DNA of 55,047 nucleotides from Yoonia sp. (lineage in GTDB: Bacteria; Pseudomonadota; Alphaproteobacteria; Rhodobacterales; Rhodobacteraceae). The notes below the pieces were generated by a model. The model worked only from the letters and a program-made list of their open reading frames with translations. It searched no databases and had not been told where the DNA came from. The translations under genes were made by a program, and so were the position numbers. Position 1 is the first letter of the stretch. Each line of letters opens with the position of its first letter. Positions 1-55,047 of the stretch are shown piece after piece. The DNA lies in NCBI RefSeq assembly GCF_017854415.1, contig NZ_JAFMHR010000003.1, forward strand, positions 1 through 55,047, given 5' to 3'.

Positions 1-135
1 TTTTGTCGAATGGGACGTTGGCTTGCACCGGGAGACCCTCCAGAAATTAACTATACTAATTACGAATATACTTTCTGCCTTAATGAAGCCTTAAACAAGT
101 CTTTTTGATCGATTTGGGCCATTTACCATCTTAAA
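1..135. other. left-edge noncoding stretch
   Basis: This A+T-rich stretch lies downstream of the prmA stop codon. I see no gene, no convincing hairpin with a T-run and no repeat here. Confidence 0.5.
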
Positions 136-1008
136 TCAGCCTTTTTTCGCCAAAACTAGTGTCGCCCAGTCTACAATCGACCGATTTTCGATTAATTCGA
201 ACCCATTTTGATGATAAACTGAAACGACCTCATCGGCTTGTTCGTTCAAAATACCCGAGAGAATCACATACCCTCCCGTGCTTACATGCCGCCCCATATC
301 AGGCGCGAGGCCGATCAGAGGGCCTTTGAGAATGTTGGCAAAGATCAAGTCATAGGGGCCTCCATTTGCCAGTTCGGGCGCTTCAAAACCCGGCGCTACA
401 AGACAGTTGATGCGGTCGCGCAGATTATTGCTCAACACGTTGGCTTGGGCCACTTCAACAGCGACCGGATCGATGTCGCTGGCCAAGATCATATCAGGCA
501 ACACTTTGGCAGCTGCCATTGCGAGTACGGCCGTGCCGCAGCCGATATCCAAAATCCGCCCACCTTTGAACCCTAGGTCCATTAACGCGTCGAATGCTTC
601 TAGGCAGCCTTTTGTGGTGCCGTGATGACCCGTTCCGAACGCCATTGCCGCATCGATTAACAGCGGGATCTTGTCCATTGGCACCTTGTCTGCGTCATGC
701 GATCCGTAGACAAAGAACCGCCCTGCTGCGACGGGCGCCAATTCGCGCTGCACTTTGGACACCCAATCCTGATCGGGGATTTCCGAGATGTTGAATGGTT
801 TGGCTTGATGCAAGGCCGAAAACACAGCCAATGCCGCCGCGTCTGGCGTTTGCGTGAAATAGGCCGCGACCTCCCACAGACCCGAACCGTCTTCGATCTC
901 GAAAACACCGATGCCTGTCGGCTCAGGCACCAGCCCTTCAAGTGTCTCTGCTAATTGGTAGGCAGGATCTTCGCCCGCGATGGTTGTCAGTGCAGCATAT
1001 GTGGTCAT
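136..1008 (-). CDS. prmA: ribosomal protein L11 methyltransferase
   Basis: A 290-residue SAM-dependent methyltransferase expected to methylate ribosomal protein L11 in the cytoplasm. The SAM-binding motif I reads ILDIGCGTAVLAMAA, and the family signature around IFANILKGPL follows. The AFGTGHHGTT segment before motif I is typical of PrmA. The frame stays open upstream to 1113, but that extension would run into the preceding esterase gene. The start at 1008 (MTTYAALTT) gives the usual family length. It is the last gene of a same-strand run with msrA and the esterase. Function is assigned from family knowledge with high confidence. Confidence 0.93.
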   Translation of the reverse strand: MTTYAALTTIAGEDPAYQLAETLEGLVPEPTGIGVFEIEDGSGLWEVAAYFTQTPDAAALAVFSALHQAKPFNISEIPDQDWVSKVQRELAPVAAGRFFVYGSHDADKVPMDKIPLLIDAAMAFGTGHHGTTKGCLEAFDALMDLGFKGGRILDIGCGTAVLAMAAAKVLPDMILASDIDPVAVEVAQANVLSNNLRDRINCLVAPGFEAPELANGGPYDLIFANILKGPLIGLAPDMGRHVSTGGYVILSGILNEQADEVVSVYHQNGFELIENRSIVDWATLVLAKKG

Positions 1009-1061
1009 TTTGGCGCCCTTCGCGTCTGTCCCGCTCCCGTTATTGCGCAGGCCCGACAGCG

Positions 1062-1775
1062 TCAAGGCAATGGCGCGTGCGCTTTGATGCACTTTACCGC
1101 TTCTGCCGCCCATGCGGCATAGACATCAGGTCCGGGGTGAAATCCATCAGACGCCATGCTGTCAGCTTGTAAGGTTTGGCTGAAGGCCAGCCCAGCGCAG
1201 CCAGCACGCTGATCCACCATTTGCCGCAAAGCCTTATCGAACCGCATTGCTTGTCGGCCCAGTAGCCACCGAAGTGGATATGGCAGGGCCGGAAAATCCT
1301 TAACTGGCGGCAGGCCTGATATGATGACCAATCCGGCTTGGCGTTGCGACTGCAGGTGATCAAGCATTTGTGCCTGCTGCCAAAGGAACCGCCGCAGCGA
1401 TGTACCTTTTGTGACGTCATTCACACCAAAGGCCGTGAGAACAACGTCATATTGGTCCGAAGCGAGGTCAGGCAGCCAGCCCAGCGCATCAACTGTGCGC
1501 GCGCCTGTGACAGCCACAAGGTCATAGTGAACGGTGAAATCATCACAAAGCGTTTGGGTGATCTGCCCCAAAAGCGCATCCGCTTGTGTAGCAACCCCCA
1601 CGCCTGCGGCGGAAGAGTCGCCGATGATGAGCAGGCGCAGACTTGGGCCAGAACCACAGCTACCACTGCGCGCGCCCTGCGGTTCTGGCAGTTTGACAAT
1701 ACGGTTGCGAACAAAAAGCGCTTGCCCAATCAAGACAGGCAGCAAAGCAATTCGCGCACCGATATCAAGCATCAT
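1062..1775 (-). CDS. SGNH/GDSL-type hydrolase
   Basis: A 237-residue protein of the SGNH/GDSL esterase fold. Block I is GDSSAAGVGV with the likely nucleophile near Ser54. Block III is AFGVNDV, and the C-terminal block V reads SDGFHPG, giving the Asp-x-x-His pair. The hydrophobic N-terminus (MMLDIGARIALLPVLIGQAL) could anchor it in the membrane or act as an uncleaved signal. It follows msrA by 9 bp and precedes prmA by 53 bp, so it is probably co-transcribed. The substrate cannot be read from the sequence; members hydrolyse acyl or acetyl esters. Confidence 0.85.
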   Translation of the reverse strand: MMLDIGARIALLPVLIGQALFVRNRIVKLPEPQGARSGSCGSGPSLRLLIIGDSSAAGVGVATQADALLGQITQTLCDDFTVHYDLVAVTGARTVDALGWLPDLASDQYDVVLTAFGVNDVTKGTSLRRFLWQQAQMLDHLQSQRQAGLVIISGLPPVKDFPALPYPLRWLLGRQAMRFDKALRQMVDQRAGCAGLAFSQTLQADSMASDGFHPGPDVYAAWAAEAVKCIKAHAPLP

Positions 1776-1784
1776 GGTGTTCGC

Positions 1785-2435
1785 TTACGCGCCGACCCCA
1801 ATCGGGCAGGTCACCCCGGTGCCACCGATCCCGCAATAACCACTCGGGTTTTTGGCAAGGTACTGCTGGTGATACTCTTCCGCAAAATAGAACGTCGGCG
1901 CGCCGACGATCTCGGATGTAATCACACCAAAGCCTGCTTCGGACAAGCGCGGTGCAAAGGCGGATTTAGATGCTTCGGCCGCAGACTGCTGCGCACTCGA
2001 ATAAGTGTAGATGCCAGAGCGGTACTGCGTACCCGCATCATTGCCTTGGCGCATGCCTTGGGTCGGGTTGTGGCCTTCCCAAAATACCTGCAGCAGTTCG
2101 TCATATGAAATAACGGACGGGTCAAACACGACGCGAACGACCTCGTTATGGCCGGTCTTGCCGCTGCAAACTTCTTCGTATGTCGGGTTCGGAGTATAGC
2201 CGCCGGCATAGCCAACCATTGTGGATTGCACCCCGCCCAGCTTCCAGAACATCCGCTCAACGCCCCAAAAACAGCCCATACCGAACATCGCCTCTGCGAG
2301 GCCTTCGGGGGCATTTGCGACGATTGGCGTGCCGTAGACAAAATGGGTTTGTGCAGTCGGGATCGCTGATGCGCGTCCTGCGAGTGCAGCCTCTGGCGCG
2401 ACCATTTCGGATTTTGAACGGTTCATGAAAAACAT
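1785..2435 (-). CDS. msrA: peptide-methionine (S)-S-oxide reductase MsrA
   Basis: A 216-residue methionine sulfoxide reductase A that repairs oxidised methionine in proteins. The catalytic GCFWG motif has its cysteine at residue 55. Further family signatures are the GYAGG segment, the EVVRVVFDP strand and the [10 protein letters not shown] segment. About 40 residues precede the core, as in the long MsrA type. The start at 2435 has a strong AGGAGG ribosome site seven bases upstream. It lies between an MFS gene and an esterase gene on the same strand. Assignment is firm; no resolving-cysteine pattern was examined in detail. Confidence 0.95.
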
Positions 2436-2487
2436 TTGCGGCCTCCTGTTAGGTTCGACAAGGATATAAGGCGGATGTGCGCATTTA

Positions 2488-3717
2488 CTACTCTGCAGCG
2501 CTCAATAATCGCCCTTGGAACACGGTCTCGTGACCGGGGGCTGGATGGCGCGGGATCATCAACGACAAAAGCAGCGATATGATCGCCATGCCAGCAGCGA
2601 GCAAAAACACCATGCCGGGTGATTGCAGCCAAACATATCCGAGTAGCGCAGGCAAAAAGACTGCTGCGATATGGTTGATCGTAAAGGCCACTGCGGCAGT
2701 CGGTGCAATATCTTGCGGGTCAGCGATTTTCTGGAAGTATGTCTTGATCGCAAGAGCGAGGCTAAAGAACAGGTGGTTCACAACATAAAGTACCGTCGCC
2801 AACACCACGCCCCAGCCGAAATAATAGATGCCGCCGTAGGCGAAAAACACCAGACACAGCCCGGCATATTCGAACACTAACGCACGGCGTTCGCCAAAGA
2901 ATTGCACCAATCCACCCAAAAGCGGGGCCACGAACATATTGATCAGTAAAGTCACCATGAACAGCTTGGTGATGTCATCAACCGCAAAACCAAACTGTTC
3001 GACCATCATAAAGCCCGCGAACACGACAAAAATCTGACGCCGCGCGCCAGACATGAATTGCAAGGCATAATACAGCCAATAACGCTTGCGTAGGATCATC
3101 TTTTTGATTTGCGGATGCGGGGCCTCGAATTGCGGATAGGCTAGCAGGCAGATCGTGGCGACAACGGCGGTGAACCCGCCAGAGAGCCAATAAACGATAC
3201 TATATGTTAGCCCGAAACGCTCCCAACTGATCACAATCAGCAGGTAAACCACTAAAGTTGCGGCAGACCCGGCTGACAAAATCCAACCCAGCGTTTGTGG
3301 TGCTTTCTTTTTGTCGATCCACTGCAATTGCAGTGATTGGTTTACCGTTTCGTAATAGTGGAAACCGATTGAAGACAACATCGTGACCGCCAAAATCCCG
3401 CCCATTTGGGGGAATTGCGCAGTCACCGCTGTGGCCGCACCCAGCATAATCAGCGCGACAAGTCCTAAAACCTGTTCGCGGATAAACATGATCAGGGCGA
3501 TCACACCAATCGCAAAGAACCCCGGAATTTCGCGGACCGTATGCAGCCAACCAATGTCAGATCCGTCAAAGCCTGCCACCTCAATCACAAAGTTATTCAG
3601 CAGCGCGGACCATGTCGCAAAGGCAATTGGCATCGCCATTGCCATAACAAACAACAGCGTTGTCGGCCTGCGCCATAGTGGCAGGGTATGGGCATCTTCA
3701 AGGCGAACAATATTCAT
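2488..3717 (-). CDS. major facilitator superfamily transporter
   Basis: A 409-residue integral membrane protein with about twelve hydrophobic segments and a charged central loop around [19 protein letters not shown], which fits the two six-helix halves of an MFS carrier. I see no substrate signature. It starts 42 bp after the RidA-like gene and is followed 52 bp later by msrA, so these genes may be one transcript. The FNR box at 4234-4247 lies upstream of this run as well as of ccoG and could act on both directions. Substrate and direction of transport are unknown. Confidence 0.85.
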
Positions 3718-3759
3718 ACCCGCAGACCTACGCCTGTTGTTTCGTGAAAGCGAGAGGGC

Positions 3760-4101
3760 TTAGTCGTAGGCCGCGTCCACGATGAATTCGACCTTCAATT
3801 CTGGACGCGCCAGCTTGGCTTCGCCGCAAGCGCGTGCAGGTGCATGACCGCTGGGAACCCAGTCGTTCCAAACCTCGTTCAGTCCTGCGAAGTCTTTCAT
3901 GTCCGCCAACCAAATCGTGACCCGCAGCATGTTTTCGCGCGATGATCCGGCTTTTTCCAGCAAGGCATCAACCTTGTCCAAACAAATGCGCACCTGCTCT
4001 TGGATCGTGTCACCTTCGGCGACCTGACCGGTCAGGTATGCCACCCCATTGTGCTTTACGATTTTGGAAGAGCGTTCGCCGGTTTCAATACGTTCAATCA
4101 T
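3760..4101 (-). CDS. RidA/YjgF/UK114-family protein
   Basis: A 113-residue protein matching the Rid family across its length, with [15 protein letters not shown] at the front and [18 protein letters not shown] near the end. The arginine in that last segment is at the position used by imine deaminases of the RidA type, so 2-aminoacrylate or related imine deaminase activity is plausible. RidA-like proteins also occur as pathway-specific members. It is the first gene of the minus-strand run ending in prmA and is divergent from ccoG across 209 bp. Confidence 0.88.
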
Positions 4102-4233
4102 TCTGGGTTCCTCTTTGGATCATCATTACGCGCATCAAAGTGATACCGTCCGCGCTTTGGGTCTTATGAACGCGGTATCGCGGCGAAAGCAAATGCAAAC
4201 ATATTTCGATTTTGCAATACAAAGTTAGTTAGA

Positions 4234-4247
4234 TTGATCCACATCAA
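4234..4247. promoter_or_regulatory. FNR/FnrL binding site upstream of ccoG
   Basis: TTGATCCACATCAA is a perfect match to the FNR consensus TTGAT-N4-ATCAA. Its centre is about 70 bp before the ccoG start codon, a distance compatible with class II activation of the ccoGHIS operon under low oxygen. It is also about 140 bp upstream of the divergent RidA-like gene. An fnrL gene is present at 25958-26677. Confidence 0.88.
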
Positions 4248-4310
4248 GGTTTTCTATCGCAACTCCCTTAGAACAGACTCAGCGAACAGAAACTTTCTTT
4301 AGGCCAAAAA

Positions 4311-5723
4311 ATGTCTTCAACAGATCCGCAGCCGCTTTATGCCCCGCGTGAACCTATTTTTCCGCGCAGAGTAAAAGGCTTTTACCGCAATCTAAAATGG
4401 TGGGTGATGGGGATCACTTTGGGTATTTATTACCTGACCCCGTGGATTCGTTGGGACCGTGGGCCGAACCTGCCCGACCAAGCGGTGTTGATTGATATGG
4501 CCCACCGCCGTTTCTATTTCTTCTGGATCGAGATCTGGTCGCACGAGTTCTATTTCGTCGCGGGTCTTTTGATTATGGCCGGGCTTGGACTGTTTCTATT
4601 CACGGCGGCACTTGGACGGGTTTGGTGTGGCTATACTTGCCCCCAAACTGTCTGGACCGACCTGTTTATCCTTGTCGAGCGCTGGATCGAGGGCGACCGC
4701 AACGCACGGGTCCGCCTGTGGAAAGCGGATTGGAGTTTTCACAAAATCCGCCTGCGCCTATTTAAATGGACCGTTTGGTTGCTAATCTCGGTGGCGACGG
4801 GTGGTGCGTGGGTGTTCTATTTCGCCGATGCGCCGACTTTGGCCGTTAGCCTTGCAACCTTAACCGCACCTGCCGTCGCGTGGGCCACAATCGCCGTGCT
4901 GACTGCAACAACATTCATATTCGGCGGCTTTATGCGCGAACAAGTGTGCAACTACATGTGCCCTTGGCCCCGTATTCAGGCCGCAATGATGGACCCCGAA
5001 ACACTGACTGTCGCTTATCGCGAATGGCGTGGCGAACCGCGCGGCAAGCAGCGCGTCGAAGGTGCGGGCGATTGCATTGATTGCATGGCTTGCGTGAATG
5101 TCTGCCCAGCGGGCATCGACATTCGCGATGGTCAACAGATGGAGTGCATCACTTGTGCGCTGTGCATTGATGCCTGCGATGACATCATGGCGAAGATTGG
5201 CAAACCGCGTGGATTGATTGACTACCTTGCACTGTCTGATCAGGACGAAGAGGCCAAAGGCAAACCAGCCAAGCGTATTTGGGAACATGTCTTGCGCTTT
5301 CGGACCATGCTTTACACGACCCTTTGGGCTTTGATTGGTGTAGGTCTGGTTGTGGCACTGTTTGTGCGTGCTGACATCGAAATGACGGTCGCACCTGTGC
5401 GCAACCCGACATTTGTAACTCTGTCAGACGGCACGATCCGAAATATCTACGACATCCGCCTGCTCAACAAGAATGGCGAGGACCGCGAGTTCCATCTGTC
5501 CCTCACCTCGGACGCGATCCTGCGGATCGAACTTGAGGGGACATCGCAGTTGGTTGTCACGGTCCCCGCAAATGAAACATTTCTACAGCGCGTTTACGTA
5601 TCGGCCCGCCCAATTGATCCGGCGGCGAGCGTTGACCGAACCGATCTTCGGTTCTGGGTCGAAGACCTGATTTCAGGCGAACGCGCCCACAAAGACGCAA
5701 TCTTCAACGGAAGGGCACAATAA
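4311..5723 (+). CDS. ccoG: cbb3 oxidase assembly ferredoxin-like protein CcoG (FixG/RdxA)
   Basis: A 470-residue membrane iron-sulfur protein needed for cbb3 oxidase assembly; the family is reported to act as a cupric reductase supplying Cu(I). The N-terminal half has several membrane segments and a CGYTCPQTVW motif. Two four-cysteine clusters follow: C255-x2-C-x2-C-x3-C and C279-x2-C-x2-C-x3-C. The C-terminal part (from about residue 345) is one helix followed by an immunoglobulin-like periplasmic domain. Its stop overlaps the ccoH start (ATAATGA). A perfect FNR box lies upstream. Assignment is firm. Confidence 0.96.
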   Translation: MSSTDPQPLYAPREPIFPRRVKGFYRNLKWWVMGITLGIYYLTPWIRWDRGPNLPDQAVLIDMAHRRFYFFWIEIWSHEFYFVAGLLIMAGLGLFLFTAALGRVWCGYTCPQTVWTDLFILVERWIEGDRNARVRLWKADWSFHKIRLRLFKWTVWLLISVATGGAWVFYFADAPTLAVSLATLTAPAVAWATIAVLTATTFIFGGFMREQVCNYMCPWPRIQAAMMDPETLTVAYREWRGEPRGKQRVEGAGDCIDCMACVNVCPAGIDIRDGQQMECITCALCIDACDDIMAKIGKPRGLIDYLALSDQDEEAKGKPAKRIWEHVLRFRTMLYTTLWALIGVGLVVALFVRADIEMTVAPVRNPTFVTLSDGTIRNIYDIRLLNKNGEDREFHLSLTSDAILRIELEGTSQLVVTVPANETFLQRVYVSARPIDPAASVDRTDLRFWVEDLISGERAHKDAIFNGRAQ

Positions 5724-6175
5724 TGACACGTGAATTTACTGGCTGGCACATGTTGGGCCTGATGATTGGTGGTTTTGGTATCATCATCGCGGTGAACCTG
5801 ACACTGGCGTGGAATGCCGTTGCGACCTTCCCTGGCCTTGAGGCCCGCAATTCCTACGAGGTAAGTCAAACCTTTCAAGCCGACCGCGCAGCACAAAACG
5901 CACTGCGCTGGGATGTCAGTGCGGACATCGACGACGGTCTTTTGACGGTAACTGTCCTTGATCATCGCGGTGAACCCATCGAAGTTGAAGTCACGCGCGC
6001 CATCCTTGGCCGTGCGACCAACACCAGCCAAGACAGCACGCCCGCATTTGTCTGGAACGGCACCGAATTGGTGGCACCTGTTGCTATGCACGAAGGCTAC
6101 TGGAATTTGCGCCTTGAATTGATCGCTCCTGACGGTACGAAATTTCGCCGCCGCTTTCCGCTGACCGCGAAATGA
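5723..6175 (+). CDS. ccoH: cbb3 oxidase assembly protein CcoH (FixH)
   Basis: A 150-residue FixH-family protein with one N-terminal membrane helix (GWHMLGLMIGGFGIIIAVNL) followed by a periplasmic domain. FixH proteins help assemble the cbb3 oxidase, probably by stabilising CcoN or helping copper delivery. It overlaps ccoG by one base and ccoI by four bases, so the three are translationally coupled. The conserved NSYEVSQTFQ segment after the helix is typical of the family. Confidence 0.93.
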   Translation: MTREFTGWHMLGLMIGGFGIIIAVNLTLAWNAVATFPGLEARNSYEVSQTFQADRAAQNALRWDVSADIDDGLLTVTVLDHRGEPIEVEVTRAILGRATNTSQDSTPAFVWNGTELVAPVAMHEGYWNLRLELIAPDGTKFRRRFPLTAK

Positions 6176-8319
6176 GCGACGCCGCCTTTTGTCCAGCTTG
6201 CGTTGGGCTGCCAGAAGGGCAGCTTGAAAAAGCGGCATCCAATGGCACCAACCAGATCGTTTTGTCGTTACCCGGTATTCACTGTGTTGCCTGCATCAAC
6301 GGGGTCGAGCGCAGCTTGCGCGCACTCGAAGGTGTCGCAAACGCGCGGGTAAATCTCAGCATGAAGCGGGTCACGATCGGCACCAACCAGCCCGTGTCAC
6401 CCGAAACCCTGATTGACACGCTTGAGATGGCAGGGTTCGAGGCCCGCATTCTGGACAATAGCCTGCTAGGTTCCGACGCCGACGAATACGGGCGTGGCCT
6501 GATGACCCGCCTCGCCGTGTCCGGTTTTGCGAACATGAATATCATGCTGCTGTCCGTCGCGATCTGGTCCGGTGCGATCGGTGCGACAATGCAGCTGTTC
6601 CATTGGATCACAGCGATGATCGCGATCCCGACACTGCTCTATTCCGCCCAACCTTTCTTTGAAAGCGGCTGGCGTTCGCTGAAAGCGGGCCGGTTGAATA
6701 TGGACGTGCCAATTGCGTTGGCGATCATTCTGGCCTCTGGCATTTCGCTTTATGAGACGATTTATGGCGGGCATCATTCTTACTTTGACGCAGCCGTCAC
6801 ACTGACGTTCTTCCTGCTCATTGGCCGCTACCTAGATCACCGCAGCCGCAAAGCTGCCGCCTCCGCCGCCGCGCAACTTTCCGCACTTGAAGTACCGCGC
6901 GTCATGCGGTTGCGCGACGGCGTGCGGCAAATGGTGGATTTCGCAGATTTGGCGATTGGCGATCTGATTCAAGTCTTGCCCGGTGGGCGCATTCCCGTTG
7001 ATGGCAAAATCACCGACGGTATCAGCCAAATTGACCGCTCGCTTTTGACAGGTGAAAGCCGCCTGAGCGACGCAACTACGGGGACCTCGGTCACCGCAGG
7101 CGAGGTCAATATGACCGGTCCGCTCACGATCCGCGCGACCACGGTCGGTTCGGACACAACGCTGCGCAAGATGGTCACGATGGTTGATGAGGCCGAAGCG
7201 GTGCGCAATCGCTACACGGCAGTCGCCGACAAAGCCGCTGCGATTTATGCGCCTGCCGTGCATCTGCTGGCACTGTTCGCATTTATCGGCTGGATGCTGT
7301 ATTCTGCCGATCTGCGTCTGTCGCTGAACATCGCGGTCGCGGTTTTGATCATCACTTGCCCTTGTGCGATGGGCCTTGCTGTCCCTGCAGTGTCGACCAC
7401 CGCCGCTGGGCGTTTGTTCCGTGCGGGTCTGTTGGTCAAAGACGGCACAGCGCTGGAACGTTTGGCCGAAGTCGATACGGTTGTATTCGATAAAACCGGT
7501 ACGCTGACCATGCCCGCAGCAGCCCGTGATATGATGGATGCGCAAACGCAAAGCATCGCCCTTGCCATGACACAAAACGCGACCCACCCGATTTCCCAAG
7601 CGATAGCGGCTTCGCTTCATGGTGTGATCCCCGCATTAGTGACGAACCAACAAGAACATGCTGGCCAAGGCCTCAGCGCCACTTACAACGGCCAAACGGT
7701 CCGCCTTGGGTCAGGCAATTGGCTTGGTGTAGGGCACGGCACATTCATTCAGATCGGTGATGCAAAGCCACAAAGGATTGCTTTGCAGTCGCAGCTGCGC
7801 GAAGGCGCGGCAGCCCTCGTGCGCGCATGGCAGGACCAAGGGCTTAGCATTCATCTGGTGTCAGGTGATGACGCAAATGAAACGGCGCGCATCGCTGCCG
7901 CACTGAACATTGATGCATGGCAGGCGGCAACCAAACCCGCAGACAAGATAGCGTACATTGAAAAGCTGACAGCAGATGGCGCAAAGGTCCTGATGGTCGG
8001 CGACGGTTTGAATGACACTGGTGCGCTGGCCGCGGCCTATGCCTCTATTTCGCCGGCGACGGCGGCGGATGCGTCGCGCGCGGCCTCTGACATCGTGCTG
8101 CTGAACGACAGCTTGCAGCCCTTGATCGAACTGCCGTTGGTGGCACGCGCAGCGCTTGCCCGCATCAAGGAAAATTTTACGATATCGACCATTTATAACG
8201 TCATCGCAGTGCCCGTAGCCCTTGCCGGTTTTGCCACCCCGCTGATCGCATCCATTGCAATGTCGGCGTCTTCGATTACGGTTCTTTTGAACGCATTGCG
8301 CTTGAAGGGACGGCTATGA
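6172..8319 (+). CDS. ccoI: copper-translocating P-type ATPase CcoI (FixI)
   Basis: A 715-residue P1B-type ATPase that exports copper for maturation of the cbb3 oxidase CuB centre. An N-terminal CPAC is followed by a heavy-metal domain with C38-V-A-C41. The membrane metal site is C396-P-C398. The phosphorylation motif DKTGT begins at D440. The actuator motif LTGES and the hinge motif GDGLNDTGAL are present. It overlaps ccoH by four bases and ccoS by four bases. Position in the ccoGHIS set distinguishes it from a detoxifying CopA. Confidence 0.95.
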   Translation: MSDAAFCPACVGLPEGQLEKAASNGTNQIVLSLPGIHCVACINGVERSLRALEGVANARVNLSMKRVTIGTNQPVSPETLIDTLEMAGFEARILDNSLLGSDADEYGRGLMTRLAVSGFANMNIMLLSVAIWSGAIGATMQLFHWITAMIAIPTLLYSAQPFFESGWRSLKAGRLNMDVPIALAIILASGISLYETIYGGHHSYFDAAVTLTFFLLIGRYLDHRSRKAAASAAAQLSALEVPRVMRLRDGVRQMVDFADLAIGDLIQVLPGGRIPVDGKITDGISQIDRSLLTGESRLSDATTGTSVTAGEVNMTGPLTIRATTVGSDTTLRKMVTMVDEAEAVRNRYTAVADKAAAIYAPAVHLLALFAFIGWMLYSADLRLSLNIAVAVLIITCPCAMGLAVPAVSTTAAGRLFRAGLLVKDGTALERLAEVDTVVFDKTGTLTMPAAARDMMDAQTQSIALAMTQNATHPISQAIAASLHGVIPALVTNQQEHAGQGLSATYNGQTVRLGSGNWLGVGHGTFIQIGDAKPQRIALQSQLREGAAALVRAWQDQGLSIHLVSGDDANETARIAAALNIDAWQAATKPADKIAYIEKLTADGAKVLMVGDGLNDTGALAAAYASISPATAADASRAASDIVLLNDSLQPLIELPLVARAALARIKENFTISTIYNVIAVPVALAGFATPLIASIAMSASSITVLLNALRLKGRL

Positions 8320-8477
8320 ACATTCTTGTTGTGCTCATTCCAATATCACTTTTTCTAGGCGGGCTTGGGCTGGCAGCGTTCTTGTGGACGCTGCGCAGCA
8401 ATCAGTATGAAGACCTTGAAGGTGATGCATGGCGTATTCTTTCGGAAGATGACAAAGAACCACGCAAGAAAGACTGA
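8316..8477 (+). CDS. ccoS: cbb3 oxidase maturation protein CcoS
   Basis: A 53-residue single-helix membrane protein (MNILVVLIPISLFLGGLGLA at the N-terminus) ending in a charged cytoplasmic tail. The segment WTLRSNQYEDLEGDAWRIL is the CcoS signature. Its ATG overlaps the TGA of ccoI (ATGA). CcoS is required for cofactor insertion into the cbb3 oxidase. It closes the ccoGHIS operon; no strong terminator is seen directly after it. Confidence 0.92.
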   Translation: MNILVVLIPISLFLGGLGLAAFLWTLRSNQYEDLEGDAWRILSEDDKEPRKKD

Positions 8478-8736
8478 GTGGTGATCGATGCACTGCTTTG
8501 GATGAGGGCAGAAACGTTGATCAGCGCATTTGACAAGTAGATAAAGCGGTAATTTTCGCATGCCAAAGACTGTCATACTTGTCAGGCTATTTAACACAAA
8601 TACAACATACATGTCGAATGTGCTGTTCAGCGCGGCGCTCCACAAGCCCTCCGTTTGCGAGTGCGCACAAGTCACTTCGTTTCCCCAACCAAAATCCCTT
8701 GAAACAGAAAAACAAACAATTGCGGGGTGCCACCTG
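8478..8736. other. intergenic stretch between ccoS and the groESL promoter
   Basis: I find no convincing gene here. Short open frames exist but lack a ribosome site and a protein-like composition. A CTTGAAA at 8698-8704 resembles a sigma-32 -35 element, but no matching -10 lies at the right distance. Confidence 0.4.
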
Positions 8737-8765
8737 TTGACTCACCTCTCCACGGTCCCTACCTA
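8737..8765 (+). promoter_or_regulatory. probable groESL promoter
   Basis: TTGACT (8737-8742) and TACCTA (8760-8765) are separated by 17 bp, a reasonable housekeeping-type promoter. The CIRCE operator begins five bases after the -10 box, where a repressor would block initiation. The -10 match is weak, so the start point is tentative. Confidence 0.45.
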
Positions 8766-8769
8766 CGCG

Positions 8770-8796
8770 TTGTCACTCGGCACTGTTGAGTGCTAA
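8770..8796 (+). promoter_or_regulatory. CIRCE operator (HrcA site) of groESL
   Basis: TTGTCACTC, nine bases, then GAGTGCTAA. The right arm matches the CIRCE consensus fully and the left arm differs from TTAGCACTC at two positions. The location just before groES fits heat-shock control by HrcA, whose gene is not in the window. Confidence 0.88.
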
Positions 8797-8828
8797 CACA
8801 AAGAAACCCGAACTGGAGAAGTTCTGAA

Positions 8829-9113
8829 ATGGCATTTACACCACTTCACGACCGCGTACTCGTCCGTCGCCTTGAAGGCGAAGAGAAGACGTCTGGCGGC
8901 CTTATCATTCCTGAGAGCGCGAAAGAAAAGCCCGCAGAAGGCGAAATCGTCAGCGTTGGCGAAGGCGCACGCAAAGACAGCGGTGAGCTGATCGCGATGT
9001 CCGTCAAAGCAGGCGACAAAGTACTGTTTGGCAAATGGTCCGGCACTGAGGTCAAGATCGACGGCGAAGAGCTGTTGATCATGAAAGAAAGCGACATCCT
9101 CGGCATTATGTAA
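8829..9113 (+). CDS. groES: co-chaperonin GroES
   Basis: A 94-residue GroES, the heptameric lid of the GroEL chaperonin. It shows the [12 protein letters not shown] start, the mobile-loop segment [17 protein letters not shown] and the roof and base strands through [20 protein letters not shown]. The start at 8829 gives the normal length and has a GGAGAAG ribosome site. An upstream extension in frame to 8790 would cover the CIRCE arm and is not used. It is followed 49 bp later by groEL. Confidence 0.98.
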
Positions 9114-9144
9114 GCCGAAGTGATCGACCTCATTATTCACTTAA

Positions 9145-10809
<1,665 letters not shown>

Positions 10810-10899
10810 AACGCGACTTGGGCATCGCCCATACGCGTTTTGCATGAAGCAAGTGTTTGCACAGCAAATACCGGGAACATGTAGACCAAAGTTAAAGAA

Positions 10900-10927
10900 G
10901 GGCGGTTCCGCAAGGAGCCGCCCTTTT
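10900..10927 (+). terminator. rho-independent terminator of groESL
   Basis: GGGCGGTTCC, loop GCAA, GGAGCCGCCC, then TTTT. The stem has ten pairs including one G-T. It lies 90 bp after the groEL stop codon. Confidence 0.88.
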
Positions 10928-10979
10928 CATTTTCGTGTAACCAGTATCAACTAGCTCGACCGCAATTGAAGGGGCTCAA

Positions 10980-11825
10980 ATGGAACGGATCGGTGTCATT
11001 GGATTAGGCCGCATGGGTAGCGCCATCGCTTCGCGCATGCAGGATCAAGGATACAACGTCTTGGGCTGGACCCGAAGTGGCGCCAACTTAGCAGGCATCA
11101 CATCAGCGCCCAATCTTGCAGCACTTGTCGCCAATAGCGACGTCCTGATCCTAAGCCTATTTGACGATACTGCCGTCGCCAGCGTTCTGGATGCATTGCT
11201 GGACTCTGACTTGACCGGAAAACAAATCATCGAAACCAGCACTGTTGTTCCTGCCGTTTTGAAGGACCGTATCGCAAGTATAGAAGCGAAAGGGGCGGTT
11301 GCCGTTGATGCACCTATTTCTGGCGGACCTGAACTTGTTCATGCTGGTGCGTGTGGTGTTTTCATTGGCGGAACAGAAGCCGCAGCAAAAAGGGCGAGTG
11401 CAGTTCTTGCAGGCATCTCAAGTCGGGTTTTTCATGTAGGTCCACTGGGAACCGGACTTGTGATGAAGACAATCAACAACGCTATGCTGCAATGCTACTT
11501 TAACGGGCTTGGCGAATTAATGCCCTTGGCCAAACGCTCTGGCTTGCCGATGGAGACGGCGATGCGCATTCTGGCCGGAGGTCCGGCAGGTATGCCTTTC
11601 ATAGTTGATCGGTTGCCAAAAATCCTAGGCGAAGATGACACCGCGGGCTTCACCATCAACGCGGGCAAAAAAGACAACGGTGTGTTTCAGGGGGTGGTGC
11701 AGTCTTATGGGCTGGCATCCGAAACATTGAAGGCTTCCGGCACACGTCTAGAACTGGCGATCAATGCAGGACTGGGCGAAGCCGATCCTGCAGCGCTTGT
11801 CCGATTTGCATATGATGCGGGATAG
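10980..11825 (+). CDS. NAD(P)-dependent oxidoreductase, 3-hydroxyisobutyrate dehydrogenase family
   Basis: A 281-residue beta-hydroxyacid dehydrogenase. The Rossmann motif GVIGLGRMGSAIASRM is at the N-terminus. The substrate-binding segment reads VDAPISGGPELVHAG. The catalytic lysine segment is LVMKTINNAML. This family reduces or oxidises 3-hydroxyisobutyrate, tartronate semialdehyde, glyoxylate or succinate semialdehyde; the substrate is not fixed by the motifs. It is followed after 3 bp by an EamA-family exporter gene, so the two are likely co-transcribed. Confidence 0.9.
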   Translation: MERIGVIGLGRMGSAIASRMQDQGYNVLGWTRSGANLAGITSAPNLAALVANSDVLILSLFDDTAVASVLDALLDSDLTGKQIIETSTVVPAVLKDRIASIEAKGAVAVDAPISGGPELVHAGACGVFIGGTEAAAKRASAVLAGISSRVFHVGPLGTGLVMKTINNAMLQCYFNGLGELMPLAKRSGLPMETAMRILAGGPAGMPFIVDRLPKILGEDDTAGFTINAGKKDNGVFQGVVQSYGLASETLKASGTRLELAINAGLGEADPAALVRFAYDAG

Positions 11826-11828
11826 CGC

Positions 11829-12665
11829 ATGAGACTCTTCGCGCTTGTCGCTTTGACAATGTGTGCCTTTGCGGCCAATTCGGTACTCAACCGGATCGGG
11901 GTCGCGTTGCAGGGCATGGATCCGCTGGATTTTGCCACGGTACGGACCGCTGCTGGTGCCCTGATGTTGTGGCTGTTGGTGATCGTCCGCAAGGCCCCTT
12001 CCCCGCCAGTTTTGACCCGAAAACGCATGGCAGGTGCGGCAGCGCTCGCAGTCTACATGGTTGGGTTCTCATGGGCCTACATCACGCTCGACGCGGGTCT
12101 AGGCGCTCTTATTCTATTCGGTGTTCTGCAAGTTGTCATCTTTGGCTGGGCTGTGTTTGAAGGCAATAACATTCCCCTACTGCGCTGGATCGGGGCCGTG
12201 ATCGCGCTGACGGGGCTTTGCGTATTACTGTGGCCCAGCGGAGAAGCGGCGGTGCACTTGGGCGGTGCAATATCAATGACAATCGCGGGTATCGCTTGGG
12301 CTGCCTATACGCTTTTGGGTCGCGCTGAATCTGACGCTTTGGGCGCGACTGCGAGCAACTTTTTGTTGTGTTGCCCTCTCGTGGCAGCGGCAATGGTTTG
12401 GATCGGCATTGGCGCCATGCCATTGAACGGTATATTCACAGCGATCATCGCAGGGGCAATCACATCCGGTGTCGGCTATGCGATGTGGTATCACGCACTG
12501 CCATCTCTGCCCACAACAGTCGCAGGGATCGCACAGCTTAGCGTTCCAGTGATCGCCGTGGCAGCCGGGGTTGCGCTCCTAAGCGAGCCCTTAACGCTGC
12601 GCTTGATCGTCGCTGGCGCGCTTGTTCTAGGCGGAATAGCGGTGTCACTTACCGCGCGACGTTAG
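11829..12665 (+). CDS. DMT-superfamily (EamA) transporter
   Basis: A 278-residue membrane protein with about ten hydrophobic segments arranged as two EamA repeats. The second repeat carries the usual [24 protein letters not shown] pattern, here split over residues near 215-240, followed by PVIAV. EamA proteins export metabolites such as amino acids, but this substrate is unknown. It starts 3 bp after the dehydrogenase gene. No terminator is evident before the following lipase-like gene. Confidence 0.88.
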
Positions 12666-12717
12666 GTTTTCTTGTGTTGGGGCTTTTGCTACGCCGAACA
12701 AATGCTACCTTTCCAAT

Positions 12718-13443
12718 ATGAAACTGATTTGGGCGATCCTTTTTGGCGTTTTTACCGGAGGTGCAGCAATGGCACAGGACTGCGTTGTGCTATTGCACGG
12801 CTTGGCACGGACTGAAATTTCTTTGACACCGATGCAATTGGTCCTTGAGGATCACGGCTATAAGGTGATCAACCGCGGCTATCCTTCGACGTCTGCTGAT
12901 ATTCAAACCCTTGTCGATGAACACCTCGCCGAAGATGTGGCGGCCTGTGGTGACGCCACTGTGCATTTTGTGACCCACTCGATGGGCGGCATCCTTGCGC
13001 GTGCTTGGCTAGAAAATAACCGCCCGCCAAGCATGGGTCGTGTCGTGATGCTGGCACCACCGAATGGCGGGTCTGAACTGGTCGACATTTTCGGAGATTT
13101 TGAACCGTTTCAGTGGGTCAATGGACCTGCGGGAATGCAGCTAGGTACTGACGAAGACAGCCTACCAAACTCTCTTGATTTGCTGCCCTATGAAATTGGG
13201 ATCATCGCAGGAAACCGCTCGCTTAATCCGGTCTATTCGGCATTAATTGACGGGCCAGACGACGGCAAAGTTTCGGTTGCATCGACCCAGCTGGCCGAAA
13301 TGCAGGACCAGATTGTCCTGCCTGTCACGCACACCTTCATGATGAACAACCCCCTGGTCATAGAAGAAGTGATCGTGTTCCTCAAGGAAGGGCGTTTTGA
13401 TCGCGACCTGAGCCTGACTGACGTTATTTTCGGGAACGACTAA
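12718..13443 (+). CDS. exported alpha/beta hydrolase (lipase-like)
   Basis: A 241-residue protein with a Sec-type signal ([20 protein letters not shown], cleavage likely after Ala19) and an alpha/beta-hydrolase core. [10 protein letters not shown] forms the oxyanion-hole region. The nucleophile elbow is THSMGG with Ser88. Candidate acid and base residues lie in DGPDDGKVS and in PVTHTFM. It resembles triacylglycerol-lipase or PGAP1-like family members. It ends 3 bp before the convergent purK gene. Substrate is not determinable. Confidence 0.85.
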
Positions 13444-13446
13444 GGT

Positions 13447-14520
13447 CTATTTGGCGGCAGGCACGATCTTGTTTACGTGGCCCATCTTACGGCCCGCTTT
13501 AACGTCAGCCTTGCCGTAAAGGTGGATAGCCGCATCGGTTTTAGCTAATTCAGGTACGCGGGCCATATCGTCGCCGATCAGATTTTCCATCACGACATCA
13601 GAATGACGCGATCCGTCCCCCAAAGGCCAACCTGCAATGGCACGAATATGCTGTTCAAACTGACAAATCGTACAGCCGTTCTGCGTCCAATGCCCCGAAT
13701 TATGCACGCGCGGTGCAATTTCGTTCACGATCAAACCTTGCGGTGTCACGAACAGCTCGGCCCCCATAACGCCAACGTAGTCCAGCGCATTGAGAATGCG
13801 TGCGGCGATCAAAACCGCGTCTGTCCGCTGGTTCGGGCTAAGCTTTGCAGGCACAGTAGTGGTGCGCAAAATGCCGTCCTCATGCACGTTTTCGCCGGGA
13901 TCATAGCAAGACACTGCGCCATCCGGCGACCGCGCGCCGATGATCGACACTTCGTGGCTGAAATTAACAAAGCCTTCCAGGATTGCAGGCGCGCCTGCCA
14001 TATCAGCAAATGCTCCAGCAGCAGCAGCAGGCGTCATAATCCGCGCCTGCCCTTTCCCGTCATACCCGAAACGGCGGGTTTTCAGGATCGCGGGTGTGCC
14101 GATTTCAGCAATCGCGGTATCTAGATCAGCGGCGCTGGCCACATCCGCAAAGGGTGCGGTTTGCAGGCCAAGATCTTGCAAGAACTTCTTCTCGACCAAT
14201 CGATCCTGGCTGGTCGCCAATGCAAGGCGTCCAGGGTGTATCGGCGCAAGCGTTTCAAGCAGATCAAGCGCGCTGGTCGGGATGTTTTCGAATTCATAAG
14301 TAATGACATCGACGCTGTGACCAAATGCGGTCAGGGCTATGGCATCTTCATAACTGGCGGTCGTCACACGGTGGGCCACGTCGCCAGCAGGCGCATTTAC
14401 ACCTGGCTCAAAGATATGTGTTTTCAGACCCAACCTTGCAGCCGCGACAGACAGCATCCGACCCAATTGACCACCGCCCAAAATACCAATGGTCGCCCCC
14501 ACGGGCAGCGGCTTAGTCAT
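13447..14520 (-). CDS. purK: 5-(carboxyamino)imidazole ribonucleotide synthase
   Basis: A 357-residue ATP-grasp enzyme that carboxylates aminoimidazole ribonucleotide in purine synthesis. The N-terminus shows the [12 protein letters not shown] dinucleotide-like loop. ATP-grasp segments [14 protein letters not shown] and [14 protein letters not shown] are intact. The frame opens further upstream to 14583, but the start at 14520 gives the family N-terminus and overlaps the purE end by eight bases, as expected for a purEK pair. Confidence 0.95.
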
Positions 14521-15001
14521 TGCTAGGCTCATCAGGGATAGAGGCGCTGAGATCAGCACGCCATTGGTCAAGACGGACGGCAAGTGCGGGGTCTTGAAGC
14601 GCCAGAATACCAGCCGCCATCAAGCCACCATTTTTAGCACCAGCCGCACCGATTGCCATTGTGGCCACCGGATAGCCACGCGGCATTTGCAAAATAGAAT
14701 AAAGACTGTCGACACCCGACAGGGCATTGGTTTGCACTGGAACACCCACAACTGGCACGCGGGTCTTAGAAGCCATCATACCCGGCAAATGAGCAGCGCC
14801 GCCTGCGCCAGCAATAATCACCTGCAGTCCGCGATCAACGGCAGTTTTGCCATATTCCCATAGGCGATCAGGCGTGCGGTGCGCTGACACGATCTTGGTC
14901 TCATAGGCGACACCCAACTCATCCAATACATCTGCAGCTTCGCGCATTGTGGGCCAATCGGATTGGCTGCCCATAATAATGCCGACAAGGGGTTTGGTCA
15001 T
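14513..15001 (-). CDS. purE: N5-carboxyaminoimidazole ribonucleotide mutase
   Basis: A 162-residue class I PurE, which moves the carboxylate group made by PurK to give CAIR. The conserved start segment [13 protein letters not shown], the [12 protein letters not shown] loop and the [10 protein letters not shown] loop are all present. The start at 15001 was chosen over 15022 because it gives the usual N-terminus. Its end overlaps purK by eight bases, indicating coupling. Confidence 0.96.
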
Positions 15002-15064
15002 GACATCGTTCCATCGTTTCAAGAAGGCCGCACTATAGCCATGGCCGCAAGCGCGGCAATGCCA

Positions 15065-15283
15065 TCAGGCAATAATATCAGGGAGAATGCAGTCCTCAAG
15101 ATACGTGATCCGGTCTTTCAGAGCCAATTTTTGCTTTTTCAACCGCCGCACCGTCAACATATCGGACGATCCACGCATTTGCAGGGCGTCAATCGCCTCG
15201 TCGAGATCGCGGTGTTCTTGCTTGAGTACTTCCAATTTCACACGCAGCACTTCGTGCTCTTCCATTTCGTTCGAAACATTCAT
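15065..15283 (-). CDS. DUF465 (YdcH-like) small coiled-coil protein
   Basis: A 72-residue, highly charged helical protein of the DUF465 family. The pattern LKQEHRDLDEAIDAL followed by LKKQKLALKDRITYLED is the family signature. The function of the family is not established. It precedes purE on the same strand with a 63-bp gap. The start at 15283 (MNVSNEMEE) is preferred to the five-residue longer form from 15298, though this is uncertain. Confidence 0.8.
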   Translation of the reverse strand: MNVSNEMEEHEVLRVKLEVLKQEHRDLDEAIDALQMRGSSDMLTVRRLKKQKLALKDRITYLEDCILPDIIA

Positions 15284-15358
15284 GTGAAAGGCGTCCAAAT
15301 CTAGCGTTAACTTGTCGCTACCCTACAGCGGTTTAGGACCAAGAACCTAATACTTCCT

Positions 15359-15387
15359 CTTGATCAATGCCCTCAGCGCCCCCATAT
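15359..15387 (+). promoter_or_regulatory. candidate sigma-32 (RpoH) promoter of hsp20
   Basis: CTTGATC (15359-15365), 14 bases, then CCCCATAT (15380-15387). This is close to the sigma-32 consensus CTTGAAA / CCCCATNT with an allowed spacing. It lies about 65 bp before the hsp20 start, consistent with heat induction. Confidence 0.6.
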
Positions 15388-15451
15388 TTTTGATAACGGT
15401 CGCCGCATGCGGGGCCAGCACCTGACAGTCGCTTCGAAAAGGACATGTCTT

Positions 15452-15865
15452 ATGACAAAAATGGCTTTAGGGACGCATCCGTTCCTTTTGGGATTTGAGC
15501 AGCTGGAAAGGCTGGTTGAACGTACCGCAAAGAACGGGAACGATGGGTATCCCCCCTACAATATAGAACAAACTTGCGCGCATTCCTACCGTATCACGCT
15601 GGCCGTGGCAGGTTTCGCGGAAAGCGATCTGGCAATCACCGTCGAGGACAGCGCTTTGGTGATCCGTGGGCGACAGTCCGACGAAAGCGATGGACGGATT
15701 TTCCTACACCGCGGAATTGCCGCCCGCCAGTTTCAGCGGTCATTCGTTCTGGCAGACGGCGTTGATGTCGGCGAGGCTGTGATGGAAAACGGATTACTGC
15801 ACATCGATCTGACCCGCGCAGAACCGGAGCGCATCGTTCAAACAATCAATATCAAGAAAGGCTAG
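15452..15865 (+). CDS. Hsp20/alpha-crystallin small heat-shock protein
   Basis: A 137-residue small heat-shock chaperone of the IbpA type. The N-terminus LGTHPFLLGFEQLERLVERT resembles IbpA proteins, and the crystallin strands run from SYRITLAVAGFAESDLAITV to VMENGLLHIDL. The start at 15452 has an AAGGA ribosome site and gives the expected length; an upstream ATG at 15407 does not. A sigma-32-like promoter precedes it, and a DUF1150 gene follows after 3 bp. Confidence 0.92.
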   Translation: MTKMALGTHPFLLGFEQLERLVERTAKNGNDGYPPYNIEQTCAHSYRITLAVAGFAESDLAITVEDSALVIRGRQSDESDGRIFLHRGIAARQFQRSFVLADGVDVGEAVMENGLLHIDLTRAEPERIVQTINIKKG

Positions 15866-15868
15866 AGC

Positions 15869-16093
15869 ATGAACACGAAATTCGACTTGGGAAACATCGA
15901 CAAAGGCATCGTCTACGTAAAACCGATCCTGGTTGCTGATCTGCCTGATGACATGCGCGAAAAAGCCGGAGATCTGCTGGAATTATTCGCTGTTCACAAC
16001 GCCTCTGGCGAACAACTGGCCTTGGTCGCAAACCGCAAGTTGGCTTTTCATCTGGCGCGCGAAAACGACATGCAGCCCGTCACACTACATTGA
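15869..16093 (+). CDS. DUF1150 family protein
   Basis: A 74-residue protein matching DUF1150, a family frequently found beside hsp20 genes in alphaproteobacteria. The segment VYVKPILVADLPDDMREKAG and the ending ALVANRKLAFHLARENDM fit it. It follows hsp20 by 3 bp and so is likely part of the heat-shock transcript. Its biochemical role is unknown; linkage suggests a proteostasis function (inference). Confidence 0.85.
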   Translation: MNTKFDLGNIDKGIVYVKPILVADLPDDMREKAGDLLELFAVHNASGEQLALVANRKLAFHLARENDMQPVTLH

Positions 16094-16102
16094 TGGACGT
16101 AA

Positions 16103-16120
16103 GGTGGGTCTTGACCCACC
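16103..16120. terminator. hairpin between convergent DUF1150 and sat-cysC genes
   Basis: GGTGGGTC, TT, GACCCACC form an 18-bp palindrome in the 27-bp gap between two convergent genes, flanked by CTACCCCTTAATC. It may end transcription from both sides. The GGGTGGGTC core also resembles dispersed palindromic repeats seen in other proteobacteria, so it may be a REP-like element. Confidence 0.5.
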
Positions 16121-17836
16121 CTACCCCTTAATCAATCCAAGGCTTTCAAGCTTCAAGATCACTTGATGCGCACAGTTATCGACAGGCACGCTTTCAGTCT
16201 CAAGGCTAAGCTCGGGGTTCTGCGGAACATCATATGGGTCTGAAATCCCCGTAAATTCCTTGATCTTCCCCTCGCGGGCCAGCTTATAAAGCCCCTTGCG
16301 ATCACGGCGTTCACATTCCTCGATGGATGTTGCGACATGCACTTCGATGAACGCACCAAATTCCTGTACATCTTCGCGCACAGCGCGGCGGGTCGTTGCA
16401 TAAGGCGCGATCGGAGCGCAAATCGCGATGCCGCCATTTTTGGTAATTTCGGACGCAACATAACCGATTCTACGGATGTTCAGATCGCGGTGTTCTTTGC
16501 TAAATCCCAATTCCGATGACAGATTCTTGCGCACGATATCGCCATCAAGCAAGGTCACCGGACGGCCGCCCATTTCCATCAGTTTGACCAGCAAAGCATT
16601 CGCTATCGTCGATTTTCCAGAACCGGAAAATCCGGTAAAGAACACAGTAAAGCCCTGTTTCGCCCGAGGCGGCCGCGTCTTGCGCAGCTCTTCCACAACG
16701 GCCGGGAACGAAAACCACTCTGGTATTTCTAGCCCTTCAGACAAACGACGTCGCAGTTCAGTGCCCGAGATATTCAGAATTGTGACGTTTTCTTTGTCCG
16801 TAATTTCGTCGGCTGGTTCGTATTGCGCGCGGTCCTGCACGTACACCATCTGCTTAAAGTCGACCATCTCGATGCCCATTTCGACTTGGTGCTCGCGGAA
16901 CAAATCCTGTGCATCGTAGGGCCCGTAGAAATCTTCACCTGCCGAGTTTTTGCCCGGTCCAGCATGATCGCGCCCCACAATAAAATGGGTACAGCCATGG
17001 TTCTTGCGGATCAGACCGTGCCAAACTGCCTCGCGTGGGCCGGCCATGCGCATCGCTAGGTTCAACAGGCTCATCGTCGTTGTCGCGGACGGGTATTGAT
17101 CCAGAACCGCCTCGTAGCAACGCACGCGGGTAAAGTGATCAATATCGCCCGGCTTGGTCATGCCAACGACGGGATGGATCAACAGGTTCGCCTGGGCTTC
17201 TTTCGCGGCACGGAACGTCAGTTCTTGATGGGCACGGTGCAGCGGGTTGCGGGTTTGAAAGGCCACGACCTTGCGCCAGCCCAGTTTGCGGAAATAGGCG
17301 CGCAGTTCGTTTGGCGTGTCACGACGTCCGCGGAAATCATAGTGAATGGGCTGTTGAATGCCCGTGATCGGGCCGCCCAGATAAACGGACCCAGCCGTAT
17401 TACGCAAATAGTTCACGGCTGGATGGGCCTGATCGTCAGCGCCGAAGACCATCGTGGCTTCGTGTGATTTATTAGGCACCCATTTATCGGTTACCGTCAT
17501 AGTCGCAAGGATCACGCCTTCTTGGTCGCGCAGCGCAATATCCTGCCCAATTTTGACCGTATCTGAGACGGTCTGCGAGACATCCAAGTTGATCGGCATC
17601 GGCCACAACGTGCCGTCCGCCATCCGCATGTTGTCCACAACGCCGTTATAGTCTGCCTCTGACAAGAACCCTTTTAGTGGATTGAACCCACCATTCATCA
17701 ACAGTTCCAAATCGCACACTTGGCGCGGCGTCAGGTCAAGGCTGATCAGATCAGCCGCTTCGACCTTTAGCTTTTGTGCACTTTCATAGGACACATAAAG
17801 TTCGGGGATTGGGGCCAGATCTTGCGACATTTTCAT
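16121..17836 (-). CDS. bifunctional sulfate adenylyltransferase/adenylylsulfate kinase
   Basis: A 571-residue fusion that makes PAPS from sulfate in two steps. Residues from about 1 to 390 are an ATP sulfurylase with the QTRNPLHRAH active-site motif and the VGRDHAGPG loop. Residues from about 395 on are an APS kinase with the P-loop FTGFSGSGKST and the LDGDIVRKNLS segment. ATG codons at 17836 and 17830 are both possible starts. This Sat-CysC architecture is known in alphaproteobacteria. It supports assimilatory sulfate use or sulfation. Confidence 0.95.
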   Translation of the reverse strand: MKMSQDLAPIPELYVSYESAQKLKVEAADLISLDLTPRQVCDLELLMNGGFNPLKGFLSEADYNGVVDNMRMADGTLWPMPINLDVSQTVSDTVKIGQDIALRDQEGVILATMTVTDKWVPNKSHEATMVFGADDQAHPAVNYLRNTAGSVYLGGPITGIQQPIHYDFRGRRDTPNELRAYFRKLGWRKVVAFQTRNPLHRAHQELTFRAAKEAQANLLIHPVVGMTKPGDIDHFTRVRCYEAVLDQYPSATTTMSLLNLAMRMAGPREAVWHGLIRKNHGCTHFIVGRDHAGPGKNSAGEDFYGPYDAQDLFREHQVEMGIEMVDFKQMVYVQDRAQYEPADEITDKENVTILNISGTELRRRLSEGLEIPEWFSFPAVVEELRKTRPPRAKQGFTVFFTGFSGSGKSTIANALLVKLMEMGGRPVTLLDGDIVRKNLSSELGFSKEHRDLNIRRIGYVASEITKNGGIAICAPIAPYATTRRAVREDVQEFGAFIEVHVATSIEECERRDRKGLYKLAREGKIKEFTGISDPYDVPQNPELSLETESVPVDNCAHQVILKLESLGLIKG

Positions 17837-17972
17837 ACTCTATCAACTGCCAATGCGATTGCTGTTGGCATACCCCTCCAATAAGTAGGATGTCTAGCAA
17901 GGCAGGCAGAAAAGGCCGTTTATCTGCGAAAACGCGGCTAATCGGGACGTATCATGCCAAAACGACATCTGC

Positions 17973-18923
17973 TTAGGACGGATCATCCATTTCTGCGATG
18001 AACTTTTCCGCGTCCAACGCCGCCATGCAACCCATCCCCGCAGAGGTAACCGCTTGGCGGTAAACGTGATCGGTCAAATCGCCCGCTGCAAACACACCCG
18101 GGATCGCCGTTTTGGTCGTACCTGCCGCAACTTTCACGTAGCCACCGTTGTGCGTCTCAAGTTGGTCTTTCACCAATTCGCTGGCAGGCGCATGGCCGAT
18201 CGCCACGAAAACACCCTTGGCAGGCAGGTCCGTCACTTCACCCGTTTTCGTGTGTTTAACGCGGACACCTTCGACACCTAGCGGGCTATCGCCGCCATAA
18301 ACTTCTTCGATCTGATGGAACCAGAGCGTTTCGATTTTGGGGTTTTTCATCAGACGATGCTGCAAAATCTTCTCGGCCCGCAATTCATCGCGGCGGTGCA
18401 CCAACGTCACTTTGGACGCGAAATTCGTTAGGAATAGCGCCTCTTCCACGGCCGTATTGCCGCCGCCAACGACGACAATCTCTTGGCCGCGATAAAAGAA
18501 CCCGTCGCAAGTCGCACAGGCACTGACACCAAAACCTTTGAATTTTTCCTCGGACGGCAGGCCCAGCCATTTGGCCCGCGCGCCAGTGCACAAGATCACT
18601 GCGTCCGCAGTATATACCGCGCCGCTATCACATTTAGCAGTGAAGGGGCGGTTTTGCAGATCAAGTTCGGTAACGATATCGCCTACAATCTCGCAGCCCA
18701 TTGCGCGGGCGTGCGCCTCCATCCGGATCATCAGATCGGGACCTTGCACTTCGGTATCGCCGGGCCAGTTTTCGACCTCTGTCGTTGTGGTCAATTGTCC
18801 GCCCGGTTCGATCCCTTGAATGAGCACCGGTTCCAACATCGCGCGCGCGGCATAAACGCCCGCAGTATAGCCAGCAGGGCCAGAGCCAATGATCAGAACT
18901 TTGATGTGTCGCGTGTCGGTCAT
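17973..18923 (-). CDS. trxB: thioredoxin-disulfide reductase
   Basis: A 316-residue flavoprotein that reduces thioredoxin with NADPH. The FAD motif is [16 protein letters not shown], the redox pair is C136-A-T-C139, the NADPH motif is [12 protein letters not shown] and the C-terminal FAD segment is [16 protein letters not shown]. The frame extends upstream to 19043 but the start at 18923 gives the conserved N-terminus and has a GAGG ribosome site. It is divergent from an Lrp-type regulator gene. Confidence 0.96.
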
Positions 18924-19090
18924 GGCAGCCTCTTCAAATTTTGTTCCTCTCGATATAGCCCCGCAGCGGGTATGTTGAAAGACCAGCAAACAGCAAAATA
19001 GCAAAGTTCTTTTCTTGCGAGGTCTTGAAATATTGTTGCGCAAGTCATTACTTCAGCGTAGTATTTGTAAAAATATCAGGGAAATATCCG

Positions 19091-19591
19091 ATGCCAGGGG
19101 CAAAATTAGACGAAATTGACCGGATGATTCTGGCCGAGCTTCAGGCGGACGGTCGTATGACCAACGTCGAGCTAGCCAAACGCGTCGGAATCTCTGCGCC
19201 ACCCTGTCTGCGCCGCGTGCGGACGTTGGAAGAACAGGGCTTCATCCTTGGCTACCACGCAGACGTTAACGCCCGCGAATTGGGGTTCGAAGTGCAGGTC
19301 TTTGCGATGGTCGGATTGGTCAGTCAAGCCGAAGCAGACTTAAGCGCGTTTGAGGGGCTTTGCCAAAGCTGGCCGTTAGTGCGCGAGTGTCACATGCTGA
19401 ACGGCGAGGTGGATTTTGTCCTCAAATGCGTGGCTCCTGATCTGCGCACGTTCCAGCGGTTCTTGACCGAAGAACTGACCAGCGCGGGCAACGTCGCATC
19501 AGTGAAAACATCGCTGGTTATTCGCGGCGCGAAGGACGATCCAGGTGTGCCTTTTGATGTGCTTGAGGCGCGATTGGCGCAGCAGGCTTAG
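19091..19591 (+). CDS. Lrp/AsnC family transcriptional regulator
   Basis: A 166-residue regulator with an N-terminal helix-turn-helix (LDEIDRMILAELQADGRMTNVELAKRVGIS, split here as residues 6-35) and a C-terminal RAM ligand-binding domain. It would sense an amino acid or related molecule. The start at 19091 was chosen because it gives the family N-terminus; the open frame begins at 19025. It is divergent from trxB. The target genes are not evident. Confidence 0.9.
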   Translation: MPGAKLDEIDRMILAELQADGRMTNVELAKRVGISAPPCLRRVRTLEEQGFILGYHADVNARELGFEVQVFAMVGLVSQAEADLSAFEGLCQSWPLVRECHMLNGEVDFVLKCVAPDLRTFQRFLTEELTSAGNVASVKTSLVIRGAKDDPGVPFDVLEARLAQQA

Positions 19592-19824
19592 CGCGTCAGA
19601 CGCCACAGTTGATAGAGTGCAACGCCAAACGCAAGCAAGGCCATAGACAACCATGCTATGCCTGATTGTTCCAAATAGACGTTCCCGACATCACCATCGA
19701 AACACCTGCCTGCCTCGTTGAAACAACTTTGCCAATTGCGATACGAAAAGTAATACGCAATGCAGAAAAGTCCCGACAGTCCCGAAGACACAACGAAAAT
19801 TGTTTTTCTGAGCCAGTTTCTCAT
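19588..19824 (-). CDS. small two-helix membrane protein
   Basis: A 78-residue protein with two hydrophobic segments (around IFVVSSGLSGLFCIAYYF and GIAWLSMALLAFGVALYQLW) separated by a loop with two cysteines. I do not recognise a family. Its stop overlaps the end of the convergent Lrp gene by four bases. A GTG start at 19848 would add eight residues. It is supported only by its composition and spacing, so confidence is moderate. Confidence 0.55.
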   Translation of the reverse strand: MRNWLRKTIFVVSSGLSGLFCIAYYFSYRNWQSCFNEAGRCFDGDVGNVYLEQSGIAWLSMALLAFGVALYQLWRLTR

Positions 19825-19942
19825 TGCACCATTCTGACAAGCGGCCACCAGACTATCAATTGTTGCTTACGTCCGCATCGCAGATGCGTATAGCCCGCAA
19901 TCCAACATAACCTAACTGCAGATCAAAGGTCTTCTATCAGAA

Positions 19943-19970
19943 AAAGGCGCCCGCTTTCGCAGACGCCTTT
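19943..19970 (-). terminator. terminator downstream of ccoNOQP
   Basis: On the minus strand AAAGGCG and CGCCTTT pair around an inner GCGAAAGC hairpin, followed by TTTTTC. It lies 57 bp after the ccoP stop codon. Confidence 0.7.
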
Positions 19971-20026
19971 CCCTTCACTTGGCCCTTGCACCTATGCGCG
20001 AACAGGTGGTGCAGGGCCGGTGATGC

Positions 20027-20899
20027 TTACTCGCCCCCTCCCAATTGGTGCACGTAAGCGGTGACTGCTTTGATCTGCGCTTCGCTCAAGCGTTCACCCC
20101 AAGGGGGCATCACACCAAAGCGGGCATAACGGACAGTTTCTTCGAGGCTTTCCAGATCACCACCGTAAAGCCAGATCGCATCTGTCAGGTTGGGCGCACC
20201 AAGATCGTAGTTGCCCATGCCTTCATCACCGTGACAAGCAGAACAGTTGTTCAAGAACAGCTCTGTTCCCGCCTCGGCCATGCCTGCGTCATGTTCTTGA
20301 CCTGAAATCAAACGCACATACTGGACAACCTGATCGACCTCTTCATTGCTGAAAATCTCGTCATAGGCGGTCATCTCGGAATAGCGCGCATCCCAGTCCT
20401 CTTCGTTGCGAATGCCGTGGCGCACTGTGTATTCGATATTCTCGAAATCACCGCCCCAAAGCCAATCATCGTCAAGCAGGTTGGGATAACCCAAAGCACC
20501 AGCCGCACCCGATCCGTGACACTGCGAACAGTTGTTGCGGAAAACCGCAACACCCGCAGAGTTCGCAAATCGCAACAATTCTGGATTTTCGTTCAGAACG
20601 TTCAGATCCGCTGACGCAAGTTGTGCGAGTATCTCGCCGTTAGCGTCTTCAAAGCGGGCGATGTCTTGGGCGACTTCTGCGCGTGTTGAATAGCCCAGCA
20701 CACCAGCGGTGGCGCTGCTGACCATCGGCCATGCGGGATATGCGATCGTATAACCGACAGCCCAAATGATCGTCAGGTAAAGTGACCACAACCACCAACG
20801 TGGCAACGGGTTGTTCAATTCCTTGATGCCGTCCCAGTCGTGACCAGTGGTGTCGGTGCCGGTGACTTCATCAATGTCTTTTTGATCATTGCTGCTCAT
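20027..20899 (-). CDS. ccoP: cbb3 cytochrome c oxidase subunit III CcoP
   Basis: A 290-residue dihaem c-type cytochrome that delivers electrons to the cbb3 oxidase. One N-terminal membrane helix (about residues 33-60) anchors it. Haem motifs are C124-SQ-C-H128 and C219-SA-C-H223. The start of the mature domain, HDWDGIKELNNPLPRWW, is a CcoP signature. It overlaps the ccoQ end by four bases and ends the ccoNOQP operon. Confidence 0.97.
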   Translation of the reverse strand: MSSNDQKDIDEVTGTDTTGHDWDGIKELNNPLPRWWLWSLYLTIIWAVGYTIAYPAWPMVSSATAGVLGYSTRAEVAQDIARFEDANGEILAQLASADLNVLNENPELLRFANSAGVAVFRNNCSQCHGSGAAGALGYPNLLDDDWLWGGDFENIEYTVRHGIRNEEDWDARYSEMTAYDEIFSNEEVDQVVQYVRLISGQEHDAGMAEAGTELFLNNCSACHGDEGMGNYDLGAPNLTDAIWLYGGDLESLEETVRYARFGVMPPWGERLSEAQIKAVTAYVHQLGGGE

Positions 20900-21105
20900 G
20901 ATTGCGGCTCCTCGTTCTTGGATGACGCCTTGCGGTTCGCGCTTGGCGGGTGATCCTCGTTGCGGAAAGGGATGTTGGCTGTTTCCTGGTGAACGGCTTT
21001 GCTACCTGGGCGCAAAGCCCAGAGAATAGCACCGACAAACAAGGTGAACATTGCCACAAGCATCCAGTTATCTGCGAGTTCGCTTAGAACAGATGTAGTT
21101 TCCAT
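20896..21105 (-). CDS. ccoQ: cbb3 oxidase subunit CcoQ
   Basis: A 69-residue protein with one membrane helix (residues about 12-32, LADNWMLVAMFTLFVGAILW) and a polar tail containing DHPP, typical of CcoQ. It is thought to stabilise the oxidase complex. It lies between ccoO (12 bp gap) and ccoP (4 bp overlap). Confidence 0.92.
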   Translation of the reverse strand: METTSVLSELADNWMLVAMFTLFVGAILWALRPGSKAVHQETANIPFRNEDHPPSANRKASSKNEEPQS

Positions 21106-21117
21106 TATCAGCCCTCC

Positions 21118-21873
21118 TTAGCGGCTTGCGGCTGGGGTAAAGGTCGAAAAATCGACCGTGGTGCCCAGCATTTGCAGATAAGCGATCAAAGCATCCATTT
21201 CGGATACGCCCGGCGCGTCATCAAAGTTGCGAATTTGCGCACCCGGATAGCGTTCCAACAGATCATCATAGGCATCTGTATCCGGATCGCCCTGTGCCAA
21301 CACGTCAGCGGCGGCCACTTCGACCATCTCTTCCGTGTAAGGTACGCCGACAAAGCGGTGGGTGGATACCAGATCGGCGGTGTGTTCCGCGTTCACTTGG
21401 GTATTAAGCAAATAGGCGTAGCCCGGCATGATCGATTCCGGCACAACAGAACGTGGCGCAATCAGGTGATCAAGATGCCAAGCATCCGAATACTTGCCCC
21501 CGACCCGGGCCAAGTCAGGCCCGGTACGCTTTGATCCCCATTGGAACGGATGATCGTACATCGATTCCGCAGCCAGTGAATAGTGACCATAACGTTCGAC
21601 CTCGTCGCGCATTGGGCGGATCATCTGGCTATGGCACGTATAGCACCCTTCGCGGATGTAGATGTCACGCCCTGCCAATTCTAGCGGGGAGTAAGGACGC
21701 ACGCCTTCGACCTCTTCGATCGTACCTTCGAGGTAGAAGAGCGGTGCAATTTCCACGATCCCGCCGATGGACACGACCAACAAGGTCGAAACCAGAAGCA
21801 ACGTGGGGCTACGCTCCAGCAATGCGTGTTTGGCAAGGAAGCCTTTAGCGGGTGAGTTTGGTGTATCAGACAT
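21118..21873 (-). CDS. ccoO: cbb3 cytochrome c oxidase subunit II CcoO
   Basis: A 251-residue monohaem c-type cytochrome of the cbb3 oxidase. One N-terminal membrane helix is followed by the haem site C77-YT-C-H81 in the segment [14 protein letters not shown], which is diagnostic of CcoO. The open frame extends to 21930 and would overlap ccoN, but the start at 21873 has a strong AAGGAGG ribosome site and the family N-terminus. It follows ccoN by 13 bp. Confidence 0.97.
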
Positions 21874-21886
21874 TTTCCTGACCTCC

Positions 21887-23482
21887 TTATTCAGCTGGCA
21901 CGCCAACCGGTGCAGTGACTTTCGCCCCACCCCGGATGGTCATGAAGATGTTCCAGGACATGATCACTGCGCCAGTCAGGTACAAAACCCCGCCAAGGCC
22001 GCGAACAACATACATCGGGAACTTCGCGGAAACGGTGTCGGCAAAGCTGTTCACAAGGAACCCGTTTGCGTCGACTTCGCGCCACATCAGGCCTTCCATG
22101 ATACCGGTGACCCACATCGAGGCCGCGTAAAGGATGATGCCGATTGTCGCCAACCAGAAGTGCCAGTTAATCGCACTCATGGAATACATCTGTGCCCGGC
22201 CCCACAATTTTGGTGTGAGGAAGTACAGTGCAGCAAATGTAATCATGCCGTTCCAGCCAAGTGCGCCTGAGTGAACGTGACCAATGGTCCAGTCAGTATA
22301 ATGTGACAGGCTGTTGACCGCTTTGATGGACATCATCGGACCCTCGAAGGTCGACATCCCGTAGAACGCGAGGCTAATCACCATCATCCGCAAGATCGGA
22401 TCGGTGCGCAGTTTGTCCCAAGCGCCTTGCAGCGTCATCAGACCGTTGATCATACCACCCCAGCTTGGCATCCACAGAACGATCGAAAAGACCATGCCCA
22501 AGGTTGCAGCCCAATCAGGCAGCGCTGTGTAGTGCAAGTGGTGTGGACCGGCCCAGATGTATAGAAAGATCAGCGCCCAGAAGTGAATGATCGACAGCTT
22601 ATAGGAATAAACCGGACGACCGGCCTGCTTGGGCACGAAGTAGTACATCATGCCAAGGAAGCCCGCAGTCAGGAAGAAGCCCACCGCGTTATGTCCATAC
22701 CACCACTGCACCATCGCATCCTGCACGCCACTAAAGACCTGCACGGATTTGCTGCCCCAGATGCTGACGGGAATACTAATGTTGTTGACGATATGTAGCA
22801 TCGCCACTGTGACGATGAAGGCCAGCAAGAACCAGTTTGCAACATAGATGTGCTTTTCGGTCCGCTTAAAGATCGTACCAAGATAAACTGCCAAGAACGC
22901 AACCCAAACAATGGTCAGCCAGATATCGACGTACCATTCAGGCTCTGCGTATTCTTTGGATTGTGTGGCGCCCAGCAGGTAGCCAGTCGCGGCAAGAATA
23001 ATGAACAGGTTGTAACCCCAGAACACAAACCATGCCAGATTGCCGCCCCACAGGCGCGCACCACAAGTGCGCTGCACGATATAGAACGACGACATGATCA
23101 GGGCATTGCCCCCAAACGCAAAAATCACCGCACTGGTGTGCAGCGGGCGTAGGCGTCCAAAGTTGCCATAAGGTTGCAATACCTCAAAGTTCAGAGCCGG
23201 AAAGGCCAACTGAAAGGCGATAACGACGCCGACCAACATGCCGATCACACCCCAAAAACTTGTGGCGATCACACCGGCGCGGACGACATCGTCCATATAG
23301 CCATCCGGTGTGGCGTAGGCTGGTGCATCCATGCGGCGCAAAACGCGCACGAACATATAGGCTGCAACAACCATAATAATCATGGCGTGAACGATGTAAG
23401 CAACATCACGCCCCCAGTTTGCCCCGATAGCGGCAAAGAGCGTCACGCCCCCCAGTGCTATGAGCTTAATGTAGTTCCCCAT
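21887..23482 (-). CDS. ccoN: cbb3 cytochrome c oxidase catalytic subunit I CcoN
   Basis: A 531-residue membrane protein with about twelve helices, the catalytic subunit of the high-affinity cbb3 oxidase. Haem and copper histidines are seen in [16 protein letters not shown], in [16 protein letters not shown], in [15 protein letters not shown] and in [19 protein letters not shown] (given here as separate short stretches). It is the first gene of ccoNOQP. Two perfect FNR boxes lie 86-123 bp upstream. Its assembly genes ccoGHIS are 12 kb away on the other strand. Confidence 0.97.
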
Positions 23483-23568
23483 AAGAGATCCCCTTCTTTT
23501 GTCGGATTACAAATGGGTCCGACAGCTACTTGGTGATTTTCTTATGATGCGCGCGACATCGAGCGTCC

Positions 23569-23582
23569 TTGATGTGGATCAA
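23569..23582. promoter_or_regulatory. FNR/FnrL box 1, ccoN-proximal
   Basis: TTGATGTGGATCAA matches TTGAT-N4-ATCAA perfectly. Its centre is about 93 bp upstream of the ccoN start codon, well placed for class II activation of ccoNOQP. Confidence 0.9.
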
Positions 23583-23590
23583 TGGCACAT

Positions 23591-23604
23591 TTGATATGGA
23601 TCAA
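23591..23604. promoter_or_regulatory. FNR/FnrL box 2, usp-proximal
   Basis: TTGATATGGATCAA is a second perfect FNR box. It lies 22 bp, about two helical turns, from box 1 and about 106 bp before the divergent universal stress gene, so it probably serves that promoter and may cooperate with box 1. Confidence 0.9.
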
Positions 23605-23703
23605 GTCAGCCTTCGCAAGCCTGTGCCATGATCATGTTTATGGAGCGGTTCTGCGCGAACGATCGCCCCCAATATTTATCCGATACGGGGAAGGCCAAGC
23701 ACT

Positions 23704-24537
23704 ATGGCTTACAAGATCATTGCGACTATTCTAACAAGCACCAATCAAGCGGCCGAAGGACTTGATGCGGCGATCGCACTTGCTGACAGAATGGACGCCC
23801 ATCTGGATGTTCATGTCGTCACGATCAGTCATACGGAAACGATGCACCACTACATGGGCTCCGAGGCGCTGTTGATTGCCGAACAAACCCGTGATGCGAT
23901 GGCGGAACGTGACAAGATCAATGTCTGGCTCAAAGATCGGATGCACGGTGAAGTCACCCGCTGGTCGTCGCAATCTGCGACCGTTCAAGGCCCTGCTCTG
24001 CATGATTACCTTGCAAGCAAACTTAGATTTTCTGATTTGGTCGTCCTCCCCCGACCCTATCAGGACAACCCGGAAGCTGCCACTTTGGTTGAGGCGTGCC
24101 TTTTCGCAGCCGAGCGTCCGGTTTTGATGATCCCCAAAGGCTGCAAAGCCCCCGATGCGGGCGGCCATGTGCTCATGGGGTGGAACGACGGCGACGAGGC
24201 GCTGGCCGCTGCGCGCGCGGCGTTGCCTTTGTTGGAACAGGCCGACGTGGCCGATATTTGCATCATTGATCCGCCAAAGCATGCTGCTGACCGGTCCGAC
24301 CCGGGCGGCGCTATGGCACAATACCTAATGCGGCACGGCACCAAATCAGAGGTCGCGGTCTTGGCGAAAACCGAAACGCATGTGGGTGACATCCTGTTGC
24401 GGCGCGCCAAAGAAGTCGGCGCGCATATGATCGTCAGTGGTGCATATGGACATTCAAGAATGCGCGAAGCCGTCTTTGGTGGGGCAACGCGTGACTTGCT
24501 CGAAGCTGCTGATCTGCCGATTTTAATGTCACGCTAG
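23704..24537 (+). CDS. universal stress protein (tandem UspA domains)
   Basis: A 277-residue protein made of two Usp domains. The second ends with the nucleotide-binding motif GAYGHSRMREAVFGGATRDL (G-x2-G-x9-G pattern), followed by ILMSR. The first domain lacks a clear motif of this kind, as in many tandem Usps. It is divergent from ccoN and has an FNR box upstream, so low-oxygen induction is likely. Its molecular role is not known. Confidence 0.9.
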   Translation: MAYKIIATILTSTNQAAEGLDAAIALADRMDAHLDVHVVTISHTETMHHYMGSEALLIAEQTRDAMAERDKINVWLKDRMHGEVTRWSSQSATVQGPALHDYLASKLRFSDLVVLPRPYQDNPEAATLVEACLFAAERPVLMIPKGCKAPDAGGHVLMGWNDGDEALAAARAALPLLEQADVADICIIDPPKHAADRSDPGGAMAQYLMRHGTKSEVAVLAKTETHVGDILLRRAKEVGAHMIVSGAYGHSRMREAVFGGATRDLLEAADLPILMSR

Positions 24538-24602
24538 GTGATCCGGCCAACGTCCCGTCTTTGACAGCTTGACTTATATGGGCCAACCCTTAGGGGCAGT
24601 AC

Positions 24603-25961
24603 ATGACCCAACAGCACATCATCTCGCAGGCACAGACGCCGCGCGCCCTGATCATTTGGCGCGAAATGCGCAAACTGACGGGTTTGGGTTTTCCTATCGT
24701 GATCTCTTTGGCGGCGGCTACATTGATCGGCGTTGTGGACACGATCATGATCGCGCCCCTCGGCACGCTATCGCTTGCGGCAGCATCGATTACCAATTCG
24801 GTGATTATCATCTTTTATTCAGGGCTTTATGGCTTTGTCTCAGCCGTTGGCGTGCGGATGGCAGAAGCCCGCGGCAAGCAAAGCGTAGATGACCTTTCAA
24901 GCGCCACCCAAACCGGTGTGCGCATTGCGATTGTGGCAGGCATCCTAGGCGCCACGCTGATGCTCATGCTGCGACCAGCATTGGTCCATTTAGGCCAGCC
25001 ACCAGAAGTTCTGGCACTTCTTTGCGGGTATTGGACTGCAATGAGCCTGCTGTTAATCCCGTTCACCATCTTTTACGCGCTTAAGGGTTTGTTTGATGCA
25101 ATCGACGCGCCTTGGGTCGGTGTGATGCTGGCACTTGCGGCCGTCGTGCTGAATATACCCGCCAACTACATCCTCATTCACGGGATCGGACAATGGGAAG
25201 GGCTTGGGCTTGTCGGCGCTGGTATTGCAAGCCTCTTGTCGCAAACCGCGTCGTTGGTCTTGGCGTGGATCATTTGGCAGCGATCCAAACTGACAGCAGA
25301 CGCGCGGATGAAAGTTGCGCGCAATCGGCAAGAACTTCGAATTCAACTCAAGCAAGGTGCGGCGATTGCGACCGGATATATCGGCGAAGGTGCTGCCTAT
25401 GCTTTTGCGGGCTTGATGATGGGATGGTTCAGCGCGGTGGCGCTTGCGGCTAACCAGATCGTTTCTGCTGTGGCGGGCGTGCTTTACATGGTGCCTTTGG
25501 GCATTTCGATCGCGGTTTCAATTCGCGTGGGCCAAGCAGTTGGCGCAGATGAACGCGCGCGACTGGTACAAATCGGGATTGCGGCACTTGCCGTGATTAT
25601 CGGATGGATGACGCTTGTCATGGCGGGCCTTTTGGCAGGCGGCGATTATCTGGCCAACGCACTCTCGGATGATGCAGCAGTGATCAAGCTGGCCACATCA
25701 ATGTTCATCGTCATCGCTGCAATGCAAGTGGCCGACGGCGTGCAAGGCACGATGCTGGGGGCGTCACGCGGTATGATGGATAATTTTGTGCCCGTGGGGA
25801 TCACCATGATCAGCTATTGGATCATCGCACTGCCTATTGGCTATGTCTTGGGGTTTGTGTGGGATTGGGGGCCAAACGGAGTCTGGATCGGATATGGAAC
25901 CGGACTTGGGATTGCGGCGATTGCCACGACCTATCGGTTCTTTACGAAAGTTAAGGCTTAG
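24603..25961 (+). CDS. MATE family efflux transporter
   Basis: A 452-residue membrane protein with about twelve helices in two halves. The start IVISLAAATLIGVVDTIMIAPLG and the central PANYILIHG segment are typical of NorM-like MATE carriers, which export cationic compounds using sodium or proton gradients. It overlaps the convergent fnrL by four bases at its 3-prime end. Substrates cannot be inferred. Confidence 0.9.
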   Translation: MTQQHIISQAQTPRALIIWREMRKLTGLGFPIVISLAAATLIGVVDTIMIAPLGTLSLAAASITNSVIIIFYSGLYGFVSAVGVRMAEARGKQSVDDLSSATQTGVRIAIVAGILGATLMLMLRPALVHLGQPPEVLALLCGYWTAMSLLLIPFTIFYALKGLFDAIDAPWVGVMLALAAVVLNIPANYILIHGIGQWEGLGLVGAGIASLLSQTASLVLAWIIWQRSKLTADARMKVARNRQELRIQLKQGAAIATGYIGEGAAYAFAGLMMGWFSAVALAANQIVSAVAGVLYMVPLGISIAVSIRVGQAVGADERARLVQIGIAALAVIIGWMTLVMAGLLAGGDYLANALSDDAAVIKLATSMFIVIAAMQVADGVQGTMLGASRGMMDNFVPVGITMISYWIIALPIGYVLGFVWDWGPNGVWIGYGTGLGIAAIATTYRFFTKVKA

Positions 25962-26677
25962 AAGTCCTCGCCTGTTTCCGCTTTGAGCGCTTCCAGATCA
26001 GGCACGCGAATATCGCGGCGGTCTTCAAATGCAATCAGCCCTTCTTTCTTGAGTGCAGACATCTGGCGGCTGACAGTTTCAATGGTCAAACCCAAATAAT
26101 TCGCCATCGTTTCACGGGTAATCGGCAGCGTAAAAATCGCCTCTGCCGTCTCTCCGGGTTTCAGCGATGCCATGCGGACAGCAATCATATGCAACAGCGA
26201 CGCGATCTTCTCACGTGCGGTTTTTCGCCCCAAAACCAACATCCATTCGCGGGCGGCATCAAGTTCATCCAATGTCATCTCAAGCAGGCGCTGGCCGACA
26301 TGCGGGGTGCTCTCGATCATCTGCTCGAATGGCTTACGGCGGAAACAGCACAGCATCACATCTGTCTCGGCCACAACATCACATTCAATCGTCGCGCGGT
26401 TCGGTCGGCCCATAAAATCACCGGGCAACAAAAGCCCGACCATCTGGATACGCCCATCAGGCAAAGTGCGGGTCAGGCTGGTCACGCCAGAGACAACCGA
26501 ACCTACAAATTCCAGAGAATCGCCACCAAAAAAGATTGTCTGGCCTGCTGAATATGAGCGGTAGTATTTGATTTCTTCCAAGTCGCGCATTTCGTCTGGT
26601 TCGCATTTGGAACAGACAGCATTATAGCGGATCGGACAGTCCGAACAGGACTTTAGTTTCGGGACGGCAAGCGTCAT
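25958..26677 (-). CDS. fnrL: oxygen-sensing Crp/Fnr family regulator FnrL
   Basis: A 239-residue regulator that binds a [4Fe-4S] cluster under low oxygen and activates genes with FNR boxes. Cysteines at 11, 14, 22 and 25 (CSDCPIRYNAVCSKC) supply N-terminal ligands, and a further one lies in the TIECDVVAETD region. The cAMP-like sensor domain is followed by the helix-turn-helix ETMANYLGLTIETVSRQMSA, whose ETVSR fits the FNR recognition helix. The start at 26677 replaces a longer frame from 26728. Three matching boxes are in this window. Confidence 0.94.
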   Translation of the reverse strand: MTLAVPKLKSCSDCPIRYNAVCSKCEPDEMRDLEEIKYYRSYSAGQTIFFGGDSLEFVGSVVSGVTSLTRTLPDGRIQMVGLLLPGDFMGRPNRATIECDVVAETDVMLCCFRRKPFEQMIESTPHVGQRLLEMTLDELDAAREWMLVLGRKTAREKIASLLHMIAVRMASLKPGETAEAIFTLPITRETMANYLGLTIETVSRQMSALKKEGLIAFEDRRDIRVPDLEALKAETGEDF

Positions 26678-26823
26678 CTGCAATTCCCCAGTCTTTTGGC
26701 TACCTTCTGTATGCCTCAGCCTAGGCACCCATTCCAGCCAAAAATCTGAAGCTGCAAAATGTTACGTGAAAGCGACAGGGTATGTTTTCACGAATGAGTG
26801 CTAAAGCACCAATTAGCTGCGTC

Positions 26824-27600
26824 TTAGCGACCCACAATCGCGGCTAATTCAACTGCGGCGTCTTGAAGCAGTCCCAGATACTCGACCAAATCAGGCAAAT
26901 GACGGCGTTGTTCGGGCGCATGAATTGACAGTGTCGATAGTAGCCGGCCGCGATTATCCAATATTGGTACCGCAATTGCCGTCATTCCGGGCATGAATTC
27001 TTCATTATCGGTTGAATACCCACGCTCGCGCGTGATTTCCAGTTCTTCGTGCAGCAGTTTGGGGTCTGTAATTGTCTTGTCGGTTTGCTTTTCGAGCACA
27101 TAGTTTTTCAAGAACCGTGCAAGGTAATCAGGCCGCAGACTAGACAGATACATCTTACCGCTGGCAGTGCAATGGAATGGAACTTGGGTGCCGACGGGCA
27201 ACTGGATGCGCAGCGGCCAATGCGTTTCAACACGGTCAAGATAGAACATGCCATCGCGTTCAGGGATAGCCAGATTACAGGTCTCGCCAACACTGACGGC
27301 AAGTCCTTTCAGAATTGCCAGACGCACAGTGCGCACACGTTCTGATGAAAGAGTATTGATTGAAAGTTGGCGCATACGTCGACCGGGACTGTAGGATCGT
27401 CCGTCGATATCACGCTGCAAGAACCCTTCGGCCTCTGCTGTTGCAAACAGGCGATGGATCGTTGGTTTGGGCAGGCCCATCACCTCGTTCACCACCGAAG
27501 GAGTGACGGGAACACCGACCTTCGCGACCTCCTCCAGCAGCAATAGCAGCCGGAGGTTGGTCGGAATTTGGCCGGAGTTCTCAGTTTCTTCAGTAGTCAT
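26824..27600 (-). CDS. IclR family transcriptional regulator
   Basis: A 258-residue regulator with an N-terminal winged helix-turn-helix (VTPSVVNEVMGLPKPTIHRL) and a C-terminal IclR effector domain (GMTAIAVPILDNRGRLLSTL, SIHAP). It starts 7 bp after the end of the dctM gene on the same strand, so it is probably co-transcribed with the TRAP genes and controls them in response to the imported compound. The effector is unknown. Confidence 0.92.
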   Translation of the reverse strand: MTTEETENSGQIPTNLRLLLLLEEVAKVGVPVTPSVVNEVMGLPKPTIHRLFATAEAEGFLQRDIDGRSYSPGRRMRQLSINTLSSERVRTVRLAILKGLAVSVGETCNLAIPERDGMFYLDRVETHWPLRIQLPVGTQVPFHCTASGKMYLSSLRPDYLARFLKNYVLEKQTDKTITDPKLLHEELEITRERGYSTDNEEFMPGMTAIAVPILDNRGRLLSTLSIHAPEQRRHLPDLVEYLGLLQDAAVELAAIVGR

Positions 27601-27607
27601 GTGATCC

Positions 27608-28966
27608 TTAACGCTCTGGTAAGATCATTAGAGCAGTTTCTGGAACCAAGGCCACAAAGAACCACACTGTGATCAAAGCAATCAGGTATGGAATGATGTA
27701 GCGCAGCAACCTGAAGTACGGCACGCCCGTCACTCCCGATGCCACGTATAGGTTCAGACCGTAGGGCGGTGTGATAAAGCCGATCGACGCACCCACAAGG
27801 AACACAACAGCAAAGTGGATCGGATCGATCCCCACTGAGGCCGCAATAGGTGCCAAGATCGGTGCCAGAATGATTGTCACAGGCAGGGATTCCAAGATCA
27901 TCCCTGTGACAAACACAATCGCCATAGATGTGAACAGAACCGCATAGTAGCCGCCCATGCCCGTCACGAATTCACCGATAAAGTCTTTGGCGCCAAGTGA
28001 CGACATGACCTGCTGCATCGCAACCGAAACCGCAATCAATGGCACCAAGATGCCCGAAATCTGCGCGGAACGCGAAACGATGTTCGGGATCTGTAAAAGC
28101 GTGAAGCCTTCGACAACAAACATTGATGCATAGCTTTTTTCTTCGACAGGTGTATCAGCCGTGCTGCCCATGATCCGGTTCAAAGGATAAGACACCAAAC
28201 CGATGAACACACAGAAGGCAACGGTCACACCAGCAGCTTCTGTTGGTGAGAACTTACCGGTGTAGATGCCCCAAAGCACCAAACCAATAGCGAAGAAGCC
28301 TAACCATGCGCCGATGCCTGTCTTGATCATACGTGTGATCGACAGACCGATCAGCACGCCCCAGCCGTTGATTGTGCAGACGATGAACGCCGCAGTCATC
28401 ATGCCCAGAACCATCAAGGAACCGGGAATAATACCCGCCACGAACAGGTCCGAGATAGGAAGGTTCAGCAAGAAGCCATAAACGATGAAGATGATCGACG
28501 GTGGGATAATGATACCAACCGTACCACCCGCAGCAGCGGTCGCCGCCGAGAAGCGCTCGTCATAGCCGCCTTTGACCATTTCAGGGTGCAACATCGAACC
28601 GATTGTCGCCGTGGTGGCCGAGTTCGATCCAGAGATCGCCGCGAACAAACCACAAGCAGCAATTGATGCCATCGCAAGGCCGCCACGCAACCAACCAAGG
28701 CAAGAATATGCAAAGTCTGATAATCGTCGCGCAATACCTGATTGGTTAATCAGGTCGCCGGTCAGAATGAACAGTGGCATCGCCAGCAGTGCAAAGCCTT
28801 TACTGAACACGTTGATCAACTCGTTGCCAGTGTTGGCAAGTGGCAGGTCGATGACAAAGCTACAGCCAATGACCCAGTAGAAAATCACCAACAAAACTGG
28901 TGTGCCAAGCATGAAGAATACCGTCACGCCCAGCGAGATAAGTGTAATGAGTGTACCGTCAGACAT
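27608..28966 (-). CDS. dctM: TRAP transporter large permease (DctM)
   Basis: A 452-residue membrane protein of the TRAP large-subunit family, which couples uptake of organic acids or similar solutes to a sodium gradient. Family segments include FAAISGSNSATTATIGSML, GTVGIIIPPSIIFIVYG and GFITPPYGLNLYVASGV. It overlaps dctQ by one base and is followed by an IclR gene. The substrate is not fixed; linkage to a GMC oxidoreductase hints at an alcohol or polyol-like compound (inference). Confidence 0.94.
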   Translation of the reverse strand: MSDGTLITLISLGVTVFFMLGTPVLLVIFYWVIGCSFVIDLPLANTGNELINVFSKGFALLAMPLFILTGDLINQSGIARRLSDFAYSCLGWLRGGLAMASIAACGLFAAISGSNSATTATIGSMLHPEMVKGGYDERFSAATAAAGGTVGIIIPPSIIFIVYGFLLNLPISDLFVAGIIPGSLMVLGMMTAAFIVCTINGWGVLIGLSITRMIKTGIGAWLGFFAIGLVLWGIYTGKFSPTEAAGVTVAFCVFIGLVSYPLNRIMGSTADTPVEEKSYASMFVVEGFTLLQIPNIVSRSAQISGILVPLIAVSVAMQQVMSSLGAKDFIGEFVTGMGGYYAVLFTSMAIVFVTGMILESLPVTIILAPILAPIAASVGIDPIHFAVVFLVGASIGFITPPYGLNLYVASGVTGVPYFRLLRYIIPYLIALITVWFFVALVPETALMILPER

Positions 28967-29634
28967 TATACATCCCCCCCGATAACAGCTTGTTTGATGA
29001 TCTGGTCACCGGAACGGTAGTTGTTCCAGTCTTCCAGCCAGTTTCCGATTACGCGGCCTGACATCAAGGTAAAGGCGGCAGGAACGGTAAGGTAGAACCA
29101 CCACTTCATGACGTCGTCGACGCCGTCAACAAGTTGAAAGTTGTCCGCAGACAAAGCGGTAAATCGCAAGGATGTGGTTATCGCGATCCAACAAAAGCCA
29201 AACCAGAGTGCAGCATCCAACGTCAGCGTCGCCATCTGGCCCCTCGGTGCCATCTTTGAACGGAATTCACTAAAGCTCAGGTGTGTGCGGAGCTTGACGT
29301 TATACGAACATGCGAACCAAGCCATGACCATGAACAGGAAAGGAGGGATTGTGGTAGATCCGGACCACTGGCTAGAGAAAACGAACCGGTCAATAACGCC
29401 CCAAGCGATAATCGCGGCGATAATCAGATATACGAAGACCGAGATACCTCTCTCAAGGTGCCTCTCCATGAATGGAGATGCTTTGTAAAATAGATGCGCC
29501 AGATAGCCACCAATAAAGGTGGCAATAAAGCAAAACAGCCACATGCCATCGGCATCAAATGCTTGACGCTTTTCCCATGCACTTCCCGAGAATAAAGCAG
29601 GTATTACTGCCACCGCTTCAGCCAATATCGACAT
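28966..29634 (-). CDS. dctQ: TRAP transporter small permease (DctQ)
   Basis: A 222-residue membrane protein with four or more helices, longer than the usual 160-180 residues. Position between the binding-protein gene and dctM identifies it, supported by the segments SYNVKLRTHLSFSEFR and ALWFGFCWIAI. It overlaps dctM by one base. A hairpin terminator-like element lies between it and dctP. Confidence 0.85.
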   Translation of the reverse strand: MSILAEAVAVIPALFSGSAWEKRQAFDADGMWLFCFIATFIGGYLAHLFYKASPFMERHLERGISVFVYLIIAAIIAWGVIDRFVFSSQWSGSTTIPPFLFMVMAWFACSYNVKLRTHLSFSEFRSKMAPRGQMATLTLDAALWFGFCWIAITTSLRFTALSADNFQLVDGVDDVMKWWFYLTVPAAFTLMSGRVIGNWLEDWNNYRSGDQIIKQAVIGGDV

Positions 29635-29694
29635 TTAGGTCTCCCCCCTCATATGTCATTTGTCCCGCCATCATGTGGCGGCATTTTCGAAATG

Positions 29695-29728
29695 AAAAGG
29701 GCCGACCGAACTCCCATTCGGTCGGCCC
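29695..29728 (-). terminator. hairpin terminator/attenuator after dctP
   Basis: GGGCCGACCGAA and TTCGGTCGGCCC form a perfect 12-bp stem with a six-base loop. On the minus strand the stem is followed by TTTTCATTTC. It lies between dctP and dctQ, which would raise binding-protein expression relative to the membrane subunits. Confidence 0.85.
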
Positions 29729-29756
29729 CAAACTTTCGGGTTAGCTAAAGGCTATA

Positions 29757-30989
29757 TTAGCCCTTCCACCAACGACGTGGCTCAACGTTCTCAGGCAGCG
29801 TGTTGCCATCGATTGTACGAACTTCGTCATAGATTTCCTGGTATGTGTCCAAACCGCCGGACCAGCCGTTAAGCCGCTCGCGCCATTCTTCCCACAATGC
29901 AGGCTGATACTCGGGTGAGCACATTTCTTCGGCTTTCTTAATCTCTGCAGCGGACAAGAATGCGTTGCGCACGTTGTTCTGAGCAAAGATTGTGTTTGGA
30001 AGCTGTGGATCAGACTGGCCAACAGTGTTGATCAGGGCAACTTCGTTTGCTGCCTGAACATGTGTCTGTGCCCAATAGGCTGATTCCATAACCGCATCCT
30101 GCAGATAACCCTCAAGGCCATCAAACACGCCAGCGTTCATTGAAGTCGCTTCGGTACCGCAGAAGAAGTTCAGGTGAACCGACTGGGACACAACTGGTGC
30201 CATGTTTGCGTATGCAACAGCAGACGCCCATGTTTCTGCACCGTCGATCAGGCCCTGCTTCAGACCGTCAAGTGTCTCTTCCCATGCAACCGGAACCGGG
30301 TTCAGGTTCAAAGCTGTCATCGCGATGCGACCCAACTGTGTACCCGTGACGCGGTTCTTCGTACCAGCAAGATCGTCAACAGACGTGACAAGTGGCTTGT
30401 CTTCAAAGTTCAGACCCATCTGCAGGCCGCGCAATTCAGCGTGGCTGAAGAGGAACTTCAGGCCGTGACGTTTTTCGTATGGATCACGCAGCAAACGCTG
30501 TGATGCTGGTGAATACAAGAAGTGGTACTGGTCCGCACGGTTACGGAACATATACGCATAGTCCAGAACGTTCAGGTAAGGTGCACCACCGGCAGAGTTC
30601 TGCGTAGAAGCAGAATAGATGTCGACGATACCCTGCTGTGTCTTCTCGACGCAGGATGTCTGACCACAAATCTGGTTGTCACCAATAAATTCGATGCGAA
30701 TTTCGCCGTCCGTACGTGCCTCCAAGTCACGTGAGAACTCAAGCGCGCCTGCACGCTCGATCAGCAAGTTGCGTGCGTTAAATCCCGCAGCACCGTGCTT
30801 CAAGGTGTATTTCGCAGGCTTCGAAAAGCGACGCTCGTACGTCGATTCTGCCGCTGAAGCGAGGTTTGCAAGGCTCATGGCACCACCGAATGTACCCGCC
30901 GCCATAAGCGTCGAACTCATCCCGTATTGCCCTGCTACCTTGAACAGATCCCGCCGCGAAATGCGACCTAGCTTATCTCCAATCATCAT
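29757..30989 (-). CDS. dctP: TRAP transporter substrate-binding protein (DctP family), Tat-exported
   Basis: A 410-residue periplasmic binding protein. The N-terminus carries a twin-arginine motif, SRRDLFKVAG, with a hydrophobic stretch ending ASAAES, so it is exported folded. The DctP fold is recognised from LEARTDGEIRIEFIGDNQICG-like spacing, the CVEKTQQGIVDIYSAS segment and TVDDLAGTKNRV-like SVDDLAGTKNRVTG. The start at 30989 follows a GGGAGG ribosome site; a longer frame from 31001 is less likely. Ligand unknown. Confidence 0.88.
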   Translation of the reverse strand: MMIGDKLGRISRRDLFKVAGQYGMSSTLMAAGTFGGAMSLANLASAAESTYERRFSKPAKYTLKHGAAGFNARNLLIERAGALEFSRDLEARTDGEIRIEFIGDNQICGQTSCVEKTQQGIVDIYSASTQNSAGGAPYLNVLDYAYMFRNRADQYHFLYSPASQRLLRDPYEKRHGLKFLFSHAELRGLQMGLNFEDKPLVTSVDDLAGTKNRVTGTQLGRIAMTALNLNPVPVAWEETLDGLKQGLIDGAETWASAVAYANMAPVVSQSVHLNFFCGTEATSMNAGVFDGLEGYLQDAVMESAYWAQTHVQAANEVALINTVGQSDPQLPNTIFAQNNVRNAFLSAAEIKKAEEMCSPEYQPALWEEWRERLNGWSGGLDTYQEIYDEVRTIDGNTLPENVEPRRWWKG

Positions 30990-31094
30990 GTTTCCTCCCA
31001 TGTTGTCGATTATTGAGACTTATCGTTTCAAAAAAGAGTAGTATAGTCTGCGCGTTCTGCATAGAGTTTTTTCACATTGATGGAGAAAGAAGCT

Positions 31095-32690
31095 ATGGAA
31101 GCTGATTTTATAGTCGTAGGCGCAGGGTCTGCAGGGTGCGTCTTGGCCAACAGGCTAAGCGCGAATCCGGCCAACAAAGTGATTCTGCTCGAAGCAGGTG
31201 GTCGCGATCTTAACCCATGGATTCACATTCCGGTGGGGTATTTCAAGACGATTCATAACCCGAAAGTCGACTGGTGCTACAAAACCGAACCCGATCCGGG
31301 CCTGAATGGGCGGTCAATTGAATGGCCACGCGGCAAGGTTTTGGGCGGATCATCGTCATTGAACGGTCTGCTTTACGTCCGCGGCCAACCACAAGATTAT
31401 GATCGCTGGCGCCAAATGGGCAATACAGGTTGGGGTTGGGACGATGTCCTGCCGCTATTTAAACGCTCCGAGACGAACGAGCGCGGCGCAGATGAATTCC
31501 ATGGCGACGCAGGCCCGCTTTCGGTGTCGAACATGCGTATCCAGCGCCCGATCACAGATGCGTGGGTCGCGGCCGCACAGGCTGCCGGCTACAAATTCAA
31601 CCCCGATTACAATGGCGCTGAACAAGAAGGCGTTGGTTTTTTCCAGCTCACGTCGCGCAATGGACGGCGGTGCAGTGCGGCTGTGGCCTATCTCAATCCG
31701 GTCAAGAAACGTCCAAATCTGCAGATCATCACCCATGCGCAGGTCGAAAAGGTCGTGATCGAAGGTAAGCGCGCAACTGGCGTCGTATACACAGATCGCA
31801 GCGGCAACAAGCAAACCGTTAAGGCCCGAAAAGAAATCGTGTTGTCAGGTGGGGCAATCAACTCGCCACAGCTTTTGATGCTCTCGGGGATTGGCGAAGC
31901 CGCACAACTGGCTGAAAACGGCATTGATGTCGTCAAGGATGTGCACAGCGTCGGCAAGAACATGCAGGACCACCTACAAGCGCGGCTCGTTTATAAGTGT
32001 AATGAACCGACGTTGAACGACGAAGTTGGCACGCTTTTTGGGCAGGCCAAAATCGGACTAAAATATCTGACATCACGCAGTGGCCCGATGACTATGGCCG
32101 CGAGCCTTGCCACTGGCTTTATGAAAACCCGCGAAGATATGGAAACGCCCGATATTCAGTTCCATGTCCAACCTCTTTCAGCTGAAAACCCCGGCAAAGG
32201 CGCTGACAAATTCTCGGCGTTTACGATGTCGGTGTGCCAGTTGCGCCCCGAAAGCCGTGGTGAAATCCGACTTGGCGGGAGCGATCCAAAGACCTACCCC
32301 AAGATCATTCCCAATTATCTTGCGACTGAAACGGATTGCCGCACGGTTGTGGCTGGCGTCAATATCGCCCGAAAAATCGCACGCCACGCTCCTTTGACGT
32401 CAAAAATCAGCCAGGAGTATCGGCCACATGCCGACCTCGATATGGATGACTATGACGCGACGTTGGATTGGGCACGCAATAACACGGCCTCAATCTATCA
32501 CCCGACCGGCACCTGTAAAATGGGTCAAGGCAAAGACGCCGTCGTCGACGAACGCTTGCGCGTGCATGGTATTCAAGGGCTGCGCGTCGCCGATTGTTCG
32601 ATCATGCCCGAGATTGTGTCGGGAAACACAAACGCACCCGCGATCATGATTGGGGAAAAAGCATCTGATTTGATACTCGAAGACGCTTAA
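31095..32690 (+). CDS. GMC family FAD-dependent oxidoreductase
   Basis: A 531-residue flavoenzyme of the glucose-methanol-choline family, which oxidises alcohols. FAD motif: FIVVGAGSAGCVLANRLS. GMC signatures: PRGKVLGGSSSLNGLLYVRG-type segment near residue 80, and LSGGAINSPQLLMLSGIG. The catalytic histidine lies in SIYHPTGTCKMG and the second active-site residue in SGNTNAPAIMIG. The start at 31095 has GGAG nine bases upstream; an ATG at 31080 is an alternative. It is divergent from dctP, so the TRAP substrate or its product may be its substrate (inference). Confidence 0.92.
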   Translation: MEADFIVVGAGSAGCVLANRLSANPANKVILLEAGGRDLNPWIHIPVGYFKTIHNPKVDWCYKTEPDPGLNGRSIEWPRGKVLGGSSSLNGLLYVRGQPQDYDRWRQMGNTGWGWDDVLPLFKRSETNERGADEFHGDAGPLSVSNMRIQRPITDAWVAAAQAAGYKFNPDYNGAEQEGVGFFQLTSRNGRRCSAAVAYLNPVKKRPNLQIITHAQVEKVVIEGKRATGVVYTDRSGNKQTVKARKEIVLSGGAINSPQLLMLSGIGEAAQLAENGIDVVKDVHSVGKNMQDHLQARLVYKCNEPTLNDEVGTLFGQAKIGLKYLTSRSGPMTMAASLATGFMKTREDMETPDIQFHVQPLSAENPGKGADKFSAFTMSVCQLRPESRGEIRLGGSDPKTYPKIIPNYLATETDCRTVVAGVNIARKIARHAPLTSKISQEYRPHADLDMDDYDATLDWARNNTASIYHPTGTCKMGQGKDAVVDERLRVHGIQGLRVADCSIMPEIVSGNTNAPAIMIGEKASDLILEDA

Positions 32691-32698
32691 TTCGCACT

Positions 32699-33070
32699 TT
32701 AGGCAGAGGCGGCTAACCACGCCTCTGCCGCAGCTTCTTGATCCAATGCAAAGCTTTTGATCTTAAGTCCGGGGATCAGCGCGCCCTCGATTTGGGCGGC
32801 TTTCTGGATCCAGCCTTCGTCACTGATGACTGCGCATTTCGCAAACCTGCCAATCAGGCTGAAAAGCTGCGGAAGCTGGGTCATTTCGACACCAATCGCA
32901 CCCAAAGTCGGCAATGAGAAATCCGTGATGCGGTACAGCATGGCAGCACCGCGCATCCCGTCAGATTTTTCAATCAAAGCATCTAGACCCGCGCGCATTT
33001 CATCTGCGTCGATCTGCCCCCGGATGACGATATCCAACCGGTTGGGCGATTTTTCAATGATCTCAAACAT
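32699..33070 (-). CDS. SpoIIAA-like (STAS-fold) protein
   Basis: A 123-residue cytosolic protein resembling the SpoIIAA-like family (PF11964 type): the start MFEIIEKSPNRLDIVIRGQI and the centre RGAAMLYRITDFSLPTLGAI fit. Members have a STAS-like fold of unknown role, perhaps lipid or ligand binding. It is convergent with the GMC oxidoreductase gene, 8 bp apart, and shares a hairpin at its 3-prime end. Confidence 0.75.
   Translation of the reverse strand: MFEIIEKSPNRLDIVIRGQIDADEMRAGLDALIEKSDGMRGAAMLYRITDFSLPTLGAIGVEMTQLPQLFSLIGRFAKCAVISDEGWIQKAAQIEGALIPGLKIKSFALDQEAAAEAWLAASA
32702..32729. terminator. hairpin at the junction of convergent genes
   Basis: GGCAGAGGCG, loop GCTAACCA, CGCCTCTGCC gives a perfect ten-base stem. 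It overlaps the last codons of the SpoIIAA-like gene and lies 11 bp beyond the GMC stop codon. There is no clear T-run on either side, so it may protect mRNA ends rather than end transcription. Confidence 0.5.
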
Positions 33071-33424
33071 GTTTTTTGCTCCTCGTATGTGATTCCATAT
33101 TAGCTGACGAACGCTGCACCGTCCCTAATAAGTCTCAAACCTAACACAAAGTCGTGGTTCGCGCGCCAATTCACCCCTATCCCAGCAAGAGCCCGCGATT
33201 GTCGCGGAACACCTGGGCCCGCACATCGCAGAGACGCTGATCGGTCAGGTCAACGCATAGGCCGCTGACCCAACCCATTCTTTCCGAACGAAAAGTCAAA
33301 GCTGACGTTGGTTTCCAGCATCAACTCTTATCGCAATCACCCCGTGATTATTGGCCATGCGGACATCCACACACCCCAACTTGCCGCTTGACCCGCCCTG
33401 CGGAATCGCAAACATTGACGGCGA
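33071..33424. other. gene-free stretch before the cobalamin riboswitch
   Basis: I see no gene that can be supported. A 33-codon minus-strand frame (33177-33278, ending NRGLLLG) has protein-like composition but no recognised family and no ribosome site; it could be a gene remnant. The promoter for the riboswitch transcript should lie near the right end. Confidence 0.4.
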
Positions 33425-33640
33425 TGGTTTTCTTGCGCCGAAAATGCGTAAGGAATGAAAAGGGAATACGGTGAGGAAGAGCCAAAGCGCGCCAAAACCG
33501 TGACTGCCCCCGCAACTGTAAGCGGCGAGTGACCCCGATGATCACCACTGAGCGTTAGCTCGGGAAGGATCGGGTAAACTGCGACCCGCGAGTCAGGAGA
33601 CCTGCCATCAATGGCGCGAAAGCGCCCGACTGAAACCAAC
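33425..33640 (+). ncRNA. cobalamin (B12) riboswitch
   Basis: Conserved blocks occur in order: AGGGAATACGGTG (near 33460-33473), TGACTGCCCCCGCAACTGTA, GCGGCGAGTGACCCC, ATCACCACTGAG, CTCGGGAAGG and the B12-box-like GAGTCAGGAGACCTGCC at 33590-33606. These match the adenosylcobalamin aptamer. It precedes an operon for a DUF1636 protein and an ABC importer, implying that cobalamin represses their expression. End points are approximate. Confidence 0.93.
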
Positions 33641-33669
33641 CGGACGGGGTGTCTGGGAAGGAGATGATG

Positions 33670-33765
33670 ATGGTATTACGGTTCACACCGCACAGATTTG
33701 CATATCACCACCCTTGCCCCGCGTTATCGCGGAGGGCGAGATGGACAGGACAACACATCGCATAA
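33670..33765 (+). CDS. short leader ORF after the riboswitch
   Basis: A 31-residue frame, MVLRFTPHRFAYHHPCPALS at its start, rich in His and Arg with one Cys. It has the best ribosome site in the region, AAGGAG ending six bases before the third of three consecutive ATG codons. It ends inside the DUF1636 gene in another frame, so its translation could couple to the start at 33741. I do not recognise a family. It could be a metal- or corrinoid-related leader peptide, or a non-coding coincidence. Confidence 0.45.
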   Translation: MVLRFTPHRFAYHHPCPALSRRARWTGQHIA

Positions 33766-34145
33766 CTGTTTGCACTTCATGCAAACACAAAGGGACGGAC
33801 TGCCGCCCCGGTTATGAACTTATCGAAAAACTGCGCCGTGCGATTGCTACGGCTGGTGACACGATCACCGAAGACTTCGCCGTTTCAGGCGTGGCGTGCA
33901 TGGCAGGCTGTGACCGGCCTTGCACTGTGGCTTATCATGGCACGCAAAAGGCGACGTATCTGTTCGGAGATATGACCCCCGAAGACGACATCGAAGACCT
34001 TGTCGCATTCGCCAAGCACTACGCCTTGCTGGACGACGGCTGGTGTTCCTCTGTGGACCGCCCCGGAAAACTGCGCAAATCGACCTTGGCCCGCGTGCCT
34101 GCCGCGTTGATGGTGATTGAAGAAGCCAAGGCTTTGGCATCATGA
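33741..34145 (+). CDS. DUF1636 family cysteine-containing protein
   Basis: A 134-residue DUF1636 protein with ITVCTSCKHKGTDCRPG near the N-terminus and a CMAGCDRPCTVAY motif in the middle, giving a thioredoxin-like ferredoxin pattern of cysteines that could bind a metal or an iron-sulfur cluster. The start at 33741 has a GGAGGG ribosome site; the frame begins at a TTG (33714). The stop overlaps the ATPase gene. Presence in a B12-riboswitch operon suggests a role in corrinoid or cobalt handling (inference). Confidence 0.8.
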   Translation: MDRTTHRITVCTSCKHKGTDCRPGYELIEKLRRAIATAGDTITEDFAVSGVACMAGCDRPCTVAYHGTQKATYLFGDMTPEDDIEDLVAFAKHYALLDDGWCSSVDRPGKLRKSTLARVPAALMVIEEAKALAS

Positions 34146-34927
34146 GTGGTGCACACCTGTCTGTCCAAAACGTCAGCTGGCGACCGCGCAAACGCGCGCC
34201 ACTGGTCCTGCACCCCACCAGTTTCGAAGTTGGCACAGGGCGCGTTCTTGGTGTGGTCGGTCCAAACGGCGCGGGAAAATCGACGCTATTGCGCCTACTT
34301 TACCGTTTTCAAACCCCTTCCACTGGCCAAGTAATGATCGACGGCCAAGACCTGTGGGCAATGCCCGCACGCCAAGCTGCCTGTCAGGTCGCAGCCGTCT
34401 TGCAAGAACAACCCGCAGCCTTTGGCCTAACCGTGCGCGAAATCGTGACGCTTGGGCGCACGCCGCATCAGCATGGATTTGCAAAAGCAGGTGCTGGCGA
34501 CGACCTTTTCATCAACCGCGTGATCGCTCTTTTGGACCTGACCTCATTTGCACATCGCAGTTTTGGCACCCTATCAGGGGGCGAACGTCAACGCGTTATG
34601 GTCGCACGTGCGCTAGCCCAGGACCCAAAGATCCTCATTCTCGACGAGCCTACAAACCACCTTGATATCCGCCACCAGCTTGAGGTGTTGGCCCTGATCC
34701 GGCAATTGGACCTGACAATCATTGTGTCTTTGCATGACCTGAACATGGCCGCGAATATCTGCGACGATGTGCTCGTGCTTGAAGACGGCCATCCACGCGG
34801 CTTTGGGGCGCCCCATGACCTGCTGACTGAGGCGCTTGTTTCGCAAACCTTCCGAATTGATGCGCGGCGCGAAACGCTGGCCCCTAGCGACACCAATCAC
34901 CTTTCCTTTCATCTGCCAATTCACTGA
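34142..34927 (+). CDS. ABC transporter ATP-binding protein, cobalamin/siderophore type (BtuD-like)
   Basis: A 261-residue ABC ATPase of the FecE/BtuD class. Walker A is GPNGAGKST, the signature is LSGGERQRV and Walker B is ILILDEPTNHLD; the switch histidine lies in VSLHDLNMA. It overlaps the DUF1636 stop (ATGA) and is followed 9 bp later by the binding-protein gene. The upstream riboswitch makes cobalamin or another corrinoid the likely substrate. Confidence 0.92.
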   Translation: MSGAHLSVQNVSWRPRKRAPLVLHPTSFEVGTGRVLGVVGPNGAGKSTLLRLLYRFQTPSTGQVMIDGQDLWAMPARQAACQVAAVLQEQPAAFGLTVREIVTLGRTPHQHGFAKAGAGDDLFINRVIALLDLTSFAHRSFGTLSGGERQRVMVARALAQDPKILILDEPTNHLDIRHQLEVLALIRQLDLTIIVSLHDLNMAANICDDVLVLEDGHPRGFGAPHDLLTEALVSQTFRIDARRETLAPSDTNHLSFHLPIH

Positions 34928-34936
34928 GATGCCCCT

Positions 34937-35845
34937 ATGAAACTGATCAATGCGACCTTTGCTGCCATCCTGTTGGCGAGCACTGCCGTGGCACAAACAA
35001 CGGTCCAAAGTTGCGACCGCGAAGTCACCTTTGACGCTCCGCCAACAGCTGCAGTGTCCAACGACATTAACCTCACAGAAATGATGCTGGTTCTGGGCCT
35101 GACGGACCGTATGGTCGGCTACACTGGTATTTCCGGCTGGAACAAGCTGGACGCGGAAATGCGGGCTGGCGTCGATCAATTGCCGGAATTGTCCGCACAA
35201 TACCCATCCAAAGAGGTCTTGATCGGCGCCGACGCTGATTTCTATTTTGCTGGCTGGAACTATGGCATGCGCGTCGGCGGCGAGGTGACACCGGAAACTT
35301 TGGCCCCTTTCGGGATCGACGTTTATGAATTGACAGAAAGCTGCATCCAGATCGGCACCAAAGGTGCTGCGTCCATGGATGATATGTACAATGACCTGCG
35401 CAATTTGGGCAAAATCTTTGACGTACAAGATCGCGCGGAAGCTTTGATTGCTGGATATGAGGCCGAATTAGAAGCGTTCCTTGCGGATCAACCGCAGCTG
35501 CCCACCCCGCCGCGTGTCTTCGTCTATGACAGCGGCGAAGACACCGCTTTTACCGCAGGACGCTATGCGATGCCAAACGCCATGATCGAAGTCGCAGGCG
35601 GCGTGAACATTATGAACGACTTTGACAAAAGCTGGGCCACTGTCGGCTGGGAAGCCGTGGTTGAACGCAACCCCGAGATCATCATCATCGTGAACTACGG
35701 CGAAGTGTCTGCTGCGCAAAAGCGCGCATTCATGCTGACCAACCCCGCCTTTGCGGAACTTGATGCTGTTAAGAATGACCGTTTTGTTGTGCTTGAATAC
35801 GTTGAGGCCACACCAGGGCCCCGCAACATAAATTGCGGAACTTGA
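34937..35845 (+). CDS. ABC transporter substrate-binding protein (BtuF-like), C-terminus altered by duplication
   Basis: A 302-residue periplasmic binding protein with a Sec signal (MKLINATFAAILLASTAVAQ) and a two-lobed FecB/BtuF fold (NLTEMMLVLGLTDRMVGYTG; VERNPEIIIIVNYGE). An 82-bp tandem duplication at 35751-35914 shifts the frame near the end: the protein now ends NINCGT at 35845, whereas the second copy would read on as NINAVKTLATAFRAD to a stop at 35952-35954. The unduplicated gene would encode 311 residues. The last helix is therefore lost, with unknown effect on binding. Confidence 0.88.
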   Translation: MKLINATFAAILLASTAVAQTTVQSCDREVTFDAPPTAAVSNDINLTEMMLVLGLTDRMVGYTGISGWNKLDAEMRAGVDQLPELSAQYPSKEVLIGADADFYFAGWNYGMRVGGEVTPETLAPFGIDVYELTESCIQIGTKGAASMDDMYNDLRNLGKIFDVQDRAEALIAGYEAELEAFLADQPQLPTPPRVFVYDSGEDTAFTAGRYAMPNAMIEVAGGVNIMNDFDKSWATVGWEAVVERNPEIIIIVNYGEVSAAQKRAFMLTNPAFAELDAVKNDRFVVLEYVEATPGPRNINCGT

Positions 35846-35914
35846 TGCTGTTAAGAATGACCGTTTTGTCGTGCTTGAATACGTTGAGGCCACACCAGGG
35901 CCCCGCAACATAAA
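35751..35914 (+). repeat. 82-bp direct tandem duplication in the binding-protein gene
   Basis: Copy 1 spans 35751-35832 and copy 2 spans 35833-35914. Both begin TTGCGGAACTTGATGCTG and end GCAACATAAA. They differ at one base (GTTTTGTTGTG against GTTTTGTCGTG). Because 82 is not a multiple of three, copy 1 runs into an early stop in copy 2. Confidence 0.97.
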
Positions 35915-35960
35915 CGCAGTTAAAACGCTGGCTACTGCGTTTCGGGCTGATTGATCTGAA

Positions 35961-37016
35961 ATGGCCCACGCTGAACCGCATATCGCAACGCTTACGCTGC
36001 AAAAAATCAGGTTCCGCCTGACCTTTGCCGTGGGCGCGCTTGTGCTGTTCTTATCGGTGTCGATGGCAATCAGCGTCGGGGCGGTATCCGTGCCGCTATC
36101 AACCGTCTGGGGGATCATCGCCAACAAACTAATCCCCGGAGTGATTACCCCTGACTGGTCGACAGGCCGCGAGGCAATAGTATGGGATATCCGCCTGCCC
36201 CGCGCGATCCTTGCGTGTTTGGTCGGGGCAGGCTTGTCGATTGTCGGGGCCAGCTTACAGGCCGTCACACGTAACCCGCTCGCAGACCCGCATCTGTTGG
36301 GGATATCGGCGGGTGGCGCGTTCGGAGCAATCGTTGCCTTGCTGCATACCGGGCTGTTCTTGGGGCTTATGACCGTACCGCTGCTTGCGTTCGCAGGCGC
36401 GTTGGGGGCGACGTTCATCGTCTTGGCAGTGTCGCAATTCGCGTCAGCGACAAGCGCTGATCGCTTGGTCTTGGCAGGTGTGGCTGTGTCTTTCATCGTC
36501 ATGTCTGCGGCGAATACGCTGATCTTTCTTGGCGATCCACGCGCGGCGCACACCGTAGTGTTCTGGATGCTTGGCGGTCTTGGCCTTGCACAATGGAGCC
36601 AGCTGATCTTTCCGCTCGTGATCTTGATCGGTTGCGGCGCTTACCTTTTTGCCAATGCCCGCAACCTGAATGCCATGACAATAGGGGATGAAACTGCTGC
36701 AACACTTGGGATTCCGGTCCGGCGCTTTCGCTTGCAGGTGTTTGTTGTTGGCGCAGTTATCACCGGCGTTATGGTCGCCTTTTCGGGCATTATTGGCTTT
36801 GTCGGCCTGATGATCCCGCATATCGTGCGGCTGATTGTAGGGGGTGACTATGCCCGTGTGCTGCCTGTCTCTGCGATTTGCGGCGCGATCTTTCTGGTCT
36901 GGGCTGATATATTTGCGCGCACCGTGATGGCACCCGATGACATCCCAATTGGCATTATCACCGGATTGGTCGGTGGTGTGTTCTTTGTATGGCTGCTGCG
37001 CGCCGCTAGCCGGTAA
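35961..37016 (+). CDS. ABC transporter permease, FecCD/BtuC family
   Basis: A 351-residue membrane protein of the FecCD family with about ten helices. Diagnostic segments are IRLPRAILACLVGAGLSIVG, NPLADPHLLGISAGGAFGA and GIIGFVGLMIPHIVRLIVG. It should form the membrane channel of the riboswitch-controlled corrinoid importer. Its start lies 6 bp after the ancestral stop of the binding-protein gene and 115 bp after the present stop, so the duplication also separates the two genes in translation. Confidence 0.93.
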   Translation: MAHAEPHIATLTLQKIRFRLTFAVGALVLFLSVSMAISVGAVSVPLSTVWGIIANKLIPGVITPDWSTGREAIVWDIRLPRAILACLVGAGLSIVGASLQAVTRNPLADPHLLGISAGGAFGAIVALLHTGLFLGLMTVPLLAFAGALGATFIVLAVSQFASATSADRLVLAGVAVSFIVMSAANTLIFLGDPRAAHTVVFWMLGGLGLAQWSQLIFPLVILIGCGAYLFANARNLNAMTIGDETAATLGIPVRRFRLQVFVVGAVITGVMVAFSGIIGFVGLMIPHIVRLIVGGDYARVLPVSAICGAIFLVWADIFARTVMAPDDIPIGIITGLVGGVFFVWLLRAASR

Positions 37017-37026
37017 TACAGCTGGA

Positions 37027-38370
37027 TTATTCCTTAAGTCGCGACCAAGTCAGGCGGACCAGCAGCCCACCCAATGGCGCGCGACCAAGTGACAGGCTGC
37101 AGTCATGCGTCACTGCCATGTCATGCGCGATACTAAGCCCCAGTCCCGTCCCCGGTTTTTCTTTGTCTAACCGACTGCCGCGTTCAAGAACGGCGTCTCT
37201 CGCTGCGCCAGGAATACCAGGGCCGTCATCCTCGACAGTCAAAAACGCCAAATCGCCGTCATGACCTGCCCGCAAGGTAATGCGTCCTTGTGTCCATTTC
37301 ATCGCATTGTCGATAAGGTTCCCCAAGAGTTCGGTAAGGTCGAATTCGTCAAACGGTGCGCGAAGCGTTTCAGGAATGTCGACAACCCACGCAATGTGTT
37401 CTGCACCGGGTTGGCGGCTGAGAGCTGCCTGCAGGCGCACGGCAATTGGGGCCAGTTTGCAGTGCCGCCTGATCTGATGGCTGTCGCGGCTACGGGCGAG
37501 TTCACGTTCAACGATGTATTCGATGTTTGCGATCTCAGTGCTCAATTCACTCGCAAGCACGCCTTGCCCACCCCGGCGCATCTTGCGTTCCACACCTTGC
37601 ATGATTGTTAGCGGTGTTTTGAGGCCATGTGCCAAGTTTGCTGCCCCCGAGCGTACCCGACCCAATGTCTGTGCGTTGGTATCAAGGAGTTGATTGACCT
37701 CATTGGCCAATGGCAAGATTTCGGTCGGATAGTCCTCTGACAACCGATCAGTAGAGGAATCGCGAATTCGGCTTAATTCCGAGCGTACCATTTCGAGTGG
37801 CTTTAGCCCAAGCTTCACCTGAACCCAGGTTGCTACCAACAAGAATGCACCAAGAATGGTAAGCGCCAAAACAGAGTAACTAAAAAAACCCGCGACCGAA
37901 GCATCAAGGTCGGCCCGGTCAATCGCCACTGCCAAATATACTTCACGCCGTGCGTCGCCTGCGCCGGTGGTCACAATCCAACTTGCTACGGCGACAGCTT
38001 CGCCAGTTTCCATTTCAAGATTCGAAAAAACAATCTGTCCCGCCATATCCGGGCGCTTGATGGCGAGCGGTGCAGCCCAAAAAGACGGGGACAGGACCGG
38101 TGGTGCTTCGTCGATTTGAATCTGCCAATAATAGCCCGACAATGCCTGATCAAAGCGCGGGTCAGAAAGCGGTGCAATCTCGATTTCACCTGCGGCATTG
38201 ACACCCACATTGCCACTTAGCAGCAAGAGGTATGTCTCAAGTTCATCCTGAACGCGTTCTTCGAAATACATCCGAAACAGAAAGTTCAACACGAATGCTG
38301 TGGCGACCAATGCCAATGCCGTTGTGATGGCTGCTGCCAGAAGCAGACGTAGGCTTAGGGATGATTTCAC
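37027..38370 (-). CDS. two-component sensor histidine kinase
   Basis: A 447-residue membrane kinase. An N-terminal helix, a periplasmic domain of about 135 residues and a second helix (about residues 165-190) precede a HAMP-like segment. The phosphorylated His248 is in NLAHGLKTPLTIMQG. N and G boxes are present (LLGNLIDNAMKWTQ; DDGPGIPGAARDAV; GTGLGLSIAHDMA). It overlaps the response regulator gene by four bases. With the upstream PepSY-like protein it resembles PhoQ/QseC-type systems that sense envelope conditions. Confidence 0.93.
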   Translation of the reverse strand: MKSSLSLRLLLAAAITTALALVATAFVLNFLFRMYFEERVQDELETYLLLLSGNVGVNAAGEIEIAPLSDPRFDQALSGYYWQIQIDEAPPVLSPSFWAAPLAIKRPDMAGQIVFSNLEMETGEAVAVASWIVTTGAGDARREVYLAVAIDRADLDASVAGFFSYSVLALTILGAFLLVATWVQVKLGLKPLEMVRSELSRIRDSSTDRLSEDYPTEILPLANEVNQLLDTNAQTLGRVRSGAANLAHGLKTPLTIMQGVERKMRRGGQGVLASELSTEIANIEYIVERELARSRDSHQIRRHCKLAPIAVRLQAALSRQPGAEHIAWVVDIPETLRAPFDEFDLTELLGNLIDNAMKWTQGRITLRAGHDGDLAFLTVEDDGPGIPGAARDAVLERGSRLDKEKPGTGLGLSIAHDMAVTHDCSLSLGRAPLGGLLVRLTWSRLKE

Positions 38371-39032
38371 GGCTCATCCTCTGCGATCATGTAGCCGAAC
38401 CCGCGGCGGGTCTGGATCACACCGCCGCCGATCTTGCGGCGCAAGCGGCCCACGAGAACTTCCACAGCATTGCTGTCCGGTTCTTGGTCACGGTAGTAAA
38501 TGTTCTCGACCAGCTCTTCTTGACCAATCACCTGCCCGCGATGGTGCAACAGGTAATTCAAAAGCCGGTATTCCAAAGGTGTGATCTTCAAAGGGCGCCC
38601 ATCAACCGATACCCGCATTTGTCGCAGATCCACTCGCAGTGGTCCGGCCTCGAGTGTTGTAGTCTTTTGTCCGCTGGACCGCCGAAGTAGGGCCCGCAAT
38701 CGGGCGACGAGCTCCTCCATCTGGAACGGTTTACCCAGATAATCATCCGCACCCGCATCAATACCTGCGACACGCTCGTTCCAGTTTGCGCGCGCCGTCA
38801 ACAAAATGACCGGCATATCCAAACCTTCTTCGCGCCATTTACGCAGGACGGAAATACCGTCACGCTTGGGCAAGCCGACATCCAGAACTGCGGCTGCATA
38901 TTTTTCTGTGCTGCCAAGAAACCAGCCTTCTTCGCCATCGCAAGCGATCTCTGGAATCATCCCCTCTGCCGTCAGGACATCGGCGATCAATTCGGCGATT
39001 TTGCGTTCGTCTTCGACGATCAAAATACGCAT
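38367..39032 (-). CDS. OmpR/PhoP-type response regulator
   Basis: A 221-residue regulator with a receiver domain (acidic pocket ED at residues 7-8, phosphorylated Asp51 in VLDVGLPKRDG, lysine in GKPFQ) and a C-terminal winged helix (LTPLEYRLL-like ITPLEYRLLNYLLHHRG; EVLVGRLRRKI). It overlaps the kinase gene and starts directly next to the stop of the PepSY-like gene, so all belong to one operon. Targets are not evident. Confidence 0.94.
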   Translation of the reverse strand: MRILIVEDERKIAELIADVLTAEGMIPEIACDGEEGWFLGSTEKYAAAVLDVGLPKRDGISVLRKWREEGLDMPVILLTARANWNERVAGIDAGADDYLGKPFQMEELVARLRALLRRSSGQKTTTLEAGPLRVDLRQMRVSVDGRPLKITPLEYRLLNYLLHHRGQVIGQEELVENIYYRDQEPDSNAVEVLVGRLRRKIGGGVIQTRRGFGYMIAEDEP

Positions 39033-39614
39033 TTAGCAGTTCCGCACATTGGTGATTTGACCCGATTTTGCATCAACAGTGACCGATACAATAGCACCGG
39101 AACGGTTAACAATGACGACACGAAACGCAGGCGACTGCCCACTTTCGGAAAAGCCGACCCGCAACATTCTGCCGGGGTGTCTGGATTGCACGTTGTTCAA
39201 AATCTCGCGCAGCGGTCGGGCATCGCCGCGCGCAATCGCTTGCTGCGCGCGCTCGTAATCTTGGCGCGTAATCTGTCCGCCTCCGGGCAGCGGTGCCTGT
39301 CGACAAGTCCCCGCCCCACTTGGACCGCTTGAGCTTGAAACGTTGGTGCGCTCGGTCGTCTCGGACGACCCACTAGGCCCGTTTGATGCAGACGGCGCAG
39401 ACGGGGTGCTTGCCGGGCTTGGCGGCGAAGGCGGTGTGGCCGGACTGGGTGGCGAAGGTGGTGTCGCAGGACTGGGCGGCGTCGGCGCAGATACGCTTGA
39501 TGCAGCATGAGCCATGCTTAATCCCAAAATGCCGGGTGACATGTAGATACTCGCGGCGCTCAGACCCAATCGCGACAGCGCCGCGCGGCGAGATATGCGT
39601 TTGTTTTCGGTCAC
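39033..39614 (-). CDS. Tat-exported Pro/Ser/Ala-repeat protein with PepSY-like domain
   Basis: A 193-residue protein. It has a twin-arginine signal (ISRRAALSRLGLSAAS, ending MAHAASS), then a low-complexity stretch with a nine-residue repeat PSPATPPSP, a Ser/Thr/Gly-rich linker, and a C-terminal PepSY-like domain (REILNNVQSRHPGRMLRVGF; VVIVNRSGAIVSVTVDAKSG). One cysteine pair, in GTCRQ and at the C-terminal NC, could form a disulfide. The GTG start at 39614 overlaps the kinase-like gene stop. The HAASSVSAP sequence is shared with the protein at 40979-41356. PepSY proteins often modulate adjacent sensor kinases. Confidence 0.8.
   Translation of the reverse strand: MTENKRISRRAALSRLGLSAASIYMSPGILGLSMAHAASSVSAPTPPSPATPPSPPSPATPPSPPSPASTPSAPSASNGPSGSSETTERTNVSSSSGPSGAGTCRQAPLPGGGQITRQDYERAQQAIARGDARPLREILNNVQSRHPGRMLRVGFSESGQSPAFRVVIVNRSGAIVSVTVDAKSGQITNVRNC
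39412..39492. repeat. 27-bp tandem repeat (three units)
   Basis: Units 39412-39438, 39439-39465 and 39466-39492, the last diverging in its second half. It encodes the nine-residue Pro/Ser/Ala/Thr repeat of the PepSY-like protein and is in frame, so copy-number change would alter length without breaking the gene. Confidence 0.85.
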
Positions 39615-40849
39615 CGTACAGCCACTTCAGCGCGCGCCGGAACAATCAACTGGGCCGCAACAAGGCTGCGCATCAGGTCTTCGCTATCGGTCGCAATCTG
39701 GGTGGTCGCGACATCTTCGAAGGCCGCCATCAGGATTTCGATGACTTCGTCCAAGTTTGCCGGCTCCTTTAGCACATTCCAGATAGCAACTGATCCCGCG
39801 TTCAGGCGGTAGATTGCAAGCCCGTTGCTATCGGCAAGAAAATGATCATGACCCACTTTGGTTTCCGTCAATCCAGCGGCTTGGACATATGGACACGCCC
39901 GCATAAACTGCGGCGACGGTTGTCCCAGCATTTCTAAAGGCGCTTGCTTCAAAGCCGGATCAACAGCGCTGCTTTTTGCGGTCGGCAATGCATGAAGCGC
40001 CGGATGGTTGGCAAGAAACTGCGCTGCTTGCTCGCCGTTGTGATATGTCAGACGGTACAAAGGGAGATGATGGGTCAACACATCCGTTGCGTTCAGGATT
40101 GCGCCAGAAAGCTGTGTGCGGGCAAAATTCTGGGTGATGAGACTGGCAAGCGCGTCCGCGCGCGGGATGACTTCCAGCAATGGCTCTGTTGGGTCGTCTT
40201 GCCGTTCCAATACCACCACCGCGCCAAGTGGCATCGTCTCGCCGCCCGGCGCGACCGGGGCCGTAGACAAGTATTTGTACTGCTTATTGGAAGGGCCTGG
40301 ATCCTGCTGAACCCAAGCCTGAAAGGCATCGCTGAAACTCTCCGGTAAAGGCAGGCGAATGCGTGGCACGACACCGTTTGCAATACCATGAAAGGTACGG
40401 CTTTCTGGATCAGTCCGCACAGGCAGGAAATCATCAGTGTATATTTTGTGCCCCAGTTGGCCCAGCGCTGCTGCAATCGTGCTTTTGCCTGCGCGACGGG
40501 CATTGGGAAAGACAACAAGCCTTCCGTCAAACGCAACCGCCGCGGCATGCAAGCACAAAAGCGTCGGGTCAGAGCGCAGGCGCTCCCAAGCCATTTCCGC
40601 GACAAGGTCACAAACGGCATTCACAGCATTCCAATCACGAAGATCAGAAGGCGCTTCACCAAGCGAAATTGACCAATAATCGCCGGCGCTGGGCCTGATT
40701 GTCACGAATGGCTGACTTTGACAGACGGGACTGGCGGTATGCGGCCAGCCCGCAAGGACCTCAGAGATCATAGGCACCAAACGCGCCGCATTGTCTAATG
40801 CTACAGGATTTTTTAATCCGTCAAACTGCAAATACGTCGTCTGTGTCAC
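39611..40849 (-). CDS. HPr-kinase-like protein fused to a PqqD-like domain
   Basis: A 412-residue predicted cytoplasmic enzyme. The central domain resembles HprK-type serine kinases: a P-loop PNARRAGKSTIAAAL with Lys122, then YTDDFLPV with an Asp pair, and NGVVPRIRLPLPESF-like features. The C-terminal 85 residues (VGHDHFLADSNGLAIYRLN, AGSVAIWNVLKEPANLDEV) resemble PqqD, the fold used for peptide recognition in RiPP enzymes. The GTG start at 40849 has GAGGA seven bases upstream. It lies between two Tat-exported Ser-rich protein genes, which are candidate substrates (inference). Confidence 0.75.
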   Translation of the reverse strand: MTQTTYLQFDGLKNPVALDNAARLVPMISEVLAGWPHTASPVCQSQPFVTIRPSAGDYWSISLGEAPSDLRDWNAVNAVCDLVAEMAWERLRSDPTLLCLHAAAVAFDGRLVVFPNARRAGKSTIAAALGQLGHKIYTDDFLPVRTDPESRTFHGIANGVVPRIRLPLPESFSDAFQAWVQQDPGPSNKQYKYLSTAPVAPGGETMPLGAVVVLERQDDPTEPLLEVIPRADALASLITQNFARTQLSGAILNATDVLTHHLPLYRLTYHNGEQAAQFLANHPALHALPTAKSSAVDPALKQAPLEMLGQPSPQFMRACPYVQAAGLTETKVGHDHFLADSNGLAIYRLNAGSVAIWNVLKEPANLDEVIEILMAAFEDVATTQIATDSEDLMRSLVAAQLIVPARAEVAVR

Positions 40850-40978
40850 GGTCTGTCCTCGCTGGATGGCCCTAACGCTATCCAAAACGAACCCTCAAGA
40901 AAAGGAAAACGGTCTGACTGCTTAAGCCATGGCAGACAAACCGTTCCCCATTTAGGATTTAGTAAGAAAGGCCTTTGC

Positions 40979-41356
40979 TTACTGAAGACCCATGCACCGC
41001 TTGGTTCCGTCGATGTCGTTGTCTACGACCTCTCCGCCAGCAGCTTCGCATTCGCTGGACGTCATGTTCTGTCCTGACCGGCTTGGACCGCTCGACGCGC
41101 TGGGTGAGGATGCAGGGCTGGGACTGGACGTCGAACTGGGGGCAGATGCAGGACTTGGGTTGGATGCCGGACTAGGCGCAGATGCCGGACTTGGCGCTGA
41201 CGCAGGGCTTGGCGCAGATGGGGCACTGACCGACGATGCGGCATGTGCAACCGACATCATGCTGAATGCCGGAATAGTATATGCGGCAAGTGCTGCCCCA
41301 CCAATGCGGGTAATCGCCTTGCGACGGGAAAGTGTTTTGTCGATGTCATTGGACAT
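40979..41356 (-). CDS. small Tat-exported Ser/Pro/Ala-repeat protein
   Basis: A 125-residue protein with a twin-arginine signal (LSRRKAITRIGGAALAAY, ending VAHAASS), six-residue PSPASA-type repeats, and a C-terminal two-cysteine module (SSECEAAGGEVVDND, TKRCMGLQ). The start at 41356 has an AAGGA ribosome site eight bases upstream; an ATG at 41374 is possible. No known family is recognised. It shares HAASSVSAP and the repeat style with the PepSY-like protein and is the first gene of the operon. It could be a precursor or substrate for the kinase-PqqD protein. Confidence 0.75.
   Translation of the reverse strand: MSNDIDKTLSRRKAITRIGGAALAAYTIPAFSMMSVAHAASSVSAPSAPSPASAPSPASAPSPASNPSPASAPSSTSSPSPASSPSASSGPSRSGQNMTSSECEAAGGEVVDNDIDGTKRCMGLQ
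41109..41216. repeat. 18-bp tandem repeat (six units)
   Basis: Six in-frame 18-bp units starting at 41109, 41127, 41145, 41163, 41181 and 41199, of the form GATGCCGGACTTGGCGCA. They encode the Ser/Pro/Ala repeats of the small Tat-exported protein. Units differ at a few positions each, the second (41127) most. Confidence 0.88.
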
Positions 41357-41374
41357 TTGAATGATCCTTTTCAT

Positions 41375-41771
41375 GGTTTGGGCGGTTCTGGATATCCACC
41401 CTGCATGGCTTTTAGCTTGGCCGCCCGTTCAAGCGCCTGAACCAACATGTCAGTGTTTTGTCAGGTTCGGTGACACGCTCTAACCAGTTCTTTCCATTGA
41501 ACTTATGTACCATGTCATCATTCGCAGCACTTGTGTGGCTGGCTGTTAAGATAAATCTGCAGCCAATCAAACTCCTAGACGTTGCAGCACCTGATCAGAA
41601 ATCCAAGCCGCCGGCCTTTGGTCAATGCTCCAGACATTTTTTGAACAAACGGGGCATCCTGAACTCGTTATTCTGTCAGCCCAGTGGACCCTCGACATTG
41701 ATTGGCTATTGTATTTTACTAGAAAAGACCGGATCGTATTTGTTCCGCAACAAAGCAAGTGCACCGCCTCC
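41375..41771. other. gene-free stretch before tupB
   Basis: No gene is supported. The tupB frame is open up to 41625, but the extra residues look non-conserved. On the minus strand a 25-codon frame ending GGYPEPPKP stops at an ATGA overlap with the alternative start at 41374; it may be a leader or chance. Promoters for both flanking divergent operons should be here. Confidence 0.4.
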
Positions 41772-42476
41772 ATGATTGAAATTTTAGAGGGTTTGAAAGC
41801 CGCGTTTTGGCTGGTGATTACATTCGACGCCGAGCTTTGGGAAATTAGCCTTCGGTCACTGCGGGTTACACTGACGGCGCTCTTGATAGCTTCGGCTATC
41901 GCGATCCCCTTGGGGACCTATCTCGCGGTGCAACGCTTTCGGTTTCGCCGTTTTGTCATATCATTGATCAACGCCTTGATGGGCCTGCCGCCGGTTGTTG
42001 TCGGGCTTGTTGTCTATATTTTGTTGTCCCGCACGGGGCCGTTTGGGGTGCTTGATCTCCTGTTCACGCCCACGGCTATGATCATCGCCCAAGTCATCAT
42101 CATCACGCCCGTGATTGCCTCCATCGCGCATCAATCCATGCGCGAGCTTTGGGCCGAATACCATGATCTTCTGATCTCGCTGAATACGTCAAAAAGGCAA
42201 CGTATTCTGACGTTAATCTGGGACGGCAGACGGAATTTGTTGACTGCCGCGCTCGCCGGATTTGGGCGTGCTATTGGTGAGGTCGGTGCGATCATGATCG
42301 TTGGTGGAAACATCGATCACGTAACACGCGTTTTGACGACGGCGATTGCGCTGGAAACGGGCAAAGGCGATTTTGCGCTCGCCCTTGGACTTGGCTTTGT
42401 GCTGATCGGTCTTGCGATTTTGGTGAATTTGGCGATCCACACGTTGTCACAAACAGAGCGGGAGGGCCGCTGGTGA
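41772..42476 (+). CDS. tupB: tungstate ABC transporter permease
   Basis: A 234-residue membrane permease with about five helices. The typical segments are LRSLRVTLTALLIASAIAIP, GLPPVVVGLVVYILLSRTGP and the ATPase-contact loop AALAGFGRAIGEVGAIMIVGG. This is the TupB/molybdate-type permease pattern. A longer frame from 41625 lacks conservation; the ATG at 41772 gives the expected length. It overlaps the ATPase gene by four bases. Confidence 0.9.
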   Translation: MIEILEGLKAAFWLVITFDAELWEISLRSLRVTLTALLIASAIAIPLGTYLAVQRFRFRRFVISLINALMGLPPVVVGLVVYILLSRTGPFGVLDLLFTPTAMIIAQVIIITPVIASIAHQSMRELWAEYHDLLISLNTSKRQRILTLIWDGRRNLLTAALAGFGRAIGEVGAIMIVGGNIDHVTRVLTTAIALETGKGDFALALGLGFVLIGLAILVNLAIHTLSQTEREGRW

Positions 42477-43177
42477 CACAGATGTTCCCATTAACCCTTG
42501 ATCAAGTTTTGGTGCGTCGGCGTGGCAAAGCTGTCATCGGTCCGACCAACCTTGTGCTTCAGCCCGATGGCCCCACAATCATTATTGGGCCAAACGGTTC
42601 GGGCAAGACCACATTGCTGCGTGTGATGCACGGGATCGAACGGGTGACCAGCGGCACGGTTGCTTGGCAGCATAATGATCCGTCGCAACACGCCTTTGTC
42701 TTTCAGTCCCCAATCGTCTTGCGGCGATCGGTTTATGAAAATCTGGCTTATCCATTGCGGTTAATCCAAACGCCGAAGCCTGAAGTTGCGCAAGCGGTGG
42801 ATCATTGGTTAGAACGCATTGGTCTTGCCGATATGCGCCATAGTCCAGCGTTGCGTTTGTCAGGTGGCGAGAGGCAAAAGCTAGCCATTGCGCGGGCGCT
42901 TATTCGCAAACCACAGGTCCTATTTCTGGACGAACCTTGCGCAAACCTTGATGGCCACGCCACCCGCGAAATCGAGGCGCTGCTCCAAGAAGCCACTGCA
43001 GCAGGAACCCGCCTTGTGATGTCGACACATGACATGGGTCAGGCCCGCAGGCTTGCGCAAGAACTCGTCTTCATGTTGGGTGGCAAAGTACATGATGTGG
43101 GCGATGCAGAGACCCTATTCACAAGCCCCGCAAACAAAGAGCTATCAGCGTTTCTAAGAGGAGATATCGTAACATGA
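42473..43177 (+). CDS. tupC: tungstate ABC transporter ATP-binding protein
   Basis: A 234-residue ABC ATPase. Walker A is GPNGSGKTT, the signature is LSGGERQKLAIARAL and Walker B is VLFLDEPCANLD. It starts with GTG inside the tupB stop and overlaps tupA by four bases. Together with the binding protein it forms a TupABC-type tungstate importer. Confidence 0.9.
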   Translation: MTQMFPLTLDQVLVRRRGKAVIGPTNLVLQPDGPTIIIGPNGSGKTTLLRVMHGIERVTSGTVAWQHNDPSQHAFVFQSPIVLRRSVYENLAYPLRLIQTPKPEVAQAVDHWLERIGLADMRHSPALRLSGGERQKLAIARALIRKPQVLFLDEPCANLDGHATREIEALLQEATAAGTRLVMSTHDMGQARRLAQELVFMLGGKVHDVGDAETLFTSPANKELSAFLRGDIVT

Positions 43178-43977
43178 TCAGAAGTTTTTCGGCGCTTATC
43201 CTTGCGCTTTGGGCTACGGGCAGTACCGCTGAAGAGATGCGTTTGGCAGTAACAACGTCTTTTGATAGCTCGGGATTAGCGGATGTACTTCTGCCTGCGA
43301 TCAAGGAAGATCTTGATCTGGACGTGCAATTGCTTGTCGTGGGAACCGGACAAGCGCTTCGATTGGGCGAGGCAGGCGATGTCGATGCCGTTCTGGTTCA
43401 TTCCAAAGCCGCGGAAGAAGCATTCGTCGCCGCAGGTCATGGCACGCACCGTCGCGAGATCATGTATAACGATTTTGTCCTGATTGGCCCCGCAACAGAT
43501 ACGGCTGGAATTGCGGATGCGGCCAGTGCTGCAGATGCATTGCAACGCATCGAAACCGCACAATCCCTTTTCGTCAGCCGTGGTGATGACAGCGGTACAC
43601 ACAAGGCAGAGTTGACCGTTTGGGCGCAAGCTGGGTTTGACGCAAGTACCTTTGACAGTTGGTATCGTTCTGTCGGGGCTGGCATGGGTCAGGCTTTGAA
43701 CACCGCCGCCGCGATGGATGCCTATGTTCTGTCAGATCGGGCCAGTTGGCTGAATTTTGCAAACAAGGCCGAATTGGCGCTGCTCTATTCCGGCGACCCT
43801 GCCCTGTTTAACCAATACGCATATCTTCCTGTCGCACCGGCTAAAAACGAAAACGTCCGCAATGATTTGGCGATGGTGCTTGAGGCATGGCTGACGGGTC
43901 CCCGCGCAGAGGCGTTGATCAATGGCTATGCGATCAATGGCGAGACGCTTTTTGTGTTCAACGCACAGCCAAAGTGA
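43174..43977 (+). CDS. tupA: tungstate-binding periplasmic protein
   Basis: A 267-residue binding protein with a Sec signal (MIRSFSALILALWATGSTAE). Segments diagnostic of TupA are TTSFDSSGLADVLLPAI, EAGDVDAVLVHSKAAEE, YNDFVLIGPATD and FVSRGDDSGTHKAEL. The protein should bind tungstate (perhaps molybdate) in the periplasm. It ends directly against the convergent formate dehydrogenase maturation genes, which supports a tungsten supply role. Confidence 0.92.
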   Translation: MIRSFSALILALWATGSTAEEMRLAVTTSFDSSGLADVLLPAIKEDLDLDVQLLVVGTGQALRLGEAGDVDAVLVHSKAAEEAFVAAGHGTHRREIMYNDFVLIGPATDTAGIADAASAADALQRIETAQSLFVSRGDDSGTHKAELTVWAQAGFDASTFDSWYRSVGAGMGQALNTAAAMDAYVLSDRASWLNFANKAELALLYSGDPALFNQYAYLPVAPAKNENVRNDLAMVLEAWLTGPRAEALINGYAINGETLFVFNAQPK

Positions 43978-44469
43978 TCAGTGCTGGTGTGGTTCATCCA
44001 ATGAGCCATGCACAGCGAACTGGTTCATGTCCGCTTCTTGAGGTTCAATAACACGGTAGGTTTCTTTGACGCCGGCTTCGGTCAGTTCACGCGCAACCGT
44101 GAGCAGCGTATTTGGCCCATGATCGGCGCAAAGCTCTGCCATTTGGTTGATTTCTTCCATCGCGACAGCGTGTGCCGCATCAAGCGACGGCGCGCCGTAA
44201 ATCTCGACAAAGTGTCGGGCAAGCAGGCCCGCAATTGCATCGTGTTCTTGCGGTTCAATTTGTGTGACGGCCACAAAGCTGACACGCCCATAGGTTTCAC
44301 ACCCCATCCAGCCATTCGCAAATGCCTGTCTGGCTTTGCCAACAAGATCGGCTTCGCCCCAGTTTGAAAATTCAAACCCACCTGAAATGCACCATTCACC
44401 CGTGCGCGCCGGATTGTGGAACACACGAGAGTCGCTTTCGTCAAAATGTATCGCGCGGGCAAGTTTCAT
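43978..44469 (-). CDS. DUF6505-type protein of formate dehydrogenase clusters
   Basis: A 163-residue soluble protein (start MKLARAIHFDESDSRVFHNP, then GEWCISGGFEFSNW). I associate it with the DUF6505 family from its neighbourhood and sequence style; its function is not known. It overlaps the next gene upstream by four bases, in the order DUF6494, Mrp, ligase-like, DUF6505. Conserved linkage with formate dehydrogenase suggests a role in cofactor or enzyme assembly (inference). Confidence 0.7.
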   Translation of the reverse strand: MKLARAIHFDESDSRVFHNPARTGEWCISGGFEFSNWGEADLVGKARQAFANGWMGCETYGRVSFVAVTQIEPQEHDAIAGLLARHFVEIYGAPSLDAAHAVAMEEINQMAELCADHGPNTLLTVARELTEAGVKETYRVIEPQEADMNQFAVHGSLDEPHQH

Positions 44470-45167
44470 GTGGGCCTCGTCAGATTAACGGTAAGTGGGA
44501 CAAGTGTTGTCTTTTCATCGACCTTCAACAAGAGGCCAAGGTCTTCATCCAGCCCGCTGTAGGTGCCGGTTTGGCCCGCGACCGTGATTTCGCCTTCTAG
44601 CCCGTGTGCAAGTCCAGACCATTCACGGTGAAGCTGTGCCGTGCCGGTGTCAGCCCAAGCGTTGATACCAACCAACGTATGACGCACCCATGCTTCTAGC
44701 AAGGCGACCGCATCAACCTCTGCGCAGCCTTCGGCATAAAGGGCAGTGTCGTCTGGCGTCAGGCCAGTGTCGTCGCTAAGTGGCCACAAGGAAAGTGTAA
44801 GGTCGATGACCAACCAATCGGGTTCATTTTCGGGCAGACCGGACGCTGCCATATGCATAGCCCCGCATCGTCCGCCATTGACGTAAATCGTCCCATCCCA
44901 ACCCAGATGCACACCCACTTCCGGTGGGGCCAGCGCACCAAGCGCGTTTTGGAACCCTACACCGCAAATCGGCAGCATAACCGCCGCTTTTGCCAAAGTA
45001 ACGTCAGGCGCAAAAACGATCGCCGCCCGCAAGGTGTCCGGCGCAAGATCATAGATCACGAGACCCGCATCGCAACCAGCCTCGGCCGTGGTACAGGCTA
45101 GTGCAAACGGGTCACCCCCGTTCGCATCCTGCCCGGTAAAAAGCGGCGGAAACGACGGTGCGATCAT
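44466..45167 (-). CDS. biotin/lipoate ligase-like protein (DUF4444 type)
   Basis: A 233-residue protein related to the biotin/lipoate protein ligase fold. The core GVGFQNALGALAPPEVGVHL, the strand WDGTIYVNGGRCGAMHMAAS and the C-terminal segment HREWSGLAHGLEGEI are seen. It lacks an obvious full set of biotin-ligase motifs, so catalytic activity is uncertain. It overlaps genes on both sides by four bases, so it is coupled to mrp and the DUF6505 gene. Confidence 0.75.
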   Translation of the reverse strand: MIAPSFPPLFTGQDANGGDPFALACTTAEAGCDAGLVIYDLAPDTLRAAIVFAPDVTLAKAAVMLPICGVGFQNALGALAPPEVGVHLGWDGTIYVNGGRCGAMHMAASGLPENEPDWLVIDLTLSLWPLSDDTGLTPDDTALYAEGCAEVDAVALLEAWVRHTLVGINAWADTGTAQLHREWSGLAHGLEGEITVAGQTGTYSGLDEDLGLLLKVDEKTTLVPLTVNLTRPT

Positions 45168-46231
45168 GCGTGACCCTTAGCGATTAGATCGCGTGCGACA
45201 CTGCGGAATGCAGCAGCTTGGGCGCTGTCTGGCTTGGACACGACTATCGGCGCACCGCCATCGGCGGCGAGACGGATATCAATGTGCAGCGGTATTTCTG
45301 CCAACAAGGGAACCCCAAGTTTTTCGGCTTCTTTCGCAACGCCACCATGACCGAACATATGTTCTTCATGACCGCAGGCGGAACAGATATGCGTCGACAT
45401 GTTTTCGATCATGCCAATCAACGGTGTTCCTAATTGGTTGAACATGTCGATCCCCTTGCGGGCATCAAGAAGCGCGATGTCTTGCGGCGTTGAAACGATG
45501 ATCGCGCCGTCCAACTGCGACTTTTGCGCGAGCGTCATTTGCACATCGCCCGTGCCGGGTGGCAAGTCGACGATCAGCACATCTAGCGCGCCCCATTGAA
45601 CTTGGGTCAGCATTTGTTGCAGCGCGCCCATCAGCATTGGGCCACGCCACACAACGGCTTGATCTTCATTCGCCATCAAGCCCAGCGACATCATAGTGAC
45701 ACCAAAATTGCGCATTGGCAGGATCGTTTTGCCGTCGGGTGACGCAGGTCTGCCTGATACCCCCAACATACGCGGCTGACTTGGGCCGTAAACATCCGCA
45801 TCCAACAAACCGACGCGGCGCCCTTCAGCGGCGAGCGCACAGGCAAGGTTAGACGCGACAGTCGATTTCCCGACGCCGCCTTTGCCAGAAGCCACCGCGA
45901 TAATGCGGTCCACTCCGGGGATCTTTTCAGGGCCAGCAGGTGCGCCGCCACGTTGTGGCTTAAGGTCCGGCGGTGCAGCAGGTGCACTATGCGCGGTCAT
46001 GACAACCGATACAGATGCGACCCCGTCGCATGCTTTAATCTTGGCCTCGGCATCATCCTTAAGGGCGGTGTATGCTTTTGCGTGGCTGCCATTGACCTCC
46101 ATGACAAAACGCACATTGCCGTCTTCAACTGTGAGAGCCTTGACGATCCCGGCTTCGGTGATGGATGTCCCACTGATTGGATCAATGATGTCCTTGAGGA
46201 TGGACAGGACTGTTTCTCGGGTAATCGCCAC
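45164..46231 (-). CDS. Mrp/NBP35 family iron-sulfur carrier ATPase
   Basis: A 355-residue P-loop ATPase of the Mrp/ApbC class that carries and transfers [4Fe-4S] clusters. An N-terminal DUF59-like domain (ISGTSITEAGIVKALTVEDG) is followed by a deviant Walker A SGKGGVGKS at residues 115-123 and by the cluster-binding CxxC in HICSACGHEEHMFG. In this cluster it may deliver clusters to formate dehydrogenase subunits. It overlaps the ligase-like gene by four bases. Confidence 0.92.
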   Translation of the reverse strand: MAITRETVLSILKDIIDPISGTSITEAGIVKALTVEDGNVRFVMEVNGSHAKAYTALKDDAEAKIKACDGVASVSVVMTAHSAPAAPPDLKPQRGGAPAGPEKIPGVDRIIAVASGKGGVGKSTVASNLACALAAEGRRVGLLDADVYGPSQPRMLGVSGRPASPDGKTILPMRNFGVTMMSLGLMANEDQAVVWRGPMLMGALQQMLTQVQWGALDVLIVDLPPGTGDVQMTLAQKSQLDGAIIVSTPQDIALLDARKGIDMFNQLGTPLIGMIENMSTHICSACGHEEHMFGHGGVAKEAEKLGVPLLAEIPLHIDIRLAADGGAPIVVSKPDSAQAAAFRSVARDLIAKGHA

Positions 46232-46232
46232 G

Positions 46233-46427
46233 TTAAGATTGTCCTTCGATTTTGCCGGTTACAGTATGTTCAAGCTCGAGCCCATCAATCGTCAGAACGA
46301 CTTTGGCGTCAAAACTTTGTCCGCTCGTGTCGCCGCCCTTGCGCAGGGCGTCTTCGATGGCCTGTTGCGAGGTCACGCCGACCTGCTTGAGGAACTTGCG
46401 CATCGACATGTTAAAATCATCACTCAT
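46233..46427 (-). CDS. DUF6494-type small protein
   Basis: A 64-residue protein, MSDDFNMSMRKFLKQVGVTS at the start, followed by a short beta-rich end. It matches my recollection of DUF6494, found in formate dehydrogenase neighbourhoods; function is unknown. It ends one base before mrp begins and is the first gene of the mrp run. Confidence 0.7.
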   Translation of the reverse strand: MSDDFNMSMRKFLKQVGVTSQQAIEDALRKGGDTSGQSFDAKVVLTIDGLELEHTVTGKIEGQS

Positions 46428-46484
46428 TGGGATGTCTCCATATTGCTTGGCCGTTTTGCTGACTGCGGCCTAAGTTGCTGCAGT

Positions 46485-46637
46485 TCAAAACGGGATCGTT
46501 GATGAGAGATCACAGGTACCCTCTTTAAAATTGATCTTGCCCGCAAATGCGGCGGCGACGGGAACGTTCAAGTTGTCTGCCCCCGACAAAATTGTCCAGT
46601 CCGGGCTTTTGCTAAACCCCTTGGCTAAGCGCCGCAA
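46485..46637 (-). CDS. candidate 50-residue protein after the iron-sulfur protein gene
   Basis: A TTG at 46637 opens a 51-codon frame (RRLAKGFSKSPDWTILSGAD at the front, TCDLSSTIPF at the end). AAGGA lies nine bases upstream inside the preceding gene, whose stop is two bases before the TTG. Residue composition is protein-like. I recognise no family. It may be coupled to the iron-sulfur protein gene or be chance. Confidence 0.3.
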   Translation of the reverse strand: MRRLAKGFSKSPDWTILSGADNLNVPVAAAFAGKINFKEGTCDLSSTIPF

Positions 46638-46639
46638 AA

Positions 46640-48589
46640 TCAGTGATCCTTGCGCTTGGACAGATAGTCATCTGTCGTACGTGGACGCGGTCTGTCGCCA
46701 CCTGCGAAGGGGTTATTTTCCGAATGGTATTGGGCATTGATGCGGCAATTGTCGCACATCTGGATCATTTTGATCGTGTCTGGGTTCGAGAACATCGCGT
46801 GATTACCAGCGAGCTTTTCAGTGATCTTTTCGACAGTCGATTTGACGCCAAATAAAATACCGCACTCGATGCAAGCAAAAGGTTCTTCTTCGTTCAGGAT
46901 TGACTGGGATAACGCGGCATCGGTCAGATCAAGCTGCGGCTGCAGGGTAATTGCCTTTTCAGGGCAGACATTGGTGCAAAGTCCACATTGCAAACATGCG
47001 TCCTCTTGGAACCGAAGTTGCGGCAGATCGGAATTGTCGCCTAATGCCCCAGATGGGCAAAGCGACACACAGGCCAAGCACAACGTACATGCATCTGTGT
47101 CGACAATGACGGCGCCATAAGGCGCGTTGGCTGGCAGTGGCAGCGTTTCGACACCAGGATTAAGTGCCTTGGCCGACAATCGCGCAACTTGTCTGCGTGT
47201 GCCAAGCGGCAGGATCGGGCTTGCGATTGCAGACTTTCGCGCGTCTCCAAACAGATGATCCGACAGCGCATCAGGGTCTTCGAAATCAAGTAATGCGACC
47301 GTTCCGGGCGCTATCGCATTGGCCAATTCCGCCTGCGGCACCAGCGCGTCGCGCTCTGTTTTGGGGGCCAGCAAAACGTCAACACGGGCAAAGCCGCTGG
47401 CCAGCGCGCCAACCATCTCTGCGTGGCCAAATCCGGCAAGTGCTTCGACCTCCATGGGGATCACATGCGCGGGCAATCCACGTCCATAGCGTGCACCCAG
47501 ACTGATCATCTGTCCGCCGTGATCATCATGCACCAACAGCGTGGCGTCTTTTCCGCCCGCACTGCGATAGCTGCTTGCCAATGTATTGATCCGGCGAAAG
47601 ACAAAATCTGACGACGGAGCGTCATAGCTGATCGCACCTGAGGGGCAGACGGCAGCACATGCGCCGCATCCCGCACAGATCATTGGATCAATGCTGACAT
47701 GTTCGCCTGCCGAAACGATTGCGCCCGTCGGACACACGTTTAGGCAATTTGAACATGCGGGCTTTTCTGCACGCGAATGCGCACAAAGACTTGTCTCCAT
47801 GCGGATATAAAACGGTTTTTCAAACGTACCCACAAGCTGGCTTGCAGCAAAGATTGCATCAGCAACAGCCACCATGCTTTTGGGATCAGCGCGGACGTAT
47901 CCGTCACGTTTCTCTGGCGCGGGGAAAAGCGGGGCAGCCCCCGAAAGATCAAGAATAATATCACATTGCGACAGAGCACCATCCCGCGCGGGGGTCATCG
48001 CAGGTGTGCCGCGGCCGCCCGAAACACTTTGTTGAAAATCATTAATGCGGACTTCAAATCGCCCGAGTGTTCCAGTCGCTTGGTGCAAATTTCCAACGAC
48101 GGTATCGTAATTGGGCGACGGAATAACCTCCGTGCCCGGAGCCAGCAAAACAGTGACAGATAGTGCCTCTCCAAGCTTTTCAGCGGCCGACAGAACAACA
48201 TCTGCAGCCCCAACAATCATGCAGGTGCCTTCGCTGATAATATCAAAGGACTTTTGCGCAGGTGGGTTCAAAGCAGCATCAGCGATCAAAGCGGCCATCT
48301 TTGGCGTGGTGTCTGCTGCATCATCTGTCCATCCAGCACGGTCGCGAATGTCGACAAAATCAGGCGCGCTGGCGTCCATATCTTCGGCAAGCGAAGCGAA
48401 GCGATGTGCTTCTTGCTGGCAAGCAATGACGACATCGCCCTCAGCAATCGCCTTGGCCGCGATGTCGATCTGATCGGTGCAAAGGCTTGTAAAACAGGTG
48501 CGACATCCAAGCCCGGTCGCTTTTTCTAAAGCAGCAGCATCGACTTTCTGAGATCCGAGACAATCACACACCAATAATGTTTTCGACAT
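46640..48589 (-). CDS. multi-cluster 4Fe-4S ferredoxin-like protein
   Basis: A 649-residue protein with several four-cysteine clusters: CAHSRAEKPACSNCLNVCP and CAGCGACAAVCPSGAI in the middle, then CTLCLACVSLCPSGAL and CLQCGLCTNVCPEKAI, and further cysteines in CIECGIL and MCDNCR near the end. No membrane segment is seen. It resembles the ferredoxin-like proteins that accompany formate dehydrogenase genes, where an electron-transfer or assembly role is assumed. It is divergent from the DUF3305 gene. Confidence 0.85.
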   Translation of the reverse strand: MSKTLLVCDCLGSQKVDAAALEKATGLGCRTCFTSLCTDQIDIAAKAIAEGDVVIACQQEAHRFASLAEDMDASAPDFVDIRDRAGWTDDAADTTPKMAALIADAALNPPAQKSFDIISEGTCMIVGAADVVLSAAEKLGEALSVTVLLAPGTEVIPSPNYDTVVGNLHQATGTLGRFEVRINDFQQSVSGGRGTPAMTPARDGALSQCDIILDLSGAAPLFPAPEKRDGYVRADPKSMVAVADAIFAASQLVGTFEKPFYIRMETSLCAHSRAEKPACSNCLNVCPTGAIVSAGEHVSIDPMICAGCGACAAVCPSGAISYDAPSSDFVFRRINTLASSYRSAGGKDATLLVHDDHGGQMISLGARYGRGLPAHVIPMEVEALAGFGHAEMVGALASGFARVDVLLAPKTERDALVPQAELANAIAPGTVALLDFEDPDALSDHLFGDARKSAIASPILPLGTRRQVARLSAKALNPGVETLPLPANAPYGAVIVDTDACTLCLACVSLCPSGALGDNSDLPQLRFQEDACLQCGLCTNVCPEKAITLQPQLDLTDAALSQSILNEEEPFACIECGILFGVKSTVEKITEKLAGNHAMFSNPDTIKMIQMCDNCRINAQYHSENNPFAGGDRPRPRTTDDYLSKRKDH

Positions 48590-48888
48590 GGTTTTCCTCG
48601 ATTTTCATGAACTTAGGTCGCGACTTAGCTAGGCAGGAAAATCCGGCACAGTAAACCCGAATTCCTACCCGAGACTGACTTTAGCGGCTGCATATGGTTA
48701 CTGCAGGGACAATTTGTCGCCCAATTATCAGGCCGGTTTGGCCCTCGATTTCCTGTTCAGTATGGGGCTAGGGCAATGCCGCAACGCAGAATGATATTGG
48801 CTTCTCTTTCAGAACTAAATTGTTTCTTTGCGTTTCGCTTATACTAGTCCATGCTGTTTGAAAGAATCTGCCACCAACGGAGTACCAC

Positions 48889-49455
48889 TTGAAGTTCGAA
48901 TACCCAGACTCTCAGACGTTGCCACTTGGCGTTGTCGTCAAGCGTTCAATTGGTGTGACGAGATGGGCAAAGTATGCTTGGAAAGCGACAGACGTGTTAC
49001 CGGGCGCCGGACCTGCCGATTGGAAAGTGCTGCGAACCGATGGTGATGTGACCGAATTTCACGCGGCGACACTCCCTTTGACACTCTATGTTTCGGACGC
49101 CGAAGCATACGCGCACGAACTTCAGGCGCGGATACCTTCGGTTTACGCAGTTCTACGGCCCGGCGATGTAAACGCCGATGTGCCATGGACCGTCGCACTT
49201 GTGACCGCGTCCCCCTACGAGGCGCAGGATTATTGCGATTCCGCTGAAGAACTGGTTGAGAAAATTCCAATGTCAGACGGGCTTGGTGCATGGGTCACTG
49301 CGTTTGTTGAAAAGCATTACGAAGAAGAGGCATTTGTAAAACGCCGCCGGAAAAACGCCCGTGTTGACCAAAGCCAAGATGGCATTGGCGATCCGCGTAT
49401 CCGCCAAGTGAGCGACGTCTACCGCGCGCCGCGCCGCAAAGAGGTGCCAAATTGA
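48889..49455 (+). CDS. DUF3305 family protein
   Basis: A 188-residue soluble protein of the DUF3305 family (TLPLGVVVKRSIGVTRWAKY; ATDVLPGAGPADWKVL). The start codon is TTG at 48889, supported by a GGAG ribosome site six bases upstream. The C-terminus is strongly basic (KRRRKNARVD). It begins the plus-strand formate dehydrogenase operon. Its role is uncharacterised, presumably in enzyme maturation. Confidence 0.85.
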   Translation: MKFEYPDSQTLPLGVVVKRSIGVTRWAKYAWKATDVLPGAGPADWKVLRTDGDVTEFHAATLPLTLYVSDAEAYAHELQARIPSVYAVLRPGDVNADVPWTVALVTASPYEAQDYCDSAEELVEKIPMSDGLGAWVTAFVEKHYEEEAFVKRRRKNARVDQSQDGIGDPRIRQVSDVYRAPRRKEVPN

Positions 49456-50036
49456 GCGATATGATGTCATCATGGTCGCGCCGTCGGGCCGCTGTCGCTG
49501 CTGAATCCGAAGAAGCAGACGTCGCCGCGCAAGAAGCCGCACATGCGCTTGAGCAAGAAGCGTTGGCAGAAAAAACTGACGAAGAGATACTTCAAGAGCT
49601 TGGCTTGCCAGATCCAGACAGCTTGGGACTTGGTGATGATTTTAAGGCGTTCATGTCCAAATCCGTGCCGCAACATCTGCGCAAACGCGCGCTGCGCAAA
49701 CTGTGGCGCAGCAATCCCGTGTTGGCCTGCGTTGACGGGCTGAATGATTACGACGACGATTACTTGGCCCAAAGCCTTGGCCAAGGTGTGATCAAAACCT
49801 CTTATCAGGTTGGCAAAGGCATGTTGGCGCACCTGTTAGAAGTTGAGCGCCTCAAGAATGCTGACCCAGAAACTGCGACGCTTGAGGTCGCGGTTGATGA
49901 GGAAGTTGTTGAAATCGCCGCCGAAACATTGAATGAATGTGGTGACGTGGCCGATGACGTCCACGTAGTTGATGAAGAACCAGCACCAAGCGCGCCCCGC
50001 CGGATGCAGTTCCAGTTTGAGGACGACACCGCATGA
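49452..50036 (+). CDS. DUF3306 family protein
   Basis: A 194-residue soluble protein of the DUF3306 family. It starts with TTG overlapping the previous stop (an ATG at 49461 is an alternative). The region SWSRRRAAVAAESEEADVAA is followed by the conserved QHLRKRALRKLWRSNPVLAC and VDGLNDYDDDY motifs, then an acidic end. It overlaps both neighbours and lies in the formate dehydrogenase operon. Function unknown. Confidence 0.87.
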   Translation: MSDMMSSWSRRRAAVAAESEEADVAAQEAAHALEQEALAEKTDEEILQELGLPDPDSLGLGDDFKAFMSKSVPQHLRKRALRKLWRSNPVLACVDGLNDYDDDYLAQSLGQGVIKTSYQVGKGMLAHLLEVERLKNADPETATLEVAVDEEVVEIAAETLNECGDVADDVHVVDEEPAPSAPRRMQFQFEDDTA

Positions 50037-50641
50037 ATGTTGCCGCCGCCATCGCAGAAGTACCTCAAGAAGATCGGCTGCGCGCGGACCTTTACAACTA
50101 CTTGGGTCTCATGCTTGCAGGTCCACCTGATCAACTGCTGTTGGATCAATCAGCCGATCTAAGTGGTGACGAAACGGACCTTGGGCAGGCGATCAATGGG
50201 CTGGCACGGGTTGCTAAGATCACAAAGCCAAAGGCCGTACGCACGGAATATAACGCCCTGTTCATCGGACTAGGCCGAGGCGAGCTTTTGCCATTTGCAA
50301 GCTACTACCTCACAGGGTTCTTAAACGAAAAGCCGCTAGCGAATTTACGCGCAACTATGGCCGATTTCGGCATGACGCGCGCGAACGACGTGTTCGAGCC
50401 GGAAGATAACATCGCTTCATTGATGGAAATGATGGCGGGCATGATCGTCGGTCGCTTTGGCCGCGTGGCAAGTGTGGCCGAGCAACAAACGTTCTTTAAC
50501 GCGCATATTAGCACATGGGCGACACATTATTTCAACGACCTGCAAGGGGCCAAATCATCAATTCTGTACGCATCAATCGGTGCGGTCGGTTTGGCCTTCA
50601 TGGAAATCGAAAAAGAAGCATTTCGCATGTCCGCAAGCTAG
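50033..50641 (+). CDS. TorD/DmsD family molybdoenzyme chaperone
   Basis: A 202-residue all-helical chaperone of the TorD family. RTEYNALFIGLGRGELLPFA is the family core and EPEDNIASLMEMMAGMI the second conserved motif. It should bind the Tat signal of the formate dehydrogenase alpha subunit and hold it until cofactor insertion is complete. It overlaps the DUF3306 gene by four bases. Confidence 0.92.
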   Translation: MNVAAAIAEVPQEDRLRADLYNYLGLMLAGPPDQLLLDQSADLSGDETDLGQAINGLARVAKITKPKAVRTEYNALFIGLGRGELLPFASYYLTGFLNEKPLANLRATMADFGMTRANDVFEPEDNIASLMEMMAGMIVGRFGRVASVAEQQTFFNAHISTWATHYFNDLQGAKSSILYASIGAVGLAFMEIEKEAFRMSAS

Positions 50642-50698
50642 TGGACTTGCCATACAACCGGTGGGGATGCCCGCCAAAGAAGCAAAGGGAGACATCCT

Positions 50699-50887
50699 AT
50701 GACCGATAAAAAAGCAGGCGCTAGCCGCCGTGACTTTCTGAAACTGGCGGGAACTGCTGCACCAGCAGCTATCGCCGTGGCGGCAGGCGGGGCAACACAA
50801 GCCGCAGCAGAGCCGGCAGATCTTTCATCACAGACGATGCAAGATACCGATCACACGCGCGCTTACTTCGAAAGCACTCGTTTCTAG
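50699..50887 (+). CDS. formate dehydrogenase region Tat-signal peptide protein
   Basis: A 62-residue protein consisting mainly of a twin-arginine signal (ASRRDFLKLAG, then APAAIAVAAGGATQAAA) and about 25 further residues (MQDTDHTRAYFESTRF at the end). Such short Tat-signal proteins are a recognised companion of formate dehydrogenase operons. Its role is unknown. It lies between the chaperone gene and the alpha-subunit gene, preceded by an AAGGGAG ribosome site. Confidence 0.88.
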   Translation: MTDKKAGASRRDFLKLAGTAAPAAIAVAAGGATQAAAEPADLSSQTMQDTDHTRAYFESTRF

Positions 50888-50980
50888 GTTCGTTTCATGG
50901 CCGCCGTCACCGTTGAGGAGAATGATGACAGAGCGACCTAAAAGAGTTCATCCGGCAAGACCGGATAAGGGAGGAAGAAG

Positions 50981-53866
50981 ATGCTGAGGAAAAAGACCAA
51001 CGGGTACACACGCCGGTCCGGTCGTTCGCCAATCATGGTGAACAAAGGATCGAATGGCATTGATCGTCGTGGTTTCTTGCGCGGATCAGGTCTTGCGATC
51101 GGTGGCTTGGCCGCAATCGCAGCGACAGGTGGTTCAGTCACGCAAGCAACTGCGCAATCTGCAGCGACCCGCGCAATCGAGACAATCAAATCAGTCTGCA
51201 CACACTGTTCTGTAGGCTGTACAGTCATCGCCGAAGTCGACAATGGCGTCTGGACGGGTCAAGAACCCGGCTGGGACAGCCCGTTCAACTTGGGTGCACA
51301 TTGCGCCAAAGGTTCAGCGGTGCGCGAGCACGCTCACGGCGAGCGTCGCCTAAAGTACCCGATGAAAAAAGAGAACGGTGAATGGGTTCGCATCTCTTGG
51401 GAAACCGCGATCAACGAGATCGGCGACGGCATGACGAAAATCCGCGAAGAAAGCGGGCCCGATTCTGTCTATTGGCTTGGTTCTGCCAAGCACAACAACG
51501 AACAAGCCTATCTGTTCCGCAAGTTTGCTGCCTATTGGGGCACCAACAACGTCGATCACCAAGCGCGGATTTGTCACTCGACGACTGTTGCTGGTGTGGC
51601 GAACACATGGGGCTACGGCGCCATGACGAACAGCTACAACGACATTCATAACTCCAAGGCGATCTTTCTGATCGGTGGCAACCCAGCCGAGGCACATCCA
51701 GTGTCGCTGCTGCACATGCTCAAAGCCAAAGAGCAAAACAACGCGCCTTTGATCGTTTGTGACCCTCGTTTCACGCGGACTGCAGCACACGCTGACGAAT
51801 ATGTCCGTTTCCGGCCCGGCAGCGACGTTGCTCTGGTTTGGGGTATCTTGTGGCACATCTTTGAAAACGACTGGCAAGACAAAGAATTCATCCGGACACG
51901 TGTTTGGGGAATGGACCAGATCGAGACCGAAGTAGCGCGCTGGACGCCCGAAGAAGTTGAACGCGTTACTGGCGCACCCGGCAGCCAGCTGGAACGTGTC
52001 GCTAGGACCCTTGCAAACAACCGCCCCGGCACTGTGATCTGGTGCATGGGTGGCACGCAACATACCAACGGTAACAACAACACCCGTGCGTATTGCATCC
52101 TTCAATTGGCCCTTGGCAACATGGGCACCGCAGGTGGTGGTACTAACATTTTCCGCGGCCACGACAACGTACAGGGTGCCACTGACCTTGGCGTTCTTGC
52201 TGATACGCTGCCTGGTTACTACGGACTGTCAGCAGGTTCATGGGCACATTGGGCCCGTGTTTGGGAAGAAGACCTTGATTGGCTCAAGGGTCGGTTCTCA
52301 ACTGCAACGGTGGGCGATACCGCAATGATGAACCTGACAGGTATTCCTGTCAGTCGCTGGATTGACGGCGTGCTCGAAGAAGCGGCGGATATCGATCAAC
52401 CCGATAACGTGCGCGCCATGGTGCTTTGGGGCCATGCGCCAAACAGCCAAACGCGTCAGAAGGAAATGAAAACGGCAATGGAAAAGCTCGACATGCTTGT
52501 CGTTGTTGACCCATATCCGACTGTGACGGCTGTCCTGCAAGACCGCCAAGACGGTGTTTATCTGCTGCCCGCATGTACGCAGTTTGAAACACGCGGCTCT
52601 GTGACAGCTTCCAACCGGTCGCTGCAGTGGCGTGACAAAGTGGTTGAACCACTGTTTGAATCCCTGCCCGATCATACGATCCTGGCGATGTTCTCGGAGA
52701 AATTCGGCTTCCACGACAAGATCTTCCGCAATATCGCGATTGATGAAGGCGGCGAGCCGAACGTCGAAGACATTACCCGCGAGTTTAACCGCGGCATGTG
52801 GACGATTGGCTATACCGGCCAAAGCCCAGAGCGCATGAAGCTGCACATGGCCAACCAGCACACATTTGACCGTACAACCTTGCGGGCTGTTGGTGGTCCA
52901 GCAGATGGGGACTTTTACGGGATGCCGTGGCCTTGCTGGGGCACACCCGAGATGAACCACCCCGGTACTGCGAACCTTTATGACATGTCGATGCCCGTCG
53001 CCGAAGGTGGCCTAACATTCCGCGCCCGCTTTGGTGTGGAACGTGACGGCGACAACCTTTTGGCCGAAGGGGTATTTACCCCCGGTTCCGAAATCGAGGA
53101 TGGCTATCCAGAGTTCACCATGCAGATGCTAATGGATCTTGGATGGGACGGTGATCTGACGGCTGATGAACGTGCCGCTATCGATGCGGTCGCAGGCCCG
53201 AACACCAACTGGAAAACTGACCTGTCAGGTGGCATCCAGAGGGTTGCAATCAAACACGGTTGCGCACCATTCGGAAACGCCAAGGCGCGTGCAGTGGTTT
53301 GGACCTTCCCTGACCCTGTGCCAACGCACCGTGAACCGCTCTATTCAAACCGGCGGGATCTGGTTGCGGATTATCCGACCTACGAAGACAAGAAGTTCTG
53401 GCGCGTCCCGACACTATACGCATCAATCCAGGAACAGGACTTTTCGCAGGAGTATCCGATTATCCTGACGTCAGGCCGACTGGTTGAATACGAAGGTGGT
53501 GGCGATGAAACCCGCTCGAACCCATGGCTTGCGGAATTGCAGCAAGACATGTTCGTAGAAATCAACACACGTGACGCCAACAACTTGGGTGTCCGTGATG
53601 GCGCACAGGTCTGGGTCGAAGGCCCCGAAGGCGGCAAGGTCAAGGTTATGGCCATGGTCACCGAACGGGTCGGCGAAGGCGTTGCATTCATGCCGTTCCA
53701 CTTTGGTGGACACCTGGAAGGTGTTGATCTAAGGGATAAATATCCAGAAGGGGCCGATCCGTTTGTATTGGGTGAATCCTCCAACACAGCACAAACATAC
53801 GGCTATGACAGCGTAACCCAGATGCAAGAGACCAAAGCGACTCTTTGCAAAATCTGGACAGCATAA
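50981..53866 (+). CDS. fdhA: formate dehydrogenase alpha subunit (Cys type, Tat-exported)
   Basis: A 961-residue molybdo/tungsto-pterin enzyme that oxidises formate in the periplasm. The Tat signal includes DRRGFLRGSG. A [4Fe-4S] site is formed by C73, C76, C80 and C108. The active-site residue is Cys198 in ARICHSTTVAG, in place of the selenocysteine of some relatives. The C-terminal pterin-binding domain carries YPIILTSGRLVEYEGGG. No in-frame TGA interrupts the gene. It is followed 12 bp later by the beta subunit gene. Tungsten is likely because a Tup importer is adjacent (inference). Confidence 0.95.
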   Translation: MLRKKTNGYTRRSGRSPIMVNKGSNGIDRRGFLRGSGLAIGGLAAIAATGGSVTQATAQSAATRAIETIKSVCTHCSVGCTVIAEVDNGVWTGQEPGWDSPFNLGAHCAKGSAVREHAHGERRLKYPMKKENGEWVRISWETAINEIGDGMTKIREESGPDSVYWLGSAKHNNEQAYLFRKFAAYWGTNNVDHQARICHSTTVAGVANTWGYGAMTNSYNDIHNSKAIFLIGGNPAEAHPVSLLHMLKAKEQNNAPLIVCDPRFTRTAAHADEYVRFRPGSDVALVWGILWHIFENDWQDKEFIRTRVWGMDQIETEVARWTPEEVERVTGAPGSQLERVARTLANNRPGTVIWCMGGTQHTNGNNNTRAYCILQLALGNMGTAGGGTNIFRGHDNVQGATDLGVLADTLPGYYGLSAGSWAHWARVWEEDLDWLKGRFSTATVGDTAMMNLTGIPVSRWIDGVLEEAADIDQPDNVRAMVLWGHAPNSQTRQKEMKTAMEKLDMLVVVDPYPTVTAVLQDRQDGVYLLPACTQFETRGSVTASNRSLQWRDKVVEPLFESLPDHTILAMFSEKFGFHDKIFRNIAIDEGGEPNVEDITREFNRGMWTIGYTGQSPERMKLHMANQHTFDRTTLRAVGGPADGDFYGMPWPCWGTPEMNHPGTANLYDMSMPVAEGGLTFRARFGVERDGDNLLAEGVFTPGSEIEDGYPEFTMQMLMDLGWDGDLTADERAAIDAVAGPNTNWKTDLSGGIQRVAIKHGCAPFGNAKARAVVWTFPDPVPTHREPLYSNRRDLVADYPTYEDKKFWRVPTLYASIQEQDFSQEYPIILTSGRLVEYEGGGDETRSNPWLAELQQDMFVEINTRDANNLGVRDGAQVWVEGPEGGKVKVMAMVTERVGEGVAFMPFHFGGHLEGVDLRDKYPEGADPFVLGESSNTAQTYGYDSVTQMQETKATLCKIWTA

Positions 53867-53878
53867 GGGAGAAGTAGA

Positions 53879-54472
53879 ATGGCTAGAGCAAAATTTCTCG
53901 TTGATGCTGAACGCTGCATCGAATGCAATGCCTGCGTAACAGCGTGTAAGAACGAGCACGAAGTGCCTTGGGGTATCAATCGCCGTAAGGTCGTTACCAT
54001 CAACGATGGTTCACCAGGAGAGCGGTCAATCTCGGTCGCGTGTATGCACTGTTCTGACGCACCTTGCATGGCCGTGTGTCCGGTAGATTGTTTTTACCAG
54101 ACAGCGGACGGCGTTGTGCTGCACTCAAAAGACCTCTGCATCGGGTGCGGTTACTGCTTCTACGCATGTCCGTTCGGTGCGCCACAGTTCCCACAAGCGG
54201 GCAACTTTGGATCGCGCGGCAAGATGGACAAATGTACCTTCTGTGCCGGTGGCCCTGAAGAAAACAACTCAAGCGCTGAGTTCGCCAAGTACGGACGCAA
54301 CCGGATCGCAGAAGGCAAATTGCCAATCTGCGCCGAGATGTGTGCTACAAAGGCTTTGCTGGCCGGTGACGGGGACACAGTTTCCGACATCTACCGCGAA
54401 CGCGTTGTGGCCCGTGGCTTTGGTTCGGGTGCTTGGGGTTGGGGTACTGCCTACAGCCAAAAAGGCGGCTAA
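53879..54472 (+). CDS. fdh3B: formate dehydrogenase beta subunit (FDH3 type)
   Basis: A 197-residue iron-sulfur protein that passes electrons from the alpha subunit to the membrane. Cysteines are arranged for four [4Fe-4S] clusters: CIECNACVTACKNEH, CMHCSDAPCMAVCP, CIGCGYCFYACPFG and the C-terminal CTFCAG with CAEMCATKAL. It is shorter than FdnH-type beta subunits and lacks their C-terminal membrane helix. It follows fdhA by 12 bp and precedes the gamma gene by 78 bp. Confidence 0.95.
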   Translation: MARAKFLVDAERCIECNACVTACKNEHEVPWGINRRKVVTINDGSPGERSISVACMHCSDAPCMAVCPVDCFYQTADGVVLHSKDLCIGCGYCFYACPFGAPQFPQAGNFGSRGKMDKCTFCAGGPEENNSSAEFAKYGRNRIAEGKLPICAEMCATKALLAGDGDTVSDIYRERVVARGFGSGAWGWGTAYSQKGG

Positions 54473-54473
54473 T

Positions 54474-54521
54474 CGCCCCTTTTGCAATGCATGAAAAGGG
54501 GCGGCCTTTAAAGGGCCGCCC
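54474..54521 (+). promoter_or_regulatory. two overlapping, mutually exclusive hairpins between beta and gamma genes
   Basis: Hairpin A: CGCCCCTTTT (54474-54483) pairs perfectly with AAAAGGGGCG (54494-54503). Hairpin B: GGGCGGCC (54499-54506) pairs with GGCCGCCC (54514-54521), followed by TTCTTT. They share 54499-54503, so only one can form. B resembles a weak terminator. Confidence 0.6.
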
Positions 54522-54550
54522 TTCTTTGATCTGACAGTGAGGACTGATCG

Positions 54551-55047
54551 ATGCTCCGTCTTATGACCCTTATTGCTTTGCTGTGGACCCTTGCCGTGCC
54601 TGTCACGGCTCAAGAGGCTACAGACCCGTCGCGTGCAGCCACTGGTGGGGCGCAAACACTCGAAGATATCCTGCGCCGGCAAGAAGGTCAGGTCATCGAC
54701 GACAGTTTTCGCAGTGATGTCACGGGAAACCCTGATCTCGCTGCTCCAATAACAGAGCAATTAGGCACTTTAGGCGGCGCATCCGATCCAGATCTTTGGC
54801 GCGCGTTCCGCTATAGCTCTGCTGATATCAGCACCCAAGACCGCGGCCCTGCCACGACGACCTTGATACAAGACGGCGGCATGTGGTGGCTCTTGTTTCG
54901 CGAAGGGCCATTGCTCAAAATGGCAGCCTATCTGCTTGGTGGGACAATCCTTGCACTGGCGCTCTTTTACCTGATCCGCGGGCGTATCAAGATTGACGGC
55001 AAGAAAACTGGCCGAACGATCACCCGCTTCAAAGCGTTTGAACGTTT
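54551..55047 (+). CDS. formate dehydrogenase gamma subunit (cytochrome b), truncated by window end
   Basis: The first 165 codons of a membrane cytochrome b subunit that receives electrons from the beta subunit and reduces quinone. A Sec signal (MLRLMTLIALLWTLAVPVTA) is followed by a periplasmic segment of about 95 residues and a membrane helix (KMAAYLLGGTILALALFYLI). The sequence IRGRIKIDG is typical of FdoI/FDH gamma proteins. The rest lies outside the window. The start at 54551 has a GAGGA ribosome site. Confidence 0.88.
   Translation, partial: MLRLMTLIALLWTLAVPVTAQEATDPSRAATGGAQTLEDILRRQEGQVIDDSFRSDVTGNPDLAAPITEQLGTLGGASDPDLWRAFRYSSADISTQDRGPATTTLIQDGGMWWLLFREGPLLKMAAYLLGGTILALALFYLIRGRIKIDGKKTGRTITRFKAFER

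Follow-up and report, generated by a model that had tools for sequence, protein, structure and literature searches.

A candidate HprK-type kinase fused to an RRE domain and its Tat-exported, Ser-rich partners in Alphaproteobacteria

Introduction

Among the closest described systems are the paeninodin (PadeK/PadeB1) and BsfK/BsfB1 lasso clusters, in which Ser is phosphorylated on the precursor (PMC8498205, PMC10368454). The kinase BsfK is assisted by a separate RRE, and the residues that matter for it include a His, a GKS triplet and an Asp-Asp pair as well as the P-loop glycine G163 (PMC10368454). Lasso leaders carry a YxxPxL motif that is recognised by RREs (PMC7168211, PMC10368454), and the RRE PadeB1 binds its leader with nanomolar affinity (PMC5067487). 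In BsfA, replacement of the Tyr, Pro and Leu together by Ala left phosphorylation unreduced (PMC10368454), so phosphorylation does not necessarily depend on this motif.

A combination of kinase and PqqD is also found in the NCBI families 'HprK-related kinase A' (TIGR04352) and 'HPr-rel-A system PqqD' (TIGR04353), for which the search output gives no substrate name. As for HPr(Ser) kinase/phosphorylase (HprK/P) itself, the His, GKS and Asp-Asp residues have a catalytic role there. We describe here a locus that combines features of these systems in a 55,047-nucleotide stretch of DNA, hereafter the window. Among the results listed in our searches of the openly licensed PMC literature, none describes such a kinase/Tat-leader system.

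Results

Organisation of the locus

The locus comprises genes for a small Tat protein (T1), a kinase-RRE fusion, a second Tat protein (T2), a response regulator and a sensor histidine kinase (Table 1). All five open reading frames lie on one strand, as an earlier note made from the sequence had described, namely the minus strand. That note also saw genes two to five as overlapping one after another; the kinase and T2 genes and the two regulatory genes do overlap by 4 nt each, but the T2 and response regulator genes merely abut, with zero overlap. The T1 and kinase genes are 129 nt apart. The start of T1 was taken at 41,356 rather than at the in-frame upstream ATG used earlier (41,374); the former is preceded by AAGGA. 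The T1 Ser/Pro/Ala repeat is followed by a C-terminus with two Cys residues, and the HAASSVSAP sequence reported as common to T1 and T2 is indeed present in both translations.

Table 1. Positions of the features of the locus in the window
Feature	Position	Strand	Basis
T1, small Tat protein, 125 aa, presumed main substrate	40979..41356	-	ORF translation
T1 Tat leader, conserved block without gaps, 38 residues	41222..41335	-	leader alignment
YTIPAF, YxxPx(hydrophobic) motif of the T1 leader	41264..41281	-	motif scan
T1 Ser-repeat region	41075..41236	-	residue statistics
Hairpin, T1 stop to kinase start	40904..40949	-	RNA fold
HprK-like kinase with fused PqqD/RRE, GTG start, 412 aa	39611..40849	-	profile and fold matches
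Kinase P-loop region NARRAGKST, residues 116-124	40478..40504	-	alignment of 25
PqqD/RRE domain, kinase residues 338-402	39644..39838	-	Pfam and fold
T2, Tat protein, 193 aa, GTG start, with PepSY-like domain and Ser/Pro linker	39033..39614	-	
YMSPGI, YxxPx(hydrophobic) motif of the T2 leader	39528..39545	-	motif scan
Response regulator, OmpR/PmrA type, accessory	38367..39032	-	profile matches
Sensor histidine kinase, accessory	37027..38370	-	profile matches

The kinase-RRE protein

Structure prediction of the 412-residue protein, a check suggested in the earlier note, yielded a model with a pLDDT of 93 that contains an HprK/P-type and an RRE-type fold. In Foldseek searches the model matches the HprK/P and PEPCK folds, with a probability of 1.00 and TMt values of about 0.5-0.57 for the kinase part against 3tqf, 1kkm and 1jb1, and also TbiB1, a lasso-peptide RRE. 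The note had made its proposal depend on the C-terminal domain being an RRE/PqqD fold. This domain scores 32.9 bits with the Pfam PqqD family (PF05402; cut-off 23.4), and its match to TbiB1 solved with its leader (5v1u/5v1v) reaches TMt values of 0.79/0.82. At the sequence level the likeness to HprK is local, and it is the fold that supports it: the protein shares P-loop similarity with TIGR04352 but scores 37.3 bits, and four split relatives that were scanned score 29-45, against a cut-off of 200. It has no match to TIGR00679 (HPr(Ser) kinase/phosphorylase) at E<=1. Unlike HprK/P, it has an additional N-terminal part and the PqqD domain, and no HPr partner was recognised in the operon.

In an alignment of 25 kinases, H101, G121-K122-S123 and D139-D140 are invariant. 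This alignment (set A1) and the tree leave out locus L085, whose kinase frame is interrupted but which is still counted among the 26 loci below. The three P-loop glycines of BsfK, G163, G166 and G168, correspond to Asn116, Arg119 and Gly121 of the window kinase, so that only the last is kept; the G166 position is never Gly (replaced in 25/25), and the G163 position is Gly in the seven clade-B rows of the alignment. For the kinase activity on which the note's proposal also depended, conservation offers an indirect test: the catalytic His, GKS and Asp-Asp residues are kept, two of the glycines are not.

A Tat leader with a lasso-type motif

The partner proteins share a leader that aligns as an ungapped 38-column block, in which R, R, Y, P, A and A are invariant among 37 leaders. 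Like other twin-arginine signal peptides, it has an RR motif, an uncharged hydrophobic stretch and AxA; TatC is encoded in the genome of the window. What sets it apart is that Y and P stand at +15 and +18 from the first Arg, within a motif of the form YxxPx(L/F/M/V/I). This motif is found in 37/37 leaders at family kinase loci and, in a count that is partly circular because the class leaders were found with a profile containing Y and P, in 41 of the 42 class leaders, the single miss being a truncated frame. The leaders from Paracoccus and L171 have a longer hydrophobic stretch and still contain it. In contrast, it is absent from all 29 other Tat-like signals, a mixed control set of which not all are genuine Tat signals. 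This set was obtained from 33 others by dropping three motif-bearing partner leaders, one of them a shifted copy, and L129 (G206:C6), which matches the family leader profile (E 2.6e-9) and retains Y but has no P. It supersedes an earlier, too strict scan for ordinary Tat signals, which gave 4 sequences including one partner. The same leader is reused on differing mature parts, namely repeats, PepSY and subtilase. The presence of a lasso-type motif inside a Tat leader provides a concrete hypothesis for RRE docking.

Ser/Thr repeats

Ser and Thr account for 43% of the first 60 residues past the leader of T1, and the frequency of S/T at +3 of S/T is 0.72. The S/T autocorrelation peaks at +3 in 34 of the 37 proteins, with the figures for L066 resting on few residues as its repeat reads N. 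The repeats have the look of triplet expansions, and close relatives carry them in different lengths. They vary in sequence yet keep Ser/Thr, mostly at each third residue, while the interleaved residues shift from A/P/E to G or R. A Ser array is not a universal feature, since many peptides of the split systems found elsewhere are Ser-poor (PSPC type).

Distribution of the kinase and the leader

In 26/26 loci that have a kinase with E<1e-20, a small Tat protein bearing the leader lies upstream of it, a count made after L065 was dropped as a duplicate of L061 (Aliiroseovarius subalbicans). The co-occurrence search proposed in the note was made in a family sample of 295 genomes: leader and kinase occur together in 24 and neither occurs alone (p 9e-36) at cut-offs of E<1e-8 for the leader and E<1e-20 for the kinase, with G196 also admitted although a contig end truncates its kinase; these cut-offs were picked after gaps in the match lists had been seen, and the scans scored limited first-look candidates per genome, the absences not being absolute. 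The neighbourhood, on whose conservation the proposal had also been made to depend, is therefore conserved elsewhere. In the class sample of 385 genomes, 33 have both, 3 the kinase only, 2 the leader only in that they are without a clear kinase, and 347 neither. Plasmid records of Shinella and Paracoccus contain the same pair in 3/3 non-lasso records examined (4 of 7 plasmid records were examined). The pairing of kinase and leader is not due to chance. Leader proteins also occur on contigs other than that of the kinase, and split kinase/RRE relatives exist elsewhere in the class.

Several candidates were kept outside the counts. In Sulfitobacter the plasmid locus bears a lasso-cluster annotation, and the weak kinase relatives at L088, L089 and L095 look like lasso clusters on reading. 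L087 has a weak kinase (E 1.8e-9) and a Tat-like Ser-rich neighbour that the locus script did not accept; it was the 27th locus submitted and does not belong to the 26.

T2 and the two-component genes

The PepSY-like domain attributed to T2 stays below the Pfam cut-off (18.1 bits against 24), and its model has as its top PDB match, a weak one (E 8.7e-3), YpmB, a PepSY protein. PepSY/two-component genes are present in 10/26 kinase loci; the T2-response regulator-histidine kinase block is absent from the other 16, among which L082 has another regulator/kinase pair upstream. The L076 PepSY protein, which the locus script had missed, is included in set A2 and not in set A3, and that of L069, which ends early in frame, was left out of A2. 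These genes are accessory, and a PepSY protein with its two-component system is not supported as a general part. The two exported partners described for this locus are both present here, but elsewhere there is one partner, or the partners include S8 subtilases.

Discussion

We favour, with a probability of roughly 0.7, a RiPP-like modification that would take place before export. The C-terminal RRE/PqqD domain might dock on the YxxPx(hydrophobic) motif inside the hydrophobic part of the Tat signal, and the tethered HprK-type domain would then transfer a nucleotide phosphate onto Ser (or Thr) in the low-complexity region behind the leader. The modified protein would be exported by Tat and cut by signal peptidase after the conserved AxA. 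We infer leader binding, phosphorylation and their order before export from sequences and predicted models. Where the PepSY/two-component genes are present, they might sense in which state the protein has been exported. With PadeK/PadeB1 and BsfK/BsfB1 the locus shares an HprK-type peptide kinase, a B1/PqqD-type RRE and a leader with a YxxPxL-type motif. It differs from the lasso clusters in that kinase and RRE are fused, the leader is a Tat signal and Ser repeats replace the knotted core. A full lasso cluster was rejected for the genome of the window, which is 92.6% complete and has no match to the B2 leader peptidase (PF13471); neither an Asn-synthetase-like cyclase nor an ABC exporter was recognised by eye in the operon.

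Redox-enzyme maturation chaperones offer the model for a different role, in which the fused protein would serve Tat export as a dedicated chaperone. Its PqqD domain would bind the signal and its nucleotide-binding domain would time the release of the signal to TatBC, with the substrate left unmodified. That the leader, not the mature part, is what all partners conserve would fit, as would the absence of two BsfK P-loop glycines and the nanomolar affinity of RREs for leaders (PadeB1, PMC5067487). However, we consider it unlikely, given that the His, GKS and Asp-Asp residues that matter in BsfK are invariant, that Ser/Thr is retained in the repeats and that it is not evident why disordered Ser repeats would need folding quality control.

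An unlikely extension of the phosphorylation that we favour is that it is a first step only, followed by addition of another group to the phosphate, such as a sugar, or by elimination. In the pseudomycoidin cluster, a kinase and a nucleotidyltransferase lead to a hexosylated phosphate (PMC8498205), and of the split loci the two tested, L179 and L181, have NTP_transf_5 (PF14907) close by. Nevertheless, PF14907 has no match in the window's own genome, so that we rejected an NTP transferase as a constant part, and among the matches listed none was recognised by eye at the family loci, where gene calls are rough.

HprK-type folds phosphorylate varied acceptors, and two-component genes share the operon here. 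The kinase might act on free serine, HPr or the proteins of the two-component system, with the repeat proteins serving only as its regulators, but this we judge very unlikely, as the T2-regulator-kinase block is missing from 16 loci that all have T1, and leader and kinase co-occur. As for the idea that the repeats are neutral 9-base expansions, linked to the kinase by vertical inheritance of an old operon, their triplet-expansion look and unequal lengths in close relatives give it hardly any credence against a co-occurrence that is patchy but exact at the cut-offs, leader proteins on contigs apart from the kinase, and Ser/Thr that persists as its neighbours change.

On the reading of a modification before Tat export, it is tempting to speculate more broadly, at what we would call even odds, that Alphaproteobacteria possess a group of secreted phosphoproteins whose leader is both a Tat signal and a lasso-type RRE site. 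A fused or split kinase would write arrays of phosphorylated Ser/Thr in the cytoplasm, and Tat rather than an ABC exporter would release the products. The leader is reused on repeat, PepSY and subtilase proteins, and envelope regulators (a PepSY two-component system, or an ECF sigma factor with the subtilase) adjoin it in part of the genomes. If confirmed, this would be a new route to phosphorylate proteins ahead of their export from the cell, and it would unite RiPP leader recognition and Tat export, two fields kept apart. HprK-type peptide kinases would gain a secreted protein substrate in place of a lasso peptide. The system offers a test of what periplasmic phosphoserine arrays may serve, be it metal binding, adhesion or signalling. 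It also makes a defined candidate pair of enzyme and substrate out of public-record entries named 'PqqD family protein' and 'hypothetical protein'.

Lastly, consensus scans of the interval between the T1 and kinase genes found neither an intrinsic terminator nor a sigma-70 promoter, the hairpin there being an RNA-fold prediction only. It lies in a 110-nt stretch with a z of -2.27 and is possibly an attenuator; folds with a z of -2 or lower occur in this interval in 16/26 loci.

The kinase-PqqD protein and its operon

All five open reading frames described in the earlier note were found, each on the minus strand, and relatives keep counterparts of them. The start of T1, the small repeat protein with a Tat signal, was shifted, most likely to 41356, and the overlaps claimed between neighbouring genes do not include the junction between the gene of T2, the Tat protein with a PepSY-like domain, and the response regulator gene, which abut. 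T1 and the kinase gene are separated by 129 nt that include a hairpin. In 16 of 26 loci, the RNA fold of the 110 nt 3' of the T1 stop codon has z <= -2, and such a folded stretch would fit a precursor that is produced in larger amounts than its enzyme.

The PqqD-like C-terminus proposed for the kinase was recognized by Pfam at residues 338-402, with no Pfam match for the protein outside this segment. The NCBI model HprK-related kinase A gave a local match at the P-loop, far below its cut-off. An AlphaFold2 model built from 25 relatives is confident (mean pLDDT 93, pTM 0.90). In Foldseek, its kinase part matched members of the HprK/P and PEPCK families at E about 1e-5 to 1e-4; for the C-terminal domain, the match was the lasso-peptide RRE TbiB1 with its leader bound. 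Across the 25 relatives, H101, A120-G121-K122-S123, D139-D140, R163 and R165 are among the columns that never vary. Matched by motif order, the counterparts of H101, G121-K122-S123 and D139-D140 in the lasso-peptide kinase BsfK are H148, G168-K169-S170 and D186-D187; the BsfK residues reported as important for catalysis are H148, G163, K169, S170, D186 and D187 (PMC10368454). Two of the BsfK glycines are replaced: Asn116 of the window protein stands at G163 (its clade has Asn, Ser or Ala there, the other clade Gly), and Arg119 stands at G166, a position with Gly in none of the rows.

A Tat leader shared by the presumed export partners

Each of the 26 loci whose kinase reaches E<1e-20 (23 from genomes of the family sample, three from other genome contigs) encodes a small Tat protein of 84-130 aa upstream on the same strand, which begins 118-810 nt ahead of the start taken for the kinase ORF. 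The leaders at kinase loci align without gaps over 38 columns in 37 proteins of three kinds, namely repeat proteins, PepSY proteins and one subtilase. All 37 share R, R, Y, P, A and A as invariant columns, and each has one of L, F, M, V and I at position P+2. The leader-finding script used neither Y nor P as a criterion, and YxxPx(hydrophobic) was found in none of the 29 other Tat-like signals of the fetched DNA. YxxPxL is reported as required for RRE recognition of lasso leaders in Actinobacteria (PMC7168211). Two points count against this: phosphorylation of the precursor BsfA was unaffected by triple Ala replacement of YxxPxL (PMC10368454), and a further family match to the leader profile (G206:C6) keeps Y without P. 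Among the candidates scored in the window's genome, T1 and T2 are the sole leader-profile matches.

Past the leader, the first 60 residues contain 16-58% Ser+Thr, the minimum being the subtilase. The chance that a Ser or Thr follows another peaks at +3 (among +2 to +5) in 34 of 37 proteins, the exceptions being T1 of L071, L076 and L083. In the kinase clade of the window, the interleaved residues are A, P, G, D and E (R+K in T1, 0-5%), and in clade B (L079-L084, L086) they are R-rich (R+K in T1, 17-38%). Since each group forms a clade with support in the kinase tree (99/96 and 99/99; L085 left out), this change counts as one contrast rather than many independent events.

Co-occurrence of leader and kinase

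In the family sample (n=295), cut-offs were picked after gaps in the match lists had been seen (leader E<1e-8, kinase E<1e-20). Strong leader matches occurred in 24 genomes, the next being no better than 8e-5, and 23 of these carry the kinase, after which kinase-like matches reach 1.8e-9 at best (46 genomes in total at E<=1e-3). In the 24th, G196, the kinase gene start lies at a contig end. No family genome had one without the other at these cut-offs (p 9e-36); absences in the genome scans are not absolute, because a limited number of first-look candidates was scored per genome (up to 25 leader candidates in the family scan, up to 19 in the class scan). In the class sample (n=385; kinase E<=1e-20, leader E<=1e-4), 33 genomes had both, three the kinase only (G397, G478, G603), two the leader only (G666, and G407 with a weak kinase trace) and 347 neither. 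None of the 19 genomes whose best kinase-PqqD profile match fell between 1e-20 and 1e-10 had a leader match.

In many class genomes, two adjacent genes encode the kinase (about 280 aa) and the PqqD protein (about 90 aa) separately, and the leader peptide is at times encoded at a distance of tens of kb (G321, G591 and G668, about 40 kb) or on a different contig. Such split systems were seen in other Alphaproteobacteria (L174-L188, L189-L207), and a Cys/Pro core (for example PSPC, PTPC), not Ser repeats, closes many of their leader peptides. One genome, G310 (L176, L205), has three kinase and two leader matches. In both split loci tested, an NTP_transf_5 gene lies close by on the opposite strand, as in pseudomycoidin-type clusters.

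Four of the seven matching named plasmid records were examined. In those of Shinella sp. WSC3-e, Paracoccus sp. Arc7-R13 and Paracoccus marcusii, a 'hypothetical protein' that combines the leader with a Ser-rich tail precedes a 'PqqD family protein'; in Paracoccus, the hydrophobic stretch of the leader is longer and YxxPx(hydrophobic) is retained. The fourth, from Sulfitobacter, was set aside as a weak match inside an annotated lasso cluster.

Proposed working of the system

The analysis establishes predicted structure, conservation and linkage; binding, chemistry, order and biological role are our inference. Most likely, the RRE domain would dock the leader, the HprK-type domain would then phosphorylate Ser/Thr residues, and Tat would export the product. 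The system resembles kinase-bearing lasso systems. However, no match to the lasso B2 protease was found in the window's genome and the HprK-related kinase A cut-off was missed, and we therefore assign it to neither. Literature searches confined to openly licensed papers listed no description of it.

Regulatory and other neighbours

T2, response regulator and histidine kinase genes follow downstream in 10 of 26 loci (the window, L061-L064, L067-L069, L071 and L076; the T2 frame of L069 ends early). Two clade-B loci out of seven (L081, L084; ORFs read by eye) have S8 subtilase and ECF-type sigma genes close to the kinase, and such genes are annotated beside it on the Shinella and Paracoccus plasmids, which the kinase tree does not include. 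In G026 (L128), they are on a contig other than the kinase's, with S8 confirmed by Pfam. Subtilases of L081, L128, L225 and L226 bear the same type of leader; among those read, that of L084 is without it. The four combine the YxxP Tat leader with a Ser-containing linker. A gene neighbouring the sigma gene, read by eye, may encode an anti-sigma factor. Sigma, possible anti-sigma and subtilase form a candidate for another regulatory module, seen close to certain kinases or leader proteins.

Coordinates of the features discussed
Feature	Locus	Position	Strand	Remark
T1	window	40979-41356	-	
Kinase-PqqD	window	39611-40849	-	
T2	window	39033-39614	-	
ABC importer genes	window	34142-37016		one side of operon
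ABC importer genes	window	41625-43977		other side of operon
PepSY-TM-like membrane protein	L070	6301-6885	-	read by eye; directly after kinase, in T2's place
Partner-like Tat protein	L129 (G206)	6420-6929		apart from kinase; GGSSS repeats; leader YVATGI (Y, no P)
NTP_transf_5 nucleotidyltransferase	L179	6382-7446	opposite to kinase/PqqD	
NTP_transf_5 nucleotidyltransferase	L181	6127-7200	opposite to kinase/PqqD	
Leader-bearing subtilase	L225	190-2877		
Leader-bearing subtilase	L226	326-3001		

Judged from ORFs read by eye, the ABC importer sets flanking the window operon are candidates for a siderophore/cobalamin type on one side and a tungstate type on the other.
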